64,000 nucleotides of DNA from Pseudomonas sp. Seg1 (GTDB taxonomy: Bacteria; Pseudomonadota; Gammaproteobacteria; Pseudomonadales; Pseudomonadaceae), in contig NZ_AP021903.1 in NCBI RefSeq assembly GCF_018326005.1, positions 558,001 through 622,000 of the forward strand, in the 5' to 3' direction. Shown in pieces: positions 1 to 64,000 of the stretch (its first letter is position 1; every line of letters starts with the position of its first letter). Below the pieces are notes generated by a model, which saw nothing but the letters and a program-made list of their open reading frames with translations, did no database searches and was not told the DNA's origin. The position numbers were made by a program, and so were the translations under genes.

Positions 1-195
1 GCCAGCGTCGTCGGCGTCCTTGGCGGTCAAACCGTTCAGCTCGGTCAGGGTTGCACCACCCTCGAGTTTTTCCAGGTAATTGAAAATTGCCTGCTTGATC
101 AGCCAGTGCGGTGTGCGATCAATCGAGGTCGCGGCAGCCTTCAGGCGCTCGCGGGTCGGGTCATCGAGTTTGACCCCAAGGGTGGTGGTAGCCAT
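1..195 (-). CDS. putA: PutA proline utilization protein, N-terminal fragment (cut by window edge)
   Basis: Only the first 65 residues are present; the gene runs off the left edge. PutA is the trifunctional proline dehydrogenase, pyrroline-5-carboxylate dehydrogenase and autogenous repressor. The visible part is its ribbon-helix-helix DNA-binding domain, beginning MATTTLGVKLDD and continuing through RTPHWLIKQAIF, very close to the E. coli PutA N-terminus including Thr5 and Lys9 of the DNA-contacting strand. The presence of this domain predicts that the protein represses its own and the putP promoter. It is divergent from putP, and the 457 bases between them carry repeated PutA operator cores. 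The start ATG (complement of 193-195) matches the family start exactly. Confidence 0.93.
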   Translation of the reverse strand, partial: MATTTLGVKLDDPTRERLKAAATSIDRTPHWLIKQAIFNYLEKLEGGATLTELNGLTAKDADDAG

Positions 196-263
196 ATTTT
201 TATCCTCATGGTTGCCACAGTTGCGTGGCATCAGCTGGCGGCAAGATTAGCCGTGCGCTGAAA

Positions 264-506
264 GAGGTGCAACCGGGTGCAACCCTTTTTTTGTCGGAAA
301 AATAAGCAGCTCATCAGGAAATATTTTCTGGTACGAAAGTGCCGCTCCTGCTTGGTGCTTTTGCTTCTAGCAAAGCGCGTTGACTGCGCTAAAAGGGAGC
401 AAAAACCGCTTGTTTGTCGATATATCCGACTAGGTGCAACTAATTCTCGCGAAACTGGTTGCACCTTTTTTGGTTTGTTGCATAGCATTCGCGCCCAAGG
501 TGCAAC
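264..506. promoter_or_regulatory. putA/putP divergent control region with six GTTGCA PutA operator cores
   Basis: Six exact copies of GTTGCA (or TGCAAC) lie between the divergent putA and putP starts: TGCAAC at 268-273, 278-283, 435-440 and 501-506, and GTTGCA at 458-463 and 477-482. The first two are spaced exactly 10 bp apart, one helical turn. The 432-440 and 458-466 copies form an inverted repeat (AGGTGCAAC and GTTGCACCT). GTTGCA is the core bound by the E. coli PutA ribbon-helix-helix domain, so these are very likely PutA operators. The rest of 196-652 holds no gene; small open frames here are not supported by codon use or homology. Confidence 0.75.
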
Positions 507-652
507 CGGTGTAAACCGGTGCATCGGCTGGTGGCTTTCCTGGGGAAACATCAGTCCTAAATGCTCGGGATCCGGATTCGTCTGCCAAACGTCGTCGTTT
601 GTGTGCGATCCATCACCGCTGCTACATAAAAACAAAGCCAGGGCGTAACTTA

Positions 653-2137
653 ATGAGCGTAAGCAATCCAACACTGATCACGTTCGTGATCTACATCGCA
701 GCAATGGTGCTGATCGGCTTCATGGCCTATCGCTCCACCAATAACCTTTCTGACTACATTCTTGGCGGCCGCAGCCTCGGCAGCGTGGTGACGGCATTGT
801 CTGCCGGTGCTTCCGACATGAGTGGCTGGTTGCTGATGGGCCTGCCGGGCGCCATCTACATGTCCGGTCTGTCCGAAAGCTGGATCGCCATCGGCCTGAT
901 CGTCGGCGCCTACCTGAACTGGCTGTTCGTTGCCGGTCGTCTGCGCGTGCAGACCGAGCACAACGGCGATGCCCTGACTCTGCCGGACTACTTCTCCAGC
1001 CGTTTCGAAGACAAAAGCGGCCTGCTGCGGATCATCTCGGCCATCGTGATTCTGGTGTTCTTCACCATTTATTGCGCATCCGGCATCGTGGCTGGTGCCC
1101 GTCTGTTCGAAAGCACCTTCGGCATGTCCTACGAGACCGCGCTGTGGGCCGGTGCTGCAGCGACGATTGCCTACACCTTCGTGGGTGGTTTCCTGGCGGT
1201 GAGCTGGACTGACACCGTACAAGCCACGCTGATGATCTTCGCCCTGCTGCTGACGCCGATCATCGTGCTGCTGGCCACCGGCGGTGTCGACACCACGTTC
1301 CTGGCGATCGAAGCCCAGGATCCAAGCAACTTCGACATGCTCAAGGGCACCACTTTCATCGGCATCATTTCGCTGATGGGCTGGGGTCTGGGCTACTTCG
1401 GTCAGCCGCACATTCTTGCGCGCTTCATGGCCGCTGACTCGGTTAAATCGATCGCCAACGCCCGTCGCATCTCCATGACCTGGATGATCCTGTGCCTGGG
1501 CGGCACCGTGGCGGTGGGCTTCTTCGGTATCGCCTACTTCTCGGCGCACCCGGAAGTTGCCGGTCCCGTGACCGAAAACCACGAGCGTGTGTTCATCGAG
1601 CTGGCAAAAATCCTCTTCAACCCATGGGTTGCCGGTGTGTTGCTGTCGGCCATTCTGGCAGCGGTAATGAGCACCCTGAGCTGCCAACTGCTGGTGTGCT
1701 CCAGCGCCCTGACCGAAGATTTCTACAAGACTTTCCTGCGTAAATCCGCTTCGCAAACCGAGCTGGTCTGGGTCGGCCGCGCCATGGTGCTGCTGGTTGC
1801 CCTGATCGCTATCGCGATGGCGGCGAACCCGGAAAACCGCGTGCTGGGTCTGGTGTCCTACGCCTGGGCCGGTTTCGGTGCTGCGTTCGGTCCGGTGGTG
1901 TTGATCTCGGTGATCTGGAAAGGTATGACCCGCAACGGCGCACTGGCCGGTATCCTGGTCGGCGCGATCACCGTGGTGGTATGGAAGCATTTCGAGGTGA
2001 TGGGTCTGTACGAAATCATCCCGGGCTTCATCTTCGCCAGCCTGGCAATCTACATCGTCAGCAAGCTTGGTTCGCCAAGCAAAGGCATGGTGATGCGCTT
2101 CGAAGCGGCAGAAAAAGATTTCCATCTGAACAAGTGA
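653..2137 (+). CDS. putP: Sodium/proline symporter PutP
   Basis: 494-residue inner-membrane transporter of the sodium:solute symporter family that takes up proline with sodium and feeds PutA. The sequence starts MSVSNPTLITFVIYIAAM and shows the expected run of about 13 hydrophobic helices. N-terminal family motifs are visible, such as LGGRSLGSVVTALSAGASDMS, which holds the sodium-site serines of helix 2 (SAGASDMSGWLLMGLPGA region). The length fits E. coli PutP (502 residues). An upstream in-frame ATG at 599 would add 18 poorly conserved residues, so ATG 653 was chosen. Expression is probably derepressed when proline sends PutA to the membrane, given the operator copies upstream. A strong terminator follows at 2161. 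Confidence 0.95.
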   Translation: MSVSNPTLITFVIYIAAMVLIGFMAYRSTNNLSDYILGGRSLGSVVTALSAGASDMSGWLLMGLPGAIYMSGLSESWIAIGLIVGAYLNWLFVAGRLRVQTEHNGDALTLPDYFSSRFEDKSGLLRIISAIVILVFFTIYCASGIVAGARLFESTFGMSYETALWAGAAATIAYTFVGGFLAVSWTDTVQATLMIFALLLTPIIVLLATGGVDTTFLAIEAQDPSNFDMLKGTTFIGIISLMGWGLGYFGQPHILARFMAADSVKSIANARRISMTWMILCLGGTVAVGFFGIAYFSAHPEVAGPVTENHERVFIELAKILFNPWVAGVLLSAILAAVMSTLSCQLLVCSSALTEDFYKTFLRKSASQTELVWVGRAMVLLVALIAIAMAANPENRVLGLVSYAWAGFGAAFGPVVLISVIWKGMTRNGALAGILVGAITVVVWKHFEVMGLYEIIPGFIFASLAIYIVSKLGSPSKGMVMRFEAAEKDFHLNK

Positions 2138-2160
2138 TGCACTGAGCTTCGGCTCACCTG

Positions 2161-2197
2161 AAAACGGCCCGATTCCTACAAGGAACGGGCCGTTTTT
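2161..2197 (+). terminator. Rho-independent terminator after putP
   Basis: AAAACGGCCCG and CGGGCCGTTTT arms with extra TTCC/GGAA pairing, one bulge and a short loop, followed by a T-run. It begins 24 bases after the putP stop codon. Confidence 0.9.
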
Positions 2198-2231
2198 TAT
2201 TGCCCAGAATTTCTCAAGAGCACTGGAGAAA

Positions 2232-2326
2232 CCTGTGGGAGCTGGCTTGCCAGCGATAGCGGTGTGTCAGTCAATGCATGTGCTGAAGGTGCTGGCCTCA
2301 TCGCTGGCAAGCCAGCTCCCACAGGT
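2232..2326. repeat. REP pair (inverted)
   Basis: Two inverted copies of a Pseudomonas REP variant, CCTGTGGGAGCTGGCTTGCC at 2232 and its complement ending at 2326, with about 45 bases between them. Together with the terminators on either side it fills most of the 350-base gap between putP and vgrG. Confidence 0.9.
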
Positions 2327-2355
2327 TTCGTGTTGGTTTTGAGACGTATGTCTGT

Positions 2356-2376
2356 AGTCGGATGCGCCGACTTTTT
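2356..2376 (+). terminator. Short terminator-like hairpin upstream of vgrG
   Basis: AGTCGG (2356-2361), a five-base loop, CCGACT (2367-2372), then a run of T. The 6-bp stem and T-run fit a rightward intrinsic terminator about 110 bases before vgrG. What it would end is unclear, because putP already has a strong terminator. No gene is seen in 2377-2487. Confidence 0.45.
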
Positions 2377-2487
2377 ACGGGATATTCAGCAGTCCATGTA
2401 GGGCAAATCTGATTTTCCTGTCGCCCGCTCAATCGCTCTTGTCCCTCATGCAGAATCGGCCGCCCTCACACTGCAGAGAAACATCGG

Positions 2488-4503
2488 ATGTTCGCGCCTG
2501 CCAATCAACCGCGCTTCACGTTGACCCTTGAGGGCGCCCAGCACGACCTCAAAGTCCTTGAGTTCACGGGCAAGGAAGCCATCAGCCAACCTTTTCGCTT
2601 TGAGCTGGAACTGGTCAGCGAGCGACCGGATCTGGACCTCGAAAGCCTGCTGCACTGTCAGGCATTTCTGAGTTTTGAAGCGGACGGTTCCGGTGTGCAC
2701 GGTCAGATTTATCAGGTCGGACAGGGCGATTCCGGCAAACGTCTTACGCGCTATCACATCAGCCTTGTCCCGCGTCTCACATACCTCGGGCACCGGACCA
2801 ATCAGCGGATATTCCAGCATCAGAGCGTGCCGCAGATCGTTGCGCAGATTCTCAAGGATCACGCGATCCTGCGCGATACCTTCGAGTTTCGCCTCGGCAG
2901 CGATTACCCGGTGCGAGAGTATTGCGTGCAATACGCCGAGAGCGATCTGGCGTTTATCCAGCGTTTGTGTGCCGAGGTCGGCATTCATTACCATTTTCAG
3001 CACAGCCTCGAGGGGCACTTGTTGGTGTTCGGCGATGATCAGACGGTGTTTCCGCGTCTCGCTGAACCGACCCTCTACCTGCCCGGCAGCGGCATGGCTG
3101 GCGGGGCGCCGGCAATCAAACGCTTCAATGTCCGCGTGGAAACCCGCACCAGTGCCGTCACCCGACGCGACTACAACTTTGTAAAGCCGCAGTTGCAACT
3201 GGAAAGTCGCATCGACAGCGAACAGCGCCCGGTGCTTGAGGACTATCACTTTCCTGGCCAATTCAACGATCGTGAAACCGGCAAGCATCTGGCGCAACGC
3301 GCACTTGAAAGGCATGTCGCCGATTTCCGTCAGGCCGAGGGCATCAGCGATCAATCCGCATTGGTTTGCGGACATTTCCTGCAACTGACTGACCACCCGC
3401 GTAACGACTGGAATGATCTGTGGCTGCTCACCGGTATCGAACACCATGGCCGACAACCACAAGTGCTGGAGGAGTCGGTCACCAGCGATGGAGGAGAATT
3501 CCAGGGCTACCGTAATACTTTTCTTGCGACGCCGTGGGACGTGTTCTTTCGTCCGGCGCTGGGCCCGGAAAAACCACGGATGCTCGGTTATCAGCCGGCC
3601 GTCGTTACCGGGCCGAAAGACACGGAAATCCACTGCGACGAGTTCGGCCGGGTCAAGGTGCAACTGGCCTGGGATCGCGATGGCGAGTTGAACGAGCACT
3701 CCAGTTGCTGGCTGCGCGTCGCCACCGGTTGGGCCCACGACCGTTACGGCAGTGTGCTGATTCCACGGGTCGGCATGGAGGTGCTGGTCGGTTTCATCGA
3801 CGCCGACGCCGACAAACCTCTGGTGGTGGGCTGCCTGCCCAACGCCGCCACCCCGGTGCCACTGGATCTGCCGGCGGACAAGACCCGCAGCATTTTCCGC
3901 AGCCAGAGCAGCCCGGGGGGCGGTGGCTACAACGAGTTGCGCATCGAGGACAAAAAAGGCGCCGAGGAGATTTACCTGCGCGCCCAGCGCAACTGGACCC
4001 AGCATGTCTTGCACGACCAACAGGTGCAGGTCGATAACGCACGCAGCATCGTCGTCACCGGCATCGCCAAACATGAGTTGAAGGCTGACGAGCAACGCAT
4101 CACCCACGGCCAGCGCCAGGCTGAAGTGAAACAGGACGATCACCTGACGGTGGTCGGCGACCGGCATATCCGCGTGAGTAATCAGGCGACCAGCGCCAGT
4201 CAGCAAATTCACGTCAGCGCCGGCCAGCAAGTGGTGATCGATGGCGGTGCGAGCGCAACCATTCAGGCCGGCGGGCAGTGGATCAACATCGGCCCCGGCG
4301 GGATTTTCAGCAGCGTGCCGATCATGGTCGGTGGTGCGCCAATGGTGGCCATGAGTGCCGCGCCGGTTGTGCCGGGACTACCGGAAAAACTGACGGCAGC
4401 GCCGGCGGCCATTCTTACCGCAGCACAGATCATGAGCTTCAAGGGCGATGCGCCATTCTGCGAAGAGTGTGAGCGTTGCAAGGATGGTGTTTGTGCAGCC
4501 TGA
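2488..4503 (+). CDS. vgrG: Type VI secretion tip protein VgrG
   Basis: 671-residue VgrG (TssI) spike protein, the trimeric tip that is expelled with Hcp and carries effectors. The N-terminal two thirds correspond to the gp27-like module; SFEADGSGVHGQIYQV and the run ending YCVQYAESDLAFIQRLCAE are typical. The gp5-like OB-fold follows (EIHCDEFGRVKVQLAWDRDG at roughly residues 380-400), then the beta-helix needle with the family signature YNELRIEDKKGAEEIYLRAQ. The tail is unusual: the last 14 residues hold four cysteines (658, 661, 664, 669). The stop overlaps the start of a DUF4123 adaptor gene, so the two are translationally coupled. No hcp or tss structural genes are near, so this is an orphan vgrG island that depends on an apparatus encoded elsewhere. 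Confidence 0.93.
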   Translation: MFAPANQPRFTLTLEGAQHDLKVLEFTGKEAISQPFRFELELVSERPDLDLESLLHCQAFLSFEADGSGVHGQIYQVGQGDSGKRLTRYHISLVPRLTYLGHRTNQRIFQHQSVPQIVAQILKDHAILRDTFEFRLGSDYPVREYCVQYAESDLAFIQRLCAEVGIHYHFQHSLEGHLLVFGDDQTVFPRLAEPTLYLPGSGMAGGAPAIKRFNVRVETRTSAVTRRDYNFVKPQLQLESRIDSEQRPVLEDYHFPGQFNDRETGKHLAQRALERHVADFRQAEGISDQSALVCGHFLQLTDHPRNDWNDLWLLTGIEHHGRQPQVLEESVTSDGGEFQGYRNTFLATPWDVFFRPALGPEKPRMLGYQPAVVTGPKDTEIHCDEFGRVKVQLAWDRDGELNEHSSCWLRVATGWAHDRYGSVLIPRVGMEVLVGFIDADADKPLVVGCLPNAATPVPLDLPADKTRSIFRSQSSPGGGGYNELRIEDKKGAEEIYLRAQRNWTQHVLHDQQVQVDNARSIVVTGIAKHELKADEQRITHGQRQAEVKQDDHLTVVGDRHIRVSNQATSASQQIHVSAGQQVVIDGGASATIQAGGQWINIGPGGIFSSVPIMVGGAPMVAMSAAPVVPGLPEKLTAAPAAILTAAQIMSFKGDAPFCEECERCKDGVCAA

Positions 4504-5197
4504 TTTTCTAAAGCCTTCAGAGTGGCTGGAGCGTGAGCCGCTGAAATGTTCGGAACAGCTGTTCGCGATCTTCAGTCATGCCAGCGCCGCCAAGCCGCCG
4601 CAGGTAGCGGCTAGCCCGATTTGGGCGGATACGATTTATGCCGAGTGGGATGCAGTGATGCCTTTCGTGGGAATTGTCCCGGCAGACAGTGAGTTTCTGG
4701 ATTGGGCGGCGACTACTGAGTCTCATGATTGGGGCTGGCTGGCGGTGTCTTCAGCGAGCCTTGAAGTGGTGGTTGAGCATTTTCGCAGTTTGACTCAGGT
4801 GTTGATGCCGGACGGCAAAGCGGTGTTTTTCCGTTTTTGGGATGGACGGTTTTTGTCGCCGATCTTGCAGTCCGAGGCGGTCAGCGCGGCGCAGCTGTTG
4901 CCGGTGATCTCGCGTGGACTGATCAATGGTAAGGCCATTGATATCGGGGGGAAGGCGCAGGTTTCCGGGCAGGTGTTTCCATGGTGGAAAGTGCCGGAAT
5001 CGGCATTGGCGGCGGGCGGAGCTGATGTTCAGGTCAGTAACGCTGTGCAGTGGCTGAGCGAGGACCATCCGACGCTCTTCGAGGACTTCCCCGAGCCGGT
5101 TCTACGCTGCAAGGTCAGGCAGTTTTTTCAGGTCGCAACGTCGGAAGAATCGTCGCAGTCGGCGTTGTTGGAGTATTTGCTGACAGAGTCGGAGTGA
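4484..5197 (+). CDS. DUF4123 type VI effector adaptor (Tap/TEC-like)
   Basis: About 237 residues of the DUF4123 family, adaptor proteins that load a cognate effector onto VgrG before firing. The family core is visible: WADTIYAEWDAVMPFVGIV, then WGWLAVSSASLEVVVEHFRS, then MPDGKAVFFRFWDGRFL. The gene overlaps the end of vgrG by about 20 bases. The start is uncertain: ATG 4484 has a purine-rich stretch very close to it, GTG 4493 would have AAGGA at good spacing, and an earlier ATG at 4448 lies well inside vgrG. The adaptor is normally followed by its effector gene, but none is recognisable in the 335 bases downstream (5198-5532). Confidence 0.85.
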   Translation: MVFVQPDFLKPSEWLEREPLKCSEQLFAIFSHASAAKPPQVAASPIWADTIYAEWDAVMPFVGIVPADSEFLDWAATTESHDWGWLAVSSASLEVVVEHFRSLTQVLMPDGKAVFFRFWDGRFLSPILQSEAVSAAQLLPVISRGLINGKAIDIGGKAQVSGQVFPWWKVPESALAAGGADVQVSNAVQWLSEDHPTLFEDFPEPVLRCKVRQFFQVATSEESSQSALLEYLLTESE

Positions 5198-5425
5198 GGT
5201 TTCCGGGCGAAGGCCCCGGACGTTTCCTTCGAGTCGCGGCGGTTTTCATGAACTGGTGGGCGATGGGTTGCAGGGATAGTCTTTTCGTTGTCACCGCGAG
5301 AGTGGTGACAGGGTGTAGGAACCCTGAGAAATTCACCGCGCATCAGCGCTGTCGTTTGATTGCGGCACTTAATTCGTGCCCCTGATATCTTTGCGGCGGC
5401 TGTGCGCGGGAACGCTTCGGCGTAG

Positions 5426-5503
5426 CTGAGTTTGGTGGGTTTCTCAGTTTCCTACTCTCGCGTACGGCTGCCACCCAAACCTGTAGGAAGGTCATTGGCA
5501 GCC
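5426..5503 (+). promoter_or_regulatory. Structured leader with pseudoknot-capable pairing (possible C4-like RNA)
   Basis: Three pairings can be read in this stretch. CTGAG 5426-5430 pairs with CTCAG 5443-5447. TTCCTAC 5449-5455 pairs with GTAGGAA 5483-5489. GGCTGCCA 5466-5473 pairs with TGGCAGCC 5496-5503. The last two cross, so they form a pseudoknot or are mutually exclusive alternatives. The element ends 29 bases before the ATG of the 110-residue gene and just before its GAGG ribosome site. It recalls the C4 antisense RNA class of phage and proteobacterial leaders, but that match is not proven. The rest of 5198-5425 shows a GC-rich hairpin just after the DUF4123 stop (TCCGGG/CCCGGA near 5202-5221) and nothing else. 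Confidence 0.4.
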
Positions 5504-5532
5504 CCTCTTAAACCTATTGAGGTGTAACTGAA

Positions 5533-5865
5533 ATGACGACGCTCAAACCCGATCCACCCTACGTAAAACACATCCCCCATCCCGACAACCGCTACATGGC
5601 ATTGACCAGCAACTGCAACGACATGCCCACGCTGTTCGTCGACACCCACGCCCCTTCTGATGTCCTGATGGACGCCGCCAACTACCGCATCCGCACGGTC
5701 GTCCAGGTACTGGAAAACCTGTGCATGCGCGGCTCGATCGAATGCGATTCCCTCATCCTCAGCGACTTCGCCAAACTCTGCGCCATTCCCTTGCGCGACG
5801 GCTGTGATTTGCTCGATGTCATCGGCAAGCGATTAGGCGCAATGCCAACCTTAGTTCCGCGATGA
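5533..5865 (+). CDS. Small hypothetical protein, DUF3077/DUF6124-like
   Basis: 110 residues, soluble, no signal peptide or membrane segment. The middle part (LFVDTHAPSDVLMDAANYRI then a hydrophobic helical segment) resembles the small Pseudomonas proteins of the DUF3077/DUF6124 type, in which a short strand leads into a helical domain. The function is unknown. GAGGTG lies eight bases before the ATG, supporting this start. It is a single-gene unit behind a structured leader and before a REP pair. The family assignment rests on pattern only and could be wrong; the reading frame itself is well supported by codon use and ribosome site. Confidence 0.65.
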   Translation: MTTLKPDPPYVKHIPHPDNRYMALTSNCNDMPTLFVDTHAPSDVLMDAANYRIRTVVQVLENLCMRGSIECDSLILSDFAKLCAIPLRDGCDLLDVIGKRLGAMPTLVPR

Positions 5866-5873
5866 CTCAGTAT

Positions 5874-6006
5874 TGTGGCGAGGGGATTTATCCCCGATGG
5901 TCTGCGCAGCGGACCCCGGATCCGCAAACACGCTGTTTCAGGCGTACCGCGTCGGGTGGTTTTGGGGCTGCTGCGCAGACCATCGGGGATAAATCCCCTC
6001 GCCACA
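5874..6006. repeat. REP pair of the GGGGATTTATCCCCG type
   Basis: TTGTGGCGAGGGGATTTATC at 5874 and its inverted copy ending at 6006. The arms extend into TGGTCTGCGCAGC and its complement, so the whole element can fold into one long hairpin with about 50 bases in the loop. It lies between the small hypothetical gene and rlmJ and differs in sequence from the GGGAGCGGGC class seen elsewhere. Confidence 0.9.
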
Positions 6007-6093
6007 GGGAGCTTGTTGTCTGTCCGCTCGGCTGCGAACCCCTGACTTGCCGCCCGGTAAAAGGTAAACTTTGCGCCCTTCGCAGGAGCAGCC

Positions 6094-6933
6094 ATGAATT
6101 ATCGTCACGCCTTCCATGCCGGCAATCACGCCGATGTGTTCAAACACCTGACCTTGACCCGCCTCATCGCCCTGATGTCGCGCAAGGAGCAGCCGTTTGC
6201 CTATCTCGACACGCACGCCGGCATCGGTCTGTATGACTTGCAGGGCGATCAGGCCAACCGTACCGGCGAGTACCTGGAAGGCATCGCGCGCTTGTGGGAT
6301 CAGCCTGACCTGCCGGCGCTGACCGCCGACTACATGAAGGTGTTGCACGAGATGAACCCGGATGGCCAGTTGCGCTATTACCCCGGTTCGCCGGAACTGG
6401 CGCGGCGCCTGACTCGCCCACAGGATCGGGTGATGCTCAACGAGAAGCACCCGGAAGACGGCGTGCTGCTCAAGGACAACATGGCCGGTGATCGTCGGGT
6501 GAAAGTGCATCTGGGCGAGGGTTGGCATGTGGCGCGGGCAATGCTGCCGGTGCAGGAGAAGCGTGCGGTGATGTTGATAGATCCGCCGTTCGAGCAGCTC
6601 GACGAGATGCAGCGTTGCGCGGCGTCGTTGAAAGAAGCGATTGGCCGTATGCGCCAGACCGTGGCGGCGATCTGGTATCCGGTGAAGGATCAGCGCGCGT
6701 TACGTCGGTTCTATCAGGACCTGGCCGGCACCGGTGCGCCGAAGTTGTTGCGCGTGGAGTTGCTGGTGCATCCGCTGGACACGCCGAACAGCCTGAACGG
6801 TTCGGGCATGGCAATTGCCAATCCGCCGTGGGGGCTGGAGGAAGAATTGCGTGAGTTGCTGCCGTGGTTGTCCAAGAAATTGGGCCAGACCCAAGGTGGG
6901 TGGCAGATGGATTGGTTGATTGCCGAGAGTTAA
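6094..6933 (+). CDS. rlmJ: 23S rRNA (adenine-2030-N6)-methyltransferase RlmJ
   Basis: 279 residues, same length as E. coli RlmJ (YhiR, 280). It methylates N6 of A2030 in 23S rRNA using S-adenosylmethionine. The family N-terminus MNYRHAFHAGNHADVFKH is present. The cofactor region contains FAYLDTHAGIGLYDLQ, and the catalytic DPPF tetrad is in VMLIDPPFEQLDEM at about residue 165. Cytoplasmic, monocistronic. GCAGGAGCAGCC just before the ATG supplies the ribosome site. Confidence 0.95.
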   Translation: MNYRHAFHAGNHADVFKHLTLTRLIALMSRKEQPFAYLDTHAGIGLYDLQGDQANRTGEYLEGIARLWDQPDLPALTADYMKVLHEMNPDGQLRYYPGSPELARRLTRPQDRVMLNEKHPEDGVLLKDNMAGDRRVKVHLGEGWHVARAMLPVQEKRAVMLIDPPFEQLDEMQRCAASLKEAIGRMRQTVAAIWYPVKDQRALRRFYQDLAGTGAPKLLRVELLVHPLDTPNSLNGSGMAIANPPWGLEEELRELLPWLSKKLGQTQGGWQMDWLIAES

Positions 6934-6967
6934 TCAATTGCTTTGATGGTGTCTGAACGGACGCCTT

Positions 6968-7046
6968 CGCGGGCAAGCCCGCTCCCACAGGTTTAGCGCC
7001 GAATTCAAAAATAGCGCATGACCCTGTGGGAGCGGGCTTGCCCGCG
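6968..7046. repeat. REP pair between rlmJ and msrA
   Basis: CGCGGGCAAGCCCGCTCCCA at 6968 and the inverted copy ending at 7046, separated by about 30 bases. It lies between the convergent ends of rlmJ and msrA, where it may end transcription from both sides. Confidence 0.9.
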
Positions 7047-7059
7047 ATGCTTTTGGGGT

Positions 7060-7725
7060 TTAGTTACCCGCCAGACTCGGCGGCATGCACACACCGGTGC
7101 CGCCGATCCCGCAATAACCTTCCGGGTTTTTCGCCAGATACTGTTGGTGATACGCCTCGGCGAAGTACACGGTCGGTGCCTGTTCGATCTCGGTGCTGAT
7201 CTCGCCCAGGCCAGCCTTCGACAGCTCGGCCTGATAAGTCGCCTTGCTCTTCAGCGCCGCATCCAGATGCTCGGGCGAAGTTGCATAGATCACCGAGCGG
7301 TACTGCGTGCCGATGTCGTTGCCCTGACGCATGCCCTGTGTCGGGTTGTGCAATTCCCAGAACATCGCCAGCAGCTCTTCGTAGCTGACTTTGGCCTTGT
7401 CATACACCACCAGCACCACTTCAGCGTGGCCGGTCAGGCCCGAGCAGACTTCTTCGTAAGTCGGGTTCGGTGTGAAACCGCCGGCATAACCAACGACCGT
7501 GCTGACCACGCCTTCACGCTGCCAGAAGCGACGTTCGGCGCCCCAGAAACAGCCCAGACCGAAGATTGCAAAATCGACGTCCTGGAAAAACGGGCCAAGC
7601 AGCGGGGTTTCTTCGAAGACGAAATGCTTTTCCGGCAGTGTCATCGCGGTTTCGCGGCCGGGCAGAGCTTGTTCTTTAGTCGGGAGCACGTTTTTGTTCA
7701 CCAGTATTTCCGAGCGCAGAACCAT
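7060..7725 (-). CDS. msrA: Peptide-methionine (S)-S-oxide reductase MsrA
   Basis: 221 residues. MsrA reduces methionine S-sulfoxide in proteins and free methionine, a repair step after oxidative damage. The catalytic motif [11 protein letters not shown] is present at about residue 57, followed by [19 protein letters not shown] and the conserved HAEVV segment. The C-terminal [11 protein letters not shown] holds two further cysteines that can act as resolving residues. The length matches the long E. coli form (212). AGAGGA precedes the ATG at good spacing. It is read leftward as a single gene toward a REP pair. Confidence 0.95.
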
Positions 7726-7803
7726 GATCGTTCCTCTCAGTCAGGATGGGATGTAAAAAGTCAGACCGCCAGTGTGCCCAATGATGCCGAGTTAATCACT
7801 AGT

Positions 7804-7826
7804 CAAAATGTGCGGGTACTCGCACA
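7804..7826 (-). terminator. Intrinsic terminator for the GGDEF/EAL gene
   Basis: Read leftward: TGTGCG and CGCACA arms around GAGTACC, followed by TTTTGACT. It is about 50 bases beyond the stop of the EAL-domain gene and before msrA. Confidence 0.6.
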
Positions 7827-7827
7827 C

Positions 7828-7861
7828 ACCGCTATCGCGAGCAGGCTCACTCCTACAAGGA
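7828..7861. repeat. Single REP half-element
   Basis: One unpaired copy related to CGCGAGCAGGCTCACTCCTAC, without the usual inverted partner, between the EAL gene and its terminator. Confidence 0.6.
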
Positions 7862-7873
7862 ATCTGCGGTGTT

Positions 7874-10570
7874 TTAGAGGCAAAGCGGGCCGCGCGGGTA
7901 GCGCTTCAGAGCCTGGATCAGCTCGGCGCCGGGAATCGGCCGGTCAAACAGGTAACCCTGGCCGACGTCGCAACGGTGGCGGCGCAGGAAGGCCAGTTGT
8001 TCAGCCGTCTCGATGCCTTCGGCCACGACCTTGAGCTTGAGGTTGTGGGCCATGGCGATCACGGCGGAGGTGATTTCCATGTCGTCCTGGTTGTCCGGGA
8101 TTTCGTGGATGAAGCTGCGATCGATCTTGATGATGTCGATCGGGAATTTCTTCAGATAGCTGAGCGATGAGTAACCGGTACCGAAGTCGTCCATCGCCAG
8201 GGTCAGGCCCAGGCGCTTGAGCTGATCGAGCTGCAAGTGCGTGTCTTCGGTGGCTTCCAGCAGCAGGCCTTCAGTCAGCTCCAGTTCGAGCAGATTGGCC
8301 GGCAGCGCTTCTTCCTTGAGGATATTGGCGATGGACGCGACCAGGTCCGGATCGGAGAACTGCTTGGGCGACAGATTGATCGCCACTTGCAGATTGCCCA
8401 TGCCGGCGGCGGTCAGCGCCTTGCTCATGCGGCAGGCCTGGCGGGCGATCCACTTGCCGATCGGAATGATCAGCCCGGTTTCTTCGGCGACGCTGATGAA
8501 CTGGTCCGGGCGGATCATGCCGCGCTCCGGGTGATTCCAGCGCAACAGCGCTTCCATACCCAGCAAGCGACCGCTGCGCAGGCACAGCTTGGGCTGGTAG
8601 AACACGTCCAATTCATTCTGGGTCAGGGCGCGACGCAGGTTGTTCTCGACGAACAGTTTGTAACTGGCCTCGGCGTTCAGCGCTTCGGTGAACACCTGCA
8701 CCTGATGTTTGCCGTTGGCCTTGGCCTTGTGCAAGGCGAGGCCGGCGTTGCGCATCAGGGTTTGCGGATCGCGGCCATGCAGCGGCGCGCAGGCCAAACC
8801 CACGGAACCGGTGACGCTGATCAACTGGTTGTCGACAAACATCGGCTTGTCGAGGGTCATCAGCAACTGGCTGGCGATTTGTTGGCCGGCCTCAAGGTCG
8901 GTGTTGTCGAGCAACACCGCGAACTCGTTACTGGCGAAACGCGCGAGGCTGCCGCTCGGGCTCAGGCTGTTGCGCAGGCGCCGGGCGAGGCTGATCAGCA
9001 GTTTGTCGCCGGTCTGGTGGCCGAGGCTGTCGTTGATTCGCTTGAAGTTGTCGATGTCCACCAGCAGCAGGCTGATCGGGGTATCGCTATCCCGGGCGAA
9101 GCGTTCGTCCAGATTGCGGATAAACGCCGGCCGGTTACCGAGGTTGGTCAGGTTGTCGGTGTACGCCAGACGCTCGATGCGCTGTTGCGCGAGTTTGGTC
9201 TGAGTGATGTCTTCGTAGATGCCGATGTAGTGGGTCAACTCGCGGTTGTCGCCATACACCTTGGAGATCGACAACTGGCCCCAATACGGTTCGAGATTTT
9301 TGCGCCGGCTCTTGAATTCGCCCTGCCAACTGTTGCTTTTGGCCAGCGCCGAGGGGGCGTCGAACAGCAGTTCGCTGAGGTTTTCCAGCGCTGGCAGCTC
9401 GGACAGACGCTGGCCGTGGACTTCCTCGGTGGTGTACTGGGTGATCGCCGTGAAGCTCGGGTTGACGTACTCGACCACGCCGTCGCAGTTGACCAGCAAA
9501 AACGCGTTGGCGCTTTGCTCGACCGCACGCTGGAACAGGTGCAGGGCGCTGGTGGCTGTGCGGCGGTTGTGGTTGTTGATGACTTGCGCGAACTGGTCGG
9601 CCAGTTCGCCGGCAAAGGCAATTTCGTCGGATTGCCAAGCGCGGGTCACGCCGGTCTGCTCCAGGCACAGTACGCCGACTACCTGGCCGTCGACGCGAAT
9701 ACTGGCGTCGAGCATCGCGTTGACGTCACGCGGGCGCAAGGCTTCGGCCATCTCGCGGGTGCGCGGGTCGCGCATCGCGTTATGCGCGTCGATGGCGCGG
9801 CTGCTGTGCAGTGCTTCCATGTAGTCGGGGAAGCCGCTGACGTCGATCACGTCCGGCAGAATGTATTCCTGCGTCGCGCGATGGTAGGCCGAGATCGGCA
9901 CCAGTTGCTGGCCTTCGAGGTTCCACAGGCTGGCGCAGTCGATTTCATAGATATCGCAGGCGCAGCGGGTGATCAGTTCGGCGGCTTCTTGCAGCGAGTT
10001 GTGCGAGCTGTAGCGCTGGCGGGCGAGCAGCAGAATCAGATCCTGCTGGGCGCGCACGCGTTCGAGGTGTTGCAGTTGTTCCTGCTGGGCGCGCTGGTTG
10101 AGTTCGAGGGCGATTTGCAGGCGCGAGTTCTGGGTTTCGAGGTCGACGCAGGGCACCTGCTGCACTTCGTCGAACACATCATCTACCGCCAGTAGATAGC
10201 CGCGCAGCAGATGACGATTGTGCTGTTTGTAGGCTTCGCCCAATTCGAGGATGTTCAGCTTGCCTGCGGCGGTGTGCAGGGCATAGCGCACCAGATAATG
10301 CGGGCTGTCACGCAGTTGTTGCTGGATCGTGTCGTGCAGTTGGTAACGCGCTTCCGGTTCCATCAGGCTGGCGTAGGGCGAGCCGACCAGTGCACAGAGT
10401 TCGACGGCCGGCTGACCGAACTGGCGTTCGCAGTTTGGATCGAGAAACAGCATCGCCCAACTGGCTTCATTCAGGCGCTCGAAACGCAGCATGCCGAGCC
10501 GCGAGGGCACAGGCAACTGCGTCACTACCTCGGCCGCCATACGGCTGGCGGCATCGGGTTGGCTCTTCAT
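7874..10570 (-). CDS. PAS-GAF-PAS-GGDEF-EAL protein, probable c-di-GMP phosphodiesterase
   Basis: About 898 residues. Order: an N-terminal PAS-like domain (about 20-115), a GAF domain (about 165-330), a second PAS with PAC tail (about 355-470, NPSFTAITQYTTEEVHG), GGDEF (about 485-640) and EAL (about 650-895). No membrane segments. The GGDEF site reads ASNEF instead of GGDEF, so cyclase activity is doubtful. The EAL site is complete: EALLRW, INLSPKQF, ELELTEG, DDFGTGYSS, IKIDRSF, EGIET and GQGYLF. The likely net activity is cyclic di-GMP hydrolysis, tuned by the sensor domains and perhaps by GTP binding to the degenerate GGDEF. The start at 10570 (MKSQPDAASRMAAEV) was preferred to an ATG 38 codons upstream, whose added residues look non-coding. 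Confidence 0.88.
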   Translation of the reverse strand: MKSQPDAASRMAAEVVTQLPVPSRLGMLRFERLNEASWAMLFLDPNCERQFGQPAVELCALVGSPYASLMEPEARYQLHDTIQQQLRDSPHYLVRYALHTAAGKLNILELGEAYKQHNRHLLRGYLLAVDDVFDEVQQVPCVDLETQNSRLQIALELNQRAQQEQLQHLERVRAQQDLILLLARQRYSSHNSLQEAAELITRCACDIYEIDCASLWNLEGQQLVPISAYHRATQEYILPDVIDVSGFPDYMEALHSSRAIDAHNAMRDPRTREMAEALRPRDVNAMLDASIRVDGQVVGVLCLEQTGVTRAWQSDEIAFAGELADQFAQVINNHNRRTATSALHLFQRAVEQSANAFLLVNCDGVVEYVNPSFTAITQYTTEEVHGQRLSELPALENLSELLFDAPSALAKSNSWQGEFKSRRKNLEPYWGQLSISKVYGDNRELTHYIGIYEDITQTKLAQQRIERLAYTDNLTNLGNRPAFIRNLDERFARDSDTPISLLLVDIDNFKRINDSLGHQTGDKLLISLARRLRNSLSPSGSLARFASNEFAVLLDNTDLEAGQQIASQLLMTLDKPMFVDNQLISVTGSVGLACAPLHGRDPQTLMRNAGLALHKAKANGKHQVQVFTEALNAEASYKLFVENNLRRALTQNELDVFYQPKLCLRSGRLLGMEALLRWNHPERGMIRPDQFISVAEETGLIIPIGKWIARQACRMSKALTAAGMGNLQVAINLSPKQFSDPDLVASIANILKEEALPANLLELELTEGLLLEATEDTHLQLDQLKRLGLTLAMDDFGTGYSSLSYLKKFPIDIIKIDRSFIHEIPDNQDDMEITSAVIAMAHNLKLKVVAEGIETAEQLAFLRRHRCDVGQGYLFDRPIPGAELIQALKRYPRGPLCL

Positions 10571-10742
10571 GAAGGGAACTCGCTTGGAAATATGCTGAAC
10601 GCGCCGGGCTCTCGCCCTCTTTACTGTTGCCTGCGGCAAGGTTGCATCATTGCGGCACCGACTGACAAGAGTGATGAAGGCCAAGTGCTATAAGAATGTG
10701 TCGGCTGCGTTGGGCATTTCTCCAGCGTCGTTCAGAAAAGAG

Positions 10743-10803
10743 CAAAAGATCGCAGTCTGCGGCAGTTCCTACGGGGCTTACGGTAGCTGCCGAAGGCTGC
10801 GAT
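10743..10803. repeat. Palindromic repeat of the AAAAGATCGCAG type
   Basis: ATCGCAG (10749-10755) pairs with CTGCGAT (10797-10803), and the inner GGCAG/CTGCC arms continue the stem. This is a second widespread Pseudomonas intergenic palindrome class, distinct from the GGGAGCGGGC REPs. It lies 11 bases beyond the stop of the leftward PhoD-like gene and may end its transcript. Confidence 0.7.
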
Positions 10804-10813
10804 TCATAAAGGC

Positions 10814-12211
10814 TCAGCGCAGTTTTATGGCGATCGACTGCAACTTTTTCCCATCCCGATCATGGTAATTGACCAGAATTTGATCAGCCTCAACCACCAC
10901 ATGGGCAAAGTTGTCCTCACTGATCACGGTGCTGGTCAACTCATGCCGATAATCGCCCGCCGCCGTCGTCACCAGCGGCTGGTCAAGAATGAACGTGGAC
11001 GCCTTGGCGTATGGCAGCAACTTGCTGTTGCACAGAGGCGAGGAGACGATGGTGTGCACTTCGAAGTCCGCTGCTTCGCTGTGGGTCAGGCGCGACGTCA
11101 ACGAACCATGCACATCACCCGAAATGAACACGACGTTCTTGATGCTTCGAGTGCGGATTGTTTCCAGAAGGCGTAGACGCTGTTCCGGAAAGGCCTTCCA
11201 GGCATCGTCGCCCAGCACTTTGCGGTCCGGGTAGAACATCACGCTGGTGACAACGAACTTCACCCGTGCCGGACTGTTGATCAGCCAGTTGAGTAACGCC
11301 TGTTCCTGCGCCTCATCAAGGATGCGTCGATCATCGGCCGACAAGTTGCGTCGGGTGCGGCTGTCGGTGACAAACCATTCGATATCACCGTCGCTGAACT
11401 GATACCAGTAGTGCTCAAGTTTCGAACGGTTGACTTGCCCGTTATCTGTCAGTTCATGTGCCGGACTGTGACTGACTTGATACAACTCATAGGCCGCCAT
11501 GGCATTACGGTATAACTCGCCATCGGACTTTCCGGCATTGGCTGGCCAGTTATCTTCTATTTCGTGATCATCGAGAATCATGTAAGTCGAAGTGCCGGAC
11601 ATCAAATGTTTAATGTGCGGTTGGGAAAAGGCCGCGCGGTATTTACTGAGTATGTCTTTGTATTCGCGATCCGGTGCAATCAGATTGAGATCGTCGACAT
11701 AGATTTGATCGCCGGTCATGAGTGTTGCGCTGATTGCTGGTTGTGCGCCTTCAATCAATTGACTGATGGAAGCAAAGATCCGGTCGCCCAAGTGCGGCAA
11801 CGATGCAACGCCGGCGGTCATGCGCAAGTAGCGGCAGGACCCGACAATGTAGGCCCGGGGCTGCATGGCTTTGCTGGAACGAGTGCGTAGGCGGTAAATC
11901 TCCCGTGGCCATTGCAGCGGCAACTCGGCGACAGAGTCCGTGGTGTGTACCGGGCTCATCGGGCTGAACCAGCCGGCCTGATATTCATACTCGGTGTCCG
12001 TGCTCAAATTATTAAGTACAAGCACTTCAGACATGTCGCGCAACTCGCTCAGTTTGGCGAAGATGGCTTTTGACCATTGTTGTGTTCCGCTAATGCGATA
12101 GCGTATCCCGCCAAATACCGGGGCGTTGTTTTGACTGTTGCCGCGAATAAAGATGCGTGCGTGATTAGTTGTAACGTGGCCAATGATCGGGCCGATAGTC
12201 GGTTTTAACAT
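10814..12211 (-). CDS. PhoD-like metallophosphatase (alkaline phosphatase D family)
   Basis: About 465 residues of the PhoD-like phosphodiesterase/phosphatase family. An N-terminal fibronectin-like region (GPIIGHVTTNHARIFIRG) is followed by the metal-binding catalytic motifs: VGSCRY, MTGDQIYVDDL, MILDDHEIEDNW and FISGDVHGS. There is no clear Sec or Tat signal, so a cytoplasmic location is possible, unlike classical secreted PhoD. The substrate is unknown. A further upstream ATG at 12250 has no ribosome site; ATG 12211 has GGATTC at good spacing and begins directly at the conserved MLKPTIGP, so it was preferred. Monocistronic, leftward. The 281 bases upstream to aceF hold only the aceF terminators and this gene's presumed promoter. 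Confidence 0.82.
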   Translation of the reverse strand: MLKPTIGPIIGHVTTNHARIFIRGNSQNNAPVFGGIRYRISGTQQWSKAIFAKLSELRDMSEVLVLNNLSTDTEYEYQAGWFSPMSPVHTTDSVAELPLQWPREIYRLRTRSSKAMQPRAYIVGSCRYLRMTAGVASLPHLGDRIFASISQLIEGAQPAISATLMTGDQIYVDDLNLIAPDREYKDILSKYRAAFSQPHIKHLMSGTSTYMILDDHEIEDNWPANAGKSDGELYRNAMAAYELYQVSHSPAHELTDNGQVNRSKLEHYWYQFSDGDIEWFVTDSRTRRNLSADDRRILDEAQEQALLNWLINSPARVKFVVTSVMFYPDRKVLGDDAWKAFPEQRLRLLETIRTRSIKNVVFISGDVHGSLTSRLTHSEAADFEVHTIVSSPLCNSKLLPYAKASTFILDQPLVTTAAGDYRHELTSTVISEDNFAHVVVEADQILVNYHDRDGKKLQSIAIKLR

Positions 12212-12392
12212 GTCGAATCCATTCGAGTGGGTGCTGCGTAAGTAAGTCATTCATGCAAAGTTCGATTGATTAACTTTGTTGTACCAAGGTTAGTTGCATG
12301 GCGAGTAAAAAAGTCGGCGCGAAGTTGACTTCGGTCGTGGCTGATGTCAGCGCAACTTGTAGGAAAAATACTAAGGCGGGTTTATTTCGGAC

Positions 12393-12484
12393 AAAAAAAA
12401 GCCCCGTCAATTGACGGGGTTGAGGTACGAGCGTGTGGCGCTCGAAAACGTGAAACACAAGCGGCCCTCCGTTGCCGGAGGGCC
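12393..12484 (-). terminator. Two tandem hairpins ending the aceEF transcript
   Basis: Read leftward, the first hairpin lies 9 bases after the aceF stop (GGCCCTCCG/CGGAGGGCC, 12463-12484, no T-run). The second is a textbook intrinsic terminator, ACCCCGTCAA/TTGACGGGGC followed by eight T, at 12393-12421. Confidence 0.9.
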
Positions 12485-12492
12485 ACTTGGGA

Positions 12493-14460
12493 TTACAGCA
12501 GGATGGTACGGATGTCCGCCAGCAGGCTGCCCAGACGCTGGGTGAAGCGGGCGGCAGCGGCGCCGTTGATCACACGGTGATCGTAGGACAGCGACAGCGG
12601 CAGCATCAGTTTCGGCTGGAAGGCTTTGCCGTCCCAGACTGGCTGGATGGTTGCCTTGGAAACACCGAGGATCGCCACTTCCGGCGCGTTGACGATCGGC
12701 GTGAAGCCGGTGCCGCCAATGTGGCCGAGGCTGGAAATGGTGAAGCACGCGCCTTGCATGTCGTCAGCAGTAAGCTTCTTGTCGCGGGCCTTGGCGGCCA
12801 GCGCAGCGGCTTCGGCTGCCAGTTGCAACAGACTCTTCTGGTCGACGTTCTTGATGACCGGTACCAGCAGACCATCCGGAGTGTCGACGGCGAAGCCGAT
12901 GTTGACGTACTTCTTGCGAATGATCGCCTTGCCGCTTGGCGCCAGCGAACTGTTGAAGTCCGGCAGTTCCTTGAGCATGTGCGCGCAGGACTTGAGCAGC
13001 AGCGGCAGGATGGTCAGCTTGACGCCAGCCTTCTCGGCAACGGCTTTCTGCGCGACGCGGAACGCTTCCAGCTCGGTGATATCAGCCGAATCGAACTGAG
13101 TCACGTGCGGGATGTTCAGCCAGCTGCGGTGCAGGCTCGACGCGCCGATCTGCATCAGGCGAGTCATCGGCACTTCTTCGATTTCGCCGAAACGGCTGAA
13201 ATCGACGACCGGGATCGGCGGGATGCCCGCGCCACCGGTTGCGCCAGCAGCAGCGGCCGGTGCTTCCTTGGCCTTCTGCATCATCGCTTTGACGTAAGTC
13301 TGCACGTCTTCTTTCAAGATACGACCGTGCGGGCCGCTGGCGCCGACAGCGTTCAGCTCGACGCCGAACTCACGGGCCAGTTGACGCACGGCCGGGCCGG
13401 CGTGAACTTTCGCGCCTGGCTTGGCCGGTGCGGCGGCTGGAGCGGCAGCAGGTGCAGGTGCAGCGGCAGCCGGAGCAGCAGCGGCAGGTGCCGGAGCGCT
13501 TGGAGCAGCAGCGGCAGCCGGAGCCGGGGCAGCAGCAGGGGCCGCGCCTTTGACTTTCAGCTTGAGGATCAGGTCGCCAGTACCGACTTCGTCATCCAGC
13601 TTGATGGAAACGCTTTCCACCACGCCAGCGGCAGGCGATGGGATTTCCATGCTTGCCTTGTCGGATTCCAGGGTGATCAGCGACTGGTCGGCTTCGACGG
13701 TGTCGCCAGCCTTGACCAACACTTCGATGATCTTGGCCTTGCCGGCCGAACCGATGTCCGGGACGTGGATGTCCTGGACGCTGTCGGCAACTGGAGCAGC
13801 CGGGGCTGCTGCAGGAGCAGGCGCAGCGGCAGCAGCCGGTGCAGCAGCCTGAGCCGGAGCGGCCGCAGCAGGGGCCGCAGCACCCGCTACTTCCAGGTCC
13901 AGGATCAGGTCGCCAGTGCCGACTTCGTCGTTGAGCTTGACGCTGATGGCCTTGACCACGCCAGCGGCAGGCGACGGGATTTCCATGCTGGCCTTGTCGG
14001 ATTCCAGGGTGATCAATGATTGATCAGCCTCGACTTTATCGCCGACCTTGACCTGGATCTCGATGATCTGTGCCTTGCCCGACGAACCGATGTCCGGCAC
14101 GTGCACTTGCTGAACCGAAGCGGCGGCAGGAGCTGCGGCTGGCGCAGCCGGTGCAGGAGCGGCAGCCGGTGCAGCTTCAGCCTTGGCGGCAGGAGCAGCA
14201 GCCGGAGCAGGGGCCGCTTCAGCGGCGCCCTCGACTTCCAGCTCGAGCAGTTCGTCGCCTTCTTTCAGACGGTCGCCCAGCTTCACTTTCAGGCTTTTGA
14301 TGACGCCGGCTTTCGGGGCCGGCACTTCCATGCTGGCCTTGTCCGATTCCAGGGTCAGGATGCTCTGGTCGGCTTCGATACGGTCGCCGACCTTCACAAA
14401 CAGTTCAATTACTTCACCTTCACCGCTGCCGATGTCAGGTACGCGAATGAGTTCGCTCAC
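12493..14460 (-). CDS. aceF: Pyruvate dehydrogenase E2, dihydrolipoyl acetyltransferase (three lipoyl domains)
   Basis: 655 residues. E2 forms the core of the pyruvate dehydrogenase complex and passes acetyl from E1 to CoA. Three lipoyl domains (about 1-76, 118-192, 230-303) carry lipoyl-lysines at 41, 156 and 268, each in a LESDKASME context. Long Ala/Pro linkers follow, then the subunit-binding domain (AGPAVRQLAREFGV, 354-391) and the acetyltransferase domain with catalytic LSYDHRVING (His628). Azotobacter vinelandii E2 also has three lipoyl domains; P. aeruginosa is described with two. Domains 2 and 3 are nearly identical even in DNA. The start is GTG with GAGGAG upstream. It follows aceE by 11 bases in one operon. 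No E3 gene is in the window. Confidence 0.96.
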   Translation of the reverse strand: MSELIRVPDIGSGEGEVIELFVKVGDRIEADQSILTLESDKASMEVPAPKAGVIKSLKVKLGDRLKEGDELLELEVEGAAEAAPAPAAAPAAKAEAAPAAAPAPAAPAAAPAAASVQQVHVPDIGSSGKAQIIEIQVKVGDKVEADQSLITLESDKASMEIPSPAAGVVKAISVKLNDEVGTGDLILDLEVAGAAAPAAAAPAQAAAPAAAAAPAPAAAPAAPVADSVQDIHVPDIGSAGKAKIIEVLVKAGDTVEADQSLITLESDKASMEIPSPAAGVVESVSIKLDDEVGTGDLILKLKVKGAAPAAAPAPAAAAAPSAPAPAAAAPAAAAPAPAAAPAAAPAKPGAKVHAGPAVRQLAREFGVELNAVGASGPHGRILKEDVQTYVKAMMQKAKEAPAAAAGATGGAGIPPIPVVDFSRFGEIEEVPMTRLMQIGASSLHRSWLNIPHVTQFDSADITELEAFRVAQKAVAEKAGVKLTILPLLLKSCAHMLKELPDFNSSLAPSGKAIIRKKYVNIGFAVDTPDGLLVPVIKNVDQKSLLQLAAEAAALAAKARDKKLTADDMQGACFTISSLGHIGGTGFTPIVNAPEVAILGVSKATIQPVWDGKAFQPKLMLPLSLSYDHRVINGAAAARFTQRLGSLLADIRTILL

Positions 14461-14471
14461 AAAATGTCTCC

Positions 14472-17117
14472 TCAGCAGTCCAGTGGGTTGCGTTTTTCCG
14501 GGTCGATACCGAACTTCACGATGGCCTCGGCCACGACTTTAGGTTCGATATCACCACGGTCAGCCAGTGCTTCCAGGGCTGCCAACACCACGAAATGACG
14601 GTCGACTTCGAAGAAATGACGCAGTTTCTTGCGGCTGTCGCTGCGGCCGAAACCGTCGGTGCCCAGGACTTTGAATTCCTTGGACGGTACCCACTGACGG
14701 ATCTGCTCGGCGAACAGCTTCATGTAGTCGGTAGAGGCAATGACCGGACCTTTACGGCCGTTCAGGCACTCTTCGACGTAGCTCAGCTTAGGCTTCTGGC
14801 CAGGCTTCAGACGGTTGCTACGCTCTACGGCCAGGCCGTCGCGACGCAGTTCGTTGAAGCTGGTGACGCTCCACACGTCGGCGCCGACGTTGAACTCTTC
14901 ACGCAGGATCTTCGCCGCTTCACGGACTTCACGCAGGATGGTGCCGGAGCCCATCAGCTGTACGTGGTGCGCCGCATCGCGGGTGTCTTCTTCGAGCAGG
15001 TACATGCCTTTCTTGATGCCTTCTTCGGCACCGGCCGGCATGGCTGGCTGCTGGTACGACTCGTTCATCACGGTGATGTAGTAGAAGATGTCCTGTTGCT
15101 CTTCGGTCATCTTCTTCATGCCGTCCTGAATGATCACCGCCAGCTCGTAGCCGTAGGTTGGATCGTAGGTGCGGCAGTTCGGGATGGTCGCGGCCAGCAG
15201 GTGGCTGTGACCGTCTTCGTGTTGCAGACCTTCACCGTTCAGGGTGGTGCGGCCGGCGGTGCCACCGATCAGGAAGCCACGGGTACGGCTGTCGCCGGCA
15301 GCCCAGGCCAGGTCACCGATACGCTGGAAGCCGAACATCGAGTAAAAGATGTAGAACGGCAGCATCGGCTGGTTGTGGCTGGAGTACGAAGTACCGGCGG
15401 CGATGAACGAGCTCATGGCGCCTGCTTCGTTGATGCCTTCTTCAAGGATCTGACCTTTCTGGTCTTCCTTGTAGAACATCACTTGGTCTTTATCGACTGG
15501 CTCGTAGAGCTGGCCGACGGAGGAGTAGATGCCCAGCTGACGGAACATGCCTTCCATACCGAAGGTACGGGCTTCGTCCGGGATGATCGGAACGATGCGC
15601 GGGCCGATTTCCTTGTCCTTGACCAGTTGCGCGAGGATCCGCACGAACGCCATGGTGGTGGAAATTTCACGGTCGCCCGAGCCATCGAGGATGGCTTTGA
15701 GGGTGTCCAGATCCGGGGTCGGTACGCTGAAGCTCTGCGCGCGGCGCTGAGGTACGAAACCGCCCAGTGCAGTGCGGCGCTCGCTGAGGTAGCGGGCTTC
15801 GGCGCTGTTTGGCTCTGGCTTGAAGAACGGCAGGTTCTCCAGCTCTTCGTCCTTGACCGGAATGTCGAAACGATCGCGGAACAGCTTCAGGCTTTCAACA
15901 TCAACCTTCTTGGTGTTGTGCGCGGTGTTTTTCGCTTCGCCGGCACCGGTGCCATAACCTTTGATGGTCTTGGCGAGGATGACGGTCGGTTGTTCTTTGT
16001 GGTTGACCGCTTCGTGGTACGCCGCGTAGACCTTGTACGGGTCGTGGCCGCCACGGTTGAGTTTCCAGATCTCGTCGTCGGACAGATCAGCAACCATTGC
16101 CTTGAGTTCAGGCGTGTTGAAGAAGTGTTCACGCACGAACGCGCCGTCTTTGGCTTTGTAGTTCTGATACTCGCCGTCGATGACTTCGTCCATGCGACGT
16201 TGCAGGATGCCGTCGACGTCTTTGGCCAGCAGTGGGTCCCAGAAACGGCCCCAGATGACTTTGGTCACGTTCCACTGAGCACCGCGGAACACGCCTTCGA
16301 GTTCCTGGATGATCTTGCCGTTACCGCGAACCGGGCCGTCGAGGCGCTGCAGGTTGCAGTTGATGACGAAGATCAGGTTGTCCAGCTTCTCGCGGCCGGC
16401 CAGGGAGATGGCGCCCAGGGATTCCGGCTCGTCGCACTCGCCGTCGCCCAGGAAGCACCAGACTTTCTGTTTGCCCGGCTGGATGAAACCGCGGTGTTCC
16501 AGGTACTTCATGAAGCGCGCCTGGTAGATCGCCTGGATCGGACCCAGACCCATCGATACGGTCGGGAATTGCCAGAAGTCAGGCATCAGCCAAGGGTGCG
16601 GGTAGGACGACAGGCCCTGACCGTCGACTTCCTGGCGGAAGTTGTTCATTTGGTCTTCGGTGATGCGGCCTTCCATGAACGCACGGGCGTAAACGCCTGG
16701 CGAGGTGTGGCCCTGGAAGTAGATCAGGTCGCCGCCGTGTTCGTCGGTCGGGGCCTGGAAGAAGTAGTTGAAGCCGATGTCATACAGGGTCGCACTGGAA
16801 GCGAAGCTGGAGATGTGACCACCCAGGTCAGAATCTTTCAGGTTCGTACGCATTACCATGGCCATCGCGTTCCAGCGTACCAACGAGCGAATGCGGCGTT
16901 CCATGAACAGGTCGCCAGGCATGCGTGCTTCGTGGGTTACCGGGATGGTGTTGCGGTAAGGCGTGGTGATGGCGTAAGGGAGTTGCGAGCCGCTGCGGGT
17001 CGCCAGTTCACCCATACGGGTCATCAGATAGTGAGCACGGTCTTCGCCTTCTTTGTCGAGAACCGATTCCAGGGCGTCCAGCCATTCCTGGGTTTCGACG
17101 GGATCGAGGTCTTGCAT
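14472..17117 (-). CDS. aceE: Pyruvate dehydrogenase E1 component (homodimeric type)
   Basis: 881 residues, the thiamine-diphosphate-dependent E1 of the homodimeric gamma-proteobacterial type (E. coli AceE 887). It decarboxylates pyruvate and reductively acetylates the lipoyl groups of AceF. The cofactor motif is seen in WCFLGDGECDEPESLGAI with the downstream INCNLQRLDGPVRGN. The N-terminus (DPVETQEWLDALESVL) is the segment that binds E2 in this family. The ATG at 17115-17117 has GGAG seven bases upstream. It is the first gene of aceE-aceF. The two GntR-type palindromes 112 and more bases upstream suggest transcriptional control by a FadR-subfamily regulator such as a PdhR analogue. Confidence 0.97.
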   Translation of the reverse strand: MQDLDPVETQEWLDALESVLDKEGEDRAHYLMTRMGELATRSGSQLPYAITTPYRNTIPVTHEARMPGDLFMERRIRSLVRWNAMAMVMRTNLKDSDLGGHISSFASSATLYDIGFNYFFQAPTDEHGGDLIYFQGHTSPGVYARAFMEGRITEDQMNNFRQEVDGQGLSSYPHPWLMPDFWQFPTVSMGLGPIQAIYQARFMKYLEHRGFIQPGKQKVWCFLGDGECDEPESLGAISLAGREKLDNLIFVINCNLQRLDGPVRGNGKIIQELEGVFRGAQWNVTKVIWGRFWDPLLAKDVDGILQRRMDEVIDGEYQNYKAKDGAFVREHFFNTPELKAMVADLSDDEIWKLNRGGHDPYKVYAAYHEAVNHKEQPTVILAKTIKGYGTGAGEAKNTAHNTKKVDVESLKLFRDRFDIPVKDEELENLPFFKPEPNSAEARYLSERRTALGGFVPQRRAQSFSVPTPDLDTLKAILDGSGDREISTTMAFVRILAQLVKDKEIGPRIVPIIPDEARTFGMEGMFRQLGIYSSVGQLYEPVDKDQVMFYKEDQKGQILEEGINEAGAMSSFIAAGTSYSSHNQPMLPFYIFYSMFGFQRIGDLAWAAGDSRTRGFLIGGTAGRTTLNGEGLQHEDGHSHLLAATIPNCRTYDPTYGYELAVIIQDGMKKMTEEQQDIFYYITVMNESYQQPAMPAGAEEGIKKGMYLLEEDTRDAAHHVQLMGSGTILREVREAAKILREEFNVGADVWSVTSFNELRRDGLAVERSNRLKPGQKPKLSYVEECLNGRKGPVIASTDYMKLFAEQIRQWVPSKEFKVLGTDGFGRSDSRKKLRHFFEVDRHFVVLAALEALADRGDIEPKVVAEAIVKFGIDPEKRNPLDC

Positions 17118-17228
17118 GGCTTGCTCCAGGGCGGAAAGGCTTCCAGAATCGGTTGCCTGAGTTTGCGACTGGCCTTGTGGGCAGACGATTTAAAATTCTT
17201 GGATTGCCGACAGGTTGTTCCGGCGGCG

Positions 17229-17295
17229 TGTAGTTTTACTACAAATCTTCGGGCATTTCAGCCTTTCGAATGTATAGACGAGTAGTAAAACTACA
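17229..17295. promoter_or_regulatory. Pair of GntR/FadR-type operator palindromes upstream of aceE
   Basis: TGTAGTTTTACTACA at 17229-17243 is a perfect 6-bp inverted repeat with a 3-base spacer. GTAGTAAAACTACA at 17282-17295 is the reverse complement of 14 of its bases. Both cores fit TNGTNNNACNA, the general operator of the FadR subfamily of GntR regulators, to which PdhR belongs. The centres are 52 bp apart, five helical turns. They lie in the 384-base gap between aceE (leftward) and glnE (rightward). Nothing else in 17118-17501 is recognised except AAGGATAGACC, the glnE ribosome site. Confidence 0.6.
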
Positions 17296-17501
17296 GATGA
17301 AAGGCTTGTGGCCTCTGACTGCGTTGTGAGAATAATCGTTAAGGTTGGTCGATTACCATCCGAAAAAGGTGAAAGTTTGATGCTGGGTGCCAAAGAAGAA
17401 GAAATTTCAGCTATTTCTAACTTTTGTTCGACAGTCCTTCACGTAGCGGGTTTTCATCATTCACTACAAGCGGCCCTTTACACGCCGATCAAGGATAGAC
17501 C

Positions 17502-20441
17502 ATGACCCTGCCCGTGCTTGCTGAACTGCCCGCCATTCTCCTGCCGTTGGTCAGCCGATCCGAGCAGTCGTTCCGTACGGCCGTCGCCTCGCTTGAGGGC
17601 GATCACGGCTTCTCCACCTGGACGCCAGAGCGCTGGGCGCAATTCGCCCGCGTTACTGCGGCCAGCGAGTTTGTCATTGAACAGAGCGTTCGTGACCCTT
17701 TGATGTTGCTGTCGCTGGTGCAGTCCGGAGAGCTCGACCGACCGTTTGCACCGGGTGAACTCTGCGCGCAGATTGCCGCTGTGGTGAACGCCGCCGAGAG
17801 CGAAGATGAACTCGGTCGCGTGCTACGCCGTCAACGCACCCGGCACCAAGTGCGCATCATCTGGCGCGACCTGACCCGCCAGGCCGATCTGGTGCAGACC
17901 TGCCGCGACCTCTCGGACATGGCCGACGCGACCATCGATCAAGCCTATCAATGGCTGTACAGCCGCCATTGCCAGCAGTTCGGCACACCGACTGGCCGAC
18001 GCAGCGGTCTGCCGCAGCAAATGGTTGTTCTCGGCATGGGCAAGCTTGGCGCGGTCGAGTTGAACCTGTCTTCCGACATCGACCTGATCTTCGCCTACCC
18101 CGAGGGCGGCGAAACCGTCGGCGTGAAACGCGCGCTGGATAACCAGGAATTCTTCATCCGGCTCGGTCAACGCCTGATCAAGGCCCTCGATCCGATAACC
18201 GTCGACGGCTTTGTGTTTCGCGTCGACATGCGCCTGCGCCCGTACGGTTCGTCCGGCGCGCTGGTGCTGAGCTTCAATGCGCTGGAGCAGTATTACCAGG
18301 ATCAGGGTCGTGACTGGGAGCGCTACGCGATGATCAAGTCGCGGGTGGTGGCCGGCGATCAGCAGGCTGGCGCGCAATTGCAGGAGATGCTGCGCCCGTT
18401 TGTTTATCGGCGTTATCTGGACTTCTCGGCCATCGAAGCGCTGCGCACCATGAAGCAGCTGATCCAGCAGGAAGTCCGCCGTAAAGGCATGGCCGACAAC
18501 ATCAAACTCGGCTCGGGCGGTATCCGCGAAGTCGAGTTTATTGCCCAGGCTTTTCAGCTGATCCACGGCGGGCGCGACTTGAGCTTGCAGCAGCGTCCTC
18601 TATTAAAGGTATTGAGCACGCTGGAAGGGCAGGGTTATCTGCCGCCGGCAGTGATCAGCGAGTTACGCGAAGGCTACGAATTCCTGCGTTACACCGAACA
18701 CGCGATTCAGGCCATCGCCGACCGCCAGACCCAGATGCTCCCGGATGGCGCTCAGGATCAGGCGCGCATCGCCTTCATGCTCGGTTTCGCTGACTGGCAA
18801 GCTTTCCACGAAAAACTCATGTTCTGGCGCGGCCGCGTGGCCTGGCACTTTGCACAGGTGATCGCCGATCCCGATGAGGACGAAGGCACTGAAAGCGAAG
18901 TGGTGGTCGGCGGTGAATGGCTGCCGCTGTGGGAAGACGCGCAGGACGAAGAGGCCGCGTGCCGGCAGTTGGAGGAGGGCGGTTTTACCGATGCGCCCAA
19001 GGCGCTGAAAGCACTGGCCGGTTTGCGCAACAGTCCGCAGTTGCGGGCGATGCAGCGTTTGGGCCGTGAACGTCTCGATGCATTTATCCCGCGCCTGCTG
19101 GCGCAAGCGGTCGAGCATGACAATCCCGATCTGGTTCTTGAGCGAGTGCTGCCGTTGGTTGAGGCGGTCGCCCGCCGTTCGGCTTATTTAGTGTTGTTGA
19201 CGGAAAATCCCGGAGCGCTGCGTCGTTTGCTGACACTGTGCGCAGCGAGCCCGTGGATTGCTGAACAGATCACCCGTTTCCCGCTGCTGCTTGACGAACT
19301 GCTCAACGAGGGGCGTCTGTTCAAACCGCCGCTGGCGCCGGAACTCGCCGCCGAATTACGCGAGCGTCTGACGCGGATTCCCGAGGACGACCTCGAACAA
19401 CAGATGGAAGCCCTGCGCCATTTCAAACTGGCGCACCGCTTGCGCGTCGCCGCCTCGGAAATCGCCGGCAGCCTGCCGTTGATGAAAGTCAGCGATTACC
19501 TGACCTGGCTGGCTGAGGCGATTCTCGAACAGGTGCTGGCCCTGGCCTGGCGCCAGACCGTGGCCAAGTACGGCACGCCGCTGCGCACCGACGGCACTCT
19601 GTGCGATCCCGGTTTCATCATTGTCGGCTACGGCAAAGTCGGCGGGATCGAGTTGGGGCATGGTTCGGATCTGGATCTGGTGTTTATCCATGACGGTGAT
19701 CCACAGGCGGAAACCGACGGGCCGAAACCGATTGATGGCGCGCAGTTCTTCACCCGGCTGGGCCAGCGGATCATTCACTTGCTGACTGCACAGACCAACT
19801 CCGGCCAGCTCTATGAAGTGGATATGCGCCTGCGGCCGTCCGGTGCCTCCGGGCTGCTGGTCAGTTCCCTCGGCGCGTTTGCCCGCTATCAGGAAAATGA
19901 AGCCTGGACGTGGGAGCATCAGGCGCTGGTGCGGGCGCGGGTGCTGGTCGGTAGTCAGGATGTCGGTCAGGCCTTCGAGAAAGTCCGTGCTCAGGTATTG
20001 GGCAAGGCGCGGGACCTGGCCAAGCTGCAACAGGAAGTCAGCGAGATGCGCGCGAAGATGCGCGACAACCTCGGCAGTAAGAGCACGGCGGCCGGTACGG
20101 CGGCAAATGCCTTCGACGCCACGGCGCCGTTCGATCTCAAGCAGGACGCCGGAGGTATCGTCGATATTGAATTTATGGTGCAATACGCGGCCCTGGCGTG
20201 GTCGCAAAGCCACCCGCCATTGCTGCGCTGGACCGATAACATCCGCATTCTGGAAGAGCTGGAACACGAAGGGCTGATGCCTGCCGAAGATGCCAGTCTG
20301 TTGCGTGAGGCCTATAAAGCCTACCGCTCCGCCGCCCACCGGCAGGCCTTGCAGAAGGATGCCGGGGTGATTGCAGGCGACCAGTTTGCCGACGAACGCA
20401 GGCAGGTTTTACGGATCTGGAAAGAGTTGGGGCTAAGCTGA
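17502..20441 (+). CDS. glnE: Glutamine synthetase adenylyltransferase/deadenylylase GlnE
   Basis: 979 residues. GlnE adds AMP to and removes it from glutamine synthetase, setting its activity by nitrogen state through PII. Two nucleotidyltransferase domains are visible, each with its metal-binding pair of aspartates: the N-terminal deadenylylase half with GMGKLGAVELNLSSDIDLIF (residues about 180-200), and the C-terminal adenylylase half with GYGKVGGIELGHGSDLDLVF (about 710-730). Regulatory helical segments lie between and after them. The length matches E. coli GlnE (946) and P. aeruginosa GlnE (about 982). AAGGATAGACC precedes the ATG. Downstream is a REP array rather than ilvE. Confidence 0.96.
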   Translation: MTLPVLAELPAILLPLVSRSEQSFRTAVASLEGDHGFSTWTPERWAQFARVTAASEFVIEQSVRDPLMLLSLVQSGELDRPFAPGELCAQIAAVVNAAESEDELGRVLRRQRTRHQVRIIWRDLTRQADLVQTCRDLSDMADATIDQAYQWLYSRHCQQFGTPTGRRSGLPQQMVVLGMGKLGAVELNLSSDIDLIFAYPEGGETVGVKRALDNQEFFIRLGQRLIKALDPITVDGFVFRVDMRLRPYGSSGALVLSFNALEQYYQDQGRDWERYAMIKSRVVAGDQQAGAQLQEMLRPFVYRRYLDFSAIEALRTMKQLIQQEVRRKGMADNIKLGSGGIREVEFIAQAFQLIHGGRDLSLQQRPLLKVLSTLEGQGYLPPAVISELREGYEFLRYTEHAIQAIADRQTQMLPDGAQDQARIAFMLGFADWQAFHEKLMFWRGRVAWHFAQVIADPDEDEGTESEVVVGGEWLPLWEDAQDEEAACRQLEEGGFTDAPKALKALAGLRNSPQLRAMQRLGRERLDAFIPRLLAQAVEHDNPDLVLERVLPLVEAVARRSAYLVLLTENPGALRRLLTLCAASPWIAEQITRFPLLLDELLNEGRLFKPPLAPELAAELRERLTRIPEDDLEQQMEALRHFKLAHRLRVAASEIAGSLPLMKVSDYLTWLAEAILEQVLALAWRQTVAKYGTPLRTDGTLCDPGFIIVGYGKVGGIELGHGSDLDLVFIHDGDPQAETDGPKPIDGAQFFTRLGQRIIHLLTAQTNSGQLYEVDMRLRPSGASGLLVSSLGAFARYQENEAWTWEHQALVRARVLVGSQDVGQAFEKVRAQVLGKARDLAKLQQEVSEMRAKMRDNLGSKSTAAGTAANAFDATAPFDLKQDAGGIVDIEFMVQYAALAWSQSHPPLLRWTDNIRILEELEHEGLMPAEDASLLREAYKAYRSAAHRQALQKDAGVIAGDQFADERRQVLRIWKELGLS

Positions 20442-20470
20442 AACCGGATATTTGAAACACCTGATGGCCC

Positions 20471-21232
20471 ATGTGGGAGCGGGCTTGCCCGCGATGACGG
20501 AGTGTCAGCCACCATCACTATCGAATGTGATGGCCTCATCGCGGGCAAGCCCGCTCCCACAGTGATCTGCGTTGAAATGCAGAGGTGTGAAGGAATGCAA
20601 AACCCTGTGGGAGCGAGCCTGCTCGCGAAAACGGAGTGTCAGGCGACATTGATTTTGGATGTGCTGGCCTCATCGCGGGCAAGCCCGCTCCCACAGTGAT
20701 CTGCGTTGAAATGCAGATGTGTGAAGGAATGCAAAACCCTGTGGGAGCGAGCCTGCTCGCGAAAACGGAGCGTCAGGCGACATTGATGTTGGATGTGCTG
20801 GCCTCATCGCGGGCAAGCCCGCTCCCACAGTGATCTGCGTTGAAATGCAGATGTGTGAAGGAATGCAAAACCCTGTGGGAGCGAGCCTGCTCGCGAAAAC
20901 GGAGTGTCAGGCGACATTGATGTTGGATGTGCTGGCCTCATCGCGGGCAAGCCCGCTCCCACAGTGATCTGCGTTGAAATGCAGATGTGTGAAGGAATGC
21001 AAAACCCTGTGGGAGTGAGCCTGCTCGCGAAAACGGAGTGTCAGGCGACATTGATGTTGGATGTGCTGGCCTCATCGCGGGCAAGCCCGCTCCCACAGTG
21101 ATCTGCGGTGAAATGCAGATGTGTGAAGGAATGCAAAACCCTGTGGGAGCGGGCTTGCCCGCGATAGCGGAGTATCAGACGACAATAATGTTGAATGTGA
21201 AGACCCCATCGCGAGCAGTCTCGCTCCCACAG
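20471..21232. repeat. Tandem array of REP pairs with a 134-bp period
   Basis: Five successive units of exactly 134 bp start at 20533, 20667, 20801, 20935 and 21069, with a diverged sixth copy beginning at 21203 and a leading REP at about 20471. Each unit holds one REP in one orientation (CATCGCGGGCAAGCCCGCTC), a linker (GTGATCTGCGTTGAAATGCA), a second REP variant in the other orientation (GGGAGCGAGCCTGCTCGCGA) and a second linker. The units differ only at scattered bases. The array fills the 865-base gap between glnE and waaF. Its 65-residue open frames shift with the repeat and are not genes. Confidence 0.95.
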
Positions 21233-21263
21233 TAGATCTACAGTGTTTGTAGAATTCTCGAGG

Positions 21264-21296
21264 CGGGGAGGCGTAAATGCCTCCCCGGTTCGTTTT
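21264..21296 (+). terminator. Strong hairpin with T-run just upstream of waaF
   Basis: CGGGGAGGC (21264-21272), loop GTAAAT, GCCTCCCCG (21279-21287), then GTTCGTTTTT. It looks like an intrinsic terminator or attenuator only 11 bases before the waaF ATG. No gene lies immediately upstream to be terminated. Confidence 0.75.
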
Positions 21297-21306
21297 TGGA
21301 AACCAC

Positions 21307-22341
21307 ATGAATATTCTGATCGTTGGGCCCAGTTGGGTCGGTGACATGGTGATGGCGCAGACACTGTTTCAGTGTCTCAAGCAACGCCACCCGCAATGCG
21401 AAATCGACGTGCTGGCCCCCGAGTGGAGCCGGCCGATCCTTGAGCGCATGCCTGAAGTGCGCATGGCCTTGAGCTTTCCGCTCGGCCACGGCGCGCTGGA
21501 GCTGGCGACCCGTCGACGCATCGGCAAATCCCTGCGCGGCCAGTACGACCAGGCGATCCTGTTGCCGAATTCGCTGAAGTCAGCGCTGGTGCCGTTCTTC
21601 GCCGGCATCCCGAAACGCACGGGCTGGCGTGGCGAATTCCGCTACGGCTTGCTCAATGACGTGCGCACCCTCGACAAAGAACGCTATCCGTTGATGATCG
21701 AGCGGTTCATGGCCCTGGCTTACGAGCCGAACGCCGAGCTGCCGAAACCCTATCCGCGCCCGAGCCTGCAAATCGACCCGGTCACCCGCGAAGCGGCGCT
21801 GGCCAAGTTCGGCCTGACCCTCGACCGCCCGGTGTTGGCCCTGTGCCCCGGCGCCGAGTTCGGTGAGTCCAAGCGCTGGCCGTCCGAGCATTACGCCAAA
21901 GTCGCCGAAGCGCGGATCCGCGAAGGCTGGCAGGTGTGGCTGTTCGGTTCGAAGAACGATCACGCCGTGGGCGAAGACATCCGCGCGCGGCTGATTCCCG
22001 GCCTGCGTGAAGAGTCGGTCAACCTCAGCGGCGGCACCTCGTTGGCCGAAGCCATCGACCTGATGTCCTGCGCCGACTCCGTCGTCTCCAACGACTCCGG
22101 CCTGATGCACGTCGCTGCTGCCCTGAACCGCCCGCTGGTGGCGGTTTACGGCTCGACTTCACCGGGCTTCACGCCACCGTTGGCCGAACACGTCGAAGTC
22201 GTGCGCCTGGGCCTCGATTGCAGTCCGTGTTTCGACCGTACCTGCCGTTTCGGCCATTACAACTGCCTGCGCCAGCTGATGCCGGACGCGGTCAACGATG
22301 CCTTGCAGAAATTGCAGGGCTCCGTGGTCGAGGTTCATTAA
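21307..22341 (+). CDS. waaF: ADP-heptose:LPS heptosyltransferase II WaaF
   Basis: 344 residues, glycosyltransferase family 9. It adds the second L-glycero-D-manno-heptose to the inner core at the cytoplasmic face of the inner membrane. The N-terminus MNILIVGPSWVGDMVMAQ is the classic family start, with the invariant WVGDMVMAQ stretch. The sugar-nucleotide site is suggested by LCPGAEFGESKRWPSEHYA and the later VSNDSGLMHVAAAL. An ATG ten codons upstream would place the extra residues inside the hairpin, so ATG 21307 was chosen. It heads a tightly packed operon: waaC follows after one base. Confidence 0.96.
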   Translation: MNILIVGPSWVGDMVMAQTLFQCLKQRHPQCEIDVLAPEWSRPILERMPEVRMALSFPLGHGALELATRRRIGKSLRGQYDQAILLPNSLKSALVPFFAGIPKRTGWRGEFRYGLLNDVRTLDKERYPLMIERFMALAYEPNAELPKPYPRPSLQIDPVTREAALAKFGLTLDRPVLALCPGAEFGESKRWPSEHYAKVAEARIREGWQVWLFGSKNDHAVGEDIRARLIPGLREESVNLSGGTSLAEAIDLMSCADSVVSNDSGLMHVAAALNRPLVAVYGSTSPGFTPPLAEHVEVVRLGLDCSPCFDRTCRFGHYNCLRQLMPDAVNDALQKLQGSVVEVH

Positions 22342-22342
22342 G

Positions 22343-23404
22343 TTGCGGGTATTGCTGATCAAGACTTCATCGCTGGGCGACGTGATTCACGCGTTGCCGG
22401 CGCTGACCGACGCGGCCCGGGCAATCCCCGGGATCAAGTTCGACTGGGTGGTGGAAGAAGGCTTTGCCGAGATTCCGACCTGGCACCCGGCCGTTGGCAA
22501 AGTGATTCCGGTGGCGATCCGTCGCTGGCGCAAAAATATCTGGCAGACGATCAAGAGCGGCGAGTGGAAACGCTTCAAACAATCGGTTCGCGCGCAGAAA
22601 TATGATTTGGTGATCGACGCCCAGGGCCTGCTCAAAAGTGCCTGGTTGACCCGTTACGTCAAAGCGCCGGTAGCCGGCCTCGACAAAGGTTCGGCCCGCG
22701 AGCCGATGGCGGCGCGTTTCTACGACCGCAAACTGGCCGTGGCCCGTGGTCAGCACGCGGTCGAGCGCGTGCGGCAGTTGTTCGCCATTGCGCTGGGTTA
22801 CGACTTGCCCAAAGGCTTGGGCGACTACGGCCTTAACGTCGAGCGTCTGGTCGAACTGCCGCGCAAGAACGCCTTTGTGGTGTTCCTGCATGGCACGACG
22901 TGGGACACCAAGCACTGGCCGGAAAGCTACTGGCGCGAACTGACCGAGCGGGTCGGTTATCTCGGCGTCGGCGTGAAACTGCCATGGGGCAACCCACTGG
23001 AAAAGGCCCGTGCCGAGCGGATCGCCGCCGGTTTCAAGCACGCCGAAGTCTTGCCGAAACTGAATCTGGCCGGTGTCGGCAAAGTGCTCGCAGGGGCGCA
23101 AGCCTGTGTGGCGGTAGACACGGGTCTTGGCCATTTGGCCGCGGCGCTGGACGTGCCGACCATATCGCTGTTCGGCCCGACCAACCCGGGCCTTACCGGC
23201 GCCTACGGCAAATTGCAGATTCACCTGGCCAGCGATTTTCCGTGCGCGCCGTGCCTGCAAAAGAAATGTACCTATCAACCGACCGCGCAGGATGCCCGTC
23301 AGTTTGACCTGAAACGCGAGCAGCCTCTGTGCTTCACGCGTCTGAATCCCGAGCGTGTCGCCAGCCGACTGAGCACGTTGTTAATGGCTGAGGAGCTGCG
23401 CTGA
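22343..23404 (+). CDS. waaC: ADP-heptose:LPS heptosyltransferase I WaaC
   Basis: 353 residues, glycosyltransferase family 9. It transfers the first heptose to Kdo. The start is TTG at 22343: the family N-terminus (M)RVLLIKTSSLGDVIHALPA begins exactly there, one base after the waaF stop, with CGAGG about ten bases upstream inside waaF. Later landmarks are FLHGTTWDTKHWPESYW and VDTGLGHLAAALDVPTISLF, the ADP-heptose binding region. The TGA overlaps the ATG of waaG by one base, so translation is coupled. Confidence 0.95.
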   Translation: MRVLLIKTSSLGDVIHALPALTDAARAIPGIKFDWVVEEGFAEIPTWHPAVGKVIPVAIRRWRKNIWQTIKSGEWKRFKQSVRAQKYDLVIDAQGLLKSAWLTRYVKAPVAGLDKGSAREPMAARFYDRKLAVARGQHAVERVRQLFAIALGYDLPKGLGDYGLNVERLVELPRKNAFVVFLHGTTWDTKHWPESYWRELTERVGYLGVGVKLPWGNPLEKARAERIAAGFKHAEVLPKLNLAGVGKVLAGAQACVAVDTGLGHLAAALDVPTISLFGPTNPGLTGAYGKLQIHLASDFPCAPCLQKKCTYQPTAQDARQFDLKREQPLCFTRLNPERVASRLSTLLMAEELR

Positions 23405-24525
23405 TGCAATTGGCATTCGTCCTGTACAAATATTTCCCGTTCGGTGGCTTGCAGCGCGACTTCATGCGCATCGCCCTCGAATGCCAGAAGCGCGGCCACC
23501 AGATCCGCGTCTACACGCTGATCTGGGAAGGCGACGTGCCGCCCGGTTTCGAAGTGCTGGTGGCGCCGGTCAAGGCGTTTTTCAACCATCGTCGTAACGA
23601 GAAACTCACTGCGTGGATGGAAGCGGACCTGGCCAAGCGTCCGGTGGACCGGCTGATCGGTTTCAACAAGATGCCCGGGCTGGATGTCTATTACGCCGCC
23701 GACGGCTGCTTCGAAGACAAGGCGCAAAACCTGCGCCATTCGCTGTACCGTCGCTGGGGCCGCTATCGCCACTTCGCCGAATACGAACGCGCGGTGTTCG
23801 CCAAAGACGCGAAAACCGAAGTGCTGATGATTTCCGAAGTGCAGCAGCCGCTGTTCATCAAGCATTACGACACGCCGCTGGAGCGCTTCCACCTGCTGCC
23901 GCCGGGCATTGCCCAGGATCGTCGCCGCCCAGCGGATGCCGATGAAATTCGCGCCGGATTTCGCGCCGAATTCAACCTCAAGGACGATGACCTATTGCTG
24001 GTACAGATCGGCTCCGGGTTCAAGACCAAAGGCGTCGATCGCAGCCTGAAAGCGCTGGCCGCATTGCCGGCGGAACTGAAGAAACGCACCCGGCTGTTTG
24101 TAATCGGCCAGGATGACCCCAAATTGTTCCAGATGCAGAGCGCGACTTTGGGGTTGGGCGACAACGTGACGTTCCTCAAGGGCCGCAGTGATATTCCGCG
24201 GTTCCTGCTCGGCGCCGACCTGTTGATCCACCCGGCCTACAACGAAAATACCGGTACAGTGCTGCTCGAAGCGCTGGTCGCCGGGCTTCCGGTGCTGGTC
24301 AGCGCCGTCTGCGGCTACGCCCATTACATTGCCGAGGCGGATGCCGGGCGAGTACTGGACGAGCCGTTCGACCAGGCGCAACTGACGCAATACCTGACCG
24401 ATATGTTGAACGACGACGCTGCACGCGCGGCCTGGAGCCGCAACGGTCTGGCCTTCGCCGAGACGGCCGACCTTTACAGCATGCCGCAGCACGCGGCCGA
24501 TGTGATTCTGGCGGAGCGCGCTTAA
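23404..24525 (+). CDS. waaG: LPS core glycosyltransferase WaaG (GT4)
   Basis: 373 residues, GT-B fold, family 4. In P. aeruginosa WaaG adds the first outer-core sugar (galactosamine) to heptose II, whereas in E. coli it adds glucose. The start MQLAFVLYKYFPFGGLQRDFMR is typical. The C-terminal nucleotide-sugar region includes LIHPAYNENTGTVLLEALVAGLPVLVS with the EX7E glutamates. The overlaps with its neighbours are one base on each side (TGATG with waaC, TAATG with waaP). Confidence 0.95.
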   Translation: MQLAFVLYKYFPFGGLQRDFMRIALECQKRGHQIRVYTLIWEGDVPPGFEVLVAPVKAFFNHRRNEKLTAWMEADLAKRPVDRLIGFNKMPGLDVYYAADGCFEDKAQNLRHSLYRRWGRYRHFAEYERAVFAKDAKTEVLMISEVQQPLFIKHYDTPLERFHLLPPGIAQDRRRPADADEIRAGFRAEFNLKDDDLLLVQIGSGFKTKGVDRSLKALAALPAELKKRTRLFVIGQDDPKLFQMQSATLGLGDNVTFLKGRSDIPRFLLGADLLIHPAYNENTGTVLLEALVAGLPVLVSAVCGYAHYIAEADAGRVLDEPFDQAQLTQYLTDMLNDDAARAAWSRNGLAFAETADLYSMPQHAADVILAERA

Positions 24526-25331
24526 TGAAGTTGATGCTGGCTGAACCGTTCAAGAGCCTTTGGGCCGGACGGGACCCGTTCGCCGAAGTCGAAGGCTTGC
24601 AGGGCGAGGTTTACCGCGAGCTGGAAGCCCGCCGGACGCTGCGCACGGAAGTCGATGGCAACGGTTTCTTCGTGAAGATTCACCGTGGCATTGGCTGGGG
24701 CGAGATCTTCAAGAACCTGCTGACCGCCAAGCTGCCGGTGCTGGGCGCGGGTCAGGAATGGAAAGCGATCCAGCGGTTGCAGGAAGTCGGCGTGCCGACC
24801 ATGACCGCCGTGGCGTATGGCGAAAAGGGCAGCAACCCGGCCGATCAGCATTCGTTCATCGTTACCGAAGAGCTGGCGCCGACCATCAGCCTCGAAGACT
24901 TCAGCATCGACTGGGTCAAGCAGCCGCCAGAGCCAAGACTCAAACGTGCGCTGATCGCCGAAGTGGCGCGCATGACCGGCATGATGCACCGCGCCGGGGT
25001 CAACCACCGCGACTGCTACATCTGCCACTTTTTGCTGCACACCGACAAGCCGATCACCCCGCAAGACTTCAAGCTCTCGGTGATCGACCTGCACCGTGCC
25101 CAGACCCGCGCAAAGATCACTCAGCGCTGGCGCAACAAGGATCTGGCCGCCCTGTACTTTTCCGCTTTGGACATCGGCCTGACCCGCCGCGACAAATTGC
25201 GTTTCCTCAAAGGCTATTTCCAGCAACCGCTGCGCCAGATTCTGGCGGAAGAAGCACCGCTGCTGAACTGGCTGGAAGGCAAGGCCAACAAGCTCTACGC
25301 GCGCAAGCAGCGTTACGGGGATGCGCTCTGA
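24525..25331 (+). CDS. waaP: LPS core heptose I kinase WaaP (RfaP)
   Basis: 268 residues. It phosphorylates heptose I of the inner core, which is essential in P. aeruginosa and gives outer-membrane stability and resistance to cationic agents. Kinase landmarks: ATP-binding lysine 51 in FFVKIHRG, catalytic HRD (161-163) in NHRDCYICHFLL, and the metal-binding aspartate in VIDLHRAQTR. Asp163 corresponds to the catalytic residue reported for P. aeruginosa WaaP. The length equals the PAO1 protein. It is followed, with one-base or four-base overlaps, by three more kinase-like genes. Confidence 0.96.
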   Translation: MKLMLAEPFKSLWAGRDPFAEVEGLQGEVYRELEARRTLRTEVDGNGFFVKIHRGIGWGEIFKNLLTAKLPVLGAGQEWKAIQRLQEVGVPTMTAVAYGEKGSNPADQHSFIVTEELAPTISLEDFSIDWVKQPPEPRLKRALIAEVARMTGMMHRAGVNHRDCYICHFLLHTDKPITPQDFKLSVIDLHRAQTRAKITQRWRNKDLAALYFSALDIGLTRRDKLRFLKGYFQQPLRQILAEEAPLLNWLEGKANKLYARKQRYGDAL

Positions 25332-26065
25332 TGGCGGGTTGGACTCTTGAGCCGCAGTACAGCGATCTTGCCGAAGACTTCGGCAGCCTTCAGGCCGTAT
25401 TCGCCCTGCAAGGCGAGCGGCTGACCCGCGATCCGTTGTCCGAAGTCATTCGCGTGCAACGCAACGGCGTCAACTATTACGTCAAGCGCTACGTCGGTGC
25501 CGGCAAGGGCTTGCGCCGATACCTCGGCAAGCCGCGAGTGAAGATGGAATGGCAAAACCTCAAACGCTTCGCCAAATGGGGCATTCCCACCGCTGAAGTG
25601 GTGGCCTGGGGCCTGGAGCGACGCGGCGCGGCGTACGACCGTGGGGCGATGATTACCCGTGAACTGCCGCATACCGAAGACCTTGCGGCCTTCGCCGAGC
25701 GCAAGGATCCGAGGCTCAAGGATCGCGCCTGGGTCGATGGCATCAGCCGGCAGTTGGCGGGTTATACCCGAACGATGCATGATCACCGTTTTACCCATAA
25801 CGATTTGAAATGGCGCAATCTGCTGATCGACGATCAGGCGCGCGTATTTCTCATCGATTGCCCCAACGGCGAGTTCTGGCGCGGCTTCTGGCTCAAGTAT
25901 CGGATCACCAAGGATCTGGCCTGTCTCGACAAGCTCGCCAAATATCACCTGTCCAATACCCAGCGCCTGCGTTTCTATAAGCAATACCGCCAGTGCGATC
26001 GGCTGAATACGGCCGACAAGAAACGGATTCGGCACGTGGTGAGATTTTTCGAGGGACGTGAATGA
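25331..26065 (+). CDS. wapP: Second LPS core kinase-like protein (WapP-type)
   Basis: 244 residues, lipopolysaccharide kinase (Kdo/WaaP) family. Lysine in NYYVKRYVGAGKG, catalytic loop HNDLKWRNLLI with the Asp and Asn intact, and LIDCPNGEFW as the DFG equivalent. The position directly after waaP matches PA5008 (WapP) of PAO1, proposed to phosphorylate heptose II. The start ATG overlaps the waaP TGA by one base; a longer open frame upstream is an artefact of overlapping waaP in another frame. The next gene starts four bases before its stop. Confidence 0.85.
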   Translation: MAGWTLEPQYSDLAEDFGSLQAVFALQGERLTRDPLSEVIRVQRNGVNYYVKRYVGAGKGLRRYLGKPRVKMEWQNLKRFAKWGIPTAEVVAWGLERRGAAYDRGAMITRELPHTEDLAAFAERKDPRLKDRAWVDGISRQLAGYTRTMHDHRFTHNDLKWRNLLIDDQARVFLIDCPNGEFWRGFWLKYRITKDLACLDKLAKYHLSNTQRLRFYKQYRQCDRLNTADKKRIRHVVRFFEGRE

Positions 26066-26814
26066 CTGATTTTCTGGCCGAAGAGGACCGTGCACTGCTT
26101 GAGCGTCACGGTCTGGGCACTTTTGACGCGCTGTGGGCCAAACAGCTTGAGGCGGTGGACGAACCCAATACCGCCCGTGGCGGCTGGAGCAGCGTCTTTC
26201 GTCTGGATCTGGAGGGCCAGGGTTTCTACCTCAAGCGCCAGAGCAATTACCTGACCCGCACCTTGCACGCGCCGTTTGGCGAGCCAAGCTTTGCCCGTGA
26301 ATTTCGCAATATCAGCCGCTATCGCAAGCTCGGCATTCCCGCGCTGCAAGCGGCGTTTTTTGGTCAGCGCAAAGTCGATGGCGAAGTCCGGGCAATTCTG
26401 CTGACGCGCGCCCTCGACGGCTGGAGCGATCTGGAGTCGCTGTTGGCGCGCTGGACTCAGCTCGCTACTGCACAGCAATCGGCGATTCTCAAGGCCTGCG
26501 GGCTGCTGGCGCGGCATCTGCACGGCGTGCGTCAGGTGCACGGTTGTTTCTATCCAAAACACATTTTTCTGCAAGCCAGTGGCAACGGGTACCAGGCGCA
26601 ATTGATCGACCTGGAAAAAACCCGGCCACTGCTATTCGGCATGCGTGACCGGATCAAGGATCTGGAGCCGCTGCAACGACGTGCCCCGGAGTGGAGCGAG
26701 GCGCAGTTGCGCGAATTGCTGGCGGCGTATCTCGACCAGCCGACCGACAGCTCGCTGCTCGACAGTTGGCTCGCCCGGCTGACCGCGCGCCGTAGTCACA
26801 AGGAGACCCGCTGA
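26062..26814 (+). CDS. InaA/WaaP-family kinase-like protein with altered catalytic loop
   Basis: 250 residues of the InaA-like branch of LPS kinases, in the place of PA5007 of PAO1. Lysine is in FYLKRQSNYL and the C-terminal metal aspartate in LIDLEKTRPL. The catalytic loop reads VHGCFYPKHIFL: the aspartate of HRD is a cysteine and the asparagine is a histidine, as in other InaA-type proteins. It may therefore phosphorylate by an altered mechanism, or be non-catalytic. It overlaps its neighbours by four bases (ATGA) and one base, so it belongs to the waa operon. Confidence 0.82.
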   Translation: MTDFLAEEDRALLERHGLGTFDALWAKQLEAVDEPNTARGGWSSVFRLDLEGQGFYLKRQSNYLTRTLHAPFGEPSFAREFRNISRYRKLGIPALQAAFFGQRKVDGEVRAILLTRALDGWSDLESLLARWTQLATAQQSAILKACGLLARHLHGVRQVHGCFYPKHIFLQASGNGYQAQLIDLEKTRPLLFGMRDRIKDLEPLQRRAPEWSEAQLRELLAAYLDQPTDSSLLDSWLARLTARRSHKETR

Positions 26815-28265
26815 TGCAATTGTCCGAGCTGGCCGCTGCCGGGCGCACCCCGCAACTGCCGCTGACAATAACGCTGGCCGATGCGGCCGGCACCGCGGAC
26901 TTGCAGTTGCTGAGTCTGTTGCGTGTTTTGCCGGGGCAACGCTACGTCGGCGCTGGCGTCTGGCGTGGGCGTCCGGTGCTGGCCAAGTTGCTGGTCGGCA
27001 GCAAGGCGGCCCGGCACTTTCAGCGAGAGCTGGAAGGCGTGCGCTTGCTGGCTGCTCAAGGCCTGACGACACCGTTGCTGCTGGCTGATGGCCTGAAGAA
27101 CGCTGAGGGCGGCTGGCTGCTGTTCGATTTTCTTGAGGGTGCTGAAAGCCTCGGCGACGCCTGGACGAAAGTCGAGGCGCTGCCGATGTTGGCGGATGAG
27201 CAATCCGCGGTGCTGGCCGAGGCGCTGGGTGCGATTGGCCGGTTGCACGGTAAAGGGCTTTGGCAGGAGGACCTGCACCTGGACAATCTGCTGCGTCACG
27301 GCGGGCAGTTGTATTTGATCGACGGTGCGGGCATCTGCGTGGAAACCGCCGGACAGCCGTTGTCGCGGCAGAAAGTCCTGGAAAATCTCGGTGTGTTTTT
27401 CGCCCAGTTGCCCAAGGCGCTTGAACCGTTCACCGAAGAACTGCTGGTGTATTACCTGCTGAGCAACAGCGAGCACGCGCTGCCACTGGAAGCCTTGCAG
27501 AAACAGATCGACAAGGTTCGCCGCTGGCGTCTGAAGGATTACCTGATCAAGGTCGGTCGCGAATGCACGCTGTTCAGCGTTCGGCGGGGAGCCTTTGGTT
27601 TGCGCGCGATCCGTCGCGAGGAAGAGGCGGCAATGCTGCCGGTGCTGGAACAGGCCGATCAGTTGCTGGACAAGGGGCATCTCTACAAGACCGGCGGCGC
27701 CGCGAGCGTCGGCAAGGTCGACGTGGAGGCGCGCGCGCTGGTGATCAAGCGCTATAACATCAAGGGCTTCGCCCATTGGCTCAAGCGTTTCTGGCGCCCG
27801 AGTCGTGCCTGGCATTCGTGGCGTGAGGGCAATCGCCTGGCGTTTCTCGGCATCGCCACGCCCAAGCCGCTGGCGGTGCTGGAAAAGCGCTTTTTGTGGC
27901 TGCGCAGCCGTGCATATCTGGTCACCGAGTTCCTGCCGGGGCCGGACATCATCGAGCGATTTGCGCCGTATGTTGAAAGTGGTGATGCTCCGGAAGCGGA
28001 GTTGCAGGCGCTGGATCAATTGTTTGCCCGGTTGATTGCCGAGCGCATCAGTCATGGCGACTTCAAGGGCCATAACCTGTTCTGGCAGAACGACCGCTGG
28101 GCGCTGATCGATCTCGATTCGATGTGCCAGCACGGCTCGGTGAACACCTTTGCTGGTGCCTATGCGCGGGATCGGGCGCGTTTCATGCGTAACTGGCCGG
28201 CGAGTAGTGCGTTGTATCAGGTCATCGATCAGCGTTTGCCTAAAGATATCTCCAGCGCCGGCTGA
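26814..28265 (+). CDS. Tandem two-domain LPS kinase-like protein
   Basis: 483 residues made of two kinase-like domains. The N-terminal one (about 1-235) has VLAKLLVGSK, catalytic EDLHLDNLL and LIDGAG. The C-terminal one (about 270-475) has LVIKRYNIKG, catalytic HGDFKGHNLFW and LIDLDSM. Both catalytic aspartates are kept. It corresponds in position and length to PA5006 of PAO1. The likely role is phosphorylation of further core positions, or of heptose II. The substrate is not known from sequence. It is the last gene of the overlapping waaF-to-kinase run; a REP pair follows. Confidence 0.85.
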   Translation: MQLSELAAAGRTPQLPLTITLADAAGTADLQLLSLLRVLPGQRYVGAGVWRGRPVLAKLLVGSKAARHFQRELEGVRLLAAQGLTTPLLLADGLKNAEGGWLLFDFLEGAESLGDAWTKVEALPMLADEQSAVLAEALGAIGRLHGKGLWQEDLHLDNLLRHGGQLYLIDGAGICVETAGQPLSRQKVLENLGVFFAQLPKALEPFTEELLVYYLLSNSEHALPLEALQKQIDKVRRWRLKDYLIKVGRECTLFSVRRGAFGLRAIRREEEAAMLPVLEQADQLLDKGHLYKTGGAASVGKVDVEARALVIKRYNIKGFAHWLKRFWRPSRAWHSWREGNRLAFLGIATPKPLAVLEKRFLWLRSRAYLVTEFLPGPDIIERFAPYVESGDAPEAELQALDQLFARLIAERISHGDFKGHNLFWQNDRWALIDLDSMCQHGSVNTFAGAYARDRARFMRNWPASSALYQVIDQRLPKDISSAG

Positions 28266-28283
28266 ATCGGCTCTTCGACCCTT

Positions 28284-28347
28284 TCGCAAGCAAGCCCGCT
28301 CCCACCCTTGGAATGCATTCCTCCTGTGGGAGCGGGCTTGCTCGCGA
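28284..28347. repeat. REP pair after the waa kinase run
   Basis: Two inverted REPs (CAAGCAAGCCCGCTCCCA and its partner) with a short loop of about 20 bases. It probably closes the waaF-kinase transcript. Confidence 0.88.
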
Positions 28348-28494
28348 AGAGGTCTGTAAAAACACCGAAAATGTTCCTCGCTCAATGAGGGACAATATTT
28401 TCTGAATGGTCCTACAGCTTCATCAGAAGCCATGAACTGTGCCCGCTTCAGCCCCGATGCTAGTTTGCCTGACGACAATGGAGGGCAAATTTTG

Positions 28495-28827
28495 ATGATC
28501 AAAAAGGCTGTGATGCTGGGCGCTTTTTCATGGGGTTTATCAGGCTGCGGCAGTGTCCTGACTGTATTGCAGGATGATGCCGATGTCGCCCGGGACATGC
28601 GCAAACAAAAAACCTACTGCCAATCCATTCCGCGCGTTTACAGCGGTCTGGCCTACGATTTCTGCGTGTTGAACGCACCGCCCGATCCAAGTGGCTTTCT
28701 CGCGCCATTCGTCTTGCTGGATCTGCCATTGTCCGGAGTGGCCGATACGGTTGTGCTGCCCTACACCATTTATCGTCAGGCGACTGACGGTAATCTCGGT
28801 ATCTACTGGCGCACGGGCGGTTATTGA
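28495..28827 (+). CDS. YceK/YidQ-like lipoprotein
   Basis: 110 residues with a lipoprotein signal: MIKKAVMLGAFSWGLSGC, lipobox LSGC with Cys18. The mature part (CQSIPRVYSGLAYDFCVL, then FVLLDLPLSGVADTVVLPYT) matches the YceK/YidQ pattern of small outer-membrane-associated lipoproteins of unknown function. GGAGG lies ten bases upstream of ATG 28495, which rules out an in-frame ATG 21 codons earlier. It has its own upstream gap of about 150 bases and is not overlapped by waa genes. Confidence 0.8.
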   Translation: MIKKAVMLGAFSWGLSGCGSVLTVLQDDADVARDMRKQKTYCQSIPRVYSGLAYDFCVLNAPPDPSGFLAPFVLLDLPLSGVADTVVLPYTIYRQATDGNLGIYWRTGGY

Positions 28828-28901
28828 ACCCACAGGCAGGGTTTATCCGATCCATTCAACCTGGGGCAATTCGCACAGGGTAATTCCCCGCATGTTTACG
28901 C

Positions 28902-28970
28902 TATAATCCCGCCCTTTAGCTGTTCCTCGCCCTTTGCGAGGGCACATCAATTTTCAAGGCGCATCGCGCC
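28902..28970 (+). promoter_or_regulatory. Promoter -10 and hairpin leader before the carbamoyltransferase
   Basis: A perfect TATAAT at 28902-28907 without a good -35. It is followed by two GC hairpins, CCTCGC/GCGAGG (28927-28943) and AGGCGC/GCGCCT (about 28959-28973), and AAGAGGC as ribosome site before the GTG at 29000. The leader would be roughly 85 nucleotides. Confidence 0.5.
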
Positions 28971-28999
28971 TGCACGCAGACTAAAGAGGCTAGACCCCT

Positions 29000-30754
29000 G
29001 TGGCATTGACGATTCTTGGCCTGTCCGGCGCCCTTAGCCATGATCCATCAGCTGCCTTGTACATCGACGGCAAGCTGGTGGCGGCGGCCGAAGAAGAGCG
29101 CTTCGTACGCGATAAGCATGCAAAAAACCGCATGCCCTACGAGTCGGCGAAGTTCTGTCTTGAGCAGGCCGGTATCAAACCGTCCGACGTTGACGTGGTA
29201 GCGATCCCGTTCGCTCCGATCAGTCTGTTCGGCAAGGCCCGTTGGCACTATGCCAAGCGTTACTGGTATGCCCCGGATCGCGCGCTCGATGCGATCCTGA
29301 TGGGCAACCGTCGCTACAAACGCTATCGCAACAAGATCGTCTGGTGCCTGGAGCAACTGGGTTTCGATCCGAAAAAAATCAAGATCGAACCGGTCGAACA
29401 CCATCTGGCCCACGCTTCCAGCGCTTACCACTGCTCCGGTTTCAAAGAGAAAACCGCGATCCTCGGTATCGACGGCAAGGGCGAGTACGCCACGACCTTT
29501 TTCGGTTATGGCGAGAACGGCAAGATCCACAAGATCAAGGAATTCTTCGATCCTGACTCCCTCGGCGGCCTGTATGGCGCGATCACCGAGTTCCTCGGTT
29601 TCGAGATGCTCGACGGTGAGTTCAAGGTCATGGGCATGGCGCCGTATGGCGATGCCAGCAAATACGATTTCTCGCGTCTGGCCTCGTTCGAGAACGGCGA
29701 GCTGGTGATCAATACCGACTACGCCAACGTGATCGGCCTGCGCCGCTATAAAGAGAAGGGCAAGGGTTTCTACTTCTCGCCGAAGCTGATCGAGTGGCTT
29801 GGTCCGAAGCGTGAAGGCGATATTGCTGACGAACCTTACATCCACTATGCCGCCAGCATGCAAGCGCTGTTCGAGAAACTGGCGCTGCAGATGATCGATC
29901 ACTACCTGGGCGACGTGCTCAAGGAAACCGGCAAACTGGCGTTCGCCGGTGGCTGTGCGTTGAACGTCAAGCTCAACCAGAAAATCATCGCCCGTGACGA
30001 CATCAAGGAGCTTTTCGTGCAGCCGGCGTCCGGCGATGCCGGTACTGCGGTTGGCGCGGCAGCCTATGTGTCTCATGCCCGTGGCGTGCCGGTCGAAAAG
30101 ATGGAACACGTCTACCTCGGCCCGTCGTACAGCAACGAAGACGTGATCGCCGCGTGCGCTCGTCACGAGAACAAGCCTGCGTGGCGCAAGCTCGACAACA
30201 TGCCGGAACAGATCGCCAAAATCATGGTTGAAGGCAATCCGGTGGCCTGGTTCCAGGGTCGCATGGAATTCGGTCCGCGCGCATTGGGCGGCCGTTCGAT
30301 CATTGGCTGCCCTAGCGTGGCCGGCGTGGCTGATCGTATCAACCACCAGATCAAGTTCCGCGAGCGCTGGAGGCCTTTCTGCCCGTCGATGCTCGATACC
30401 GTCGCGCCACAGATGATCAAGATCGATCACCCGGCTCCTTTCATGACCTTCACGTTCGAAGTGGCGGAAGAGTGGAAAACCCGTGTGCCGGAAGTCGTCC
30501 ACGAAGATGGCACTTCCCGGGCGCAGGTGCTCAAGCGCGAATACAATCCGCGTTACTACGACATGATGAAAGCGCTGGAAAACCTGACCGGCAACGGCGT
30601 GTCGCTGAACACCTCGCTCAACCGTCGTGGAGAACCGATGATCTGCTCGCCGACCGACGCGCTGAACATGTTTTTCGGCTCCGATCTGGAATACTTGATC
30701 ATGGAAGATATTCTGGTCGTAAAAGAGGGTGTGAAAGGATACGGACTTGACTGA
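29000..30754 (+). CDS. LPS core carbamoyltransferase (NodU/CmcH family)
   Basis: 584 residues of the carbamoyltransferase NodU/CmcH family, which moves a carbamoyl group from carbamoyl phosphate to a sugar hydroxyl. The N-terminus ILGLSGALSHDPSAAL and the VEHHLAHASSAY histidine motif are diagnostic. The C-terminal half has FAGGCALNVKLNQKI and GRMEFGPRALGGRSI. The position fits PA5005 of PAO1, linked to 7-O-carbamoylation of heptose II. The start is GTG (29000) with AGAGG upstream. The end overlaps the following glycosyltransferase by eight bases. Confidence 0.9.
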   Translation: MALTILGLSGALSHDPSAALYIDGKLVAAAEEERFVRDKHAKNRMPYESAKFCLEQAGIKPSDVDVVAIPFAPISLFGKARWHYAKRYWYAPDRALDAILMGNRRYKRYRNKIVWCLEQLGFDPKKIKIEPVEHHLAHASSAYHCSGFKEKTAILGIDGKGEYATTFFGYGENGKIHKIKEFFDPDSLGGLYGAITEFLGFEMLDGEFKVMGMAPYGDASKYDFSRLASFENGELVINTDYANVIGLRRYKEKGKGFYFSPKLIEWLGPKREGDIADEPYIHYAASMQALFEKLALQMIDHYLGDVLKETGKLAFAGGCALNVKLNQKIIARDDIKELFVQPASGDAGTAVGAAAYVSHARGVPVEKMEHVYLGPSYSNEDVIAACARHENKPAWRKLDNMPEQIAKIMVEGNPVAWFQGRMEFGPRALGGRSIIGCPSVAGVADRINHQIKFRERWRPFCPSMLDTVAPQMIKIDHPAPFMTFTFEVAEEWKTRVPEVVHEDGTSRAQVLKREYNPRYYDMMKALENLTGNGVSLNTSLNRRGEPMICSPTDALNMFFGSDLEYLIMEDILVVKEGVKGYGLD

Positions 30755-31655
30755 AACACTGATCAGCGTCGTGATTCCCGCTTACAACTATGCGCGGACC
30801 CTGCCTCGTGCAGTGGAGTCGGTATTGGCGCAGCTGGATGATGCGACGACGGATCTGTTAGTCATCGACGATGGGTCGACGGACGAAACGCCTGAAGTAG
30901 TAGAGAAACTTCTGCTCAAGCATGGCGGGCGTTTTCGTGCGTTGCGCAAAAGCAATGGCGGGCTGTCTTCAGTGCGAAATCGGGGGCTTGAAGAGACGAC
31001 CGGGCAATACCTGGTTTTCCTTGATTCCGATGACGAAATGGCCCCCGGCGCTTTGGCTGCGCTGTCGCAACACATTGCCTGCAACCCTCAAAGCCTGATG
31101 GTCATCGGTGCCCACTGGTCAGTGTTCGCAGACGGCAGGCGCAGCTTGCAGGCAGCCAAACCGTTGCCTTCGACTCCCCGTCAGCGTTTGCAGGGTTACC
31201 TGCTGGACAAGACCGTATCGATTTCCAATGGTGCGTGCGCGATGCATCGCGCTGTATTCGCTCCGGGTAATTACCCGGAGCATCTGCGCAACGTCGAGGA
31301 CCTGCCAGTGTTTGCCCAGGTGCTGGCGCGTTTCCCTTGCACCGTTCTCGATCAGCCTATGGCATTGATCTACAAGCATGCCGACAGCATGCGTCATGAT
31401 CTGCGCCAAAGTCTTGCTGCTGGCACGGAGCAGGTGGTCAGCGAAGTGTTTTCAAGTCGGCGCATGCCGGCAGAAATGCAGGATTTACGTCAGGCATTTC
31501 TGGCACAGCGCTGCCTGTCGCTGTTTCGCGATTGCTATTCACATGGTGAATACGCGTTGGCCAAGGGCTTCTATTTTCAGGCGTTGCGTGCCGACTGGCG
31601 CACGGTTTCGCGCTGGTCCTACACTCGCAAGGCTTTGCGGTTGTTGTTTCGGTAA
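30747..31655 (+). CDS. Family 2 glycosyltransferase
   Basis: 302 residues, GT-A fold. The start ISVVIPAYNYARTLPRAVES, then LLVIDDGSTDET and the metal-binding LVFLDSDDE (DxD type) are classic GT2 signatures. The start is TTG at 30747, with AAGGA seven bases upstream, overlapping the carbamoyltransferase end. It probably adds an outer-core sugar. PAO1 has a different enzyme (WapH, GT4) at this position, so the core structure probably differs. Acceptor and donor cannot be told from sequence. Confidence 0.88.
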   Translation: MTETLISVVIPAYNYARTLPRAVESVLAQLDDATTDLLVIDDGSTDETPEVVEKLLLKHGGRFRALRKSNGGLSSVRNRGLEETTGQYLVFLDSDDEMAPGALAALSQHIACNPQSLMVIGAHWSVFADGRRSLQAAKPLPSTPRQRLQGYLLDKTVSISNGACAMHRAVFAPGNYPEHLRNVEDLPVFAQVLARFPCTVLDQPMALIYKHADSMRHDLRQSLAAGTEQVVSEVFSSRRMPAEMQDLRQAFLAQRCLSLFRDCYSHGEYALAKGFYFQALRADWRTVSRWSYTRKALRLLFR

Positions 31656-31709
31656 GCGGTTCGCGAACACATGTGCGTACCACGTAACGAGTGTCATTGA
31701 GGTGGCTGG

Positions 31710-33170
31710 GTGAAAGGTACGGGCGTTAAAGTGGCAACTCGGGTCTCCAGAATCATCGATGAATACCCGGTATGGCTGGCGTTTCTGGGCAGTGTGCTGC
31801 TGTCGCTGATTGCGGTCATGGGCACCGCGACAGTCGGGCGAGATGCCGCGCTGTACATCGATATTGCGCAACAAGTTACCGAGCACGGTCCCAATGTGGC
31901 TTGGGCAACTTTCGACTGGCCGTGGTTTTCCTTTCTGCTCGCCGGCACGCATCTGATCCTGCATTTACCATTGGAACTGAGCGCCTATCTCTGGTGTGGC
32001 CTCTTCTTCGCCGGCACCAGTGCATTGATGGTGGACTGCGTACGTCAGCGTTCTGCGCACGTCACCCGCTGGGCTTGTCTGGTGGTGCTGGCAATGCCAG
32101 CGGTCAATGCCTTTCGAAATGACATCATCCGTGAATGCGGTTTCTGGTTTTTCTGCACGCTGGCGCTGTGGTTTGCATTGCGCTGGCAAACCCGTGGCGG
32201 CTGGCTACGCGCGGCGTTCATTCATCTGGCGATTATCGGAGCAGCCTTTTTCCGCCTGGAGGCGTTGCTGCTGTTGCCGGCGTTGGCGCTGTGGCAGTTG
32301 CCAAACCTCTGGTCGTCCACACGACGCCTGCAATTCTTTCAGTTTTCGCTATTACCGATTCTGGGCCTGTTGGGTATATGTGTGTCGGGCGCGCTCCTGT
32401 CGGCCCGCCTGATGCTTTATCTGGACATGATTGCGCCGCACAGTGTCTTGTCTTCGTTTCAGATGCTGTGTGATCAGTTTGCCAACTCGCTCATTAACAA
32501 GTACTCCCAGGACGAAGCCGGCCGAATCATTTTCTTTGGCATCCTGGCGACCATGACTATCAGTTTCGTCAAGTTGATGGGACCTTTCGCCGTTCCGTTC
32601 ATCCTGCGCCGCAACTGGGGAGTGCTAGGCACCTACTGGCGTGACTACCGCCCCTTCGCCTGGACGGCGCTGTTGTACCTGGTGGTGCTGGTGCTGTTTT
32701 TCATCAAGCAACAGTTCATGAACACTCGCTACCTGAGCTTTCTCAATCTGTTGTTTGTGCCGGTGCTGGCACTGGGACTGGCCGCTTTTGTTCGCGAGTT
32801 CCCGCGTTGGGGCAAGTGGCTGGTTATCGTGGGGTTGCTGGTGATGCTGTCGAACGTCATCTCCACCGGGGCCGGCAAAACCCACTATGTCGAGGCCGGG
32901 CGCTGGATGTCCTCCCATGTCGAGCCGGATGCGTCGACATACTTCGCAGATGGGCGGATCAGCTACTACGCCGGTCGCGGCTACGTGTTGCCCGTTCTGA
33001 CCCAGGAAGAGGCGATGTCCACCGCCCATGCCGGCGACTATCGCTATTTTGTGATTGAGGCGAAGGGTGACGAGCCCTGGCTGAAGGAATGGCTGGAGGC
33101 GCACAAGTTGCGCATCCTCGAGCATTTCGCCAACCGCAAAGGTGCAACGCTGCTGGTCATCGGCCGCTAA
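31710..33170 (+). CDS. Polytopic membrane protein, GT-C glycosyltransferase-like
   Basis: 486 residues with about ten predicted membrane helices and a soluble C-terminal part. After the first helix comes GRDAALYIDIAQQ, an acidic first periplasmic loop as in GT-C enzymes such as ArnT, which use polyprenyl-linked sugars. This placement suggests periplasmic modification of the core or lipid A, but no family was firmly recognised. No Wzy_C O-antigen ligase pattern was seen. Start GTG 31710, with GAGGTGG about seven bases upstream; GTG 31731 is an alternative. It meets the leftward gene at 33174 tail to tail with three bases between them. Confidence 0.72.
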   Translation: MKGTGVKVATRVSRIIDEYPVWLAFLGSVLLSLIAVMGTATVGRDAALYIDIAQQVTEHGPNVAWATFDWPWFSFLLAGTHLILHLPLELSAYLWCGLFFAGTSALMVDCVRQRSAHVTRWACLVVLAMPAVNAFRNDIIRECGFWFFCTLALWFALRWQTRGGWLRAAFIHLAIIGAAFFRLEALLLLPALALWQLPNLWSSTRRLQFFQFSLLPILGLLGICVSGALLSARLMLYLDMIAPHSVLSSFQMLCDQFANSLINKYSQDEAGRIIFFGILATMTISFVKLMGPFAVPFILRRNWGVLGTYWRDYRPFAWTALLYLVVLVLFFIKQQFMNTRYLSFLNLLFVPVLALGLAAFVREFPRWGKWLVIVGLLVMLSNVISTGAGKTHYVEAGRWMSSHVEPDASTYFADGRISYYAGRGYVLPVLTQEEAMSTAHAGDYRYFVIEAKGDEPWLKEWLEAHKLRILEHFANRKGATLLVIGR

Positions 33171-33173
33171 GGC

Positions 33174-33827
33174 TCAACCCAGCAGCGGACGCAGGCGCGA
33201 GATCAGTGGCGCTTGCCGGTTGCTTGGCAGGGCCTGGCGGTAGCCTTCGATGAAGGTGTCGCCAGCGTCTTCGCCCAGCAACCATTGGCGGTCTTCTTTA
33301 TAGCGCAGCAAATGGGCGAAGTTGCGCAGGCGTTTGCTGTCGCTGAGTGCGCGTCTCTGGCAGCGCAGGTCGGCGATGTCGATCAGGCCCAGTTGGTGAT
33401 CGGGTGTGAGTACGACATTGCCGAAGTGCAGCGAGCGAAAATACACGCCTTTTTCATGCAATTGAGCGAAATATCCGCCCAATTGGAACCTCAACGCATC
33501 ATTCCCTTCACTGCTGCCTTGCAACTGGCGCACCGTATCGCCCGCCAGCGGGCTGTAATAAACGCCATCGCGCTCGATACTCGGAATGCGATACACCGCA
33601 ATGACGGTCGGACAGAGAATGCCGCGCTGCTCCAGTGCCCGGGTGTTGTCGGCAAAGCGCTGCGCATAGGGATAGAACAGCGCCGAACTGAGCAGCCGCT
33701 TGCGACGGAACAGCTTGAGCATGCGTCCATCGGCCAATCTGAGCACCTTGTCGCCGGAACCGTCGGCTTCCAATACGTGTGCACCTTCGCGCAGTGCCTC
33801 GTAAGTGCTGTGGTCAATCGATTGCAT
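33174..33827 (-). CDS. Kinase-like protein of the 'toluene tolerance' type, catalytic Asp replaced
   Basis: 217 residues related to small bacterial kinase-like proteins annotated as toluene tolerance proteins (PA4998-like position). Lysine in MLKLFRRKRLL and the second-aspartate motif LGLIDIADLRC are present, but the catalytic loop reads YFRSLHFGNVVL: Ser stands where HxD needs Asp. The HFGN asparagine is kept. It may be a pseudokinase, or may use another base. It is transcribed against the surrounding LPS genes, with GGGGAG before its ATG and a promoter region of about 125 bases shared with msbA. Confidence 0.78.
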   Translation of the reverse strand: MQSIDHSTYEALREGAHVLEADGSGDKVLRLADGRMLKLFRRKRLLSSALFYPYAQRFADNTRALEQRGILCPTVIAVYRIPSIERDGVYYSPLAGDTVRQLQGSSEGNDALRFQLGGYFAQLHEKGVYFRSLHFGNVVLTPDHQLGLIDIADLRCQRRALSDSKRLRNFAHLLRYKEDRQWLLGEDAGDTFIEGYRQALPSNRQAPLISRLRPLLG

Positions 33828-33952
33828 GTCTGGCTCCCCATCATTAGCGGGGTATCTTAACCGACTTGGTCAAAGGCTGGCTTGCAGTCATGTTTATCGG
33901 GGGAAAAACGCGTGTGATATCATCCCCGCCTCACTGAATTGTGCGGATCACC

Positions 33953-35773
33953 ATGAGCAGTCCTGAACCGAAAGCCCAGTCAACGCTGGCGATCTACTTC
34001 CGCCTTTTGGCTTACGTGCGGCCTTACGCCGGTCTCTTCCTTCTCAGCATCGTCGGGTTTCTGATCTTCGCATCGACTCAGCCGATGCTCGCTTACATCC
34101 TAAAGTACTTTGTCGATGGCCTGGCCAATCCTGAGGCCAGCCTGTTTCCGGGCAACCCGTACCTGGGCAAATTGCAATTGCTCGAAACCGTGCCGCTGAT
34201 GATCGTGTTCATTGCGCTGTTGCAGGGCGTGGGTTCGTATCTAGGCAACTTCTTCCTGGCTCGGGTTTCCCTGGGCCTGGTGCATGACCTGCGGGTGGTG
34301 CTGTTCAACAAGTTGCTGGAGCTGCCCAACCGGTTCTTTGACAAGAACAACTCCGGGCATCTGATTTCCCGAATCACCTTCAACGTGACGATGGTCACCG
34401 GCGCTGCGACGGACGCGATCAAAGTGGTCATCCGTGAAGGCATGACCGTGATTTTCCTGTTCTGCACCCTGTTGTGGATGAACTGGAAACTCACGCTGGT
34501 GATGGTGGCCATCCTGCCGGTCATCGGCATCATGGTGAACAGCACCAGCAAGAAATTCCGCAAGCAAAGCAAAAAGATCCAGGTGTCGATGGGCAACGTC
34601 ACGCACGTCGCCTCCGAGACGATCCATGGTTACCGTGTGGTGCGCAGTTTCGGCGGCGAAGTCTATGAAAAGGACCGCTTTCGCGATGCCAGCCAGAGCA
34701 ACACCGACAAGCAGCTGACGATGACCAAGACCGGCGCGGTCTACACGCCGATGCTGCAACTGGTGACGTACAGCGCCATGGCCGTGGTCATGTTCCTTGT
34801 GCTGTACCTTCGCGGTGATGCATCGCCGGGCGATCTGGTGGCCTACATCACCATGGCCGGTCTGTTGCCGAAGCCTATTCGCCAACTCTCCGAAGTCAGC
34901 TCGACCATTCAGAAAGGTGTGGCCGGTGCCGAGAGTATCTTCGAGCAGCTCGATGAGCCGGCCGAAGTGGATCAGGGTACGGTCGAGCGCGATCGCCTTG
35001 AAGGCCGACTGGAAGTGCGCAATCTCAGCTTCCAGTACCCGGACACCGACAAACAGGTACTCAACGACATCAGCTTCGTCGTGGAGCCTGGGCAAATGGT
35101 CGCTCTGGTCGGCCGTTCCGGCAGCGGCAAGTCCACTCTGGCCGGGTTGATTCCGCGCTTTTATCAGCATGAACACGGGCAGATTCTGCTCGATGGCGTG
35201 GAAGTGCAGGATTTCACCCTGCGCAGCCTGCGTCGCCAGATTGCGCTGGTGACCCAGGCGGTGACGTTGTTCAACGATACGGTGACCAACAACATCGCTT
35301 ACGGCGATCTGGCCGGCGCGCCTTTCGAGGAAGTCAAACGCGCGGCCTCCGAGGCCTATGCCGATGAGTTCATCGTCAAGATGCCGCAGGGCTATGAAAC
35401 CATGGTCGGCGAGAACGGAGTGCTGCTGTCCGGTGGCCAGCGTCAGCGCATTGCCATCGCCCGCGCCCTGCTCAAGGATGCACCGCTGCTGATTCTCGAC
35501 GAGGCCACTTCTGCACTGGATACCGAGTCGGAGCGGCATATTCAGGCAGCGCTGGATCATGTGGTGCAGAACCGCACGACTCTGGTGATCGCGCACCGCT
35601 TGAGCACCATCGAGAAGGCCGATCTGATTCTGGTCATGGACGAAGGCCGGATTGTCGAGCGTGGCACCCACGCACAACTGCTGGAGCAGAACGGCTATTA
35701 CTCGCGCCTGCATGCCAAAGAGTTCGAAGAGGGTGACGAGCCGCAGCCGGCCCACGTGACCAACGTATGCTGA
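33953..35773 (+). CDS. msbA: Lipid A-core flippase MsbA (ABC transporter)
   Basis: 606 residues: an N-terminal exporter domain with six membrane helices (about 20-320) and a C-terminal ATPase domain. It flips lipid A-core from the inner to the outer leaflet of the inner membrane. Walker A GRSGSGKST (387-395), signature LSGGQRQRIAIARALL, Walker B LLILDEATSALD and the following H-loop IAHRLSTIEKAD are complete. ATG 33953 is preferred over a frame four codons earlier (GTG). The ATGCTGA overlap with mig-14 couples translation. Confidence 0.96.
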   Translation: MSSPEPKAQSTLAIYFRLLAYVRPYAGLFLLSIVGFLIFASTQPMLAYILKYFVDGLANPEASLFPGNPYLGKLQLLETVPLMIVFIALLQGVGSYLGNFFLARVSLGLVHDLRVVLFNKLLELPNRFFDKNNSGHLISRITFNVTMVTGAATDAIKVVIREGMTVIFLFCTLLWMNWKLTLVMVAILPVIGIMVNSTSKKFRKQSKKIQVSMGNVTHVASETIHGYRVVRSFGGEVYEKDRFRDASQSNTDKQLTMTKTGAVYTPMLQLVTYSAMAVVMFLVLYLRGDASPGDLVAYITMAGLLPKPIRQLSEVSSTIQKGVAGAESIFEQLDEPAEVDQGTVERDRLEGRLEVRNLSFQYPDTDKQVLNDISFVVEPGQMVALVGRSGSGKSTLAGLIPRFYQHEHGQILLDGVEVQDFTLRSLRRQIALVTQAVTLFNDTVTNNIAYGDLAGAPFEEVKRAASEAYADEFIVKMPQGYETMVGENGVLLSGGQRQRIAIARALLKDAPLLILDEATSALDTESERHIQAALDHVVQNRTTLVIAHRLSTIEKADLILVMDEGRIVERGTHAQLLEQNGYYSRLHAKEFEEGDEPQPAHVTNVC

Positions 35774-36663
35774 GGGTGTTTCGCAGCTTTCGTGAACGTG
35801 GCTGGAGCGAAATTGACCGGGATGCCTACGCTCAAGCCTGGCTGCGTTTCGGTGGCAGCTTTGCGACGCATCCCGAGGTGGTCGAGCGACTGTCGACATT
35901 CGTCGGGATCGAACTGCGCTACCTGGGCTGGATCGTTGGCGGTGAGGTGGTTGCCGCCATTCCCAGCTGGGGGCGGCATGTGGCCTTGTCCAAGGAAGTC
36001 CTCAAGCGTGAAGGCAAGCGTGGGTTGCTCGACATGGGCAATGCGGAAATTATCCTGCCGATCGCGCCGGATGTCGTCGTGCCGGTCCGCCAGCGCATGG
36101 CGTATGTCTCCCAGATCAATGCCGAGCAGATCAGCACCCTGAAAACCCAACCGGAGGGCTTGGCCCTGGCCCGGTTGCCGGAAGAGTATTCGAAGAAATT
36201 TCGCTACAACCAGCGTCGCGAACAGCGTCTGCTGGAAGAGGCGGGTGGCTCGCTGGTGCCGATGTCGGAGTTTTCTCCGGCAGAGCAAGCGCAGGCATAT
36301 GGCGATCTGTTCGAGCGTCGCTGGGGCTTCGAAGTGCCTGGCAAGGCCGGGCTCGTCGAGGTTTTCACCTTGTTGCGCGAATTCATGACCGGTTCGGTGG
36401 CCATGCTTGAATCGGCGCCGGTGGCGATTCAGGTTCTGTACCGTGTCGAGGCACCGCAATGGGTTTCGCTGGAGTACATCAACGGTGGCGTCGACCCGCA
36501 GAGTCGCGAATTCAGCCCCGGCAGCGTACTGAGCTTCGTCAACACCCAGCAGGCCTGGGCTGACGCGCAAGCACTGGGCAAGCCGCTGCGTTATTCATTC
36601 GGTCGTGCCGACCGTGAGTACAAGGATCGCTGGTGCCACACGGTGCCGGTCTACAAGGTCTGA
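35767..36663 (+). CDS. mig-14: Mig-14-like antimicrobial-peptide resistance protein
   Basis: 298 residues of the Mig-14 family (PA5003 in PAO1), implicated in resistance to polymyxin and host antimicrobial peptides in Salmonella and Pseudomonas. It has an acyltransferase-like (GNAT/FemAB) layout with no clear membrane segment; landmarks are the early RERGWSEIDRDAYAQAWLRFGG and the late LRYSFGRADREYKDRW. The ATG lies inside the last codons of msbA, and dnpA follows after four bases, so the three are one operon. The biochemical activity is not established. Confidence 0.88.
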   Translation: MLRVFRSFRERGWSEIDRDAYAQAWLRFGGSFATHPEVVERLSTFVGIELRYLGWIVGGEVVAAIPSWGRHVALSKEVLKREGKRGLLDMGNAEIILPIAPDVVVPVRQRMAYVSQINAEQISTLKTQPEGLALARLPEEYSKKFRYNQRREQRLLEEAGGSLVPMSEFSPAEQAQAYGDLFERRWGFEVPGKAGLVEVFTLLREFMTGSVAMLESAPVAIQVLYRVEAPQWVSLEYINGGVDPQSREFSPGSVLSFVNTQQAWADAQALGKPLRYSFGRADREYKDRWCHTVPVYKV

Positions 36664-36667
36664 ACCC

Positions 36668-38068
36668 ATGAGTGCTCGCAAGCAACAGCTTCTCAAGGCC
36701 CATCGGCGCAGCAAGCGTCTGTTCCTCGTCGCCTTTCTGGTGTCGCTGTTGCTGATCGGTGTGTTGATCGCCTGGTGGCTGGTGCCGCTGTTGCTGGTGC
36801 TTGCCTGGGTTGCCCACGAAGCGTGGTTTGCCGATCATTTGTTTTACCGCCCCGGCGACGATTATCAATACCGGTTTCCCGCGAATACTGCGCGTCAGGC
36901 CGTTAGCCTGGATGGCGGTGTTGTGCGCCTGAGCGAGCCATTGGCCCCGGGTGAAACGCTGATTCTCGAGCTTGAAGTGAAGGCCGGTTGGCTGGGGCGC
37001 TGGCTCGATCCGTATGTTCAGGTCGGCAATGATCGCCAGGATTTTGAACGTGGGGTCAAAGGGCGGCGTTTTCTCAACCTTTCCGGACAAGCAACGGCGC
37101 TGGGCCAGGGTTCGCTGACGCTGAGCGGGCACCATTGCACGCCGGGTGCCACGGGCACGCTGTGGGTCATGGCCAACCCTGACTACGCTCGCCAGCGCGT
37201 CATGGTCATCGCGCCGCATGCCGATGATGCCGAGCTTGCGGCATTCGGCCTTTACAGTCGCAGCGAAGACGTCAGCATCGTCACCCTTACCCAAGGCGAG
37301 ATCGAGGCTGAAGACTTCCAGCGACTGGGCCTTGATCAAGCCGCTGCCGCACGCTTGAAAGGCCGCTTGCGCAGCTGGGACAGTCTGGTGATTCCGCTGT
37401 GGGGCGGGGTGCCCGCAGAACGTTGCGTGCAACTGGGTTACTACTGTCTGCAATTGCCTGCAATGGCCGCCGAGCCAGGCAAGGCGTTTGGCTCTCGCGA
37501 GTCGCAGGAAAACGATGTGCGCAGCGTGCGCCGACACAACCCGCTGATCTTGCCTGGTGATCTTGACGGGCAACCGACCTGGAAGAATCTGGTCGGCGAC
37601 CTGGTGGCCCTGCTGGAGCACTATCGTCCGCAAGTGCTGGTGACACCGCATCCCGAACTGGACCCGCACAGTGACCACGTCGCCGCCACTCAGGCGCTGC
37701 TTGAGGCCGTTGGCCGCAGCAACTGGAAGCCGACGACCCTGCTGATGTACGCCAATCATCTGCATGACAACGACCGTTGGCCGATGGGGCCGGCAGGTGC
37801 CGGTATCGCGCTGCCGCCGGCCATCGAGGCATTGCCAGCCGATCGCTTGTGGAGCCCGCTGCTGTCAGCCGACGTGCAACTGGACAAGGCCATGGCACTG
37901 GCCATGGAGCATGATTTGCAGGGTGGGCAAGTGTTCAAGCGGCAATTGCGTCGCTGGATCCAGCACGGACTGGCGGGGCGCCGCTGGCCTGTCACGGGCA
38001 GTAACGAATTTTTCCGCAAGGCGGTCCGGCGCCACGAATTGTTCTGGGTGCGCGACCTTTCAGATTGA
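36668..38068 (+). CDS. dnpA: PIG-L family deacetylase DnpA
   Basis: 466 residues. One or two N-terminal membrane segments (about 20-55, SLLLIGVLIAWWLVPLLLVL) anchor it. A PIG-L/LmbE de-N-acetylase domain follows, with zinc motif APHADDAE and the second HPELDPHSDH motif. PA5002 (DnpA) of PAO1 is linked to fluoroquinolone persistence and is thought to act on LPS. ATG 36668 sits four bases after mig-14; an upstream in-frame ATG at 36605 lies inside mig-14. Its substrate is inferred, not proven. Confidence 0.88.
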   Translation: MSARKQQLLKAHRRSKRLFLVAFLVSLLLIGVLIAWWLVPLLLVLAWVAHEAWFADHLFYRPGDDYQYRFPANTARQAVSLDGGVVRLSEPLAPGETLILELEVKAGWLGRWLDPYVQVGNDRQDFERGVKGRRFLNLSGQATALGQGSLTLSGHHCTPGATGTLWVMANPDYARQRVMVIAPHADDAELAAFGLYSRSEDVSIVTLTQGEIEAEDFQRLGLDQAAAARLKGRLRSWDSLVIPLWGGVPAERCVQLGYYCLQLPAMAAEPGKAFGSRESQENDVRSVRRHNPLILPGDLDGQPTWKNLVGDLVALLEHYRPQVLVTPHPELDPHSDHVAATQALLEAVGRSNWKPTTLLMYANHLHDNDRWPMGPAGAGIALPPAIEALPADRLWSPLLSADVQLDKAMALAMEHDLQGGQVFKRQLRRWIQHGLAGRRWPVTGSNEFFRKAVRRHELFWVRDLSD

Positions 38069-38132
38069 GGCGGACGGCGCTTTACCCTGTGTTAATATCG
38101 CGCCCCTGTTCATTTTGTATGTGGGTTGCTCC

Positions 38133-39554
38133 ATGAAGTTGTCCATGCCGCGTTTCGATCAAGCCCCGGTCTTGGTAGTCGGCGATGTCATGCTCGACCG
38201 CTACTGGCATGGCGGAACCTCACGGATTTCCCCTGAGGCACCGGTGCCGGTCGTTAAGGTCGAGCAAATCGAAGACCGTCCGGGCGGCGCCGCGAACGTT
38301 GCCTTGAACATTGCCGCGCTGGGTGCGCCGGCGTCTCTGGTCGGTGTGACCGGTGATGACGAAGCCGCCGACAGCCTGAGCAACAGTCTCAAAGGCGCGG
38401 GCGTTCGGGCCCTGTTCCAGCGCATCGCGCACCAGCCAACCATCGTCAAGCTGCGGGTCATGAGCCGGCACCAGCAACTGCTGCGTATCGACTTTGAAGA
38501 ACCGTTTGCCACTGACGCCCTGGCCCTTGGCTCGCAGGTCGACGACCTGCTCGAAGGCATCAAGGTCCTGGTGTTGTCCGACTACGGCAAAGGCGCGCTG
38601 AAAAACCATCAGGCGCTGATCCAGGCGGCCCGGGCAAAAAACATTCCGGTGCTGGCCGATCCGAAAGGCAAGGATTTCTCGATCTACCGTGGCGCCAGCC
38701 TGATCACCCCGAACCTCAGTGAGTTCGAAGCCATCGTCGGCGGTTGCGCCGATGAACACGAACTGGTGAGCAAGGGCGCAACCCTGATGCACGATCTCGA
38801 ACTCGGTGCGCTGCTGGTCACTCGAGGCGAACACGGTATGACCCTGCTGCGTCCGGATCATCCGGCACTGCACCTGCCGGCCCGTGCCCGTGAAGTGTTC
38901 GATGTCACCGGCGCCGGTGACACGGTGATTTCGACCCTGGCCGCTGCCATTGCCGCCGGCGAAGAGCTTCCGCACGCTGTGGCACTGGCCAATCTGGCCG
39001 CCGGCATCGTCGTCGGCAAGCTCGGTACCGCTGCCATCAGCGCCCCGGAACTGCGTCGCGCCATTCAGCGCGAAGAAGGCTCCGAGCGCGGTGTGCTGGG
39101 CCTCGAGCAGTTGCTGCTGGCGGTGGCCGATGCCCGCGCGCACAACGAGAAGATCGTCTTCACCAATGGCTGTTTCGACATCCTGCATGCCGGCCACGTG
39201 ACTTATCTGGAGCAGGCGCGAGCCCAGGGCGATCGTCTGATCGTCGCGGTCAACGACGATGCGTCCGTCAGCCGACTGAAAGGGCCGGGGCGCCCGATCA
39301 ACAGTGTTGACCGGCGTATGGCGGTTCTGGCCGGGCTCGGGGCTGTGGACTGGGTCATCAGCTTCCCTGAAGGCACACCGGAAAACCTGCTGCGTGAGGT
39401 CAAGCCGGACGTGTTGGTCAAGGGCGGCGATTACGGGATCGACCAAGTGGTGGGTGCCGATATCGTGTCGGCTTATGGCGGCACCGTGAAAGTGCTGGGA
39501 CTGGTGGAAAACAGCTCGACAACAGCGATTGTCGAAAAAATCCGCAGTCGTTGA
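38133..39554 (+). CDS. hldE: Bifunctional heptose 7-phosphate kinase/heptose 1-phosphate adenylyltransferase HldE
   Basis: 473 residues, two fused enzymes of ADP-heptose synthesis. The N-terminal PfkB-type kinase (about 1-315) has VGDVMLDRYW, GGAANVALN and the catalytic DVTGAGDTVIS. The C-terminal cytidylyltransferase-like domain (about 340-473) has FTNGCFDILHAGHVTYL with the HxGH motif. It supplies ADP-heptose for WaaC and WaaF encoded upstream in the window. A gap of 64 bases separates it from dnpA, so it may have its own promoter. The length equals the E. coli protein (477). Confidence 0.96.
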   Translation: MKLSMPRFDQAPVLVVGDVMLDRYWHGGTSRISPEAPVPVVKVEQIEDRPGGAANVALNIAALGAPASLVGVTGDDEAADSLSNSLKGAGVRALFQRIAHQPTIVKLRVMSRHQQLLRIDFEEPFATDALALGSQVDDLLEGIKVLVLSDYGKGALKNHQALIQAARAKNIPVLADPKGKDFSIYRGASLITPNLSEFEAIVGGCADEHELVSKGATLMHDLELGALLVTRGEHGMTLLRPDHPALHLPARAREVFDVTGAGDTVISTLAAAIAAGEELPHAVALANLAAGIVVGKLGTAAISAPELRRAIQREEGSERGVLGLEQLLLAVADARAHNEKIVFTNGCFDILHAGHVTYLEQARAQGDRLIVAVNDDASVSRLKGPGRPINSVDRRMAVLAGLGAVDWVISFPEGTPENLLREVKPDVLVKGGDYGIDQVVGADIVSAYGGTVKVLGLVENSSTTAIVEKIRSR

Positions 39555-39684
39555 GCAGATGAATCTTTACCGTTGTGTACTGCGTGTGAACGGATTTTGC
39601 CTTGGGGATCTAACCGTTTCCGTTGATGTTGGCAGGTTTGAATCCGATGCGCTTGCCTGCCTATGTCGCGTGGTCAATTAACTT

Positions 39685-40659
39685 ATGAAAGTCATGCTCC
39701 TGGTGATGGACGAGCAGCGGGTCATTCTTGACCGGCTCTACGACATCGTGCAGCAGAACTGTGATGAATGTGTCATCTACCGTCTGAGCAAACAGCAACA
39801 GATGAACCTCGGGCCGTTTCTGGCCTCGGTCGATTACCAGATGTTCGACCGCGTGGTGATCTTCTCCCGGGTCAAGCGCCTGGCCCCGCAACTGCGGGTG
39901 CTCAAGTGCATTCCCGGGCTGATCTTTCTCGAACACGACGCCTACCAGAACTACATGCCTGCCAGTAAGTATCGGGGCGTGTATTCGCGGCTCTACAGCC
40001 GTCTGCCGAGCTGCCGCGCACTGGTATCCGGCGCGGTGGTCGCGCGCAAAATGCTCGCTGAAGGCATTGATACAGTGTTCGTCTCCAAGGGTTACGACGA
40101 GCAGATGCTGCGCAACATCGGCACTGAGCGGGACATTCCCGTCGGTTTTCTCGGCAGCCTGAAAAGCACCGAATATGCCGAACGCAAAGCACTGCTCGAA
40201 TCGCTGTCGAAGCGAACCGGGATGCTGGTGACGCGCACGAAGTCGGGCTCGGAGTATCTCGAAACGCTCAATCGCATCAGGATCTTTGTCAGCGCCGATA
40301 TCGGCATGAACGAGTTCATGATCAAGAATTTCGAAGCCATGGCCTGCGGTTGTGTGCTGCTGGCCTGGAGTCAGGGCGAAGAAGACCAGTTGCTCGGTTT
40401 CGAAGACATGCACAACACCGTGTTCTACCGCAGCGAAGACGAAGCGGTGGAAAAGATCAAACTGTTGCAAGGCAACCCTGAGCTGGCGGATCGCATCGCC
40501 AGCAATGGTCAGGCCTTTGCACAGAGCCGTTATTCCTTCGCGCGGGTTGGCCAGTCCCTCGCGGCTGAAATCCAGCGCGAGATGCGCCCATGGCAGCCGC
40601 CGTCGGCATTTACGCGGTTCTGGGTGAAGCTGCGTCACGGGATGAAGGTGCCGGTCTGA
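39685..40659 (+). CDS. Glycosyltransferase (GT-B, family 4-like)
   Basis: 324 residues. MKVMLLVMDEQRVILDRLYD starts a GT-B-like N-terminal domain. The C-terminal region (IRIFVSADIGMNEFMIKNFEAMACGCVLLAW) carries the glutamate-containing donor-binding helix typical of GT4, and an EX7-type pair is visible. The donor and acceptor are unknown. ATG 39685 is preceded by a 130-base gap after hldE. It directly abuts the next gene (stop TGA, then ATG), so the two are co-transcribed. It probably acts on LPS outer core or another surface polysaccharide. Confidence 0.78.
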   Translation: MKVMLLVMDEQRVILDRLYDIVQQNCDECVIYRLSKQQQMNLGPFLASVDYQMFDRVVIFSRVKRLAPQLRVLKCIPGLIFLEHDAYQNYMPASKYRGVYSRLYSRLPSCRALVSGAVVARKMLAEGIDTVFVSKGYDEQMLRNIGTERDIPVGFLGSLKSTEYAERKALLESLSKRTGMLVTRTKSGSEYLETLNRIRIFVSADIGMNEFMIKNFEAMACGCVLLAWSQGEEDQLLGFEDMHNTVFYRSEDEAVEKIKLLQGNPELADRIASNGQAFAQSRYSFARVGQSLAAEIQREMRPWQPPSAFTRFWVKLRHGMKVPV

Positions 40660-41346
40660 ATGATGGACGAACACATGGCGCTGGATGCGCTGCCCGGTGG
40701 TGACCAGTCGGTGTTGGGCGCTTTGCCCGAGGCGTTGCGCGAGTGCCTGAGTCGCGCAGCGCGGGTCATCCTGATTGCCAACAACCCGGCCATCACGGCA
40801 GCGGACGTTCAGGCGCTGAACATTGGCGTCGATGACGTCGTCGTCAGCTTCAATACCTGCATCAAGGCAGCGCTGCTCAACGCGCAAAGCGCCAATGTCT
40901 TTGTGCACGGCTATAACGCCCCGGACCATTACTTTTTCGGCCTGCCTTACGGGCCGGACGTACAACGACTGATCAATCAGGCGAGTGAACGGTGTTTCAC
41001 CCTGCTGGTCGGTTGCGCGGCACCGATGTGCCCGTTACCGCGGGTGGCGATGTACTGGGATCGCATCCCGTTGCCGCCGCTGTGGAACTATCCGGTCGAC
41101 CGGCCGGGAGGCAAGCGTTACGTCGGCCCCACAACCGGTTTCAACACGCTGGTGTTGCTCGACTGGTTGCGCGGTCAACCCGGTTACACCTATCAACTGA
41201 TGACTCTGGGTTTTTCCAACGAAGCCGGCAAGCTGTGGGGTGGTCACGCCTGGGATTACGAGCGCGACTGGCTGCAGAAGTCGGACGTCATCGTAGTGCC
41301 CCTGCAACCCCGTCGCTGGTGGCAAAAGCTGTTCCGCCAGAAATAA
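40660..41346 (+). CDS. Sialyltransferase-like (GT29/GT42-like) hypothetical protein
   Basis: 228 residues. The pattern VILIANNPAIT, then VVVSFNTCIKAA, then ANVFVHGYN, then GPTTGFNTLVLLDWL and YQLMTLGF recalls bacterial sialyltransferase-like domains, which bind CMP-sugars or related donors. The match is weak and no catalytic residue can be named with confidence. It starts directly after the stop of the preceding glycosyltransferase (ATG 40660, or ATG 40663). Together with its neighbours it forms a surface-sugar module next to hldE. Confidence 0.55.
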   Translation: MMDEHMALDALPGGDQSVLGALPEALRECLSRAARVILIANNPAITAADVQALNIGVDDVVVSFNTCIKAALLNAQSANVFVHGYNAPDHYFFGLPYGPDVQRLINQASERCFTLLVGCAAPMCPLPRVAMYWDRIPLPPLWNYPVDRPGGKRYVGPTTGFNTLVLLDWLRGQPGYTYQLMTLGFSNEAGKLWGGHAWDYERDWLQKSDVIVVPLQPRRWWQKLFRQK

Positions 41347-41397
41347 GCGATAGCCTGTCGCCGGCCGGCCCGAACTACTTTCAAAAGGTGCTGTTGA

Positions 41398-42198
41398 GTG
41401 TTGAAAATTGCCGTGGCCTTTTTCGGGATTCCGAGAAACTCGCCGATTTGCTTCCCCTCCATCGAGCAGAACGTCCTGGCGCAGTTGCCTGCGGGCAGCG
41501 ACGTAAAGTGTTTTTATCACCTGTACAAAATCGATGAAGTGCAGAACTCGCGCTCCGGCGAAAAAGGCGAGCTGGCGGCAGACAACTATCAGCCGTTCGA
41601 ATCAATGACCGGGACGCTGACTTCAACCGAAGGCGTGCTGGAGCGCTGGGATTTCGAGCAGGTCAAGGCACAAGGCGACACGTGGGCCGATGACTTCGCG
41701 TCGCTGCGCAACCTGATCTATCAGCTCAACTCGCTGCACACCGTGACCACGATGATCGAGGCCTTCGATCCGGATTACGTGGTGTTCGTGCGACCGGACA
41801 ATTTCTTCCACAACCCGCTGCCTGCTTATGTGTTCAATCATCCAGAGGCCCGGCGGCACAATGCCTACATTCCTGATTGGCAGTGGTGGGGCGGGTTGAA
41901 TGACCGCTTTGCCATTTGTGGGCGCGACACTTACGTCGCCTACGGCAAGCGGATCGAGCGCATCTTCGAATTCTGCAAGGCGACGGGGCGAAAGCTGCAC
42001 TCCGAGCGTTTGCTCAAGTACGCATTGCAGCGGGTCGATGCCAAGGTTTGCACATTGAAAACCCAAGCATCACGGGTACGCATTACCGGCGCATTTGCCG
42101 AAGAGTCGTTCTCGCCCAAGCGTGGCATGGGCAAGCGCGAAAACCGCTACTTCCATTTCTTCGCGACCTTGCGCACATGGATCGATAGCAAGCGCTAA
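41398..42198 (+). CDS. Hypothetical protein, possible sugar-transfer enzyme
   Basis: 266 residues, no signal or membrane segment. It begins with GTG (41398), with AAGG nine bases upstream; the next codon, TTG, is an alternative. Landmarks are IAVAFFGIPRN at the N-terminus, FDPDYVVFVRPDNFF, and a C-terminal basic stretch. The FVRPDN segment resembles an acidic metal or donor site of glycosyltransferases, but no family was recognised. It is the last of three rightward genes after hldE and ends four bases before the leftward gene at 42203. Confidence 0.6.
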   Translation: MLKIAVAFFGIPRNSPICFPSIEQNVLAQLPAGSDVKCFYHLYKIDEVQNSRSGEKGELAADNYQPFESMTGTLTSTEGVLERWDFEQVKAQGDTWADDFASLRNLIYQLNSLHTVTTMIEAFDPDYVVFVRPDNFFHNPLPAYVFNHPEARRHNAYIPDWQWWGGLNDRFAICGRDTYVAYGKRIERIFEFCKATGRKLHSERLLKYALQRVDAKVCTLKTQASRVRITGAFAEESFSPKRGMGKRENRYFHFFATLRTWIDSKR

Positions 42199-42202
42199 CC
42201 GG

Positions 42203-43168
42203 CTATTTGCTCGCGCGTTTCTTGCCGATGCCAACCAGACGCAACGCCTTCAGACTCAGTTGCTTGAGGCCTGTGCGAGGGGGCTTTGCGGGTTGCAGGC
42301 CTTGCTGCACGACCCAGTCCTTCCAGCGAATTCGTTCATCGCGTACGACCCAGCCCTCTTGAGTTGCGAAGCTCTCTGCGAGGTAAAGTCCGCGGGTGCC
42401 GGCCGGCAGGAGTTTGTCGCGCTTGAGGGTATAGAGTTCGGCCAGTGGTGCACCGTCCTTGAGCGGCATCAGATAGAGGTCGGGGCGCTTGCGGTCGAGC
42501 CGTGCCACCAGTTGATCACCTTCCAGGCGCTCATCGACATGGAACAGGCTCAGGGATTTGGCTTCCTTGGGCACGTCCAGACGCAAGTCATAGATCAATT
42601 GCAGCGACGCGGTCGGCAAATGCACATAGGCGCGCGGCCGTTCCAGCAATTGCAGGTTAGCGCAACGAATCGGGCGCGCCGAGCCGGACAACGGCGTCAG
42701 CCGAAACGGCAAGGCCTCGCGGTAATGCAGCGCGGAGGAGTAGGGCGCCGGCAGCCACGTGTCGTTGAAACGTCCGCCGAGCCAGCCTTCCGGGGTTTCC
42801 AGCAAACACTCTTCGGCAATTTCCTGGATGGCCGTGTGCAGCGGAATATTCAGTTCGTGGGCCGGTACGTAACCGGAAATCAGTTTCAGCACCACGTCGC
42901 CGCGATCCTGCCGGCGCTGGCGTACCAGCACCCAATAATCGCGATTCTGCCAATGCAGGGTCAGGCGCACCGAGACTCCGAGATTCGCCAGCTCCAGCGA
43001 AAAGCGCTCGGCATCCGCCACGCTCACCGGTTTGCGTCGCTGCAAGGTCTGCGCGAAGTTCAGCGGCATGCCGACGCTCTGATAGGTCAGGCCTTCGGGG
43101 GTGGCTTCGACGAACAGCGGCAGGGTCTTGAAGTTGCTCGGGTTCTTTCTGATGAGCGTGCGCGGCAT
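42203..43168 (-). CDS. Hypothetical protein with a degenerate Nudix-like box
   Basis: 321 residues, soluble, corresponding in position to PA4993 of PAO1. The segment GYVPAHELNIPLHTAIQEIA followed by EECLLE keeps the G-x5-E start and the QExxEE end of a Nudix box, but the spacing is nine rather than seven residues and the Arg is Gln. It may be a diverged Nudix fold with no hydrolase activity. It is the third gene of a leftward operon with the reductase and FAD oxidoreductase, 31 bases after the reductase. The function is unknown. Confidence 0.7.
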   Translation of the reverse strand: MPRTLIRKNPSNFKTLPLFVEATPEGLTYQSVGMPLNFAQTLQRRKPVSVADAERFSLELANLGVSVRLTLHWQNRDYWVLVRQRRQDRGDVVLKLISGYVPAHELNIPLHTAIQEIAEECLLETPEGWLGGRFNDTWLPAPYSSALHYREALPFRLTPLSGSARPIRCANLQLLERPRAYVHLPTASLQLIYDLRLDVPKEAKSLSLFHVDERLEGDQLVARLDRKRPDLYLMPLKDGAPLAELYTLKRDKLLPAGTRGLYLAESFATQEGWVVRDERIRWKDWVVQQGLQPAKPPRTGLKQLSLKALRLVGIGKKRASK

Positions 43169-43199
43169 ATCGGCTCCTGCTTAAGGCCGCGGGGCGGCG

Positions 43200-44012
43200 T
43201 CAGTGACCACGAAGGACCTGGGCAACGGTCGCAACGTTATGGGCGAGGTGCAGCGGATTGATCGTCCCGACAATAGCACTGGCTACGCCGGGCTGGGCAA
43301 ACAGCAATTCGAAGCTGGCACGCACCGGGTCCACACCTGGGCTCAGGCAAACGTGACCGCTGGCCAGGGCTTTTTTCACCAGAATGGCTTTGCCATGGGC
43401 AGCAGCATAGTCAATGACTGCCTTCTCGCTCTGTTCGTTCAGATTGTAGGTGACCATCGCGCAGTCGCCCTGCTCCAGTGCCTTCAGGCCACCTTCGACG
43501 GTTTTGCCGGAGAAACCGAAGCCGCGAATCTTGCCCTCGGCCTTGAGCGCCGCGAGTGTGGCGTACACCTCTTCGTGCTCAAGGATCGCCATGTCATTGC
43601 CGTCGGAGTGCACCAGCACCAGATCGATAAAATCGGTTTCAAGACGTTGCAGGCTGCGCTCCACCGACAGGCGCGTGTGGGCCGCGCTGAAGTCGTGACG
43701 TGACTCACCGTTGGCAAACTCTTCGCCGACCTTGCTGACAATCACCCAGTCCTGTCGCTGGCCCCGCAGTAGCGGGCCGAGGCGTTCTTCGCTGCGGCCA
43801 TAAGCCGGCGCGGTGTCGATCAGGTTGATGCCCAGACCCTGCGCTTGCCGCAGCAGCATGCGCGCCGCCTCATCGTCGGGGATCTGAAAACCGTTGGGGT
43901 ATTTCACCCCTTGATCACGGCCGAGTTTGACCGTGCCCAGGCCCAGTGGCGAAACCGTCAGGCCGGTGCTGCCCAGCGGGCGATGCAAGTCATGCAGGGT
44001 AGCGATACTCAT
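43200..44012 (-). CDS. Aldo/keto reductase
   Basis: 270 residues, NADPH-dependent aldo/keto reductase superfamily. The active-site tetrad is suggested by NLIDTAPAYGRSEERLG (Asp, Tyr) and the later SKVG and LVLVHSDGND (Lys and His). The C-terminal GTINPLHLAHNV is the cofactor 2'-phosphate region. The substrate is unknown. The ATG overlaps the stop of the FAD oxidoreductase by four bases (ATGA), so they share a transcript and probably a pathway. It matches PA4992 in PAO1. Confidence 0.9.
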   Translation of the reverse strand: MSIATLHDLHRPLGSTGLTVSPLGLGTVKLGRDQGVKYPNGFQIPDDEAARMLLRQAQGLGINLIDTAPAYGRSEERLGPLLRGQRQDWVIVSKVGEEFANGESRHDFSAAHTRLSVERSLQRLETDFIDLVLVHSDGNDMAILEHEEVYATLAALKAEGKIRGFGFSGKTVEGGLKALEQGDCAMVTYNLNEQSEKAVIDYAAAHGKAILVKKALASGHVCLSPGVDPVRASFELLFAQPGVASAIVGTINPLHLAHNVATVAQVLRGH

Positions 44013-45184
44013 GGCAGCAGTTGCTCCCAGGCTGGCACGCCCAGCGGTGGTTTTGGCAGGGGCGGCAAAGGTTCGGCGGCTTGCGGCTGGATGCCGTCGC
44101 GCTGCAGAGAGGCGATCACCCGATCAGCAAAATCCGGAGCCAGCGCCAGTTTGGTCGGCCAGCCGACCAGCAAGCGTCCCTCTTCAGCGAGGAAGGCATT
44201 GTCCGGGCGCGTCAGGCCGGTTTGCAGCGGCTCGGCACGGTCGACGCGCAAGGTCGCCCATTGCGTGGTGCTGAGGTCGATCCACGGCAGCAACTGCGCG
44301 ATTTCTTTCTGCGCGGTGGCGATCTGCTCGGCGGGCTCGCGGTTTACACCTTCGCTCTCGGCGATGTCGCCGCCCATGTACCAGACCCATTGGCCATCCG
44401 CCGCCGGGTGCGTGGTCACGGTGATACGCGGCTTGGTGCCGCCGCCCAGGCAGTGTGCGTACAGCGGTTTCAGGCCCGGGCCTTTGGCGATGATCATGTG
44501 CAGTGGCCGGCGTTGCATGGCCGGATGGCTCAGGCCCAGAGCGGTGAGCAGATCAGCGGTGCCGGCGCCGGCGCTGAGGACGATGCGCTGCGCACGGATC
44601 TCGCGACCGTCGACTTTCAAGCCGACCAGCACACCCGCTTCCAGCAACGGCTCGATGGTTTGCCCGGCCAGCAAGCCGTCGCCGGCCAGATCGGCCAGGC
44701 GTTGAATCAGGCTCGGCACATCGACCACCAGTTCGGCGAGGCGATAGACCTTGCCCTTGAAACGTTTGTCCTGCAGTGCCGGCGGCAATTGATCGCCCTT
44801 GACCTGATCGACACGGCCACGCACGGCTTTGCTGGCGAAGAAACTGGTGAGGTTGCCGGCCAGAGTGCCCGGCGACCACAGGTAATGCGCTTCGGAGAGC
44901 AGGCGCACGCCGGACAGGTCCAGTTCACCGTCGCCGGCCAGCGCTTCACGCCAGCGGCGTGGCATGTCGGCAATGGCTTCCGAGGCGCCGGTCAGCGCAC
45001 CGTGCAGCGCGTATTTGGCGCCACCGTGGATGATGCCCTGGGATTTCACACTCTGCCCGCCGCCGAGGCTGGCGCTTTCCACCAGCACGGTCGAAAAACC
45101 CTGACGGCGCAGGCGCGCGTTCAGCCAGAGGCCGGCGACACCAGCGCCGACAATCAGAACGTCAGTGGAAATAACGGATGGCAT
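44009..45184 (-). CDS. FAD-dependent oxidoreductase (DAO family)
   Basis: 391 residues. The N-terminal dinucleotide-binding motif TDVLIVGAGVAGLWLNARL and the second FAD motif VLVESASLGGGQSVKSQGIIHGG place it in the D-amino-acid oxidase/glycine oxidase-like group. The C-terminal part has GWPTKLALAPDFADRV. No signal peptide. The substrate cannot be read from the sequence. First gene of a leftward operon with an aldo/keto reductase and the Nudix-like protein (PA4991-4993 in PAO1). Confidence 0.88.
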   Translation of the reverse strand: MPSVISTDVLIVGAGVAGLWLNARLRRQGFSTVLVESASLGGGQSVKSQGIIHGGAKYALHGALTGASEAIADMPRRWREALAGDGELDLSGVRLLSEAHYLWSPGTLAGNLTSFFASKAVRGRVDQVKGDQLPPALQDKRFKGKVYRLAELVVDVPSLIQRLADLAGDGLLAGQTIEPLLEAGVLVGLKVDGREIRAQRIVLSAGAGTADLLTALGLSHPAMQRRPLHMIIAKGPGLKPLYAHCLGGGTKPRITVTTHPAADGQWVWYMGGDIAESEGVNREPAEQIATAQKEIAQLLPWIDLSTTQWATLRVDRAEPLQTGLTRPDNAFLAEEGRLLVGWPTKLALAPDFADRVIASLQRDGIQPQAAEPLPPLPKPPLGVPAWEQLLP

Positions 45185-45292
45185 GCAACGACCTCAGTGT
45201 TCAAGACGAGGGCGCAGTATACAGACTCGGGAAAGAGGCGGATTTGTCGATGATCAACAGGCCGAATGCAAAACCTCTGGCCTGACAAATCC

Positions 45293-45429
45293 CCTGCGGC
45301 GAGGGAGCTTGCTCCCGCTGGGTCGCGAAGCGAGCCCAAAACCTGAGACCGAGTTATTGCTGACACTCGGTGGTGTGCGATTTTACGACTGCTACGCAGC
45401 CGAGCGGGAGCAAGCTCCCTCGCCACAGG
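45293..45429. repeat. REP pair of the GAGGGAGCTTGCTCCC type
   Basis: CGGCGAGGGAGCTTGCTCCC at about 45297 and its complement ending at 45429, about 60 bases apart, between the oxidoreductase operon and the SMR gene. A third REP sequence class in the window. Confidence 0.88.
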
Positions 45430-45452
45430 TTTTGGAATGTGCTTGAGAGGGA

Positions 45453-45785
45453 TTAATGGCCGGCGGTTTTCGAGAACAGCTGGATGACGACCACGCCGAG
45501 CACGATCAGCGCCATCCCGAGCATCGCCGGGATATCCAGTTTCTGCCCATAGATAAACAGCGCCGCCACGCTGACCATGACGATGCCCATGCCGGCCCAT
45601 ACCGCGTAGGCCACGCCCACCGGCACGGTACGCACCACCAGCGTCAGCATCCAGAAGGCGATGCCGTAGCCGACGATCACCAGAATCAGCGGCAGCGGCG
45701 TACTGATGCCCTTGACCGCTTTCATCGAAACGGTGGCTATCACTTCGGCGCAGATGGCAATGGCCAGATAGACGTAGGCGTTCAT
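45453..45785 (-). CDS. SMR-family multidrug efflux protein (EmrE-like)
   Basis: 110 residues, four hydrophobic helices. Glu14 in ICAEVIATVSMKA is the proton/drug-coupling glutamate of the family. AYAVWAGMG holds the conserved helix-3 tryptophan region, and the C-terminal IVLGVVVIQLFS is helix 4. SMR proteins work as small dimers, exporting cationic compounds. GAGGGT lies before the ATG. Divergent from the LysR gene, 108 bases apart, which suggests the regulator may control it. It corresponds to PA4990. Confidence 0.92.
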   Translation of the reverse strand: MNAYVYLAIAICAEVIATVSMKAVKGISTPLPLILVIVGYGIAFWMLTLVVRTVPVGVAYAVWAGMGIVMVSVAALFIYGQKLDIPAMLGMALIVLGVVVIQLFSKTAGH

Positions 45786-45893
45786 GTGTAAACCCTCATA
45801 GGAAACGTTGCTTGCTGAGGCGGCATTCTAGAGATTCACCAGATGCGGTAAAGTCATTACCTATCTGTTTACAAGATGGGTTGGTGACGCAAC

Positions 45894-46790
45894 ATGCAGT
45901 GGAATCTCGATCAGCTACGCGTTTTTATCGATGTCGCCGAACAGCGCTCGTTCTCCGCCGTGGCGCGCAAGCAGCGCAAGGCGCAGTCGGCGATCAGCAG
46001 CGCCATCGCCCTGCTTGAAGATGATCTGGGCGTCAGTCTCTTCGAGCGTAGCAGCGGTCGCCAGCCGTGCCTCACCGAAGCGGGAGAAGCGTTGCTGGAA
46101 GAGGCCCGCGAAGTCTTGCGTCAATGCGAACGCCTCAACGGCCGTGCCATGGCGATGATGCGCGGGCAGGAAGCGCAGTTGCGCGTGGCACAGGATGAGG
46201 CGATGCCCTATCAGGCGCTGGTGGAAAGTTTCGGTGCGCTGGCCGAGCAATTTCCCAGCCTGGAAGTGCAACTGACCAGCGCCGCCCAAGGCGAGGTCGC
46301 CCGCAAACTGGTCGAGCGCCGCGCCGATCTCGGGCTGTTGTTCTATCACGACGAAATCCCCGAAGCGCTGGAGCGGCGGGTACTCGGCAGTGTGGAAATG
46401 GTCACGGTCTGCGGCATCAATCATCCGTTGGCGACGCAATCCTGGGTCACTTGCCAGCAACTGGCGCAACACCGGCAGTTGTTGATGTCGACGCAAACCA
46501 GTGTCTATCCCGGCAACGAACCGGCCAGCCCGCAGGTATGGCGTGCCGACAGTTTTTACGTGATGGCCGAATGGCTGGTGCGCGATCTTGGCTGGGCCTG
46601 GTTGCCGCGCCATGTGGTGCAGTACTCGGCGTATCAGGGCTTGATGGTTGAGTTGGACAGCGAATGGACGCCGCCGGCGCTGGTGGTGGAGCTGGTCTGG
46701 CGCCGCGACGAACCGCTGGGGCCGGCGGCGCGTTGGCTGGCTGAACGTTTTGCCGTGCACTTGCAGGCGATCGACGGCAAAAGTCGATAA
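45894..46790 (+). CDS. LysR-family transcriptional regulator
   Basis: 298 residues. The N-terminal winged-helix motif FIDVAEQRSFSAVARKQRKA, followed by SAISSAIALLEDDLGVSLFER, is the LysR DNA-binding domain. The rest is a periplasmic-binding-like effector domain. The natural target is probably the divergent SMR pump gene, but a Nudix/oxidoreductase link is also possible. It is PA4989 in PAO1 by position. The end is 11 bases before waaA; co-transcription is possible. Confidence 0.92.
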   Translation: MQWNLDQLRVFIDVAEQRSFSAVARKQRKAQSAISSAIALLEDDLGVSLFERSSGRQPCLTEAGEALLEEAREVLRQCERLNGRAMAMMRGQEAQLRVAQDEAMPYQALVESFGALAEQFPSLEVQLTSAAQGEVARKLVERRADLGLLFYHDEIPEALERRVLGSVEMVTVCGINHPLATQSWVTCQQLAQHRQLLMSTQTSVYPGNEPASPQVWRADSFYVMAEWLVRDLGWAWLPRHVVQYSAYQGLMVELDSEWTPPALVVELVWRRDEPLGPAARWLAERFAVHLQAIDGKSR

Positions 46791-46801
46791 ACTCCGCCGC
46801 C

Positions 46802-48076
46802 ATGAATAGAACTCTCTACACCGCGCTGTTTTACCTGGGGCTGCCATTGGTGGCGATTCGGCTGTGGCTGCGCTCGCGCAAGGCACCGGCGTATGCCAAG
46901 CGGATTGGCGAGCGTTTCACTTATGGCATGCCGACGTTGCGCCCCGGCGGCATCTGGGTGCACGCGGTGTCGGTGGGCGAAAGCATCGCCGCGGCGCCGA
47001 TGATCCGCGCGTTGTTGCAACGTTATCCAACGCTTCCGATTACCGTGACCTGCATGACCCCGACGGGTTCGGAGCGCATTCATGCACTGTTCGCCGATGA
47101 GCCGCGCATCCAGCATTGTTATCTGCCGTATGACTTGCCGTGTGCGGCGGCGCGGTTTCTCGATCGTGCCCAACCGAAACTCGCGGTGATCATGGAAACC
47201 GAATTGTGGCCCAACCACATTCACCAATGCGCCAAACGCGGGATTCCCGTGGCGCTGGCCAACGGCCGATTGTCCGAGCGCTCGGCTCGCGGTTACGCGC
47301 GTTTCAGCAAACTGACCGCGCCGATGCTCGCCGAGATGAGCTTTTTCGCCGTGCAGACCGCCACTGAGGCGCAACGCTTCCGTGATCTCGGTGCGCGCCC
47401 GGAGACGGTCGAGGTGACCGGCTCGATCAAATTTGACCTGACCATCGACCCGCAGCTGCTGCAACGAGCCGCTGAGTTGCGCGGCCAATGGCAGGCGCTG
47501 GAGCGTCCGGTGTGGATCGCTGCGAGCACTCACGAGGGCGAGGATGAAGTGGTGCTGGACGCCCATCGTCGCTTGCTCGCCAACTATCCGAATGCGCTGC
47601 TGATTCTGGTGCCGCGTCATCCGGAGCGTTTCAACTCGGTGTTCGAACTGTGCCAGCGCGAAGGCTTTGCCACGGTGCGTCGCTCGACCGGCGTCAGTGT
47701 CAATGCGCAGAAGTCGGTACTGCTCGGCGACACCATGGGCGAGTTGCTGTTTCTCTATGCACTGGCGGACAGCGCGTTTGTCGGCGGCAGCTTGGTGGCG
47801 AATGGTGGGCACAACCTGCTGGAGCCCGCCGCGCTGGCGAAACCGGTGTTGAGTGGCCCGCACCTGTTCAACTTCCTCGATATCGCCGCGCAATTGCGTG
47901 AGGCTGGCGCGTTGGCCGAGGTGGATGATGCCGAAGGGCTGGCGGTGGAAGTGCAGCGCCTGTTCGAACTGCCGCGTGATGCGCAGCGCATGGCCGAAGC
48001 CGGGCTGGCGGTGATGCGCCGCAACCAGGGCGCGTTGCAGCGTTTGCTGGATGGCTTGGGCAGGTTGATCAAATAG
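46802..48076 (+). CDS. waaA: 3-deoxy-D-manno-octulosonic acid transferase WaaA (KdtA)
   Basis: 424 residues, GT30. It adds Kdo residues to lipid IVA, the step before WaaC acts. The N-terminus LYTALFYLGLPLVAIRLWLRSR is the membrane anchor. The family motifs WVHAVSVGES, TCMTPTGSERI and VIMETELWPN follow. The nucleotide-sugar region includes FVGGSLVANGGHNLLEPAAL. It lies apart from the main waa operon, as in PAO1 (PA4988). Confidence 0.95.
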   Translation: MNRTLYTALFYLGLPLVAIRLWLRSRKAPAYAKRIGERFTYGMPTLRPGGIWVHAVSVGESIAAAPMIRALLQRYPTLPITVTCMTPTGSERIHALFADEPRIQHCYLPYDLPCAAARFLDRAQPKLAVIMETELWPNHIHQCAKRGIPVALANGRLSERSARGYARFSKLTAPMLAEMSFFAVQTATEAQRFRDLGARPETVEVTGSIKFDLTIDPQLLQRAAELRGQWQALERPVWIAASTHEGEDEVVLDAHRRLLANYPNALLILVPRHPERFNSVFELCQREGFATVRRSTGVSVNAQKSVLLGDTMGELLFLYALADSAFVGGSLVANGGHNLLEPAALAKPVLSGPHLFNFLDIAAQLREAGALAEVDDAEGLAVEVQRLFELPRDAQRMAEAGLAVMRRNQGALQRLLDGLGRLIK

Positions 48077-48092
48077 TCGCGTGGAACACTTA

Positions 48093-48241
48093 TTGTGGCG
48101 AGGGGATTTATCCCCGATCGGCTGCTCAGCAGTCGTAAACCCTGTTTCCTAGATATGACTGAATGACCGCGATGGATGTTTTAGGGCTGCTTCGCAGCCC
48201 ATCGGGGCGGTGCGACGTTTCGCTAAATCCCCTCGCCACAA
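48093..48241. repeat. REP pair of the GGGGATTTATCCCCG type with one interrupted arm
   Basis: Same class as the element at 5874-6006. In the right arm, a single base is replaced by about 16 (CGGTGCGACGTTTCGC) between CGGGG and TAAATCCCC, so it can no longer pair fully. It lies between the ends of waaA and the convergent tolC gene. Confidence 0.85.
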
Positions 48242-48259
48242 GGGATTTATCCAGATTGT

Positions 48260-49693
48260 TTAAGGCCGTGCCTTGAGCTGCGCCTCGGCAGCCTTGGCCA
48301 GATCCGGTGGCAGGAAGTCCTTGTCCGGGTTGTAGTCGGCCTTCAGATACCGCGTCAGATCCTGCAAGTCCCCCGGGTTCAACGTCCCCGCCGCCTGCTT
48401 TAAGCGCAGGTTGTCGAGGATGTAGTCGTAGCGGGTGTTGTTGTAGTTGCGCACCGAGGTGTACAGCTGACGCTGGGCATCGAGCACGTCGACGATGTTG
48501 CGCGTACCGACCTGATAACCGATTTCCGTGGCTTCCACTGCGCTCTGGTTGGAGATGATCGACTGACGGCGTGCCTGCACCTGCTCAACGTCGGTGTTGA
48601 CCGCGCGATGCAGATTGCGGGTGTTTTCGACGATCTGCCGACGCAGGGATTCGCGCTGCTGTTCGCTCTGATTCAGTTGTTCATACGACTGGCGCACTTG
48701 CGAACTGGTCAACCCGCCGCTGTAGATCGGGATGTTCAGTTGCAGGCCCAGCGTGCTCTGTTCGACGTTGCCACGGTATGGCGTGCCAAAAGCATTCGGG
48801 TTGGCGAAACCGAGGGCGTCGTTGTCGCCTTTTTCGTATTTGGCCACGGCGTCGAGGGTCGGCAGGTGGCCGGCCTTGCGCTGCTTCAGGGTCTGTTCGG
48901 CCGAGCTGACGGCGAAGTTGCTGGCGAGCAGATTGAGGTTCTGTTTCGCCGCCGTATCGACCCACGCCTTGGCGTCGTTCGGCGCCGGCGGCAGGATCGG
49001 CAGCGTGTGGACGATGCCCTGAATCGAGTTGTACTGGCGGTTGGTCAGGGTGATCAATGCTTCGAACGCATCATCGACCTGACGCTGGGCGACGATCCGG
49101 TTGGCCCGCGCGGTGTCGTAACTGGCTTGCGATTGCAGCACGTCGGTCTTGTCCGACAGGCCGACATCGAAGCGCTCGTTGGACTGATCGAGCTGGCGCT
49201 TGAACGCCGCTTCTTCGGCCTTGGTCGAGGCCAGATTGTCCTGACTGCGCAGCACGTTGAAATAGCTTTCGGCCGATTGCAGGATCAGGTTCTGTTCGGT
49301 GGCCGACAGTTGCAGCGCGGCCTGCTCGTTGACGTCCTTGGCCGCCTGATACTGGAACCAGCGATCGGCGCGGAACAGCGGTTGGGCGAGCGTCGCCTGA
49401 TAGGAATGCGCGCTGCGGTTGGCAATGGCCGAAGGCTGGTCGATCGAGGTGCGTACGTCGGCGACTTCAGCGCCGCCGGACAGATTCGGCAGCAATCCGG
49501 CGCGGGCCTGCGGCACCACTTCCTTCTGTGCGCCGTACTGGGCGCGGGCAGCGGCCAGATCGGCGTTGTTGTCGACCGCTTCCTGATAGACGCTGACCAG
49601 ATCGGTTTTGCTCGACAAGGGCGCTTCTGCTGCCCAGGCCATTGCGTTGGACGCACAAGACACGGCAAGAGCCAGTGAAAGTTTGCGCAGCAT
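48260..49693 (-). CDS. tolC: TolC-family outer membrane efflux/secretion channel (OpmH-like)
   Basis: 477 residues with a signal peptide (MLRKLSLALAVSCASNAMAWA, cleavage probably after WAA or AWA). It has the internally repeated alpha-helical TolC layout: VYQEAVDNNADLAAARAQYG, then NVLRSQDNLASTKAEEAAF, and the matching second half. The C-terminal domain has YQVGTRNIVDVLDAQRQLY, the typical TolC family signature. It forms the trimeric outer-membrane duct of type I secretion or efflux systems. The PAO1 equivalent is OpmH (PA4974). ATG 49693 with AGGGAT upstream is preferred over an ATG 52 codons earlier, which would remove the signal peptide from the N-terminus. Confidence 0.92.
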   Translation of the reverse strand: MLRKLSLALAVSCASNAMAWAAEAPLSSKTDLVSVYQEAVDNNADLAAARAQYGAQKEVVPQARAGLLPNLSGGAEVADVRTSIDQPSAIANRSAHSYQATLAQPLFRADRWFQYQAAKDVNEQAALQLSATEQNLILQSAESYFNVLRSQDNLASTKAEEAAFKRQLDQSNERFDVGLSDKTDVLQSQASYDTARANRIVAQRQVDDAFEALITLTNRQYNSIQGIVHTLPILPPAPNDAKAWVDTAAKQNLNLLASNFAVSSAEQTLKQRKAGHLPTLDAVAKYEKGDNDALGFANPNAFGTPYRGNVEQSTLGLQLNIPIYSGGLTSSQVRQSYEQLNQSEQQRESLRRQIVENTRNLHRAVNTDVEQVQARRQSIISNQSAVEATEIGYQVGTRNIVDVLDAQRQLYTSVRNYNNTRYDYILDNLRLKQAAGTLNPGDLQDLTRYLKADYNPDKDFLPPDLAKAAEAQLKARP

Positions 49694-49865
49694 GAGGCGA
49701 TCCCTAGCAAGAAATATTACGAAAATAATGTGAGCGCCAAGGCTACGGCGCGGCCCCGGTAGCGTCAAGGCGCGCAGGGCACAGCGAGTGTAGTTGCGCA
49801 ATCGTGCGGCAACAATCCTGCAAGTCCCGCCAATTGCGCCATTCATCATGGTGTTTGCTGCGGTG

Positions 49866-49895
49866 TTGGCGTTCTTTGCCGGTTGTGTCTAGACT
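49866..49895 (+). promoter_or_regulatory. Candidate sigma-70 promoter of thiC
   Basis: TTGGCG (49866-49871), 18-base spacer, TAGACT (49890-49895), placed just before the riboswitch aptamer. The fit is imperfect, but the position is right for a leader that begins a few bases before 49904. Confidence 0.4.
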
Positions 49896-49903
49896 GGCCG
49901 GGT

Positions 49904-52041
<2,138 letters not shown>

Positions 52042-52055
52042 TCTGACCTGAGTCC

Positions 52056-52166
52056 GGCGGCGCTCGCGCCGCCGTCATCGCGGGCAAGCCCGCTCCCACA
52101 GTGTTTTGCGTTGCCCACAAGATTTGTGTTCAGCGAGGATTCTGTGGGAGCGGGCTTGCCCGCGAT
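52056..52166. repeat. GC hairpin followed by REP pair after thiC
   Basis: GGCGGCG/CGCCGCC hairpin at 52056-52073, then a REP pair (TCATCGCGGGCAAGCCCGCT at 52075 and the partner ending at 52166) with about 45 bases between them. It separates thiC from cytX; whether transcription passes through is not decided. Confidence 0.85.
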
Positions 52167-52208
52167 GGCGATCAAAAAAACAACAAATGTCCCTCTGAGA
52201 TAACACCC

Positions 52209-53501
52209 TTGAGCATTCAACCCAGCACTTATTCCCCAGAGCTCGCCGTGCCCGCCGACAAGCGTGTATTCGGCGGTCGCGATCTGTTTTCCCTGTGGTT
52301 TTCCCTCGGCATCGGCTTGATGGTCTTGCAGACCGGTGCGCTACTGGCGCCAGGTCTGGGCCTGTCCGGTTCGTTACTGGCGATTTTCCTCGGCACGCTG
52401 GTCGGCGTTTTGCTGCTGGCCGCCGTCGGCGTGATCGGCAGCGACACCGGCCTGTCGTCGATGGCCGCACTGAAACTCAGCCTCGGCCGCAAAGGCGCGA
52501 GCCTGCCGGCGCTGCTCAATCTGCTGCAACTGATCGGTTGGGGCTCCTTTGAAATCATCGTTATGCGCGACGCCGCCAGCCTGCTGGGCACCCGCGCTTT
52601 CGGCGAGCACTCGCTGTGGGCTTACCCGCTGCTGTGGACCTTGTTTTTCGGCACGCTGGCGACCTTGCTTGCAGTCAGCGGGCCGCTGACATTCGTCCGG
52701 CAGATCCTGCGCAAGTGGGGAATCTGGCTGCTGCTCGGCGCGTGCATCTGGCTGACCTGGAACCTGTTCGCCAAGGCTGATCTGGCGGCGCTATGGGCGC
52801 AGGCCGGTGACGGTTCGCTGCCGTTCGCCGTGGGCTTCGACATTGCTATCGCGATGCCGCTGTCGTGGCTGCCGCTGATCGCCGACTACTCGCGTTTCGG
52901 CAAGCGCGCGAAAAACGTTTTCGGTGGCACCGCGATTGGCTTCTTTATCGGCAATTTCTGGCTGATGAGCCTCGGCGTTGCCTACACCTTGGCGTTCGCA
53001 CCGAGCGGTGAAGTCAACGCATTGCTGCTGGCCTTGGCTGGCGCCGGGCTGGGCATTCCGTTGCTGCTGATTCTGCTCGATGAGTCGGAAAACGCCTTCG
53101 CCGACATTCACTCGGCAGCGGTGTCCAGCGGGATTCTGTTGCGCTTGAAAGTCGAGCATCTGGCCTTGGCCATCGGCGTGATCTGCACGCTGATCGCCTT
53201 GCTGGCACCATTGGCGCAGTACCAGAATTTTCTGCTGCTGATCGGTTCGGTGTTTGCGCCGCTGTTTGGCGTGGTGCTGGTGGATCACTTCATTCTGCGC
53301 AAGCGCAGTGCTCAGGTCGCGTCAGCCGCATTGCGCTGGCCAGCGCTGTTGGCGTGGCTGGGTGGCGTGAGCACCTACCACTTGCTGGCGAATCTGTATC
53401 CGGATGTCGGCGCAACCCTGCCGGCGCTGGTGCTGGCAGGGCTGTTGCAGTTCGTGCTGGGTCGGGCCTTCAGTTACGGCCGGGAAACAGCTCGGGCTTG
53501 A
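52209..53501 (+). CDS. cytX: Putative hydroxymethylpyrimidine transporter CytX
   Basis: 430 residues, NCS1 (purine/cytosine permease) family, with about 12 helices. The CytX branch is linked to thiamine genes and proposed to import hydroxymethylpyrimidine. The cluster fits this: it lies directly after thiC. Landmarks: FGGRDLFSLWFSLGIGLMVL, then WLPLIADYSRFGKRAKN. The start is TTG at 52209 (SIQPSTYSPELAVPADK follows); ATG 52101 would add 36 residues read through the REP. The 3' end overlaps the convergent DUF3298 gene by 32 bases. Confidence 0.85.
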   Translation: MSIQPSTYSPELAVPADKRVFGGRDLFSLWFSLGIGLMVLQTGALLAPGLGLSGSLLAIFLGTLVGVLLLAAVGVIGSDTGLSSMAALKLSLGRKGASLPALLNLLQLIGWGSFEIIVMRDAASLLGTRAFGEHSLWAYPLLWTLFFGTLATLLAVSGPLTFVRQILRKWGIWLLLGACIWLTWNLFAKADLAALWAQAGDGSLPFAVGFDIAIAMPLSWLPLIADYSRFGKRAKNVFGGTAIGFFIGNFWLMSLGVAYTLAFAPSGEVNALLLALAGAGLGIPLLLILLDESENAFADIHSAAVSSGILLRLKVEHLALAIGVICTLIALLAPLAQYQNFLLLIGSVFAPLFGVVLVDHFILRKRSAQVASAALRWPALLAWLGGVSTYHLLANLYPDVGATLPALVLAGLLQFVLGRAFSYGRETARA

Positions 53502-54216
53502 GGATGCCGTTCAGACGCGGATAAGGAATCTTCAGTTCGACGTGGCCCAGCGCGTAAGGCGCGATGGTGGTCACGTCGTACTTGAGGATCACGCCGCCAT
53601 AGGTCAGCGCCACGTTCTGGGTTTTCACGAACGGCCAGTTCTTGACGAACTCCGCTTCCTGATCGAGCTTGGTGCTGATCAACCAGCTGTTGTGCGCTAC
53701 TTGCGCAGCCTTCCAGAACGCGTCTTCCTGACCCGGCAGCAGCATGTCCGACAGGTTCAGCACCTTGTGCTGCTGGCGCGAATAGTTGATGAAACCGCGC
53801 CCCGGGGTGCCATGTGCGCCGCCGGTGTCGAGGTAGCTCGACAACTCGATGATCACCAAGCCGTCATGCTGCTCACGTACTTTCGCTTGCAGGTAGCTGC
53901 TGTTGCGCGGGCCGGCATTGGCCAGGAACTGCTCGCGATAGGCTGCCAGGGTCGGCGCCACCGGCGCGTTTTTCTCGGTGCGGGTCATTTGCAACAGACG
54001 TTTTTCGATGATCCCGTCGAGTGCCGGTTCTGCCGGGAAACGCAGAGTGTCGATATTCACCAGTGGGCAGTCAGGGTTGGAGCAGCCGGGTTTCAGCTGT
54101 TCCGACGCATCGCGGGTGGTCTCCAGCGGTGTGCGGTAATTGGGCTGGAACAGGCTGGCGCAGGCACCCAGAGTCAGGGCGATGGCGGCCACGGAGGCAA
54201 TTTTGAAAAGCGACAT
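53470..54216 (-). CDS. DUF3298/RsiV-type lipoprotein
   Basis: 248 residues. The lipoprotein signal MSLFKIASVAAIALTLGAC has lipobox LGAC (Cys19). The mature part has the DUF4163-like N-terminal region and a C-terminal DUF3298 domain, seen in YLDTGGAHGTPGRGFINYS with NLSDMLLPG. This is the RsiV-like arrangement; role in Pseudomonas unknown. An earlier in-frame ATG would place ten residues before the signal, so 54216 was chosen. It is convergent with cytX, with 32 bases of shared coding sequence. Confidence 0.85.
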   Translation of the reverse strand: MSLFKIASVAAIALTLGACASLFQPNYRTPLETTRDASEQLKPGCSNPDCPLVNIDTLRFPAEPALDGIIEKRLLQMTRTEKNAPVAPTLAAYREQFLANAGPRNSSYLQAKVREQHDGLVIIELSSYLDTGGAHGTPGRGFINYSRQQHKVLNLSDMLLPGQEDAFWKAAQVAHNSWLISTKLDQEAEFVKNWPFVKTQNVALTYGGVILKYDVTTIAPYALGHVELKIPYPRLNGILKPELFPGRN

Positions 54217-54459
54217 GGGCGTCCTTTCGAAAGCAGGGGAAGGCAAAAAGATATCCGCTTCGACTCTCGCAGAAGCAGTCAGTTCGCCACTAAGCTAATT
54301 AGAGTGGGTTTCGCCTCCACCGTCCATCCCGCTGACGGTAAAGGGGCTGCATCAAACGGTGCGGGCGCGTTAGGATGGCGCGAAGTCGAGGTTGCCGGTG
54401 ACACGTTGCAGGTAACAAAAAGGCACCTCGTAATGGATTCGCAGTAAAGAGGATGCTTC

Positions 54460-55077
54460 ATGACTGATTTTGCCAACGCCATTCCGACCACCGTCGATGT
54501 GGTAAAGCGCGAGCGCTGCTACGAGGGCTTCTACAAGCTCGACCGTTTGCACCTGCGCCATGAGTTGTTTGCCGGCGGCATGAGTCGGGAGATCAATCGC
54601 GAAGTGTTCGTGCGTCATGATGCCGTGTGCATGCTGCCCTACGATCCGCAACGCGACGAAGTGGTGCTGATCGAGCAGTTTCGTGTGGGTGCCATGGGCA
54701 AGACTGACAACCCGTGGCTGGTCGAGCTGGTCGCCGGTCTGATCGACAAGGAAGAAGTGCCGGAAGAAGTTGCTCACCGCGAAGCGCAGGAGGAAGCTGG
54801 GCTGGACATCAAGGCCCTGTGGCCGATGACCAAATATTTCCCGTCGCCGGGCGGCAGCAACGAGTTCGTGCATTTGTATCTGGGGCGTTGCAGCACCGAC
54901 GGCGTTGGCGGCCTGCATGGGCTGGAGGAAGAGGCAGAAGATATCCGCGTCACGGTCTGGGCCTTCGAAGATGCCTTGCAGGCCGTACGCGACGGACGCA
55001 TTGCCAACGCGGCGAGCATCATCGCCTTGCAATGGCTGGCGCTGAACCGCGCCGAAGTGAGGGGGTTATGGTCGTAA
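54460..55077 (+). CDS. nudF: ADP-ribose pyrophosphatase NudF
   Basis: 205 residues, Nudix hydrolase that splits ADP-ribose into AMP and ribose-5-phosphate. A full Nudix box is present: GLIDKEEVPEEVAHREAQEE followed by AGL. Before it, RHDAVCMLPYDPQRDEVVLIEQFRVG is typical of NudF. First gene of a run matching E. coli nudF-yqiB-cpdA-yqiA-parE. Ends ten bases into the next gene. Confidence 0.94.
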   Translation: MTDFANAIPTTVDVVKRERCYEGFYKLDRLHLRHELFAGGMSREINREVFVRHDAVCMLPYDPQRDEVVLIEQFRVGAMGKTDNPWLVELVAGLIDKEEVPEEVAHREAQEEAGLDIKALWPMTKYFPSPGGSNEFVHLYLGRCSTDGVGGLHGLEEEAEDIRVTVWAFEDALQAVRDGRIANAASIIALQWLALNRAEVRGLWS

Positions 55078-55520
55078 ACAAGCTGCGCGATCGTTATCGG
55101 GTTGACCTCGCAGGCCTGCAAGCCGCCTGCGAGGCCAACTACGCGCGCCTGATGCGACTGGTGCCGGACATGCGCAACGAACCCGAAGCGCGGCGCATCG
55201 CCGTGACTCAGGGTGAGCAAATGCTCGGCGTGCTGGCCCTCGAAGTCCTGCAGACCTGTCCGTACACCACCACCTTGCAAGTGCGCCAGGAACACAGCCT
55301 GCCGTGGCTGCCGGTGCCGCAACTGGAAGTTCAGGTCTATCACGACGCACGCATGGCTGAAGTGGTCAGCGCCGAACATGCACGACGCTTTCGCGGCATC
55401 TATCCTTACCCGAACGCCGCGATGCATCAGCCCGATGAAAAAGCGCAGCTCAATCTGTTCCTGGGGGAATGGCTGAGTCATTGCCTGGCGTTGGGGCACG
55501 AGTACGAAGTCGTACGCTAG
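55068..55520 (+). CDS. DUF1249 family protein (YqiB-like)
   Basis: 150 residues, DUF1249, the YqiB group found between nudF and cpdA in many gamma-proteobacteria. Function unknown. Landmarks: YRVDLAGLQAACEANYARLM and RRFRGIYPYPNAAMHQPDEK. GAGGGGG lies before ATG 55068, inside the end of nudF (10-base overlap), so translation is coupled. Confidence 0.9.
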   Translation: MVVNKLRDRYRVDLAGLQAACEANYARLMRLVPDMRNEPEARRIAVTQGEQMLGVLALEVLQTCPYTTTLQVRQEHSLPWLPVPQLEVQVYHDARMAEVVSAEHARRFRGIYPYPNAAMHQPDEKAQLNLFLGEWLSHCLALGHEYEVVR

Positions 55521-55619
55521 TTGTGAACTGCGTCCGGTTCGGCGGTTTCCCCTTTCACTCGTCCCCCAGCATAATTGCGCCATTCAACCGAATCCGTGCC
55601 TTTGCCCTGGGAGAACGCC

Positions 55620-56435
55620 TTGCCGAGCGTATCCACGTTGACCACCGCCGATCCGGCGTTGCTGGTGCAGTTGTCCGACAGCCATCTGTTCGCTGAAGCG
55701 GACGGCACGCTGCTGGGCATGAACACCCGCGAGAGCCTGCAAAAGGTCATTGAGCTGGTGCTGGGGCAGCAGCCCCAGATCGATTTGATTCTGGCTACTG
55801 GCGATATTTCCCAGGACGGCACGCTGGAGTCGTATCAGCAGTTTCGTGAAATGAGCGCGCAGATCGATGCTCCGGCGCGCTGGATTCCCGGCAATCACGA
55901 CGAACCGCAAATCATGGCGGTGGCGGCGGTGCAGAGCGCGCTGCTGGAGTCGGTGGTCGATATCGGCAACTGGCGGGTGACTCTTCTGGATTCGGCTGTC
56001 CCCGGCTCGGTGCCAGGGTATTTGCAGGACGATCAACTGCAACTGCTGGCCCGCTCGTTGAGCGAAGCGCCGGAGCGTCATCATCTGGTGTGCTTCCACC
56101 ATCATCCGGTGTCGATCGATTGCGCGTGGATGGAACCGATCGGCTTGCGCAATCCTGAGGCGTTTTTCGAGGTGCTGGATCGTTTTCCACAGGCGAGGGC
56201 GGTGTTGTGGGGGCATGTGCATCAGGAAATTGATCGCGAGCGCAATGGCGTGCGCCTGATGGCCTCGCCGTCGACCTGCATTCAGTTCGAACCGGGCAGT
56301 GAAGACTTCAAGGTCGGTGAGCAGGCGCCGGGTTATCGCTGGTTGCGGCTGCTGCCGGATGGTCGCCTCGAAACGGGAGTTGAGCGCGTCACCGATTTCG
56401 AATTCACCATCGATTACGGCTCCAACGGCTACTGA
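55620..56435 (+). CDS. cpdA: 3',5'-cyclic-AMP phosphodiesterase CpdA
   Basis: 271 residues, metallophosphoesterase that lowers cAMP. All metal motifs are present: VQLSDSHLF, ATGDISQDG, GNHDE, CFHHHPVS and LWGHVHQE. The start is TTG at 55620: it has GGGAGA at eight bases, and PSVSTLTTADPALLVQLSDSH fits the family N-terminus. A 15-residue longer form is less likely. In Pseudomonas CpdA sets Vfr-dependent regulation through cAMP level. Confidence 0.93.
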   Translation: MPSVSTLTTADPALLVQLSDSHLFAEADGTLLGMNTRESLQKVIELVLGQQPQIDLILATGDISQDGTLESYQQFREMSAQIDAPARWIPGNHDEPQIMAVAAVQSALLESVVDIGNWRVTLLDSAVPGSVPGYLQDDQLQLLARSLSEAPERHHLVCFHHHPVSIDCAWMEPIGLRNPEAFFEVLDRFPQARAVLWGHVHQEIDRERNGVRLMASPSTCIQFEPGSEDFKVGEQAPGYRWLRLLPDGRLETGVERVTDFEFTIDYGSNGY

Positions 56436-56449
56436 ATACCGAGTCGCGG

Positions 56450-56517
56450 CCTTCGCGGGCAGGCTCGCTCCCACATTGGAACGCGAACACCCGTGGGAGC
56501 GAGCCTGCTCGCGAAGG
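56450..56517. repeat. REP pair between cpdA and yqiA
   Basis: Two inverted REPs of the GCAGGCTCGCTCCCA variant with a loop of about 20 bases. It interrupts an otherwise conserved gene run. Confidence 0.88.
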
Positions 56518-56593
56518 CGTCCTTACAAACACCCACGAATTACCTGACTCCCTGTAAACTCCGCTATCTTTCGCCGACACCCAGGGAGCTCAA

Positions 56594-57202
56594 ATGTCCG
56601 GTTCGATTCTCTATATCCACGGCTTCAACAGCGCACCGGCCTCGAAAAAGGCCTGTCAACTGGTCGAGGTGATGAAACGGCTGGGTTTGAGCGATCAACT
56701 GCGTGTCCCGGCCCTGCATCACCATCCGCGTGAAGCCATCGGTCAGTTGGAGCAAGCGATTGCCGAACTGGGCAGCCCGTTGCTGGTGGGAAGCTCACTC
56801 GGCGGCTACTATGCGACTCACCTGGCCGAGCGCCATGGCCTGAAAGCCTTGTTGGTCAACCCGGCCGTCAGTCCGCACCGGATGTTCGACGGCTATCTGG
56901 GCACGCAGAAAAACCTGTATACCGATGAAACCTGGGAATTGACCCATGACCATGTGACGGCGCTGGCCGAACTGGAAGTGCCGGCACCCCAGGATGCACA
57001 GCGTTATCAGGTCTGGTTGCAGACCGGCGATGAAACACTGGACTATCGCCTCGCCCAGCAGTATTACCGGGCCTGTGCCTTGCGCATTCAGGCCGGCGGC
57101 GACCATGGTTACCAGGGATTTACCGGGCAGTTGCCGGCGTTGTTGAGTTTTGCCGGCATTGGCGCCGATTTGTATCAGGCAATCGATTTCACCGCACTGT
57201 GA
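56594..57202 (+). CDS. yqiA: YqiA-like esterase (alpha/beta hydrolase)
   Basis: 202 residues. Nucleophile motif GSSLGGYYAT (Ser in GXSXG), with ILYIHGFNSAP at the N-terminus giving the oxyanion region. Catalytic acid and histidine are probably in the GDETLD and GGDHGYQGF segments. A small esterase with short-chain ester activity in E. coli; physiological substrate unknown. Ends 41 bases before parE. Confidence 0.9.
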   Translation: MSGSILYIHGFNSAPASKKACQLVEVMKRLGLSDQLRVPALHHHPREAIGQLEQAIAELGSPLLVGSSLGGYYATHLAERHGLKALLVNPAVSPHRMFDGYLGTQKNLYTDETWELTHDHVTALAELEVPAPQDAQRYQVWLQTGDETLDYRLAQQYYRACALRIQAGGDHGYQGFTGQLPALLSFAGIGADLYQAIDFTAL

Positions 57203-57243
57203 AGTCTTGCCCCTATTTCATGAATGACTGACGACGAGACCCT

Positions 57244-59151
57244 ATGGCCACTCCCAGCGCTAGCTCTTATAACGCCGACGCCATCGAAGTCCTCTCGGGC
57301 CTCGACCCGGTGCGCAAACGCCCCGGCATGTACACCGACACCAGTCGGCCCAACCACCTTGCCCAGGAAGTCATCGACAACAGCGTCGACGAAGCCCTGG
57401 CCGGCCACGCCAAATCGGTACAGGTCATCCTGCACGCCGACCACTCGCTGGAAGTCAGCGACGACGGCCGTGGCATGCCGGTCGACATCCACCCGGAAGA
57501 GGGCGTGTCGGGCGTCGAGCTGATCCTCACCAAGCTGCATGCGGGCGGCAAGTTCTCCAACAAGAATTACCAGTTCTCCGGCGGTCTGCACGGCGTGGGT
57601 ATTTCTGTGGTCAACGCCTTGTCGACCGAAGTCCGGGTGCGCGTCAAGCGTGACGGCAACGAATACCAGATGACCTTCAACGACGGTTTCAAAGCCTCCG
57701 AGCTGGAAATCGTCGGTACGGTCGGCAAGCGCAACACCGGCACCAGCGTGTACTTTGCGCCGGATCCGAAATACTTCGATTCACCAAAATTCTCCATCAG
57801 CCGCCTCAAGCACGTACTCAAGGCCAAGGCCGTTCTGTGCCCGGGATTGTTGGTCAGCTTCGAAGACAAAGGCACCGGCGAGAAAGTCGAATGGCATTAC
57901 GAAGACGGCCTGCGCTCGTATCTGGTCGACGCTGTCAGCGAATTCGAGCGCCTGCCGAACGAACCGTTCTGCGGTGCCTTCGCCGGTAACAAGGAAGCGG
58001 TCGACTGGGCGCTGCTGTGGCTGCCGGAAGGTGGCGACGCGGTGCAGGAAAGCTACGTCAACCTGATCCCGACGGCGCAGGGCGGTACCCACGTCAACGG
58101 TTTGCGTCAGGGCTTGCTCGACGCGATGCGCGAATTCTGCGAATTCCGCAGCCTGCTGCCGCGCGGCGTGAAGCTGGCGCCGGAAGACGTCTGGGAGCGC
58201 ATCGCTTTCGTCCTGTCGATGAAAATGCAGGAGCCGCAATTCTCCGGCCAGACCAAAGAGCGTCTGTCGTCCCGTGAAGCGGCGGCGTTCGTTTCCGGTG
58301 TCGTGAAAGATGCGTTCAGCCTGTGGCTCAACGCCAACCCGGAAACCGGTCTGGCGCTGGCCGAACTGGCGATCAACAATGCCGGTCGCCGCCTCAAGGC
58401 GAGCAAGAAAGTCGAGCGTAAACGCGTCACTCAGGGCCCTGCACTTCCGGGCAAGCTGGCTGACTGCGCCGGGCAGGACCCGATGCGTTCCGAACTGTTC
58501 CTGGTCGAAGGTGATTCCGCCGGCGGTTCCGCCAAACAAGCGCGGGACAAGGAATTCCAGGCGATCCTGCCGTTGCGCGGCAAGATCCTCAACACCTGGG
58601 AAGTCGACGGCAGCGAAGTGCTCGCCAGTCAGGAAGTGCACAACATCGCCGTGGCCATCGGTGTCGATCCGGGCGCCGCAGACATGAGCCAGTTGCGCTA
58701 CGGCAAGATCTGCATCCTCGCCGACGCCGACTCCGACGGTTTGCACATCGCAACCTTGCTGTGCGCGTTGTTCGTCCAGCATTTCCGCCCGCTGGTGGAT
58801 GCCGGTCACGTTTACGTCGCGATGCCGCCTCTGTACCGCATCGACCTCGGCAAAGAAATTTACTACGCCCTCGACGAAGCTGAGCGCGACGGCATTCTTG
58901 ACCGTCTGGTAGCAGAGAAGAAGCGCGGCAAACCGCAGGTCACCCGATTCAAGGGGCTGGGTGAGATGAACCCGCCGCAGTTGCGCGAAACCACCATGGA
59001 CCCGAACACTCGGCGTCTGGTGCAATTGACGCTGGGCGAAGACTTTGCCGAAACCTCGGAAATGATGGACATGCTGCTGGCGAAGAAACGCGCCGGTGAC
59101 CGCAAGACCTGGCTCGAATCCAAAGGCAACCTCGCCGAGGTGCTGGCCTGA
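57244..59151 (+). CDS. parE: DNA topoisomerase IV subunit B ParE
   Basis: 635 residues. ATPase subunit of topoisomerase IV, which unlinks daughter chromosomes. GHKL ATP-binding motifs: EVIDNSVDEALAGHA, DDGRGMPVD and GGLHGVGISVVNAL. The TOPRIM part has LFLVEGDSAGGSAKQARD and LADADSDGLHIATLL. Stop and next start overlap in TGATG. Confidence 0.97.
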   Translation: MATPSASSYNADAIEVLSGLDPVRKRPGMYTDTSRPNHLAQEVIDNSVDEALAGHAKSVQVILHADHSLEVSDDGRGMPVDIHPEEGVSGVELILTKLHAGGKFSNKNYQFSGGLHGVGISVVNALSTEVRVRVKRDGNEYQMTFNDGFKASELEIVGTVGKRNTGTSVYFAPDPKYFDSPKFSISRLKHVLKAKAVLCPGLLVSFEDKGTGEKVEWHYEDGLRSYLVDAVSEFERLPNEPFCGAFAGNKEAVDWALLWLPEGGDAVQESYVNLIPTAQGGTHVNGLRQGLLDAMREFCEFRSLLPRGVKLAPEDVWERIAFVLSMKMQEPQFSGQTKERLSSREAAAFVSGVVKDAFSLWLNANPETGLALAELAINNAGRRLKASKKVERKRVTQGPALPGKLADCAGQDPMRSELFLVEGDSAGGSAKQARDKEFQAILPLRGKILNTWEVDGSEVLASQEVHNIAVAIGVDPGAADMSQLRYGKICILADADSDGLHIATLLCALFVQHFRPLVDAGHVYVAMPPLYRIDLGKEIYYALDEAERDGILDRLVAEKKRGKPQVTRFKGLGEMNPPQLRETTMDPNTRRLVQLTLGEDFAETSEMMDMLLAKKRAGDRKTWLESKGNLAEVLA

Positions 59152-60140
59152 TGCGATTTGGCTGGGCCCTGGCAGGTGCGTTACTGCTGAGTGCGATGAC
59201 CGTTTCGGCCGAGCCGTTACAGGAATTGCGCCTGCTCTCCGAGCACCCCGTCGACGGTATGCGCGGTGGCAACCTGTCGGGGCTGGCCTTGTGCGGCAAT
59301 GAGTTGTGGACGGTGTCCGACCGCGATGATGAGCAGATCTACCGGCTTAAAACCGCAGATCAAGTCTGGCTGGCGGAAACCGTGCACATCGATGTGCCAA
59401 AGGTGCCTGACAGCGGCTTGCCCTGGGGTTTGAGTTCGCGCACCTGGGCGGCCTCGTTCGTTCGTGGCGGCGATCTTGATTTCGAAGGCATCACCTGCGA
59501 CAACGCCGGCAATCGCTACATTGTCAGCGAGGCCCACGCAGCGGTACTGCAAGTACCGCCACAAGGCCCGGCGTCGTGGCTGAAGATTTCGCCGATGCTG
59601 GTGAAAGAGGCTCGGGCCAGCGGCATGTTGCTGCACTTCAACGCACTATTCGAAGGTCTGGCGATCAACCCGGCGGGCGATCAGTTGTGGCTGGCCGCCG
59701 AGCGTGAGCGCCGTGGCCTGCTGAAGATCAAGCGGCAGCAAACGGTCTGGGATTGCGAGGGCGCCTGCGTGCTGCTCAGCGAAGGCGGGGTCGAGATGCA
59801 GCCGCCGCAGTTTCCCAAGGCCCGTGCCGTCACCCGCGACTTCGCTGATCTGTCGCTGTTCAACGGCAAGCTGTTTACCCTCGAGCGCAATGCGTTCCAG
59901 ATTTGTCGTCGCGATGCGGTAACCGCCAAGGTCGAGCTGTGCTGGTCGTATGCCGAAGATGCCTTGCAGCCACAGCGCCAGTACTCACAGGCCTACGGTC
60001 TGGCGGAAGCGCTGGTGGTGGATGCCCAGGGCGCGTGGATCGGCATCGACAACAACGACGGTGCCCGCAACGACGGCGAAAAACGCCCGATCGTCTGGCG
60101 CTTTGCCGCGCCTGACGGCGGTTGGAGCGCCAAGCCGTGA
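59151..60140 (+). CDS. Esterase-like/phytase-like secreted protein
   Basis: 329 residues with an N-terminal signal peptide (MRFGWALAGALLLSAMTVSAEP). The rest is a beta-propeller-like fold of the esterase-like phytase family: VDGMRGGNLSGLALCGNELW, DFEGITCDNAGNRYIVSE and FEGLAINPAGDQLWLAAE. Catalytic activity not shown. It is translationally coupled to parE (one-base overlap) and its stop overlaps the GTG of the next gene. PA4966-like. Confidence 0.82.
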   Translation: MRFGWALAGALLLSAMTVSAEPLQELRLLSEHPVDGMRGGNLSGLALCGNELWTVSDRDDEQIYRLKTADQVWLAETVHIDVPKVPDSGLPWGLSSRTWAASFVRGGDLDFEGITCDNAGNRYIVSEAHAAVLQVPPQGPASWLKISPMLVKEARASGMLLHFNALFEGLAINPAGDQLWLAAERERRGLLKIKRQQTVWDCEGACVLLSEGGVEMQPPQFPKARAVTRDFADLSLFNGKLFTLERNAFQICRRDAVTAKVELCWSYAEDALQPQRQYSQAYGLAEALVVDAQGAWIGIDNNDGARNDGEKRPIVWRFAAPDGGWSAKP

Positions 60141-60661
60141 GCCAGCAACCGCCGGGCAAACGCGCCGGTCGGGTGCTGATGATTCTGGCGTGGTGTGCTG
60201 CACTTTTTCTGGCCACACGGTTTTTCGGCCAGTGGGAACAACGCCAGCAGAATCCGAACGTCGTCGTGAGTTCGGAGCAGGGCGAAGGCTTTATTGAAGT
60301 GAAGCTGGCGAGCAATGCCCAAGGGCATTTTGTCGCCAGCGGCCAGATCAACGGTGAGCCGGTGGAGTTCATGCTCGACACCGGCGCGACCGATGTGGCG
60401 ATCCCGGCGGATCTGGCCAAGCGTTTGAAGCTGGAAGAAGGTTTCGGTGTGACCCTGAGCACGGCCAATGGCCTGAGCCAGGGCTATCGGACAAAAATTG
60501 CCCGCCTGCAACTGGGCGACATCGTGCTGCGGGATGTTCGCGCACTGGTGGCGCCGGGGCTGCATGGCGATCAGGTGCTGCTCGGTATGAGCGCCCTGAA
60601 CAAACTTGAATTTACTCAGCGCGGTGGCACCATGCTGCTGCGCCAGACAACGAACCGATGA
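60137..60661 (+). CDS. Membrane-anchored retropepsin-like aspartic protease
   Basis: 174 residues. GTG start at 60137 ([18 protein letters not shown]) with GGAG ten bases upstream; the GTGA overlaps the stop before it. One N-terminal membrane helix, then a retropepsin domain with [13 protein letters not shown] (catalytic Asp in DTGA). It belongs to the TIGR02281-like clan of periplasmic single-domain aspartic proteases, which would work as dimers. The target is unknown. PA4965-like. parC follows after seven bases. Confidence 0.87.
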
Positions 60662-60668
60662 GGCCTGC

Positions 60669-62933
60669 ATGAGCAACCCCCTTGATCTCAGCCTGGACGG
60701 TGTAGAACGCCGATCGTTGGCCGACTTCACCGAAAGTGCCTACCTCAACTACTCCATGTACGTGATCATGGACCGTGCTCTGCCGCATATCGGCGACGGC
60801 CTGAAACCGGTACAGCGGCGTATCGTCTACGCCATGAGCGAACTGGGGCTGGACGCCGATTCCAAGCACAAGAAATCGGCGCGTACCGTCGGTGACGTGC
60901 TCGGCAAGTTCCACCCTCACGGCGATTCGGCGTGCTACGAAGCGATGGTGCTGATGGCCCAGCCGTTCAGCTATCGCTACACGCTGGTCGATGGCCAGGG
61001 TAACTGGGGTGCGCCGGACGATCCCAAGTCCTTCGCCGCCATGCGTTACACCGAAGCGCGCCTGTCGCGTTATTCCGAAGTGCTGCTCAGCGAACTGGGC
61101 CAGGGCACGGCCGACTGGGGCCCGAACTTCGACGGCACCCTGCAGGAGCCGCTGGTGTTGCCGGCACGTTTGCCGAACATCCTGCTCAACGGCACCACCG
61201 GTATCGCCGTGGGCATGGCCACCGACGTGCCGCCGCACAACCTGCGTGAAGTCGCCACCGCTTGCGTGCGCTTGCTCGATGAGCCGAAAGCCACGGTCGA
61301 ACAGCTCTGCGAACACATTCAGGGCCCGGACTATCCGACCGAAGCGGAAATCATCACCCCGCGCGCCGACCTGTTGAAAATGTACGAAACCGGCAAGGGC
61401 TCGGTGCGTATGCGCGCCGTTTACCACGTCGAGGACGGCGACATCATCGTCACCGCGCTGCCGCATCAGGTCTCCGGTGCCAAGGTGCTGGAGCAGATCG
61501 CCGCACTGATGCAGGCCAAACCTTCGAAAGCCCCGCAGATCGCCGACCTGCGCGACGAATCCGACCACGAAAACCCGTGCCGCATCGTGATCATTCCGGT
61601 CAACAGCCGCGTCGACCACGAAGCGCTGATGCAGCACCTGTTCGCCAGCACCGAGCTGGAGTCGACCTACCGGGTCAACGTCAACATCATCGGTCTGGAC
61701 GGCAAGCCGCAGCTGAAAAACCTGCGGGCGTTGCTGGTCGAATGGCTGGAATTCCGCGTACTGACCGTGCGTCGCCGCCTGCAATTCCGCCTCGACAAGG
61801 TCGAGCGTCGCCTGCACCTGTTGGACGGTTTGTTGATCGCCTACCTCAACCTGGATGAAGTGATTCACATCATCCGTACCGAGGAGCACCCGAAAGCCAA
61901 GCTGATCGAGCGTTTCGCCCTCAGCGAGATTCAGGCCGACTACATTCTCGACACCCGTCTGCGTCAATTGGCGCGACTGGAAGAGATGAAGCTGCGCGAC
62001 GAGCAAGACGAACTGCTCAAGGAACAAGCCAAGTTGCAAGCGCTGCTGGGAAGCGAAGCGAAGCTGAAGAAGCTGGTGCGCACCGAACTGCTGAAAGACG
62101 CCGAAACCTATGGCGACGACCGTCGCTCGCCAATCGTCGAGCGCGCCGAAGCCAAGGCGCTGACCGAACACGATCTGCTGCCGAACGAAAAAGTCACCGT
62201 CGTATTGTCCGAGAAAGGCTGGATTCGCTCAGCCAAGGGCCACGATATCGACGCCACCGGCCTGTCGTACAAGGCCGGCGACGGCTTCAAGACCTCGGCA
62301 GCGGGGCGCTCCAACCAGTTTGCGGTGTTCATCGACTCCACCGGTCGCAGCTATTCGGTCGCCGCGCACACCTTGCCGTCGGCGCGGGGCCAGGGCGAGC
62401 CGCTGACCGGCCGTCTGACGCCGCCACCGGGAGCGACCTTCGAATGCGTGCTGATGCCGGAAGACGATGCGCTGTACGTGATCGCCTCCGACGCCGGTTA
62501 CGGTTTCGTGGTCAAAGGCGAAGATCTGCAAGCCAAGAACAAGGCCGGTAAAGCCCTGTTGAGTCTGCCGAACAACGCCAAAGTGATCGCACCGCGTCCG
62601 GTGGCTGATCGTGAGCACAACTGGCTGGCCTCGGTCACGACCGAGGGTCGCCTGCTGATCTTCAAAATCAGCGATCTGCCACAATTAGGGAAGGGCAAGG
62701 GCAACAAGATCATCGGTATTTCCGGTGAGCGTGTGGCCAGTCGCGAAGAATATGTCACGGACATCGCCGTGCTTCCGGAAGGCGCAACACTGGTGCTGCA
62801 GGCCGGAAAACGGACCCTGTCGCTGAAGGCCGACGACCTCGAACACTATAAAGGTGAGCGTGGACGTCGCGGGAATAAACTCCCTCGTGGCTTCCAGCGG
62901 GTCGATGCGCTGCTCGTCGAAAACCTCAATTAG
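60669..62933 (+). CDS. parC: DNA topoisomerase IV subunit A ParC
   Basis: 754 residues. DNA-cleaving subunit of topoisomerase IV. Winged-helix and catalytic tyrosine: [10 protein letters not shown] with Tyr127. The quinolone region has Ser87 and Glu91 in [12 protein letters not shown], the usual sensitive residues. The C-terminal beta-pinwheel runs from about residue 500. ATG 60669 is chosen since the longer frame begins inside the protease gene. Confidence 0.97.
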
Positions 62934-62942
62934 GCGTCCTAG

Positions 62943-62982
62943 AGCGCCGTATCTACGATTTAACGCGTAGATCGGCGCTTTG
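62943..62982 (+). terminator. Hairpin terminator after parC
   Basis: AGCGCCG-T-ATCTACG (62943-62957) pairs with CGTAGATCGGCGCT (62966-62979) with one bulged base, then a short TTGG. Poor T-run but strong stem, ten bases after the stop. Confidence 0.7.
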
Positions 62983-63107
62983 GCGCTGGAGTCGGAACGC
63001 ATATTCACGGATGATATGGCCTTTCCAAGCGCCGGCGTGGCCGAGCGTTCTTCATATTTTTTGAGTATTTTCACTGTGGTCAGCCTTGTGGCGGCCACCT
63101 GGACGGG

Positions 63108-63821
63108 ATGATGACTGCTCTGCGCCCCCTTATTTTTCTGCTCGCCGGCGTTTTGGGCCTGGCGGGTTGCAGCGTTCACCAGCCGGTGTCGCTGTATCAA
63201 CTGGACAGCGGAAGTCCGGTTCAGCCTGCGCAAAGCGCAGGCATGGCTGTTTTGTTGGGCCCGGTGGTCGTAGCCGATTACCTGCAACGTGAGACATTGC
63301 TGCAACGTCAGCCGGACGGCAGTCTGCAAGCGGCGACCGATGGTCGTTGGGCGGGCAGCCTTTCGTCGGATATCGATCAGTTGTTGATGCGTCAGGTGGC
63401 CGGTCATCTGGATAGCCAGCGTGTGGTACTGGCGCCAGCCACAACCGGGTTTACTCCGGATGTGCAGGTCTTGCTGACCATCACACGTCTGGACTCCGGT
63501 CAGAAACAACCGGCGATTCTCGATGCGCAATGGCGCCTGATCGACCGTCGCGGCAAGGTGCGCGATAACCGCATCGTCCATCTGCAGGAGCTGCACGCCG
63601 GAAGCACGGCTTCGCAGGTTCAGGCGCAAGGGATCCTGTTGCAGCGTCTGGCTGAGCAACTGTCAGTGGCGCTCAAGCCACTGGCCAATCAGCCACCTGT
63701 GGCCGAGGCTCCGCGTAAAGCGGCACCGAAACCGGCAGCGCCGGCGGCAGAAGCCGAGAAGCAGCCGAAGATTCCGATGGCATCACCGATTCGTACGGAT
63801 ATGGAAGTGTTCCGCTTCTGA
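63108..63821 (+). CDS. PqiC-like ABC transport auxiliary lipoprotein
   Basis: 237 residues. Lipoprotein signal MMTALRPLIFLLAGVLGLAGC, lipobox LAGC (Cys21). The mature domain is ABC-type auxiliary (PqiC/YmbA-like): VAVLLGPVVVADYL-like segment, then LSSDIDQLLMRQVAGHL. A long Ala/Pro/Lys tail follows. It probably sits in the outer membrane and helps a MlaD-type lipid-transport system, but no pqiA/pqiB is in the window. ATG 63108 or 63111. Monocistronic, 174 bases after parC. Confidence 0.85.
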   Translation: MMTALRPLIFLLAGVLGLAGCSVHQPVSLYQLDSGSPVQPAQSAGMAVLLGPVVVADYLQRETLLQRQPDGSLQAATDGRWAGSLSSDIDQLLMRQVAGHLDSQRVVLAPATTGFTPDVQVLLTITRLDSGQKQPAILDAQWRLIDRRGKVRDNRIVHLQELHAGSTASQVQAQGILLQRLAEQLSVALKPLANQPPVAEAPRKAAPKPAAPAAEAEKQPKIPMASPIRTDMEVFRF

Positions 63822-63842
63822 CGCTGGATCGAGTCAGAACAG

Positions 63843-63864
63843 AGCCCGCCTTGTGCGGGCTTTG
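63843..63864 (+). terminator. Terminator after the PqiC-like gene
   Basis: AGCCCGC (63843-63849), loop CTTGT, GCGGGCT (63855-63861) and a short T-run. Confidence 0.85.
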
Positions 63865-63903
63865 TTGTGTCTGGTGGCTGGAGATCTTTGTGTTCAGTGC
63901 TGG

Positions 63904-63997
63904 CCTCATCGCGGGCAAGCCCGCTCCCACGGGTTATCCGGCGTTGCACGGGTCTTGTGAACACCGCTACTCCTGTGGGAGCGGGCTTGCCCGCGAA
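63904..63997. repeat. REP pair at right edge
   Basis: CCTCATCGCGGGCAAGCCCG at 63904 and the inverted partner ending at 63997, the same class as the glnE-waaF array. Confidence 0.9.
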
Positions 63998-64000
63998 GGG

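Follow-up and report, generated by a model that had tools for sequence, protein, structure and literature searches.

What does a gene gain from a leader whose segments are complementary to one another in a crossing order, and to which class of RNA does such a leader belong? The question is raised by a gene of 110 codons (5533-5865, + strand) in Pseudomonas sp. Seg1, located in the 64 kb stretch of DNA analysed here (the window; coordinates given without a locus name are positions in it, and all features of the leader are on its + strand). A sequence-only reading had described 5426-5532 as a pseudoknot-capable leader of an orphan gene and had suggested that it may be a C4-type antisense RNA. 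This suggestion is supported by the Rfam covariance model of C4 (RF01695), which matched 5389-5478 with 48.7 bits, above the curated cut-off of 45 (E 2.7e-6 in 64 kb), and which also scored above its cut-off in each of the 20 ortholog loci that were scanned from the 80 fetched. The results support a C4-type antisense RNA contained in the gene's own leader, with both loops complementary to that leader and one of the two matches lying at the ribosome site. The best explanation of the locus, and in our view a very probable one, is therefore a chromosomal C4-type antisense module which silences the translation of its own gene.

A C4 RNA and its complementary sites in one leader

The C4 match has a closing stem (P1) and two hairpins (P2 and P3) in both the minimum-energy fold and the Rfam alignment, and the small hairpins which had been noticed ahead of the crossing stems are P2 and P3. 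The predicted processed C4 of 81 nt (5395-5475) would begin with GG and end with GCCACC, like the C4 of phage P1 (77 nt). Its fold of -43.2 kcal/mol is far more stable than that of shuffled sequences (-28.0 +/- 3.2, z -4.7). The a1b1 region upstream is also more stable than its shuffles (z -4.8), while the leader below the C4 has the same stability as shuffles (z 0.1).

The junction segment of the C4, a' (5449-5455, TTCCTAC), pairs with a2 (5483-5489, GTAGGAA) just below the C4 at seven of seven positions. The 3' strand of the closing stem (5457-5473) includes 5466-5473, GGCTGCCA, which is perfectly complementary to a segment that we call x (5496-5503, TGGCAGCC). These are the two crossing stems of the earlier reading, and both were found exactly where they had been placed, with Watson-Crick pairs throughout and the second ending 15 bases ahead of the GAGGTG at 5519-5524. 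As crossing helices of at least 7 and at least 8 Watson-Crick pairs appeared in only 23 of 5000 dinucleotide shuffles of 5426-5532, they are beyond chance. A third pairing had been overlooked: the P3 loop b' (5431-5442) is complementary to b2 (5510-5521), which overlaps the Shine-Dalgarno region at the ribosome site of the gene, in 12 contiguous pairs (7 Watson-Crick and 5 G-U). A possible small hairpin at 5479-5492 (ACCT-GTAGGA-AGGT), read from the sequence, would display a2 in its loop; it was not formed in the minimum-energy fold of the downstream leader.

The leader structure proposed for 5426-5532 is thus real, but it starts far earlier, with the C4 at 5389 and with the a1/b1 hairpins from 5290. 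The first of these hairpins (5290-5309, GTCACCGC...GTGGTGAC) falls in a match to the a1b1 family RF03163 (5276-5329), and the second (5310-5325) carries a1 in its loop (5315-5321, GTAGGAA), complementary to a'. It is followed by b1 (5324-5338), 15 bases which are complementary, G-U pairs included, to 5433-5447, where the P3 loop and the 3' strand of P3 lie. The complementary sequences of a1 and b1 are therefore present above the C4, but the RF03163 match is weak (19.5 bits against a cut-off of 46.7). A promoter and transcription of the whole module are presumed; in a simple scan of 5200-6100, no sigma-70-like promoter passed.

The order of a1/b1, C4, a2, b2 at the ribosome site and gene is the layout of the phage P1 immunity region, whose record annotates a1, b1, C4, a2, b2 and icd in that order. 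In the P1 sequence, the C4 junction a' pairs with a1 and a2 and the P3 loop b' with b1 and b2, the latter at the icd ribosome site; a2 and b2 begin 4 and 33 nt past the C4 end, and b2 ends 11 nt before the icd start. The window C4 resembles the P1/P7 C4 (RF01695, with its a1b1 targets in RF03163, controlling icd and ant) in its fold, its GG...GCCACC ends, its two pairing loops, the a2 just below it, the b2 at the ribosome site and, as far as the complementary sequences go, the a1/b1 copies above it. A complement to the closing stem, like x in the window, can also be seen by eye in P1 (8 of 9 positions). In contrast to P1/P7, the Seg1 C4s are chromosomal and known here from sequence, and a single genome contains 38 of them, almost every one with a code of its own. 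The window also differs from the P1-type immunity operon (c4-icd-ant) in the gene downstream, which is neither icd nor ant; no Pfam family was found there, and neither the protein nor the leader matched a phage record.

The pairing of x with the 3' strand of the closing stem is not confined to the window. The x region paired with it better than the mean of single-base shuffles at 31 of 37 loci of the same genome, and did so in 76 of 77 ortholog leaders (window included).

The gene had been called an orphan, which it is not, as 307 homologous proteins were found. Among the best 120, every entry with a named organism belongs to Pseudomonas, to a single Gammaproteobacteria bin or to a compost metagenome. 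Several UniRef relatives are labelled Short-chain dehydrogenase despite a length of about 103-110 aa, which is probably a misannotation. The gene had also been described as DUF3077-like. The window protein matched no Pfam family at E up to 1, DUF3077 and DUF6124 included, and what stands of that description is that genes of DUF6124, DUF3077 and Bro-N are found at sister loci. A profile comparison gave no link between the window family and DUF6124 either, as just the first 15 residues were aligned (probability 8.5). PADLOC gave nothing for 6 of 7 proteins, the window protein among them, and Cmr5 at E 0.034 for the protein of L006; NCBIfam gave solely matches far below its cut-off, none assigning a family to the window protein, and a PHROGs search gave E 0.52. 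Two AlphaFold models (pLDDT 74 and 79) show a two-helix hairpin, preceded in the window protein by two short strands. A PDB structure search with these models gave no match at E < 0.001, and the ferritin-like proteins and Rop (E 2.1) that weakly matched the DUF6124 model were too generic to use. No paper on DUF6124 was found in a search of the open-licence literature. For DUF3077 the search gave one paper; a frame change in a DUF3077 pseudogene of evolved P. putida is described, without being tied to a function (PMC9630843).

VgrG-like and DUF4123 genes (2488-5197) lie directly upstream of the C4 module. DUF4123 genes are often followed by a type VI effector gene, and in the window the C4 module stands after DUF4123 in the place of such a gene. 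Between the 110-codon gene and rlmJ, a REP-like long inverted repeat, GGCGAGGGGATTTATCCCC...GGGGATAAATCCCCTCGCC, was read from the sequence at about 5880-6010. Elsewhere in the window there is a TPP riboswitch at 49900-50005 (84.9 bits).

Pairing codes of the C4 RNAs within one genome

RF01695 has 38 matches in the Seg1 genome, all above the cut-off, and the score of the window C4 is the lowest of them. They are scattered over the genome, with three pairs less than 2 kb apart. A start codon and a frame follow in 37 of the 38, with C4 and target in line on one strand. According to a tally from Pfam positions, the gene that follows encodes DUF6124 at 31 of the 38 (at L028 the frame is broken near its start). 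The C4 of L003 precedes a DUF3077 gene and that of L006 a Bro-N gene, and other small genes lie below the C4s of L002, L029, L037 and the window; like the window protein, those of L002 and L029 have no Pfam family. The proteins encoded below the C4s are 98-128 aa long, except for the Bro-N protein with 173 aa, and are not hydrophobic-looking by eye. At L010 (C1:3470875-3470961) the C4 scores 75.3 bits and the gene is, by eye, reduced to a remnant; the loops of this C4 fit the target of L020 best among 37.

The upstream part of the module was recognised by RF03163 in 34 places, 17 of them above the cut-off, and 33 of the 34 lie just above a C4. Such a match is found just upstream of 33 of the 38 C4s, the window's not being among them. 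Six of 37 DUF6124 matches, one of them sub-threshold, do not fall in the first gene beneath a C4 match. At L157 (C1:6408469-6408887; 1271-1359 of the locus), an a1b1 element runs straight into a DUF6124 gene and the intervening C4 is absent, which looks like a module that lost its antisense RNA. Its a1 loop, GTGCAAG, is identical to that of L036, about 15 kb away. A gene that matches both DUF6124 and DUF3077 at L165 (C1:4205112; 1757-1904 of the locus) has no C4 match beside it and is near a PrrF sRNA (158 bits). The isrK family also matched the a1b1 regions at L180 4231-4312 (35.1 bits) and L157 1284-1355 (30.8 bits), in both cases below its cut-off of 50.

Nearly all of the C4s in this genome carry a private code that matches their own target. 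The mean duplex energy with the own target was -13.4 at b, compared to -7.15 +/- 0.38 when C4s and targets were re-paired, and -14.6 at a, compared to -12.15 +/- 0.37; neither value was reached in 20000 re-pairings. When foreign and own targets were ranked by RNAduplex energy alone in wider zones, the own target came first for 19 of 37 C4s at the P3 loop and 5 of 37 at the junction, and the window's own target ranked 18th and 20th. When the zones were trimmed to the loops and only ungapped helices were scored, no foreign target surpassed the own one for 29 of 37 C4s at either site taken singly, and for 35 of 37 when both sites were taken together, with the window's own target first. The corresponding counts in three other genomes were 28/30, 26/29 and 23/27 (30 of 42, 30 of 36 and 30 of 42 matches were fetched, and 4 of these 90, L231, L240, L254 and L261, were dropped), giving 112 of 123 C4s in the four genomes together. 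In 18 of 3716 pairs, a foreign target scored at least as high as the own one.

Four pairs of paralogues in this genome have proteins that are 97-99% identical and carry different codes. In L014/L020 (99% protein identity) and L007/L011 (97%), each code fits its own target much better than that of its twin. In the pair L012/L030, the C4 of L030 is slightly better at b on the target of L012 than on its own (15 against 14), and in L001/L009 the C4 of L009 fits another locus better over both sites; L009 and L030 are the C4s with a better fit to a foreign target than to their own. A test for selection against crosstalk within a genome found none, as foreign scores were 22.65 within a genome (n 3716) and 22.63 between genomes (n 11290). 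Scores of at least 33 on foreign targets were slightly rarer within a genome (1.1% against 1.5%), which can be explained by orthologues shared between genomes.

The same locus in other species and the spread of C4

The best 80 of 518 loci with relatives of the window protein were fetched. Four of the 80 (L076, L082, L092 and L095) were dropped and 77 leaders, the window included, were analysed. Within the 1200-base flanks of the 80 loci, RlmJ was found downstream in 43, DUF4123 upstream in 35, and both in 29. The loci with both were taken as the same locus as the window; 27 of the 29 could be parsed, making 28 leaders with the window.

About eight unrelated b' codes occur in this set (grouped by eye from 17 code-site pairs), and six of the 28 leaders share the window's. 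The b'-b2 helix has at least 7 pairs in all of them save L073, in which there are just 4 contiguous b' pairs. Mean pairwise identity was 90% and 83% for the closing stem and 84% for the coding DNA, compared with 64% for a', 75% for a2, 40% for b' and 41% for b2, the loop values being somewhat underestimated where lengths differ, because they were taken ungapped at fixed offsets. As b' and b2 are still paired at such low identities, both sides change together. Most of the other species examined have a different code at the window's locus, with the pairing kept. The test that the sequence-only reading had proposed supports its C4 interpretation, with pairing in homologous leaders preserved through changes on both sides.

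Taking all 77 leaders, with 39 distinct b' zones, the own b'-b2 score was 19.4, compared to 12.6 +/- 0.46 after re-pairing, and none of 10000 re-pairings reached it; a b'-b2 helix of at least 7 pairs was found in 72 of the 77. The own b2 was best or tied for 19 of the 39 zones and the own b1 for 14; many of these codes are closely related.

C4 was found in 32 of 36 genomes of the genus, Seg1 included, in 0 to 42 copies with a median of 13.5. Among other genera of the order, each represented by one genome, it was found in 4 of 21 (1-6 copies), and in a draw of 185 genomes from the class it was found in 7 including Seg1, the other six having 1-3 copies (up to 22 candidates were scored per genome). 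DUF6124 is present in 28 of the 36 genomes of the genus and in none of the 21 of other genera, and the counts of C4 and DUF6124 are correlated over the 36 genomes (r 0.80). Of 29 C4 loci in relatives, 26 were parsed, and 25 of these have a b'-b2 helix of at least 8 pairs (6 in L052; in L053 the match at a is shifted in register). The C4 end was not placed in the other three, L058, L059 and L064, and these pair when read by eye.

The columns in the motif table of Weinberg et al. 2010 reportedly stand for RNA, cis-regulatory and switch. That list includes the c4 antisense RNA, in Proteobacteria and phages, as well as c4-a1b1; its entry for c4 reads Y N N and, in the portion of the paper available, comes with neither a gene family nor a private code (PMC2864571). 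It is already known that C4 occurs in Pseudomonadales and that A. baumannii has C4-like RNAs in multiple copies (PMC5320573, PMC2864571). The Group 1 C4-like sRNAs of A. baumannii, shown by RNA-seq to be expressed and cut at a GG motif, resemble those described here in having many copies per genome and a variable loop (PMC5320573). Their targets are not known in the available portion of that paper, whereas here a target lies directly below nearly every C4. Among the matches listed when titles and abstract starts of the open-licence literature were searched, none dealt with private C4-target pairs in Pseudomonas, and searches by term within PMC11472050 and PMC12802169 turned up nothing about C4.

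A proposed mechanism and its alternatives

We propose that a single transcript would carry a1b1, C4, a2, x, b2 and the gene, from which a nuclease, probably RNase P, would release the C4 as a stable RNA of roughly 81 nt. This would follow phage P1, in which the C4 is cut by RNase P from a larger transcript, binds target mRNAs and blocks translation at the ribosome site (PMC5320573). The released C4 would then act in trans, binding its own mRNA leader by two short helices, one formed by a' and a2 and the other by b' and b2. As the b'-b2 helix would cover the Shine-Dalgarno region, translation of the 110-residue protein would be blocked, and expression would thereby be self-limiting, with the protein made only while C4 is scarce. 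We infer the repression of the window's own gene because the same parts as in P1 are present; a biological use of the protein is presumed. The genome would run dozens of such modules in parallel, nearly all with their own code.

Taken alone, the sequence would fit both action in trans and pairing within one transcript. The latter could make this a cis-acting leader, a pseudoknot or a riboswitch-like element, in which a1/b1 competes with a2/b2 for the same loops and the C4 is never released. The in-line arrangement of C4 and target on one strand at the 37 loci with a gene is in line with this, and the complementarity of x to the closing stem makes alternative folds possible; at L023 and L029, which have divergent closing stems, x is altered to match (by eye). 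We consider a cis-acting leader unlikely, however, because the C4 retains the form of the P1 C4, which is released to bind target mRNAs (PMC5320573), because the gene-less C4 of L010 still has a high score, and because the loops change freely, unlike a ligand pocket. The helices of the pseudoknot originally proposed are real, but are better read as antisense-target complementarity. It is more improbable still that the C4 is a prophage remnant, left over from a phage immunity region and now without a role. Pseudomonas phages and satellites do carry C4 before Ant (one annotated case) or icd-like frames (by eye), and the Bro-N gene behind the C4 of L006 is antirepressor-like. Against this, the pairing is maintained across species while the codes change, the window's protein and leader are without phage matches, and a DUF6124 query found a single phage record and no plasmid. 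Chance complementarity can practically be dismissed. G-rich Shine-Dalgarno regions and C/T-rich loops do bias the scores, which is why re-paired leaders are well above zero (mean 12.6 against 19.4), but the observed means were reached in none of the re-pairings, in either set, and the near-identical proteins of L014/L020 and L007/L011 come with different codes that fit their own targets much better.

In type I toxin-antitoxin systems, an antisense RNA masks the ribosome site, and the silencing logic proposed here is that of such systems. The difference is that the antisense RNA here is on the same strand as the mRNA and in line with it, and that the protein is not known as toxic. If the protein were harmful and the C4 its antitoxin RNA, this would be a use of the C4 mechanism and not an alternative to it. 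Such a use is conceivable but rather doubtful: in P1 the C4 controls icd, which the record note describes as a cell division inhibitor, while the proteins below the Seg1 C4s do not look hydrophobic and the window protein has no PADLOC match.

If the C4-type silencing module is the correct reading, as many as about 40 antisense switches, alike in design and largely separate, operate in parallel on some Pseudomonas chromosomes. They would also offer a natural data set on the evolution of RNA pairing specificity, as orthologues keep the pairing with both sides rewritten. On this reading, a target can be assigned to nearly every C4 examined, which suggests where the targets of the Acinetobacter C4-like RNAs could be sought, and a first handle on DUF6124 and DUF3077 is gained.

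The codes could also act as RNA barcodes across the genus that double as immunity, with a resident C4 silencing an incoming gene, phage or satellite of the same code, and with shared codes driving fast turnover; we regard this idea as speculative and unlikely. The 35 Pseudomonas phage and satellite records matched by the L041 leader carry C4, and are a biased sample because they were found by likeness to L041. In PAShipCat1 the C4 stands before the annotated Ant, and in six Pseudomonas phage and satellite records and P1 each C4 pairs with its own target. Certain chromosomal C4s from outside the Seg1 genome come close to, or equal, the fit of a phage C4 to its own target. Scored without a shuffle control, L043 and L045 reach 47 on the target of phiAH14b, against 44 for its own C4, and eight window-type C4s reach 43 on the target of the satellite-like vB_Pae_U10, against 49 for its own. 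On the target of P1, an E. coli phage, the best of 219 C4s reaches 38.5 against 44 for its own, a ratio nearly equal to that of vB_Pae_U10, which calls for caution on single high scores (seven dropped rows were left out of this comparison, five more were skipped and the window was counted twice). When the phage targets of L271 and L273 were compared with the 38 C4s of Seg1, a score of 35.0 for L010 against 34.5 for the own C4 was set aside, as it rests on a weak own score.

The small P. aeruginosa phage record vB_Pae_U10 (L272) includes an integrase and is satellite-like in appearance. Both of its loop codes, CTTCCAC and CCTAACGT, are common to the chromosomal window-type loci L068, L106, L112, L114, L129, L131, L141 and L146. 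In L041 (1640-1804 and 2073-2369), a C4 is followed by a 54-aa icd-like frame ending in GGAQ and next by a DUF3077-looking frame (by eye). Frames of 52-54 aa like that of L041 also follow the C4 in L040, L044, L046, L049 and L057.
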